From NCBI GenBank assembly GCA_900762245.1, contig CAAFFR010000003.1, positions 1-16,221 of the forward strand: a DNA stretch of 16,221 bases, given 5' to 3'. Positions 1-16,221 of the stretch are shown one piece after another; the stretch's first letter is position 1; the number at the start of each line of letters is the position of its first letter. The translations under genes and the position numbers were made by a program. The notes below the pieces were generated by a model that worked only from the letters and a program-made list of their open reading frames with translations, searched no databases and was not told where the DNA came from. The DNA comes from an uncultured Oscillospiraceae bacterium (GTDB lineage Bacteria > Bacillota_A > Clostridia > Oscillospirales > Oscillospiraceae).

Positions 1-31
1 AACCAGTCCGCAGACTGGTGTGGCAATCCCC
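1..31 (-). repeat. Dispersed intergenic palindromic repeat, copy A (cut by window start)
   Basis: Read on the minus strand this is GGGGATTGCCACACCAGTC followed by a mirrored GACTGG half. The hairpin CCAGTC-cgca-GACTGG lies at 3-18. It has the same plan as the unit at 82-123 (GATT-CCAC-hairpin) but in the opposite orientation. Such units resemble dispersed intergenic repeats of gut Clostridia; that comparison is from memory. Confidence 0.6.
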
Positions 32-81
32 TAAATTGAGGAAAAATCTACAAAGTATTGGTTTAAAATGTTTGAAAATCC

Positions 82-123
82 GGGAGATTCCCACGCCAGT
101 GTGAACACTGGCTCGGAATGACA
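82..123 (+). repeat. Dispersed intergenic palindromic repeat, copy B
   Basis: The unit begins GGGAGATTCCCACG, carries the hairpin CCAGTGT-ga-ACACTGG at 96-111, and ends CTCGGAATGACA. With copy A it forms an inverted pair around about 50 AT-rich bases. It holds no coding sequence. Confidence 0.6.
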
Positions 124-138
124 CGGTTTATCGACACG

Positions 139-169
139 CTGAGGGCGGGGAGAATCTCCCCGCCCTCAG
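139..169. repeat. Perfect 15-bp palindrome in the intergenic region
   Basis: CTGAGGGCGGGGAGA at 139-153 pairs perfectly with 155-169 around a single central A. There is no T tract on either side, so this is not a canonical terminator. It sits beside the repeat pair and may be part of the same composite element. A smaller CCCC-tttc-GGGG hairpin follows at about 182-194. Confidence 0.7.
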
Positions 170-251
170 TATATCGAAAATCCCCTTTCGGGGCTATCCG
201 CCAGATTTTTTGCAGTCTGAGATGTAACACGCCCTGCCATAACTGCAAGAG

Positions 252-842
252 GTGAACTTTACGAAGCTTTACGACATTTCTCAGGAAGTCTTTTCCTGCC
301 GCGTTTATCCCGGAGACCCGGCACCCCGGAAACAGGTCCTCAGCGCCACCGCTTCGGGAAATTTGTACAACCTTACCGCCTTCTCCATGTGCGCCCACAA
401 CGGTACCCATGTGGATGCGCCTTTTCATTTCCTTGGGGACGGAAAAACCGTGGACCAACTGGACCTGACATATTTTGTCGGAGAATGCTATGTGGCCCGG
501 CATCAGGGCGATGTGACTGCCGCAGATGCTGACGCGATTCTCCAAAAGGCCCGGGGCATTCCCCGAATCCTCATCGCAGGACCCGCCACCGTGACAGCGG
601 AAGCGGCAACGGTCTTTGCCGCCCAGCCCCTTCTGCTTCTGGGCAATGAAAGTCAGTCTGTAGGCCCGGAAAACGCCCCCATGGAGGTCCACAAGCTCCT
701 TCTGGGGAAAAACGCCGTCCTGCTGGAGGGCATCGACCTGACAGGCATCCCGGAAGGCCCCTATTTCCTCAGCGCCGCACCCCTGAATCTGGCAGGCAGC
801 GACGGTGCTCCCTGCCGCGCCTACCTGATCGATTGGGAGTAA
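252..842 (+). CDS. Cyclase family protein (kynurenine-formamidase-like metal hydrolase)
   Basis: A 196-residue protein of the cyclase/arylformamidase family (PF04199), small soluble metal-dependent amide hydrolases. The family signature HxGTHxDxPxHF is present as H49-N-G-T-H53-V-D55-A-P57-F-H59-F; these residues normally bind the metal. The C-terminal half has MEVHKLLL (144-151), LLEGIDL and the typical ending DGAPCRAYLI, so the domain is full length. The start is odd. The GTG at 252 sits inside what looks like the Shine-Dalgarno sequence (AGAGGTGA, 249-256), with no spacing. The position expected for a start is 261, where an ACG precedes AAG CTT TAC, giving the usual family N-terminus M-K-L-Y-D-I-S-Q. 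The gene may start at ACG or GTG, or be poorly expressed. It converges on the next gene with 14 bases between stop codons and no terminator. The true substrate is unknown. Confidence 0.85.
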   Translation: MNFTKLYDISQEVFSCRVYPGDPAPRKQVLSATASGNLYNLTAFSMCAHNGTHVDAPFHFLGDGKTVDQLDLTYFVGECYVARHQGDVTAADADAILQKARGIPRILIAGPATVTAEAATVFAAQPLLLLGNESQSVGPENAPMEVHKLLLGKNAVLLEGIDLTGIPEGPYFLSAAPLNLAGSDGAPCRAYLIDWE

Positions 843-856
843 TCATTTCTTCGGTT

Positions 857-1441
857 CTATACTTTCTTCCGAAACAGCCCGTGCTGGTTGCAGTAGTAAT
901 ACAGATAGCCCCTGCCCCGCAGCTGCATCCGGGTCTCGGCATTGCCCTCGGGGTAGAACTTCACCAGCTGGACCCGGTCTGTGGTGACGAAGGCCGCGAA
1001 AGTGATATAGTGTGTTTTGGTCATGGGATGGTCTATGGTCAGAAAATGCTCATCTTCCACACGCTCGATGGCAACGGCATGGCCTTCTTCCGGCTCCTCC
1101 GCTTCCAGCGCAGGCAGTGTCACGCCGCAGCAGCTGACCACAGCATTGCCTACACAGTGGATCACATTGCCGCAGATGGGACAGACATAGAACTTGCACC
1201 GCAGCAGATTGGCAGATACATTGCGGTTGATAATGTGCTCTCCATTCATCAGTTCGATGACGGAAATCCCCAGTGCCTGAGCCAAAGGCTGCAGCAGGGA
1301 AATGTCAGGCAGTCCCTTGGCGGTCTCCCATTTGGAGACCGTTTTGCTGCTGACCCCGATCCGTTCCGCCAGTTCCGCCTGGGTCAGACCCCGGCTTTCC
1401 CGCAGCTCTTTGATGGTATTCCCGGTGACATAGGTATTCAT
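857..1441 (-). CDS. HTH-XRE transcriptional regulator fused to a desulfoferrodoxin-like domain
   Basis: A 194-residue fusion. Residues 7-61 are a classic XRE helix-turn-helix (LTQAELAERIGVSSKTVSKWE). Residues 80-194 are a full desulfoferrodoxin: C87-x2-C90 and C104-C105 match the desulforedoxin-type iron centre I. H121, H138 (DHPM), H144 (HYI), C184 and H187 (YCNQHG) match the Fe(His4-Cys) superoxide reductase centre II. The conserved catalytic lysine just before the first histidine is glycine (G120), so this may be a sensor rather than an efficient enzyme. ATG at 1441 is chosen because AAGGAAG lies about eight bases upstream; the GTG at 1450 directly abuts that site. It has its own promoter, TTGCCT-17 bp-TATGCT. 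The likely role is a DNA-binding redox, superoxide or iron sensor. Domain calls are firm; the sensing role is inferred. Confidence 0.9.
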   Translation of the reverse strand: MNTYVTGNTIKELRESRGLTQAELAERIGVSSKTVSKWETAKGLPDISLLQPLAQALGISVIELMNGEHIINRNVSANLLRCKFYVCPICGNVIHCVGNAVVSCCGVTLPALEAEEPEEGHAVAIERVEDEHFLTIDHPMTKTHYITFAAFVTTDRVQLVKFYPEGNAETRMQLRGRGYLYYYCNQHGLFRKKV

Positions 1442-1465
1442 AGCTACCACTTCCTTTCAGAAATC

Positions 1466-1494
1466 AGCATACCACGAACGACGCCGCCAGGCAA
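1466..1494 (-). promoter_or_regulatory. SigA-type promoter of the HTH-desulfoferrodoxin gene
   Basis: On the minus strand TTGCCT (1489-1494) and TATGCT (1466-1471) are separated by 17 bp, placing the start site about 20 bases before the ATG. Confidence 0.6.
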
Positions 1495-1533
1495 CCTGCG
1501 CTTCGTAGACACCTGCATTCCTTCTTTTTGACA

Positions 1534-1573
1534 GGCCAAACGCCTGCCCGAAATACCGGGCAGGCGTTTGGCC
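1534..1573. terminator. Strong 17-bp hairpin between two minus-strand genes
   Basis: GGCCAAACGCCTGCCCG (1534-1550) pairs perfectly with 1557-1573 around a six-base loop. It lies 17 bases after the stop of the DUF2130 gene. No T run follows on the minus strand, so termination would be atypical. It separates that gene from the HTH-desulfoferrodoxin promoter. Confidence 0.6.
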
Positions 1574-1590
1574 GCATTTACGGAACAGTC

Positions 1591-2886
1591 TCAAAATTCC
1601 TCAACAAAATCTGTTTCCCCGGAGGGCAGTTCCTTTTTCTCTGCTTCCAGCTCTGCAAACATGGCCTGCATGGTGGGATTTTTTCTGGTGAGCTTCTTGA
1701 TGGTCAGGTCCTCGGCCTTGTTGTTTGCCAGGCGGAGGTTATTTTCCGAGGACAGCAGTGCTTCCTTGGTTTTCTCCAGATGCTTGATGGTCTGATCGAT
1801 CTCGTCAATGGCCTTCTTGAATTTCTCACTGGCCAACCGGTAATTCCGTCCGAAGCCTTCCTTGAACTTGTTCATTTCCTCCTCGAAATTGGAAATGTCG
1901 ATGTTCTGATTCTGCATAACGGAGATCTGATTGCGGTATTCCAGAGAGTTCAGGGCCGCATTGCGCAGAATGGAGATCAGGGGAATGAAGAACTGGGGCC
2001 GGATCACATACATCTTGGGATACCGGTAGGAAACATCCACAATTCCTCCGTTGTACAGCTCATTGTCCGATTCCAGCAGGGATACCAGCACCGCGTATTC
2101 GCATTTCTTCTCCTTCCGGTCCTTGTCCAGTTCCTTGAAGAAATCCTCGTTTTTGTGCTTGGTAGCTGTGGTGTCCATCTCGTTTTTCATTTCAAACATA
2201 ATGGAAATGAACTCCACGCCGTCCTCGGAGCTTTCCCGGTAGATATAGTCACCCTTACTGCCGGAACGGGCATCGTTGTCCTTTTCAAAATAGGCATTGC
2301 GGAAAGCGGTGGGTCTGAGCTTGTTGAATTCGATCTCGCAGTGCTGTTCTAAGCTCTCGCCGATCATTTTGGTGGACTGGCGGGCTTTGAAATCCTTGTA
2401 ATAGCCGATCTCCACATCTTTTTCTTTCAGTCTGTGCTCGTACTCGGTCTTGATGGCCTGCTCCCGCATACGCATTTCCGATTCCTTGACGCTGAGCATG
2501 CCGTTGAGCTCCACAATGGACAGTTCTTTCTTTGCCAGCTCCTCATTTTTCGCAGAAAGGGCAGAATTCACTTTTGCATCGATGGCACTGCCCTGCATCT
2601 CCAGTCTGGATTCCAGCCGCTGGATTTCCAGTTCTTTTTCTGCCAGCTTTTTCTGGAATTTTTCCTCTGCCCGCATCTGGGCCAGTTCCATGGCTTTTTC
2701 CAGGCGTTCTTCAAACTGGGCGGTTTCCCGCTCCAGCTCCTTCCGGCGGCGGACATCCTCCCGGTCCTGATACTGGGCAATTTCCCGCTCAAATTCCTGA
2801 TCCCGGATCTGAAGCACGATTTTGGAATATGCGGAATCCTGAATTTCAAAGGACTCCCCGCACCGGGGACATACGATTTTCTGCAT
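1591..2886 (-). CDS. DUF2130 domain protein with coiled coil and nuclease-like motif
   Basis: A 431-residue protein of the DUF2130 family. It starts with a short zinc-ribbon-like C6-P-R-C9-G. A long charged coiled coil spans about residues 30-165 (repeating E/K/R-rich heptads). The DUF2130 core follows at about 170-330, then a second coiled coil at 335-395. The core contains KGD213-YIYRE and FE232-M-K234-NE, the spacing and form of a PD-(D/E)xK nuclease active site. DUF2130 has been discussed as related to that superfamily, but activity here is inference. The ATG at 2886 is chosen because AGAGGAAG precedes it at good spacing. The frame is open further upstream, but that part runs through the promoter and the start region of the divergent peptidase and is not family sequence. 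Expressed from its own promoter, divergent from the peptidase gene. Probable function: DNA metabolism or defence, unproven. Confidence 0.88.
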
Positions 2887-2919
2887 GGACACTTCCTCTT
2901 TTCTGCTTGTGTTTTTCTT

Positions 2920-2948
2920 ATTATAACGCACAACCCCCGCCAATGCAA
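2920..2948 (-). promoter_or_regulatory. Promoter of the DUF2130 gene
   Basis: Minus-strand TTGCAT (2943-2948), 17 bp spacer, TATAAT (2920-2925). It lies about 35 bases upstream of the chosen ATG, which supports that start. Confidence 0.75.
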
Positions 2949-2984
2949 ATAAAAGTCCCCGCCTTTCTTTTCCAATCCTCCTTC

Positions 2985-3012
2985 TTGCATTTTCTCCTCC
3001 GTGTGGTATGAT
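2985..3012 (+). promoter_or_regulatory. Promoter of the M42 peptidase gene
   Basis: TTGCAT (2985-2990), 16 bp spacer, TATGAT (3007-3012). The predicted start site near 3019 leaves a very short leader containing little more than the AGGAGG ribosome site (3021-3026). Confidence 0.6.
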
Positions 3013-3034
3013 AAGGCAAAAGGAGGGATTTCCC

Positions 3035-4117
3035 ATGAAAATGACCGAATATGCGCTGCAGCTGCTGCGGGAGCTTACCGATGCGCCGGGTGCTTCCGGT
3101 TTTGAAGACGAGGTTGTAAAGGTTGCCCGGCGGTATGCCGCTTCCATTGGCGAGATGAAGGAGGATTTCCTGCGAAACCTCTATATTTACCGCAAAGAAA
3201 ACACCGGAACCAAGCCGGTGCTGATGCTGGATGCCCATTCCGACGAAGTGGGCCTCATTGTCCATTCCATCAAGCCCAACGGCTGTCTGCGCTTTCTGCA
3301 GCTTGGCAGCTGGAACAAGAATGCCCTGGTATCCAGCAAGGTGCTGGTGCGCAACGCCTTGGGAGAGTACATCCCCGGCATCATCGCCGCAAAGCCGGTC
3401 CATTTCATGACCGCCGCGGAAAAGGCCAATCCCGCTCTGGATATCTCCGGCATGGTCATCGATATCGGCGCCACCTCCTACCAGGATGCTGTGGAGAATT
3501 TCCATGTCCGCATGGGAGAACCCGTGGTGCCCGCCACCACCTTCTATCATGACGAAGCCCGGGGTCTGCTTTTCGGCAAAGCCTTCGACTGCCGCATCGG
3601 CTGCGCCGCCATGCTGGAAGCCCTCCACCGTCTGGAAGGCAAGGAACTGCCCTGTGATGTGGTTGCTGTCCTCTCCACCCAGGAGGAGCTGGGCCCCCGA
3701 AACAGCAAGGTCACGGTCCATCATGTAAAACCCGATATCGCCATCGTCATGGAGGGCTGTCCCGCCGACGATACCTTTACGGAGCCCTATGCCATCCAGA
3801 CTGCCCTGGGCAAAGGCCCCATGTTCCGCCATATGGATATCAGCGCCATCTGCGCCCCCCGCTACCAGCGGTGGGCTCTGGACCTGGCAGCAAAAAAGGG
3901 CATCCCCGTTCAGGAATCTGTCCGGGAAGGCGGCGGCAACAATGCGGCCTCCATCCAGACTGCCCTCACCGGCGCCCCCGCCATCGTCGCCGGCATCCCC
4001 GTCCGCTACGCCCACGCCACCAACTGCATCTCCACGGAATTTGACTTTGAAGCCACCGTGCAGATGGTCATGGCGCTGCTGGAAAACATCGACGAAACGA
4101 TGATCCGGGGACTGTAA
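3035..4117 (+). CDS. M42 family metallopeptidase (glutamyl aminopeptidase/endoglucanase-type)
   Basis: A 360-residue cytosolic dinuclear-zinc aminopeptidase of family M42 (PF05343), which forms large tetrahedral complexes and trims N-terminal residues from peptides. Family landmarks are in order: DAH68SDEVG (first metal histidine), FD185CRIG (bridging aspartate), QE217E218LG (catalytic base and metal ligand), VME240G (a ligand position that is often aspartate), and a C-terminal RYAH327ATNC with the last metal histidine. Length is normal. ATG at 3035 follows AGGAGG by eight bases; the in-frame ATG at 3008 lies inside the -10 region and is rejected. The gene stands alone and ends at a strong terminator. 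Substrate preference cannot be read from sequence; members are often mis-labelled cellulases. Confidence 0.93.
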
Positions 4118-4135
4118 TCAAACATCCACGTTTTA

Positions 4136-4172
4136 GGGGCTATTGCAGTATTTTGCAATAGCCCCTTTCTTT
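4136..4172. terminator. Bidirectional intrinsic terminator
   Basis: GGGGCTATTGCA (4136-4147) pairs perfectly with 4154-4165 around a six-base loop, with a T-rich tail on the plus strand. It ends the M42 gene. On the minus strand it lies directly after the possible 16-codon ORF. Confidence 0.85.
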
Positions 4173-4222
4173 CATAGCAGTTCAGGCAGCTGGAAGATCA
4201 GAATCCGTTCCCGGTTTTCCAT
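4172..4222 (-). CDS. Possible 16-aa small protein in its own transcription unit
   Basis: The minus strand reads M-E-N-R-E-R-I-L-I-F-Q-L-P-E-L-L then TGA. It is preceded by a purine-rich stretch with AGGGGG about seven bases before the ATG. A promoter (TTGCCC-17-TAGAAT) lies 27-55 bases upstream and the terminator at 4136-4165 lies directly downstream, so every element of a gene is present in about 140 bases. No family is recognised. The peptide is charged at the N-terminus and hydrophobic at the C-terminus. It could be a regulatory small protein, a small RNA with an incidental ORF, or chance. Conservation of the peptide in relatives would decide. Confidence 0.4.
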   Translation of the reverse strand: MENRERILIFQLPELL

Positions 4223-4248
4223 GGTCCTTCCCCCTTCCCTTTTCCCCC

Positions 4249-4277
4249 ATTCTACCACGCTTCCTGCCGGCGGGCAA
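4249..4277 (-). promoter_or_regulatory. Promoter of the 16-codon unit
   Basis: Minus-strand TTGCCC (4272-4277), 17 bp, TAGAAT (4249-4254). Expected start near 4242. Confidence 0.5.
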
Positions 4278-4313
4278 CAAAACAGCGCCCCTTTCGGGAC
4301 GGAAGCAGGCAAA

Positions 4314-4366
4314 GAAATAACCCTTGATTCATCAGCTAATCACGCTAACGAATCAAGGGTTATTTC
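4314..4366. repeat. Perfect 17-bp inverted repeat with 19-base loop
   Basis: GAAATAACCCTTGATTC (4314-4330) is the exact reverse complement of 4350-4366. No T run of terminator type follows. The loop holds related AT-rich sequence but no ORF. It stands alone between genes and may be a mobile-element end, a recombination site or a stable RNA hairpin. Confidence 0.7.
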
Positions 4367-4548
4367 ATGCAATTGTTGGGTTCCATCATTTACATAACCT
4401 CTTCTTTCTACAGATTTGTTTTTATGGGAGTTTACTTAGTACATTGGACTCACTCCTTTTTTGTAGCTTTATAATAACCCGGAAAACCAATTTTTTCAAG
4501 ATGGGATGTTTCATAAGAATTGAGGCAAAAAGTTGGAGAAACTGAGAA

Positions 4549-4578
4549 TAGACAAAGGCATCTCCCATATGTTATAAT
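4549..4578 (+). promoter_or_regulatory. Strong promoter with no gene after it
   Basis: TAGACA (4549-4554), 18 bp spacer, consensus TATAAT (4573-4578). The predicted start near 4585 coincides with the base of a terminator hairpin. Confidence 0.55.
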
Positions 4579-4585
4579 AGTTATG

Positions 4586-4627
4586 TTGGGCGGTTTCTGC
4601 AAGGGGCCGCCCAATTTTCGTTTTTTT
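4586..4627 (+). terminator. Intrinsic terminator directly after a promoter
   Basis: TTGGGCGG (4586-4593) pairs with CCGCCCAA (4607-4614) and is followed by TTTTCGTTTTTTT. With the promoter just upstream, the transcript would be about 40 nt, or else transcription is gated before the downstream gene. Confidence 0.8.
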
Positions 4628-4766
4628 GCTTCTTCCGTCAGACAAATCACAAATGATTAAGAGCTAAACGGAGCCATCCGGAACTGGCCCAACACCATCG
4701 TGCTTCCAATTCCGCTTTTCTTTTTGCGGTCTGTGTGAGGAAGTCACGGAAGAAAACGGACACCTC

Positions 4767-4775
4767 TGCTAGAAT
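4767..4775 (+). promoter_or_regulatory. Extended -10 element before the superoxide reductase gene
   Basis: TGCTAGAAT is an extended -10 (TGn plus TAGAAT). The -35 position holds only CGGAAG, so the promoter may depend on an activator or on the extended -10. Confidence 0.45.
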
Positions 4776-4827
4776 AAGGCCATAAAGAAAAACAAATACT
4801 ACTTATAAACTAACGGAGGAAAACAAT

Positions 4828-5211
4828 ATGAAAAATGTTAAGTTCTATATCTGCCCCCACTGTGGCAATATCGTAGAAATGGTCAAGGATGCAGGCCCTA
4901 AGCCCTTCTGCTGCGGTCAGAAGATGGAGCAGCTGGTTCCCGGCAGCGTGGATGCCAGCCACGAAAAGCACGTTCCCGATGTGAAGGCTCACGACGGCGT
5001 GGTGGAGGTCAATGTGGGCAGCGTGAATCACCCCATGGAGGAAGTCCACTGGATCGAGTGGGTGCAGCTCATTACCGACAAGGGCAGCTACCGGAAGTGG
5101 CTGAATCCCGGTGAGGCTCCCAACGTCAAGTTCCTGCTGAATGAGGAAAAGCCTCTGGCGGTCTACGCTTACTGCAACCTCCACGGCCTGTGGAAGAAAG
5201 ACCTGAACTGA
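4828..5211 (+). CDS. dfx: Desulfoferrodoxin (two-iron superoxide reductase)
   Basis: A 127-residue superoxide reductase, which reduces superoxide to hydrogen peroxide in the cytoplasm of anaerobes using electrons from rubredoxin-type donors. Centre I ligands are C9-x2-C12 and C28-C29. Centre II has E46-K47-H48, NH68PM, VH74W, and YC116NLH119G, with the catalytic glutamate and lysine both present. Length is standard for 2Fe-SOR. The ATG follows AACGGAGG with good spacing. It is monocistronic, between an extended -10 promoter and a terminator at 5251-5298. The window thus carries one intact superoxide reductase and, 3.4 kb away, a regulator built on the same fold. Confidence 0.97.
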
Positions 5212-5250
5212 TATCCGGCACCAAGCTAACCGAATAGCGGCATAAACACA

Positions 5251-5298
5251 CCCGGAATTGGATCTCGTGAAATTTCACGCTTCCAATTCCGGGTTTTG
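5251..5298 (+). terminator. Terminator of the superoxide reductase gene
   Basis: CCCGGAATTGGA (5251-5262) pairs perfectly with 5282-5293, with an inner CGTGAAA/TTTCACG helix, followed by TTTTG. Confidence 0.85.
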
Positions 5299-5361
5299 TC
5301 CGAAGAGGCAAATTTACCATATTCCAAATTCATTTGAGACCATTCCGGCGCAGTCCGTATA

Positions 5362-5390
5362 TTGAAGCAACCGAAAAGCTATGGTATACT
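5362..5390 (+). promoter_or_regulatory. Promoter of the TetR gene
   Basis: TTGAAG (5362-5367), 17 bp, TATACT (5385-5390). The promoter position supports the ATG at 5418 rather than upstream starts. Confidence 0.7.
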
Positions 5391-5417
5391 GACTGCAAAG
5401 AAAATGGGGTGAAGATT

Positions 5418-5984
5418 ATGTACAAAATCTGTCATACGGAGGATTCCTCCCGGCGGCAGCGGGAACTGGAACAGGGCTTTCTGAATCTGCTGCACAGCCA
5501 GCCTTATGACAAAATCACGCTGACAGAGCTATGCCGCCAGCTGAATGTCCCCCGGAAGAGCTTCTACCGGTATTTCCCCACAAAAGAAGACTGTCTGCTG
5601 GCACTGGTGGACCATACCCTGTCCGACTGCAACGATATTGCACTGCGGGGATGGGATGGCAGCACCGCACTGGACGAACCGGTACAGCTGCGGTTCTTTA
5701 CTTACTGGATAGAGCACCGGGATTTTCTGGATATGATACGGGAAAACAATTTTCAGCATCTGCTGCTTGACCGCACGACTGCCATTGTTGACCGTATGAA
5801 AGAATCCGGAACAGCCGATACGTTTGCCCGGGAACAGGTGGAATATTTTATTGCCCATGGTCTGATGACCACGGTGCTTCGCTGGCATCACTTCGGTTTT
5901 CCCAGCAGCCCGGAGGAAATGGCAAAAACCTTCGGAAATCTTCTGGCCTCCACGGATGTGACCATTACACGGTTGCTGTTGTGA
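5418..5984 (+). CDS. TetR/AcrR family transcriptional regulator
   Basis: A 188-residue TetR-type regulator. The N-terminal three-helix DNA-binding domain covers about residues 13-60 (the stretch from ITLTELCRQL to KSFYRYFPTKED), with the hallmark Y-x-Y-F-x-x-K-E at its end. The remaining 130 residues are an all-helical ligand/dimer domain of low conservation, so the inducer cannot be guessed. ATG at 5418 follows GGGGTGAAG; frames further upstream run into the promoter. The glycosidase gene follows 118 bases downstream on the same strand with its own -10 element, so it is a plausible target but not proven. The protein may also be autoregulated. Confidence 0.92.
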   Translation: MYKICHTEDSSRRQRELEQGFLNLLHSQPYDKITLTELCRQLNVPRKSFYRYFPTKEDCLLALVDHTLSDCNDIALRGWDGSTALDEPVQLRFFTYWIEHRDFLDMIRENNFQHLLLDRTTAIVDRMKESGTADTFAREQVEYFIAHGLMTTVLRWHHFGFPSSPEEMAKTFGNLLASTDVTITRLLL

Positions 5985-6064
5985 CCAAATTTCTGCGCCA
6001 TAATTCATACAGCCATGCCGCATCTGATGGGTATTTGAGACTCCCATGGGTGCTGCATTTTCTG

Positions 6065-6070
6065 TATAAT
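6065..6070 (+). promoter_or_regulatory. -10 element of the glycosidase gene
   Basis: Consensus TATAAT 33 bases before the ATG. The -35 position is poor. Two ATGGGT direct repeats (6027-6032, 6046-6051) overlap this region and could be a regulator site. Confidence 0.5.
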
Positions 6071-6102
6071 AGAGATAGATTTTTGAAACAGGAGTGAATA
6101 CT

Positions 6103-7596
6103 ATGCACATCAAGCTGAATCCCGCTGCTGCAAAGCAGCTTCGCACCGTAGACGAGCGGCTCATGTCCTATAATGTGGAAATGACGGAAGTTACCGGCGG
6201 CACCTTCTGGAAGGCCTACACCCCCGAGCAGATTGCCGGTACCGAACCTGTTCCCCCTCTGGTAAATCTGGCGGATATGGTGAAGCTCCAGGAATGGTAT
6301 GATCCCATCGACACCACCAATGAGCGTCTTATCAATCTGGCCAAGGCCTTCGGCCCTGTCTGGGTTCGTGTTTCCGGCACCTGGGCAAACAAAACCTACT
6401 ACAACTTCGACGGCAAGTATGAACCCGGCGTCGTTCCCGAAGGTTTCCAGAATGTTTTGCAGAAGGACCAGTGGCTGCACCTGCTGGACTTCGTCAAGGC
6501 TGTGGATGGCAAACTGCTGATCTCCTTTGCTAACTGTCCCGGCATCCATGATGCCGAAACACCCTGGTCTCCCTGGCAGGCCAAGCAGATTATGGATCTG
6601 TCCATCCAGTACGGTGTGCCCGTCAATGCTGTGGAATTTACCAACGAACCCAATCTGATGTCTACCTCCGGCTTCCCCAAAGGCTACACCGCTGCCCACT
6701 TCCGCCGTGACCAGGAAATCGCCAACGCCTGGGTCCGGGAAAACTACCCCGATGTGCTGCTGGTAGGCCCCAGCTCCACCGACTCCACTGTCATCGAAAT
6801 GGGTCCCGGCGCAAAAGGCGGCGCAGGCATCGGCGATGCCATGCCCGATGCCGTGACGACTCACGACCTGATGTGTGAATACAAGGTTCCCATGGACGTG
6901 TTCACTTACCACTACTATAACGGTATTTCCGAGCGTCTGGAATCCGTCATGCCCGCCGGTCACTGGCAGGCAAGCCAGGCCCACACCGACGATTATCTGT
7001 CCATGGCTGGTCTTTGCGCCCGCAGCTATGCTCCCATCCGTGACCAGTACATCCCCGGCGCCCAGATGTGGGTCACCGAGTCCGGCGATGCAGGCGGTGG
7101 CGGCAACACCTGGGGCAGCACCTACCTGGACGTTCTGAGAACACTGAACGAGCTGGGTGACTTCGCAACCGTCACCGACGGCATCATCTTCCACAACACT
7201 CTGGCCTCTTCTGACTATGGCTTCCTGCAGCACGGCACCTTTGAGCCCCGCCCCAACTACTGGGCTGTTCTGCTGTGGAATACCCTGATGGGCACCACCG
7301 TCTATGATGCCGCCACCGAGGGCCATGTCTACTGCCACTCCCGCAAGGATGGCAAGGATGGCTTCGTCTATCTGATCGTCAACAACGACCTGGAGAACGC
7401 TATGACCGTGGAGATCCCCGGCGAAGCAGAAGTATACACCCTGGCAGGCCGCGATGGTATGAGAAGTTCCGCCATGACCCTCAACGGCACAGAGCTGGCA
7501 GCCGGTCCCAAGGGCGAACTGCCTGTGCTGTCCGGTGTGAAGGCATCCGGCAGCGTAGAAATCGCTCCCGGCAGCTGCACCTTTATTGTTCTGTAA
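6103..7596 (+). CDS. Intracellular clan GH-A glycoside hydrolase, GH79-like
   Basis: A 497-residue (beta/alpha)8 glycosidase with a C-terminal beta-sandwich of about 100 residues. No signal peptide or membrane segment is present, so it acts on imported sugars in the cytoplasm. The acid/base glutamate is E182 in EFTNE182PN at the end of strand 4. The nucleophile is E326 in MWVTE326SG at strand 7. The N-terminal region VWVRVSGTWANKTYY (87-101) resembles the heparanase/beta-glucuronidase family GH79; GH39 is the main alternative. A GH79 enzyme would remove glucuronic acid from plant or host glycans. ATG at 6103 lies eight bases after AGGAG; the GTG at 6094 overlaps that site. Monocistronic with a terminator at 7627. 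Two structurally relevant oddities are the glycine runs around 234-244 and 329-334. The glycosidase call is firm, the family and substrate moderate. Confidence 0.85.
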   Translation: MHIKLNPAAAKQLRTVDERLMSYNVEMTEVTGGTFWKAYTPEQIAGTEPVPPLVNLADMVKLQEWYDPIDTTNERLINLAKAFGPVWVRVSGTWANKTYYNFDGKYEPGVVPEGFQNVLQKDQWLHLLDFVKAVDGKLLISFANCPGIHDAETPWSPWQAKQIMDLSIQYGVPVNAVEFTNEPNLMSTSGFPKGYTAAHFRRDQEIANAWVRENYPDVLLVGPSSTDSTVIEMGPGAKGGAGIGDAMPDAVTTHDLMCEYKVPMDVFTYHYYNGISERLESVMPAGHWQASQAHTDDYLSMAGLCARSYAPIRDQYIPGAQMWVTESGDAGGGGNTWGSTYLDVLRTLNELGDFATVTDGIIFHNTLASSDYGFLQHGTFEPRPNYWAVLLWNTLMGTTVYDAATEGHVYCHSRKDGKDGFVYLIVNNDLENAMTVEIPGEAEVYTLAGRDGMRSSAMTLNGTELAAGPKGELPVLSGVKASGSVEIAPGSCTFIVL

Positions 7597-7626
7597 CTCC
7601 TTACTTTTACATAGCAATCCCCTTAC

Positions 7627-7660
7627 ACAAACAAGCCGTCCGGAAGGACGGCTTGTTTGT
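7627..7660. terminator. Terminator hairpin after the glycosidase gene
   Basis: ACAAACAAGCCGTCC (7627-7641) pairs perfectly with 7646-7660 around GGAA; the 3' arm is itself T-rich. Confidence 0.8.
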
Positions 7661-7778
7661 ATATTACGTCTTCGGTGTGATCCGGATAAGCTGCGCAATG
7701 ATGCCGAAAAGCGCTCCTCTTTGTTCAGTATGCGCATACTATTCCTTAAAAAAGTTGGATTTTCAAACAAAAGCGCCT

Positions 7779-7807
7779 TTGAAATCCAGGAAAATTCCCG
7801 CTATAAT
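7779..7807 (+). promoter_or_regulatory. Promoter of the CarD-like gene
   Basis: TTGAAA (7779-7784), 17 bp, TATAAT (7802-7807), close to consensus. Confidence 0.8.
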
Positions 7808-7847
7808 ATAGGATAGAAGCAACCGGTATCATAGGAGGAATGGCACA

Positions 7848-8351
7848 ATGTTTCAGGTAAATGATGTGATTATTTACGGCAGTCAGGGCGTTTGTGAAAT
7901 CGCAGCAATCGAAGAAAAGTCCATCAGCGGAGTAAAGAAAGCGTATTTTGTTTTGAAGCCGGTCAAGGATCCGGGTTCTACGATCTATGCGCCAACAGAT
8001 AACGCCCTTGTGCGAAAGAAGATGCGCCGGCTCTTGACTGTCAGCCAGATCCATAACCTGATTGACTCCATGCCCAATGAAAAAACCGTTTGGATTGACA
8101 ATGTGAATGAGCGCAAAGAATGCTACAAAAAGCTTCTTGCCAGCGGAGATCACACGGCATTGATTCAGATGATCAAAGCCATTTATGCCCATAAAAAAGA
8201 GCGGGAAGCGGCCGGTAAGCGGCTGCATATGATGGATGAACATTTCTTCAAAGACGCGGAACAGATTCTGTATAACGAGTTTCAGTACGTATTGAACTTG
8301 TCCAACAAAGATGCGTTGATGCAGTACATACTGGAACGGATCGGAAACTGA
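7848..8351 (+). CDS. CarD-like transcription regulator
   Basis: A 167-residue protein. Residues 1-55 form the CarD/TRCF RNA polymerase interaction domain (F-x-V-N-D-x-V-I-Y-G-x-x-G-V-C at the start, then YFVLKPV and the T-I-Y-A-P strand), which binds the beta subunit of RNA polymerase. Residues 60-167 are a helical DNA-binding-type domain with KKMRRLLT and several amphipathic helices. CarD proteins stabilise open promoter complexes and adjust rRNA and stress transcription. The ATG follows AGGAGG by about nine bases. Monocistronic, strong promoter and strong terminator. Small CarD homologues are common in Clostridia, often in several copies. Confidence 0.92.
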   Translation: MFQVNDVIIYGSQGVCEIAAIEEKSISGVKKAYFVLKPVKDPGSTIYAPTDNALVRKKMRRLLTVSQIHNLIDSMPNEKTVWIDNVNERKECYKKLLASGDHTALIQMIKAIYAHKKEREAAGKRLHMMDEHFFKDAEQILYNEFQYVLNLSNKDALMQYILERIGN

Positions 8352-8365
8352 AGCTAATCACAGAC

Positions 8366-8411
8366 AAGGCACAGAATTGGGAAGGGCTTCCCTCCAATTC
8401 TGTGCCTTTCT
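8366..8411 (+). terminator. Terminator of the CarD-like gene
   Basis: AAGGCACAGAATTGG (8366-8380) pairs perfectly with 8394-8408, with an inner GGAAG/CTTCC helix, followed by TTTCTTCT. The next 170 bases to 8583 show no gene, only an imperfect long inverted repeat (CTGACCG/CGGTCAG). Confidence 0.85.
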
Positions 8412-8583
8412 TCTGTTATAGGCCTTGCTGCTTTCCGGCTGACCGGCGACGGGATTCCGCTCGCCCGGAACTGGATGCAGCGGTCAGCGCAAGGAAAAAA
8501 GCCGTTTCATAGGTAAAATCTTCTTTTTCTTTTCATGATCCATTTTTCAACTGTCATTATTATGTTCCTTGTTGTTTGCTTTC

Positions 8584-9510
8584 TTATGGAAGAAGCCAAT
8601 CTGCAATACAGTTCCGCAAGCTTTCGGCAGTCCCGCTGGCTTCTTCATGGAAAATGTCATGTCTTGCATTGGGGAGCAGATTGAGGGTCACATTTTCCAT
8701 ACCGACTTTTTTCATGCGGTTATAGATCGTCCGGACGCCTTTCCCTGCATCGCCAACGGGATCTTCCTGCCCGGAGATCAACAAAATGGGGAGACTTGTA
8801 TCCCATCCGTCATATTCAAATGCGCTCCCGGAACGCTTCATAGAACCAAGCAGTTCCCAGAAAAGACCTGCGGAAATATTTTTGCGTACCAGAGGATCCG
8901 AAAGGTATTGATCCAATGCCTCTGTATCGCCGCAGAGCCAGTCTGCTTCCGTTCGGGTGGGCTTGAATTTCTGGTTATACGTACCAAAGGACAGCTGCTT
9001 GATCAGACTGGTAGTTCCGTCAAAGCCTGACTTTTTGAACTCTCCCTTGACGATGGCCATCATAATAGAAAGAATCCACCCCGGCTGATGACCGGTACCG
9101 GCAATAATGGCACCGGCCAGCTCTCCTTCACAGGGATACTTTGTCAGATACTCCCGCAGCAGAAAAGAACCCAGGGAGAAACCCAGCATGTAGTGAGGAA
9201 CTCCGGGGAAGCGGGTTTTCAGTTCTGTAAAAAATAGACGCATATCTTCAATGGATGCTGTCCAGCCGCCTTTGCCGAAGGAAGCAATCTCCGGATTGCC
9301 GGAGTTTTTACCATGGCCCCGCAGATCGAAACCTGCCACCGCGATACCATGACTGCACAGATCCGCAGCCAAGGACTCATACCGTCCCATATGCTCGGTC
9401 ATGCCGTGGGTAATCTGCAAAATTGCTTTTACGTCCTGCTTCGGTTGCCAGATTACAGCAGGAAGATTGATTCCCCCGTGACCGGTTATCATAAATTGTT
9501 CTGTCTTCAT
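8584..9510 (-). CDS. Alpha/beta hydrolase, lysophospholipase/monoacylglycerol-lipase type
   Basis: A 308-residue soluble serine hydrolase of the Hydrolase_4 group, which cleaves lysophospholipids or monoglycerides. The HGMTEHMGRY segment (oxyanion region, about 35-43) and FDLRGHGKNSG (61-71) are typical. The nucleophile elbow is GFS112LG, the acid is D250 in GQEDPVG and the base is H284 in ARH284D. A lid of about 60 residues sits between strands 6 and 7. ATG at 9510 is chosen: AGAAGG precedes it, and the longer in-frame TTG start at 9543 has no ribosome site. It is divergent from the hydrolase at 9761, and a possible 26-codon leader ORF sits between its promoter and start. No terminator with a T run was found in the first 60 bases after the stop. 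Confidence 0.92.
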   Translation of the reverse strand: MKTEQFMITGHGGINLPAVIWQPKQDVKAILQITHGMTEHMGRYESLAADLCSHGIAVAGFDLRGHGKNSGNPEIASFGKGGWTASIEDMRLFFTELKTRFPGVPHYMLGFSLGSFLLREYLTKYPCEGELAGAIIAGTGHQPGWILSIMMAIVKGEFKKSGFDGTTSLIKQLSFGTYNQKFKPTRTEADWLCGDTEALDQYLSDPLVRKNISAGLFWELLGSMKRSGSAFEYDGWDTSLPILLISGQEDPVGDAGKGVRTIYNRMKKVGMENVTLNLLPNARHDIFHEEASGTAESLRNCIADWLLP

Positions 9511-9539
9511 ATGACTACCTTCTTTCTTATCACACAAAA

Positions 9540-9620
9540 TCAATACCTGCGATAAGGTGCTGCTGCAACCGAAATCACCCCATCCGGCTTATCGCGTTCA
9601 ATATAGGTTCCGGCCTTCAT
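9540..9620 (-). CDS. Possible 26-aa leader ORF upstream of the lysophospholipase
   Basis: The minus strand has ATG at 9618-9620, GGAG about nine bases before it, and 26 codons beginning M-K-A-G-T-Y-I-E-R-D-K and ending A-P-Y-R-R-Y, then TGA 30 bases before the lipase ATG. A TATAAT element lies about 30 bases upstream, so the ORF would be translated first from the same mRNA. No family is recognised. It may be a regulatory leader peptide, a small protein, or chance. Confidence 0.35.
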   Translation of the reverse strand: MKAGTYIERDKPDGVISVAAAPYRRY

Positions 9621-9671
9621 AGGGAGTATCTCCAGTGTATTCAGGACTATTATAGCGCAGAAAGGCCGGAA
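9608..9671. repeat. 10-bp inverted repeat around the lysophospholipase promoter
   Basis: TTCCGGCCTT (9608-9617) and its exact reverse complement (9662-9671) are 44 bp apart. One copy lies in the spacer of the minus-strand promoter, the other abuts the leader ORF start. The layout suggests a two-site operator in this divergent control region. Confidence 0.5.
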
Positions 9672-9677
9672 TTGCTA
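9649..9677 (-). promoter_or_regulatory. Promoter of the lysophospholipase unit
   Basis: Minus-strand TATAAT (9649-9654) with a weak TAGCAA (9672-9677) 17 bp upstream. A weak -35 with an inverted repeat in the spacer would fit activator control. Confidence 0.5.
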
Positions 9678-9684
9678 TTCCGCG

Positions 9685-9713
9685 TTGACACGATAACCGA
9701 AAAATAATAAAAT
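9685..9713 (+). promoter_or_regulatory. Promoter of the alpha/beta hydrolase/nitroreductase unit
   Basis: Consensus TTGACA (9685-9690), 17 bp, TAAAAT (9708-9713). It diverges from the lysophospholipase promoter. Confidence 0.75.
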
Positions 9714-9760
9714 AGATTTGCACCTTTCGTTCAGTTACCCATTACCGCGGAGGATCAACC

Positions 9761-10555
9761 GTGATGAATCAAACGGAATTGATTTCGGCATGGAAAGCCG
9801 AAGAGAAAATAGCCCACATGATTGAATTCGGACAGCGCAATACCGATGTGGTCATACTTCTTCATGGCGGCGGTCTGTCCTGGTGGAACTACCGGGAGGC
9901 GGCGCAGCTGCTGGCAGCGCAGTATCATGTGGTGCTCCCGGTGCTGGACGGCCATGCAGACAGCGATGCGCCTTTTACCACCATCGAAGAAAACGCGGCC
10001 AGACTGATTTTCTATATTGATGCCCATTTCGGCGGGCAGGTTCTGGCCATTGGCGGTCTTTCCCTGGGCGGACAGGTGGCTGTGGAGATGCTTTCTCTGC
10101 GGAGCGACATCTGCCAATATGCCTTGATTGAAAGCGCACTGGTCAAGCCCATGAAGCTGACCCATGCGCTGATTGGCCCCACCTTCGGCATGAGTTATGA
10201 CCTGATCAAGCAGCGTTGGTTCGCCAAGATACAGGCCGCCTATCTGGGTATTCCCGAGGCCCTGTTCGACGATTATTTCCGGGACACCTGCAAGATCAGC
10301 AAAGCGGATATGATCGCCTGCCTGAAGGCCAACAGCTTGTACACCATCAAGCCGCGCCTGTCCGAAACAAGCGCGAAAGTCAAAATCGTGGCAGGTGCCA
10401 AAGAGCAGAAAAACATCCGGGATTCTGCAAAAATGCTGAATCAGACCATTCCGGGAAGCAATATGGAGATCCTGCCCAGCCTGCGCCATGGTGATTTGAG
10501 TATCAACTATCCGCAACGCTATACGCGGATGCTTACAGAATGGATTGGGAGGTAA
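9761..10555 (+). CDS. Alpha/beta hydrolase
   Basis: A 264-residue alpha/beta-hydrolase. VILLHGGGLSWWNY (31-44) gives the oxyanion loop, VLDGHADSD (61-69) the following loop, and GGLS101LGG the nucleophile elbow. The catalytic histidine is likely H243 (LRHGDL). At the usual acid position, where relatives have G-E-K-D, this protein has G-A-K-E, so E215 may replace aspartate. A helical lid lies at about 130-195. GTG at 9761 is seven bases after GGAGG; an ATG follows at 9764 and is nearly as good. The nitroreductase remnant begins five bases after the stop, with its ribosome site inside this gene, so the two were one operon. Substrate unknown; small-ester or thioester hydrolases and peroxidases share this fold. 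Confidence 0.88.
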   Translation: MMNQTELISAWKAEEKIAHMIEFGQRNTDVVILLHGGGLSWWNYREAAQLLAAQYHVVLPVLDGHADSDAPFTTIEENAARLIFYIDAHFGGQVLAIGGLSLGGQVAVEMLSLRSDICQYALIESALVKPMKLTHALIGPTFGMSYDLIKQRWFAKIQAAYLGIPEALFDDYFRDTCKISKADMIACLKANSLYTIKPRLSETSAKVKIVAGAKEQKNIRDSAKMLNQTIPGSNMEILPSLRHGDLSINYPQRYTRMLTEWIGR

Positions 10556-10559
10556 CGAA

Positions 10560-10748
10560 ATGACCCTGAATGAAATGATCTACCATCGCAAGTCCTGCCG
10601 CAGTTTCCTGGGCAAGCCGGTGGACGCGGAGATGATTGAAAAGATCCTGTCCTTTGAGCCGAAGCCACTGTATCCGCAGATCAAGGTCCGCATGGACATC
10701 GTCAGCCGGGACAAGGTCAAGTGCATCTGTCCAGTTCTCCGGAAATAA
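10560..10748 (+). pseudogene. Nitroreductase family protein, truncated to its N-terminus
   Basis: Sixty-two codons. The start MTLNEMIYHRKSCRSF, then PVDAEMIEKIL and KPLYPQIKVRMDIV, match the first third of a nitroreductase, an FMN enzyme normally of 170-200 residues; the R-K-S-x-R-x-F stretch contacts FMN phosphate. The reading then leaves the family after C-I-C-P and stops five codons later. Downstream frames do not resume the family, so this is a deletion rather than a simple frameshift. GGGAGG lies seven bases before the ATG and the unit is still coupled to the hydrolase. The remnant lacks most of the FMN and dimer core and is unlikely to be active. Confidence 0.75.
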
Positions 10749-10804
10749 CCCCAGGAGTTGAAGCAAAATGCTGCTGGGTATAAAAAGCAGAATACAATCC
10801 TTCG

Positions 10805-10832
10805 TTGACTTTTTGATTTATTTCGATATAAT
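10805..10832 (+). promoter_or_regulatory. Promoter of the MATE leader
   Basis: TTGACT (10805-10810), 16 bp, TATAAT (10827-10832), close to consensus. Transcription should begin near 10839. Confidence 0.75.
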
Positions 10833-10838
10833 AGAAGT

Positions 10839-10972
10839 ATCAATAGAACAGATGTCATCGGAGGACAGTACACCGTAGTGTAGGGGATCGTAAGCAGTAT
10901 GCTTGCAGGCCGCCTGTCGGATAAGATGTCCGGTGAGCCCGGTTATTGTGTAATACAATGGCCGGGTTTTTT
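10839..10972 (+). promoter_or_regulatory. Structured leader RNA with terminator before MATE (candidate riboswitch or attenuator)
   Basis: About 130 bases separate the promoter from a terminator that precedes the MATE start codon. Before the terminator I see TACAC-cgta-GTGTA, then GTAAGCA-gta-TGCTTGC (one wobble), both enclosed by GACAG...CTGTC, i.e. a possible three-way junction. This plan, aptamer-like domain then terminator before an efflux gene, is that of a riboswitch or other attenuation element. It did not match the consensus of the riboswitch classes I could recall. The downstream gene is broken, so the element is now an orphan here. Confidence 0.55.
10938..10972 (+). terminator. Intrinsic terminator inside the MATE leader
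   Basis: CCCGGTTATTGT (10938-10949) pairs with ACAATGGCCGGG (10955-10966), with two G-T wobbles, followed by TTTTTT. It is upstream of the MATE ATG, so it acts as an attenuator. Confidence 0.8.
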
Positions 10973-10991
10973 GTTGTATATGGGAGGAAAA

Positions 10992-11090
10992 ATGAAAGAG
11001 CAAATTCAATTATCAGATCACTTCACATATGGAAGGTTGATCCGCTTTACCTTGCCGTCCATTGGCATGATGATTTTCATGTCCATTTAT
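10992..11090 (+). pseudogene. MATE family efflux transporter, 33-codon N-terminal remnant
   Basis: GGGAGG precedes ATG, and the protein runs M-K-E-Q-I-Q-L-S-D-H-F-T-Y-G-R-L-I-R-F-T-L-P-S-I-G then M-M-I-F-M-S-I-Y. This is the usual start of Clostridial MATE multidrug exporters up to the middle of the first membrane helix. After Y33, near 11091, the sequence changes to KLVRQIFERMKAV and polar residues with no membrane character, so the gene is cut by foreign sequence. A full MATE has about 450 residues and 12 helices. The frame stays open to 11309, giving a chimeric ORF that should not be functional. Confidence 0.8.
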
Positions 11091-11134
11091 AAGCTGGTGC
11101 GCCAGATCTTTGAACGGATGAAGGCTGTTCCTAA

Positions 11135-11557
11135 AGCGAGATCGTCAATGTCCGTTACAAGGAAAAGATGGACGAGCGGCGGGCGCTACTCCGCAGCATC
11201 CGGGCCGACTACACAAAGTCGGCGGGTGAGCTTGAAATGCTCAGGGCAGAGGTTATCAAATCTCTGCGTGGGGAAAGCGCTTTTTCCCAATCGCTGCTTG
11301 GCTCTCTAATTGCTGATGCTGAGACAAAATGTCTCGAAGTTCAGCAGCAGCTTGAGGCAGCACAAGCGGCCTATGATAAGGGACAGGCAGTCCTGGCATC
11401 CTTGAACGCCCAGTATGACGATATTATTTCGTGGGCTGATATGTACGATACCGCAAGTATCGAAGCCAAGAAGATGATTGTTAACTGCCTTATCAAGCGG
11501 GTGGATGTCTACCGGGACTACAAGCTGCACATCGACGTCAACATCGACTTTGAGTAG
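11135..11557 (+). pseudogene. Large serine recombinase, C-terminal remnant
   Basis: The frame opens after a TAA at 11132 and reads about 140 codons with K-E-K-M-D-E-R-R, a long helical coiled-coil stretch (LEVQQQLEAAQAAYDK), and the ending SIEAKKMIVNCLIKRVDVYR. That ending matches the C-terminus of TnpX/resolvase-type large serine recombinases of Clostridial mobile elements. The catalytic N-terminal resolvase domain and the recombinase domain are missing. A short preceding stretch in another frame (VRQIFERMKAV, 11097-11129) may be another piece of the same gene, which would imply an internal deletion. No start codon with a ribosome site is present. It marks an old insertion into the MATE gene. 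Confidence 0.75.
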
Positions 11558-11594
11558 TTTAGCATGGGACTTGATATTGTTTGGATTGCGGCAT

Positions 11595-11624
11595 AAAAAA
11601 TACTCACTTTCCAAGGAAAGTGAG
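11595..11624 (-). terminator. Terminator downstream of the tRNA-Ala 3' half
   Basis: CTCACTTTC and GAAAGTGAG pair (11603-11624), with a T run on the minus strand (11595-11600). A further run of ten T lies between it and the tRNA 3' end. It fits a native tRNA terminator, read on the minus strand. Confidence 0.65.
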
Positions 11625-11651
11625 CAAAAAAAAAATTACTTAGTGTACCCA

Positions 11652-11696
11652 TGGTGGAGATAAGCGGGATCGAACCGCTGACCTCTTGAATGCCAT
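11652..11696 (-). tRNA. tRNA-Ala (GGC) 3' half: integration scar (att site)
   Basis: Read on the minus strand it starts with the anticodon loop ATGGCAT (anticodon GGC), then the 3' anticodon stem TCAAG, the variable loop, the T arm AGCGG-TTCGATC-CCGCT, acceptor strand TATCTCC and encoded ACCA. These 45 bases equal tRNA positions 32-76. The 5' half is absent: the sequence before the loop does not pair with TCAAG. This is not a functional tRNA. It is what remains at one end when an element integrates into the 3' part of a tRNA gene and carries a copy of that part. Confidence 0.85.
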
Positions 11697-11729
11697 GGCC
11701 TCCCTGGTGTATACTAATGAATATAATCC

Positions 11730-11756
11730 GTCCAATTCGTCCAAATAGTCCATTTT
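11730..11756 (+). repeat. Three tandem 9-bp repeats next to the att site
   Basis: GTCCAATTC, GTCCAAATA and GTCCATTTT follow head to tail, sharing GTCCA at a strict 9-bp period. Position and form suggest binding sites for an integrase arm domain or an excisionase. Confidence 0.6.
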
Positions 11757-11806
11757 AATTGCATAAAAATCCAATATGTGTCAGCTGGTGCATAATGTTT
11801 CGTCGT

Positions 11807-11830
11807 CATTCTGGTATGCATTCTGGTATG
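11807..11830 (+). repeat. Tandem 12-bp direct repeat upstream of the Fic-like gene
   Basis: CATTCTGGTATG occurs twice back to back. Related CTGGTGCATA (11785) and CTGGTGTATA (11704) make four CTGGT-type sites in 120 bases. They may bind the island's recombinase or the HTH domain of the Fic-like protein. Confidence 0.6.
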
Positions 11831-11917
11831 AAAAGTTTCGCACTCTCAAGTGTTTCGCAGCCTTCATTCCAGAGAAACCTACCAGCACAAATGAACCGCT
11901 GAAAGGAAAAGATTATT

Positions 11918-12856
11918 ATGCAGTACATCTCAACAAAAGAAGCGTCTGAAAACTGGAAAGTTACAGAACAGCTGATCCGCCGCTATTGCAGACAGGAACG
12001 CATACCTGGTGCAATCCAAAAAGATGGCGCGTGGCTGATTCCTGCAAAAGCAAAGAAACCCAGTCGAACGGAATCTACTGAACCTGAAGAAGAAAAATTG
12101 CCGCCTCTGGCGCGAACCCTTATCCGTCAAAAAAAGAAGAAAAACTTCCATGGTCTGTATGACTATGTTCAGACGGATTTCACCTACAGCTCCTGCCGGA
12201 TGGCCAGCAACCGTCTGACCCGTGGGCAGGTGGAAACCATCTTCAAGAAAGGAAAAGTGTCTGTCTCCTTTGAACCCATGAAGGTTTCGGACCTTGTGGA
12301 AGTCCTGAACCATTGCGTCTGTGTGGACTATATTCTGGACCACATCGAGGAACCGCTGTCCACCAAATTTATTAAGAATCTCCATTACCAACTTACCTTC
12401 GGCACTGTGGATGAGCGCAAAAAGAAAGTCACTCCGGGCCAGTTCCGTACCAAGAATTCTCAGCGAAAAGAAAGCTTCATTCTCCCCTCTGACTGTGTCA
12501 GCGACAAGCTGAAACTGCTGACTGCACGGTATGAATCCCTGGAAGAAGTGGATCGCCGGGATATTCTGGACTTCCATGTACGCTTTGTGAGGATCTTCCC
12601 CTTCGAAGATTACAACGGTCGAGTCGGTCGGCTGATCATGTTCAAAGAATGTCTGCGGCATGATGTGATGCCCTTCATTCTGGATGATAAGCGCCGGACA
12701 CGCTATTTGGAAGGCCTCCGGGAATGGGACAATGACAGCAGCATTCTGGCTGAAGTTGTGATGGAAGCTCAGAGCCGCTTCGATGCCCAGATCCAGCTGC
12801 AGAAGCTAGCCGAACACCGGCAGAACTTCCTGCCAGTTGGATTCATGGAGGATTGA
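11918..12856 (+). CDS. Fic-fold protein with N-terminal HTH and degenerate active site
   Basis: A 312-residue protein. Residues 1-50 look like an excisionase/MerR-type HTH (YISTKEASENWKVTEQLIRR, then IPGAIQKDGAWLIPAKAKKP). A charged linker (50-75) leads to a Fic domain (about 80-285). Fic enzymes transfer AMP or similar groups to target hydroxyls using HxFx(D/E)GNGRxxR. Here that loop is F227-P-F229-E-D231-Y232-N-G-R235-V-G-R238: the catalytic histidine is phenylalanine and the first loop glycine is tyrosine. The auto-inhibitory motif, normally (S/T)xxxE(G/N), appears as SSCRMA96SN with glutamate replaced. Catalysis by the standard route is unlikely; it may be a regulator or binding protein. 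ATG follows AAAGGAAAAG. TnpV starts three bases after the stop, so the genes form an operon. Confidence 0.88.
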   Translation: MQYISTKEASENWKVTEQLIRRYCRQERIPGAIQKDGAWLIPAKAKKPSRTESTEPEEEKLPPLARTLIRQKKKKNFHGLYDYVQTDFTYSSCRMASNRLTRGQVETIFKKGKVSVSFEPMKVSDLVEVLNHCVCVDYILDHIEEPLSTKFIKNLHYQLTFGTVDERKKKVTPGQFRTKNSQRKESFILPSDCVSDKLKLLTARYESLEEVDRRDILDFHVRFVRIFPFEDYNGRVGRLIMFKECLRHDVMPFILDDKRRTRYLEGLREWDNDSSILAEVVMEAQSRFDAQIQLQKLAEHRQNFLPVGFMED

Positions 12857-12858
12857 TT

Positions 12859-13206
12859 ATGAAACTGGAATATATCCGAAACGGAGACTACTACATTCCC
12901 AATCTGACGATCCAGAAAGAAGAACGCAGCATCGGCAAATGGGGCCGAATGCACCGGGAATTTCTGCGGGAGCACCATCCCATCCAGTTCAGCCAGCTGG
13001 TGCTGTCTGATACCCTCTTTACTTACCTCGCCGACCTGAATGAACAGGCACAGCAACGCATGGAAACCCTGATCTCCCAAATGCAGGTCGAAGAGGGTGT
13101 CACGGAGGACTTAAAAGCTGCTGATCCCATGGTCTGGACGCAGCGCATGAACAATATCCGCGCCAGGGCCGAAGAGATCGTCCGAGAGGAGCTGATCTTC
13201 GTATGA
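12859..13206 (+). CDS. tnpV: TnpV family protein (transposon-encoded)
   Basis: A 115-residue protein of the TnpV family (PF14198), found on Clostridial conjugative and mobilisable elements. The family pattern is visible: G-D-Y-Y-I-P-N-L near the start, G-K-W-G-R-M-H-R-E-F-L in the middle, Y-L-A-D-L-N-E-Q-A-Q-Q-R, and the highly typical W-T-Q-R-M-N-N-I-R-A-R-A-E-E-I-V near the C-terminus. In Tn4451-like elements TnpV has been compared to excisionases, but its function is not settled. ATG at 12859 lies seven bases after GGAGG, which is inside the end of the Fic-like gene. Its stop overlaps the next start (ATGA), so translation is coupled through three genes. A TTG at 12853 also in frame is less well placed. 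Confidence 0.9.
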   Translation: MKLEYIRNGDYYIPNLTIQKEERSIGKWGRMHREFLREHHPIQFSQLVLSDTLFTYLADLNEQAQQRMETLISQMQVEEGVTEDLKAADPMVWTQRMNNIRARAEEIVREELIFV

Positions 13207-13511
13207 ACATCACCGAGTTCATCACGCGGCTAAAGGCTTATGTGGAAGCAACCACACCCCGATCGGAAGATCTCACCCCGGAGTCCCTTTTAGAAATGCT
13301 GTTCAATGTCTACACAGAGTTCAACGGATTTGATGACCAAGTCATCCAGGAGGACTTTAATAACCTCTACACAGCTATGAACGGCAAAACTCTCCGGGAA
13401 ATGGACCAGATCATCTACCCGGTCTGTACCCTCTGCCGTGACCATGAAAAGACGGGATTTGAGGAAGGTATTAAGGTCGGTATCCGACTGGCTCAGGAAC
13501 TGTCTAATTAA
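13203..13511 (+). CDS. Hypothetical 102-aa acidic protein coupled to TnpV
   Basis: Not assigned to a named family. The start overlaps the TnpV stop by four bases (ATGA); GAGGAG lies about eleven bases upstream. The protein is acidic and predicted helical, without signal peptide or membrane segment. Its C-terminal half has Y-P-V-C-T-L-C-R-D-H-E-K-T-G-F-E-E-G, ending G-I-R-L-A-Q-E-L; this ExxGFxEGxxxGxRL pattern recurs in small proteins of Firmicute mobile elements. The C-x2-C is too isolated for a zinc site by itself. The coupling suggests a joint role with TnpV or the Fic-like protein. A palindrome follows at 13524. Confidence 0.8.
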   Translation: MNITEFITRLKAYVEATTPRSEDLTPESLLEMLFNVYTEFNGFDDQVIQEDFNNLYTAMNGKTLREMDQIIYPVCTLCRDHEKTGFEEGIKVGIRLAQELSN

Positions 13512-13523
13512 ACGATATTTTTA

Positions 13524-13549
13524 AGTGGAGGGGAAATATCCCCTCCACT
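13524..13549. terminator. Hairpin ending the Fic-TnpV operon
   Basis: AGTGGAGGGG (13524-13533) pairs perfectly with 13540-13549 around AAATAT. A T run lies before the hairpin on the plus strand (13517-13522), not after it, so it is a weak terminator on the plus strand or an RNA-stabilising stem. Confidence 0.55.
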
Positions 13550-13657
13550 GTGACGATTAGCAACCGTATTTCCTCCTGGCTATGAAAGTCCGGCAGGGAT
13601 TAATTCTTTCATTATGGACATACTGTTAAATGAACGATTTCTTTTCTGTAGGCTTTG

Positions 13658-13680
13658 AATTAAAAAATAATTTTTTAATT
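13658..13680. repeat. AT-only palindrome before the RloA-like promoter
   Basis: AATTAAAAAA (13658-13667) and TTTTTTAATT (13671-13680) are perfect arms around TAA. They end 14 bp upstream of the -35 box, where an UP element or regulator site would lie. Confidence 0.6.
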
Positions 13681-13694
13681 TAGGTGTCTGAGCG

Positions 13695-13723
13695 TTGAAA
13701 TTGCATTTTTATCTTGCTATAAT
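13695..13723 (+). promoter_or_regulatory. Promoter of the ATPase/RloB operon
   Basis: TTGAAA (13695-13700), 17 bp, TATAAT (13718-13723), with a TG one base before the -10 box. A strong promoter. Confidence 0.8.
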
Positions 13724-13746
13724 GAACCCGATAGGAGGGATTATCT

Positions 13747-14949
13747 ATGATATGTCAATTCTCTTTTCAGAACTTCAGATCCTATAAGAATGAAACTGTA
13801 TTTGATATGCAGGCTACATCCGCTCCGGAAATGTCCGGAAGTCTGATTGCTGCGGAAGGTGGCAGCCCTCTTTTGCCTATCAGTGTTGTATATGGTCCCA
13901 ATGGCGGAGGTAAGTCCAATCTGATCAAGGCTTTTTCTGCACTGATTTCCATGGTTGTGCGCCCGATCCACGAACTGAAAAAGAACCAGAATCCCATTAT
14001 TATTCAGTATCATTCTTCCTGTATTCCCTTCGCGTTTGATGAAGATTCCGAGAACAATGCAACTGAGTTCTTACTGTACTTCCGAACTCGAAGCCACGAA
14101 TACCAGTATTTTATCTCCGTACTTCGGGATACAGTAATTTCTGAGAGCCTTCACTTTAAGCCCATTGGCGGTAGAATGTCCAAGCTGTTTGAGCGGGAAG
14201 ACGGAAAGATCACCCTCGGTGCAAAGATCCGCAAGGCTGGCGTAAACACGGACATCAACGAAAAGATGCCGTATCTTTCCTTCCTCGCCATCAATCACAA
14301 TTTTCCTGCTATTGTCGAAGCGCAGCGCTGGTTTGAATCTTGTGTGATTTTGAATTACGCAAATCCCAGTACCGAGCAGATGTTGCTTCTGTCCGAGGAC
14401 CCCGTATTTAAGAGCCACATTATTCAGCTGTTGAACGATATGGGCATCGATGTAACCAGCTACCGTTTCGATGAACAGTTGGGGCGCTTTTTCCTGACAC
14501 ATAAGATCCACGACAAGGATTATGAGCTGGATCTGGGAAATGAGTCGGAAGGCACGCAAAAGCTGTTTTCTGTACTTCCTATTGTCCTGCTTGCTCTGGC
14601 TCAGGGACGTCCTCTGCTGATTGACGAGCTGGACTCCAAGCTTCATCCCAAGCTGCTGAAGTATATTATTTCTCTGTTTAAGAACCCGGCTGTCAACCGT
14701 TATGGTGCTCAGCTTATTTTCTCCTCCCACGACATGACCACCATGCGCAATGATGTGTTCCGACGGGATGAAATCTGGTTCGCTTCTCTGACCGAAAACA
14801 GAGACAGCGAGATCTACTCTCTCTATGAAATCCGCCGTGAAGGTGGGCAGCGAATCAACAATGACGCAGCTTATAACATCCAGTATATGGCCGGACGGTA
14901 TGGTGCCGATCCCTATCTGCGTGCAATGCTTGACTGGGAGGCGTTATAA
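13747..14949 (+). CDS. AAA family ATPase, RloA/AbiLi-like (SMC/Rad50-type head)
   Basis: A 400-residue ATPase of the AAA_15/AAA_21 type, with an ABC/SMC-like nucleotide fold. Strand 1 begins F-S-F-Q-N-F-R-S-Y. Walker A is G50-P-N-G-G-G-K56-S57-N, where the fifth motif residue is glycine instead of the more common alanine. A middle region (about 75-260) without known motifs is probably the specificity or helical insert. The ABC-like signature is N-E-S267-E-G-T-Q. Walker B is L-L-I-D293-E294-L-D and the switch histidine is H328 in FSSH328D. AGGAGGG precedes ATG 13747. Stop and next start overlap (TAATG). In AbiL- and PARIS-type phage defence such an ATPase senses infection and releases or activates its TOPRIM-like partner; that role is inferred here from the pairing. 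Confidence 0.9.
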   Translation: MICQFSFQNFRSYKNETVFDMQATSAPEMSGSLIAAEGGSPLLPISVVYGPNGGGKSNLIKAFSALISMVVRPIHELKKNQNPIIIQYHSSCIPFAFDEDSENNATEFLLYFRTRSHEYQYFISVLRDTVISESLHFKPIGGRMSKLFEREDGKITLGAKIRKAGVNTDINEKMPYLSFLAINHNFPAIVEAQRWFESCVILNYANPSTEQMLLLSEDPVFKSHIIQLLNDMGIDVTSYRFDEQLGRFFLTHKIHDKDYELDLGNESEGTQKLFSVLPIVLLALAQGRPLLIDELDSKLHPKLLKYIISLFKNPAVNRYGAQLIFSSHDMTTMRNDVFRRDEIWFASLTENRDSEIYSLYEIRREGGQRINNDAAYNIQYMAGRYGADPYLRAMLDWEAL

Positions 14950-15617
14950 TGAGCCTGAAACCTGTCAAGAAAAGTGACCGAGGCAAATCGTGGATGCAAC
15001 CCCGGCGGGATAGCAAGCGAACAATTCAGCCGGAATATCATCTGATTATTACCGAAGGGACCAAAACAGAACCCCTGTACTTTGAAGCCCTGAAGGAGCG
15101 TATCAACGCAAGATTCCCCAATCGCATCCACATGGACATCGTAGGTAAAGGCAAAAGTGCAGAATTTCTCTTTAACGAAGCTGTTGAACGCGTCAGAAAT
15201 AACCCCAATGGATACAGCCATGTATGGCTGGTATATGACACAGACGATTTTCCAAAGGATCAAATTGATAACACCGCTTTCCGCTGTAAACAGATCAGTA
15301 CCGCCCAGACGAAGTATCATGCGCTGTGGTCCAACCAGTGTATTGAGCTCTGGTTCCTATTGCACTTCAGTTATCTTCACTCGGACATTGACCGGAAAGC
15401 ATATGCAGAAAAACTCACAGAGCATTTATTACGGATCAAGAAAAGTGTATATCAGAAGAATCGAAAAGATATCTTCGAAGTTCTTCTGCCCTACGTAGAC
15501 ACCGCCATTCAAAATGCACATAAGCTGGCAAAAGAAAATGAGGGTAAGTCGCCATCGCAATCCAAGCCAGGAACTCAAGTGTACGAGTTGCTTGAAGCAC
15601 TACGTATGTACTTTTAA
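14949..15617 (+). CDS. RloB family protein, AbiLii-like putative nuclease (TOPRIM-like)
   Basis: A 222-residue protein of the RloB family (PF13707). Conserved features: a basic start (KKSDRGKSWMQPRR); I-I-T-E36-G-T-K-T-E-P-L-Y-F, resembling the TOPRIM glutamate motif; W-L-V-Y-D97-T-D99-D100, resembling the TOPRIM D-x-D; and S-N-Q-C-I-E133-L-W-F-L-L-H-F, the strongest RloB signature. These acidic residues would hold a metal for nucleic acid cleavage, by analogy with TOPRIM nucleases. Its ATG shares one base with the ATPase stop, with GGGAGG seven bases upstream, so the two products are made together. The likely role is the effector of an abortive-infection defence pair. A terminator follows at 15646. 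Confidence 0.88.
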   Translation: MSLKPVKKSDRGKSWMQPRRDSKRTIQPEYHLIITEGTKTEPLYFEALKERINARFPNRIHMDIVGKGKSAEFLFNEAVERVRNNPNGYSHVWLVYDTDDFPKDQIDNTAFRCKQISTAQTKYHALWSNQCIELWFLLHFSYLHSDIDRKAYAEKLTEHLLRIKKSVYQKNRKDIFEVLLPYVDTAIQNAHKLAKENEGKSPSQSKPGTQVYELLEALRMYF

Positions 15618-15645
15618 TTGTGTCGCTAAAAAACCAATATTACAA

Positions 15646-15692
15646 TTTTAATCCCGGATTTGAAAAGACTCTTTTTAAATCCGGGATTAAAA
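15646..15692. terminator. Terminator of the ATPase/RloB operon
   Basis: TTTTAATCCCGGATTT (15646-15661) pairs perfectly with 15677-15692. The base of the stem supplies A and T runs for both strands. Confidence 0.75.
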
Positions 15693-15748
15693 ATATTTAA
15701 TTGTCATTTTAGGTAAGGACCCAAACTGGACGAGTTATCTATTGGAAA

Positions 15749-15774
15749 AGGGTGATCCCAATTCGGATCACCCT
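15749..15774. terminator. Terminator of the XRE gene (minus strand)
   Basis: AGGGTGATCC (15749-15758) pairs with 15765-15774 around six bases; TTTTCC follows on the minus strand. It sits five bases after the XRE stop codon. Confidence 0.8.
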
Positions 15775-15778
15775 CATT

Positions 15779-16021
15779 TTATTTGATCTCTTGTTCCAAA
15801 TCGTCGAATAACTCGCTGTCAAAGAACTCTCTGATACTGATTTCCAATCCATCACAAAGCTTCTTCAGAGAAACCACACCGGGATTCTTGCTTTTCTCAT
15901 TCAGCATGCTGTAGATCGTAGATGGAGATACTCCAGATACTGTTCCCAATGCATTGACAGCCATGTTCCGTTCTTCGCACAGCTCAAGAATGCGCTTTGC
16001 TACAGCTTCCTTTGTATTCAA
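15779..16021 (-). CDS. Small XRE family transcriptional regulator
   Basis: An 80-residue single-domain DNA-binding protein. The helix-turn-helix spans about residues 8-66 (ILELCEERNMAVNALGTVSGVSPSTIY, with the recognition helix SPSTIYSML), followed by the usual LKKLCDGLEISIREFF and an acidic tail. The start chosen is TTG at 16021: AAGGAGG lies nine bases upstream, and M-N-T-K-E-A-V-A-K-R is the typical start of these proteins. The longer frame to 16093 reads through this ribosome site and promoter and is rejected. It lies on the strand opposite the defence genes, as repressors of mobile elements often do, and probably controls itself and the divergent gene beginning near 16137. Confidence 0.9.
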   Translation of the reverse strand: MNTKEAVAKRILELCEERNMAVNALGTVSGVSPSTIYSMLNEKSKNPGVVSLKKLCDGLEISIREFFDSELFDDLEQEIK

Positions 16022-16038
16022 TTCGCATCCCCTCCTTG

Positions 16039-16048
16039 CGATATATCG
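16039..16048. promoter_or_regulatory. Candidate operator palindrome next to the XRE ribosome site
   Basis: CGATATATCG is a perfect 10-bp palindrome ending two bases upstream of AAGGAGG. Binding there would block transcription or cover the leader, as expected for autoregulation by a small XRE repressor. Inferred from position and symmetry only. Confidence 0.4.
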
Positions 16049-16136
16049 TGATCTTAGGGAACCTCTGAATAAATAAGCTTCATTCTGTTCCAAATGGTAA
16101 AAATGACCGATTTTTGGTTTAGTTAAGGAAATTTAA

Positions 16137-16221
16137 GTGAAAAACAGCCAATATACCTCAGGTTTTTCGCTTCTTTCCACTCCAAAGGGCAGACTGCCCC
16201 TATATCAGGTTGTGGAAAGTT
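16137..16221 (+). CDS. Possible start of a gene running off the window
   Basis: AAGGAA (16125-16130) lies six bases before GTG at 16137, and 28 codons stay open to the window end, reading V-K-N-S-Q-Y-T-S-G-F-S-L-L-S then T-P-K-G-R-L-P-L-Y-Q-V-V. No family is recognised. It is divergent from the XRE gene, the place for a repressor-controlled island gene. The opposite strand is also open over about 32 codons here, so the call is weak. Confidence 0.3.
   Translation, partial: MKNSQYTSGFSLLSTPKGRLPLYQVVES

What the first reader, a model, noticed from the sequence alone, without database searches (positions are those of the whole stretch)
11918..13511. HTH-Fic pseudoenzyme, TnpV and a 102-aa protein in one coupled operon
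The Fic loop has F for the catalytic H (227) and Y for the first G (232), and the inhibitory E is A96. The DNA-binding N-terminus is kept and the next two genes are coupled by overlap or a 3-base gap. A Fic fold may have been reused as a regulator or excision factor, or as a toxin with different chemistry.
Basis: partly seen in the sequence, partly recalled or inferred. Interest (0 to 1): 0.75.

Follow-up and report, generated by a model that had tools for sequence, protein, structure and literature searches.

The report
Dead Fic regulator at tRNA-Ala island
A DNA-binding protein with a degenerate Fic (AMP-transferring) domain sits just inside the attachment site of islands inserted in an alanine tRNA gene of gut bacteria, which suggests that an enzyme fold was reused to control a mobile element that carries phage-defence genes.

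Summary
In detail: an HTH-Fic gene (F for the catalytic His, Y for the first Gly, A for the inhibitory Glu), TnpV and a 102-aa gene are tightly coupled. It is not a decayed single copy. The 120 closest homologues listed all have F. Of 242 collected relatives lacking the inhibitory Glu, 209 lack the His (F 121, R 86, A 1, V 1); the rest of the Fic loop is nearly invariant and dN/dS is about 0.07-0.13. On the tree the Glu was lost once; the His then changed repeatedly (parsimony 15).

An empty site in another genome matches the window (90% over 616 columns) up to the inner end of that fragment. Two elements are bounded on one contig: fic at one end, tyrosine integrase and intact tRNA-Ala at the other. 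Mostly locus-specific direct repeats lie between att and fic.

Best reading: a non-AMPylating HTH-Fic regulator acting at att and its own promoter, perhaps the excision directionality factor. TnpV and the 102-aa gene are not obligatory. No binding or excision was shown.

The parts
11084..11651 (.). Flank outside the element: serine-recombinase C-terminal remnant (ORF 11168-11557; named by eye, no Pfam hit) lying 3' of the tRNA
   Evidence: blastn: window 11084-11696 matches G002:C87 (L062 7646-7033) at 90.3% over 616 columns; there the same DNA runs into an intact tRNA-Ala(GGC)
11652..11696 (-). 45-bp 3' part of tRNA-Ala(GGC): att core / insertion boundary (tRNA 3' end at 11652; its 5' side faces fic)
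   Evidence: identical 45 bp in intact tRNA-Ala genes of other genomes; similarity to the empty site stops at 11696
11697..11917 (.). 221-bp interval between att core and fic: candidate attP arm and promoter with direct repeats
   Evidence: its first 140 nt are 69-70% identical to L031-L033, against 58-60% for the gene; no such excess towards L001 and most of L034-L039; repeats
11807..11828 (+). CATTCTGGTA twice, period 12
   Evidence: 10 of 10 identical, p=0.003 against shuffles
11831..11859 (+). AAAAGTTTCGCA / AAGTGTTTCGCA, period 17
   Evidence: 10 of 12 identical, p=0.055 alone; the class is stronger in other loci
11918..12856 (+). HTH-Fic pseudoenzyme (HTH about aa 1-50, Fic fold about aa 62-301)
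12203..12205 (+). codon for A96, in place of the inhibitory Glu
12596..12598 (+). codon for F227, in place of the catalytic His
12611..12613 (+). codon for Y232, in place of the first Gly
12859..13206 (+). TnpV (alternative TTG start at 12853)
   Evidence: PF14198 E 5.5e-44; start codons
13203..13511 (+). 102-aa protein, no assigned family
   Evidence: 588 homologues at E<=0.001; predicted all-helical at low confidence, mean pLDDT 61.6
13747..14949 (+). AbiLi-like ATPase (cargo)
   Evidence: PADLOC AbiLi E 4.8e-76
14949..15617 (+). AbiLii/RloB-like protein (cargo)
   Evidence: PF13707 E 1.4e-41; PADLOC AbiLii E 6.4e-26
15779..16093 (-). XRE-type regulator, opposite strand
   Evidence: PF13443 E 2.1e-8; 90.5% and 84.4% identical relatives downstream of the Fic gene in L030 and L039

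Best explanation
The window shows the tRNA-distal end of an integrative element inserted in tRNA-Ala(GGC). Its first gene encodes an HTH protein whose C-terminal Fic domain keeps the fold and most phosphate-binding residues but has lost inhibitory Glu and catalytic His. I propose that it binds the repeats between att and its start codon, controls its own operon and, with a tyrosine integrase at the other end of the element, sets the direction of recombination (an RDF/excisionase role). The Fic domain would serve as a dimerising and possibly nucleotide-sensing part that transfers no AMP. Shown by sequence: insertion boundary, gene position, repeats, residue losses, purifying selection. Inferred: DNA binding at these repeats, autoregulation, RDF function, nucleotide sensing, and the window's own integrase (its end of the element is not held). 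About 0.5 for a regulator acting on att and/or its own promoter; about 0.3 for the RDF part alone.
For: Of 255 aligned relatives, 13 have E96 and all 13 have H227/G232; 242 lack E96, and of these 209 lack H227, while N233, G234, R235, G237 and R238 are present in 255 of 255. Tree of 102 rows: one split between rows with and without E96 (SH-aLRT 99), 15 H/non-H changes by parsimony, 9 at G232. dN/dS about 0.07-0.13. The tRNA-Ala core lies 191-221 bp before the start in 14 of 14 loci; 0 of 11 canonical loci tested (of 16 held) have it in that orientation. Empty site G002:C87. Both ends on one contig in G116 (26.4 kb) and G300 (8.5 kb), with an integrase next to intact tRNA-Ala; integrases of G116, G1062, G151 and G300 are 65-75% identical. 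Repeats of period 12 (z 7.3) and 19 (z 11.4) over 13 loci; those of period 17-20 are more alike within a locus than between loci (permutation p 0.0004). An HMM of the HTH finds, besides fic itself, nothing in the G116 element and only a weak match (E 0.07) in the G300 element. Known precedent: phage 186 Apl is both excisionase and regulator and binds direct repeats (PMC7498355, abstract and outline).
Against: No binding, excision or expression was measured. The repeats may be arm sites of the integrase. 33 of 242 Glu-less proteins keep His, so activity in some is possible. In samples of 394 genomes drawn the same way, the integrase family of G1062 was found (E<=1e-90) in 2 and the Fic (E<=1e-68) in 8, with no genome in common (at most 4 integrase candidates per genome were scored). 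G394 has a different integrase beside its tRNA-Ala; intact tRNA-Ala genes of G002 and G534 have none beside them. The interval between att and fic is more conserved than the gene in some pairs (window against L031-L033; L034 against L038) but not in others (window against L001, L034, L035, L038, L039). L036, L039 and L047 show no period 17-20 repeat and L001 a weak one. Canonical HTH-Fics carry the same kind of HTH without this att position. C or Y at position 232 might disturb nucleotide binding.
Confidence: 0.5

Rival explanations
1. A transcription regulator of the island's operons only; its place next to att merely reflects that it leads the operon at that end, and the repeats are its operators or the integrase's arm sites.
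For: Repeats of period 17-20 lie about 66-87 bp before the start codon, where operators would be. An XRE gene is found downstream in several loci. The HTH is also present in canonical HTH-Fics away from att. The att-fic interval is not always better conserved than the gene.
Against: Position at the att core is fixed in 14 of 14 loci, and the period-12 repeats are about one helix turn apart, as in known RDF sites such as those of Apl (PMC7498355, abstract); neither fact is decisive.
Confidence: 0.25
2. A toxin or phage-defence effector with altered or residual chemistry, restrained by the coupled small protein (TnpV, the 102-aa protein or DUF6061), kept as an addiction or defence module of the island.
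For: PADLOC calls it a defence candidate (PDC-S04, E 3.3e-69). 8 of 12 loci have a coupled small gene. A degenerate Fic of Campylobacter fetus (Fic2) is toxic (PMC5651007, passages). SoFic has a small antitoxin gene downstream (PMC12249575, abstract).
Against: The His changed about 15 times on the tree, to F, R, A or V, unlike a catalytic residue under selection. 4 of 12 loci have no coupled small gene, and the small genes belong to different families.
Confidence: 0.15
3. A decayed Fic enzyme carried along without function.
For: Both catalytic and inhibitory residues are lost.
Against: Full length in the relatives listed, dN/dS about 0.07-0.13, invariant loop residues.
Confidence: 0.04

Closest known systems
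Clostridioides difficile Fic 0569 (PDB 4x2c/4x2d/4x2e)
   Different: It has HPFQDGNGR, and the match starts after the window's HTH; no att association was looked for.
CbFic2 of Coxiella burnetii (PMC10628234, outline, abstract and passages seen)
   Same: A Fic protein with an HTH domain that binds DNA, with DNA-induced dimerisation.
   Different: C-terminal HTH, intact HPFDDGNGR and TSAIEG, active AMPylase/deAMPylase.
Degenerate Fic/Doc clades: Doc D2 with Gln for His, F3 without the last Arg (PMC4454073, section 6 and passages seen); C. fetus Fic2 (PMC5651007, passages seen)
   Same: Lineages that keep the fold while losing catalytic residues.
   Different: Different residues lost; no HTH, tRNA-Ala or att context in what I saw; Fic2 is toxic.
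Recombination directionality factors Apl (PMC7498355) and RdfS (PMC11963761), abstracts and outlines seen
   Same: DNA-binding proteins that act at att and at promoters; Apl sites are direct repeats, RdfS is a winged HTH.
   Different: No Fic domain is mentioned in the abstracts; excision role shown by experiment.
TnpV of Tn4451-like elements (PMC3158075, passages seen)
   Same: The window's second gene is a TnpV; TnpV has been postulated to act in excision by likeness to lambda Xis.
   Different: Tn4451 and Tn6104 use large serine recombinases; the bounded elements here have tyrosine integrases.

Membership tests
Fic AMP-transferase | Fic fold / PF02661 | tested here: met
Fic AMP-transferase | catalytic His of HxFx(D/E)GNGRxxR | tested here: not met
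   F227; of 242 Glu-less rows 121 F, 86 R, 33 H, 1 A, 1 V
Fic AMP-transferase | first Gly of the motif | tested here: not met
   Y232; of all 255 rows C 132, G 77, Y 44, S 2
Fic AMP-transferase | AMP transfer in vitro | not testable with these tools
   no assay
Class II Fic (N-terminal inhibitory helix) | (S/T)xxxE(G/N) inhibitory Glu | tested here: not met
   A96 followed by S97; Glu absent in 242 of 255 rows
SoFic defence system | intact Fic motif together with a SoFic model match | tested here: not met
   SoFic E 2.2e-14, best stretch 122-243; PDC-S04 scores far better, E 3.3e-69; His absent
Recombination directionality factor of a tyrosine integrase | excisionase-like HTH | tested here: inconclusive
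   HTH_17 E 5.6e-4, below cut-off; PHROG excisionases E 8.9e-4 and 0.012
Recombination directionality factor of a tyrosine integrase | gene at the att site of an integrase-bearing element | tested here: met
   14 of 14 loci with att core 191-221 bp upstream; integrase at the other end on the same contig in G116 and G300; in the window itself the other end is not held
Recombination directionality factor of a tyrosine integrase | binds att and stimulates excision | not testable with these tools
   no assay
TnpV (second gene) | PF14198 over cut-off | tested here: met
   149.1 bits against a cut-off of 27
AbiL (cargo) | AbiLi and AbiLii side by side | tested here: met
   E 4.8e-76 and 6.4e-26

The most novel reading that the evidence does not exclude
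A Fic fold has been turned into the directionality factor of a family of tRNA-Ala(GGC) defence islands: loss of the inhibitory Glu left an ATP pocket that could bind nucleotide, loss of the His removed AMP transfer, and the HTH, matched to element-specific repeats in the attP arm, ties excision and expression of defence cargo to nucleotide state or to the coupled small protein.
Probability: 0.25. Interest if true: 0.82.

Novelty: new variant of a known kind. Interest (0 to 1): 0.62.

Why it matters
Fic domains are known mainly as AMP-, phosphate- or phosphocholine-transferring enzymes (recalled). A branch that discards the catalytic His while staying fixed to the attachment site of defence islands would show how an enzyme fold becomes a control element of mobile DNA. 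It also predicts something simple to test: which protein binds the repeats, and whether the island excises without it. Sources that name such proteins call them 'Fic family protein', and PADLOC lists the window's as a single-gene defence candidate; both labels may mislead.

Tried and rejected
Chance or sequencing error for F227/Y232/A96: rejected (120 of 120 listed closest homologues have F).

Trio as an obligatory unit: rejected. Downstream side held in 12 Glu-less loci: TnpV and 102-aa in window and L030; TnpV in L039; 102-aa in L001 and L035; DUF6061 in L031 and L038 (Pfam) and L032 (by likeness); none in L034, L036, L037 and L068.

102-aa protein as a VbhA-like antitoxin supplying the lost inhibitory motif: the string TGFEEG in the window fits (S/T)xxxE(G/N), but the first position and the Glu vary (AGFVEG in L001, TGFVDG in L035). 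Not supported. Its structure model was too weak (pLDDT 61.6), so no fold search was made.

Occurrence in public phages and plasmids: relatives there are all below 60% identity. In IMG/VR a first scan found no relative; a second found three loci, with Glu and His intact. The one scan of genome contigs found two loci.

Integrase and Fic always together: not supported in the 394-genome samples. Of the two integrase hits, G137 lies beside tRNA-Ala and G183 near tRNA-Pro without the core.

att-fic interval always better conserved than the gene: my first figure (76-78% over 185 bp) included the core; without it the picture is mixed. Link between HTH residues and repeat sequence: looked at by eye, too few loci, left open.

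Canonical controls: 16 canonical rows were held; 11 were tested for the core. L015 (short upstream side) and L003, L043, L044 and L045 were left out.

Prior art: the listings (titles and starts of abstracts) showed no paper tying a Fic protein to an att site or excision; only open-licence papers are held.

Not tested: other tRNA fragments near canonical HTH-Fics (only the tRNA-Ala core and intact tRNAs were sought); nucleotide docking (no model coordinates among the files).

Full report

A LASTING FAMILY, NOT A DEAD COPY. A search returned 7562 proteins at E<=0.001 among 7997 scored; the best 120 were listed, and 120 of 120 have F at the His position, with C (77), Y (41) or S (2) at the first Gly. 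A second search with nine more distant relatives listed 120 of 1781, 111 of them new. Of 255 rows aligned (window, 231 proteins, 23 loci), 13 have the inhibitory Glu, and all 13 have His and Gly. The other 242 have Ala (241) or Ser (1) there, and of these 121 have F, 86 R, 33 H, 1 A and 1 V at position 227. H220, P228, N233, G234, R235, G237 and R238 are in all 255; D231 is in 254. On a tree of 102 rows, built without the trait columns, all 86 Glu-less rows form one side of a branch with SH-aLRT 99; parsimony needs 15 H/non-H changes, 9 changes at G232 and 3 at position 96. The tree is a quick one, warns of long branches and has 35 open forks of 99, so the counts are approximate; a few H rows inside R groups may be reversals or sequencing errors. 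Pairwise dN/dS is about 0.07-0.13 in the pairs with usable dS (L031-L032 0.034/0.47; L031-L033 0.076/0.58; L032-L033 0.086/0.69; window-L030 0.181/1.41, 167 codons); three further pairs have dS above 2. In solved Fic proteins, removing the inhibitory Glu lets ATP bind in the competent mode (PMC3667792, abstract and passages seen). The order here, Glu lost once and then His repeatedly, fits a pocket kept for something other than AMP transfer; that step is inference.

THE ATTACHMENT SITE. A 45-bp piece of tRNA-Ala(GGC) lies at 11652-11696 on the minus strand. In 14 of 14 Glu-less loci whose upstream side is held (window plus L001, L002, L031-L039, L046, L047; L030 is cut by its contig end), the inner end of this core lies 191-221 bp before the fic start; L034, L035, L036, L038 and L046 have partly degenerate versions. 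L001 and L002 are near-identical and L031-L033 are close, so there are fewer independent cases than 14. Of 16 canonical HTH-Fic loci held, 11 were tested and 0 have it in this orientation; one (L017) lies 3' of an intact tRNA-Ala(GGC). The boundary is sharp: window 11084-11696 matches G002:C87 at 90.3% over 616 columns, and the match stops 45 bases from the 3' end of an intact tRNA-Ala(GGC) there. So the DNA right of 11696 is inserted, and fic is its first gene.

THE OTHER END. Two core copies in the same orientation flank 26.4 kb in G116 and 8.5 kb in G300; fic lies at one end, and a tyrosine integrase (388 aa in G116; a 168-aa remnant in G300) beside the intact tRNA-Ala at the other. In G1062 and G151 a tRNA-Ala with the same integrase family is on another contig than fic; the four integrases are 65-75% identical. 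Against a fixed pair: G394 has a different integrase by its tRNA-Ala; the tRNA-Ala genes of G002 and G534 have none nearby; G137 has the integrase family beside tRNA-Ala without a Fic hit in its samples; and in samples of 394 genomes of one order, drawn the same way, integrase (2) and Fic (8) hits share no genome. G026 has an integrase fragment on the far side of its core, and G1064 an open frame across and beyond its core that looks by eye like an integrase start; both may reflect tandem accretion.

REPEATS. Between core and fic, direct repeats of period 12 (mean best score 8.38 against 6.32 in shuffles, z 7.3) and 19 (8.15 against 6.07, z 11.4) stand out over 13 loci; periods 10, 11, 13, 18 and 22 also reach z 3.0-4.2. 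The window has CATTCTGGTA twice at period 12 (p 0.003). The second kind lies 66-87 bp before the start, with period 17-20 and at least 10 of 12 identical bases, in 9 of the 13 loci; singly it reaches p<=0.02 in 7, 0.055 in the window and 0.10 in L033. Its sequence differs between most loci but is alike within one (self score at least 11 of 12 in 6 of 12 loci, cross score so in 7 of 132 pairs; permutation p 0.0004). L036, L039 and L047 show no such repeat and L001 only a weak one. This is a pattern expected of sites for an element-specific DNA-binding protein: the HTH-Fic or the integrase. The first 140 nt of the interval are better conserved than the gene between the window and L031-L033 (69-70% against 58-60%) and between L034 and L038 (89% against 69%), but not between the window and most other loci.

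CARGO. After the fic operon come defence genes: AbiLi/AbiLii in the window. Of 8 cargo proteins that I picked from three elements, 8 matched PADLOC: type III restriction enzyme, two methylases, HKD+Snf2, PDC-S49 and AbiH in G116; PDC-S01 in G300; PDC-S31 in G151. G595 has a reverse transcriptase. An XRE gene on the other strand lies downstream in the window, L030 (90% identical) and L039 (84%), with weaker relatives in L001, L031 and L037. A YpsA/SLOG-like gene (PF06908 E 1.4e-4 in L031, below cut-off; elsewhere by likeness) stands nearby in L030, L031, L032, L037 and L038.

MECHANISM. In the circular form the core would lie between the end of int and the repeat-bearing interval before fic (inferred from the bounded elements). 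An HTH protein there could bend the arm for excision and repress its own promoter; Apl acts at att and at promoters, and RdfS binds attP and its own promoter (PMC7498355, PMC11963761, abstracts). In the G116 and G300 elements no other open frame matched the HTH model well (next best E 0.07 in G300; a weak match, E 0.0025, in the G1062 region is a frame overlapping the end of int and does not look like a gene). That leaves HTH-Fic as the best RDF candidate, though RDFs of other kinds would be missed. The Fic domain could dimerise the protein; CbFic2 shows DNA-induced dimerisation of an HTH-containing Fic (PMC10628234, passages). TnpV, postulated to be Xis-like in Tn4451 (PMC3158075, passages), is coupled in 3 of 12 loci and so cannot be the general factor.

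LIMITS. I rate a regulator acting on att or its own promoter at 0.5, and the RDF part at about 0.3.

Noticed in passing
window 13747-15617: AbiLi/AbiLii (ATPase plus RloB-like) pair, a known abortive-infection type, as cargo of the island.
   Followed up: partly
window 10980-11557: A MATE-transporter-like start (by eye) runs at about 11084 into the C-terminal remnant of a large serine recombinase (by eye): the scar of an older element beside tRNA-Ala; the remnant is shared with G002:C87.
   Followed up: partly
window 15626-15712: 43-nt inverted repeat, 79% complementary, with 1 nt between the arms, between AbiLii and the XRE gene; possibly a bidirectional terminator.
   Followed up: no
L044 1132-2022: Canonical HTH-Fic (Glu and His intact) on a viral contig, followed by an ORF that looks by eye like a tail-protein gene.
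   Followed up: no
L040 6689-8114: TnpV gene just upstream of a canonical HTH-Fic, so TnpV and HTH-Fic also meet outside the pseudoenzyme branch.
   Followed up: no
window 12683-12697 (Fic residues 256-260): DDKRR after the Fic loop is nearly invariant in the Glu-less branch and replaced in canonical relatives (such as IEDHIK in L041); a lineage-specific basic patch.
   Followed up: no
L069 4360-5604: A canonical HTH-Fic 3' of an intact tRNA-Ala(GGC), with no integrase seen by eye within 4 kb.
   Followed up: partly
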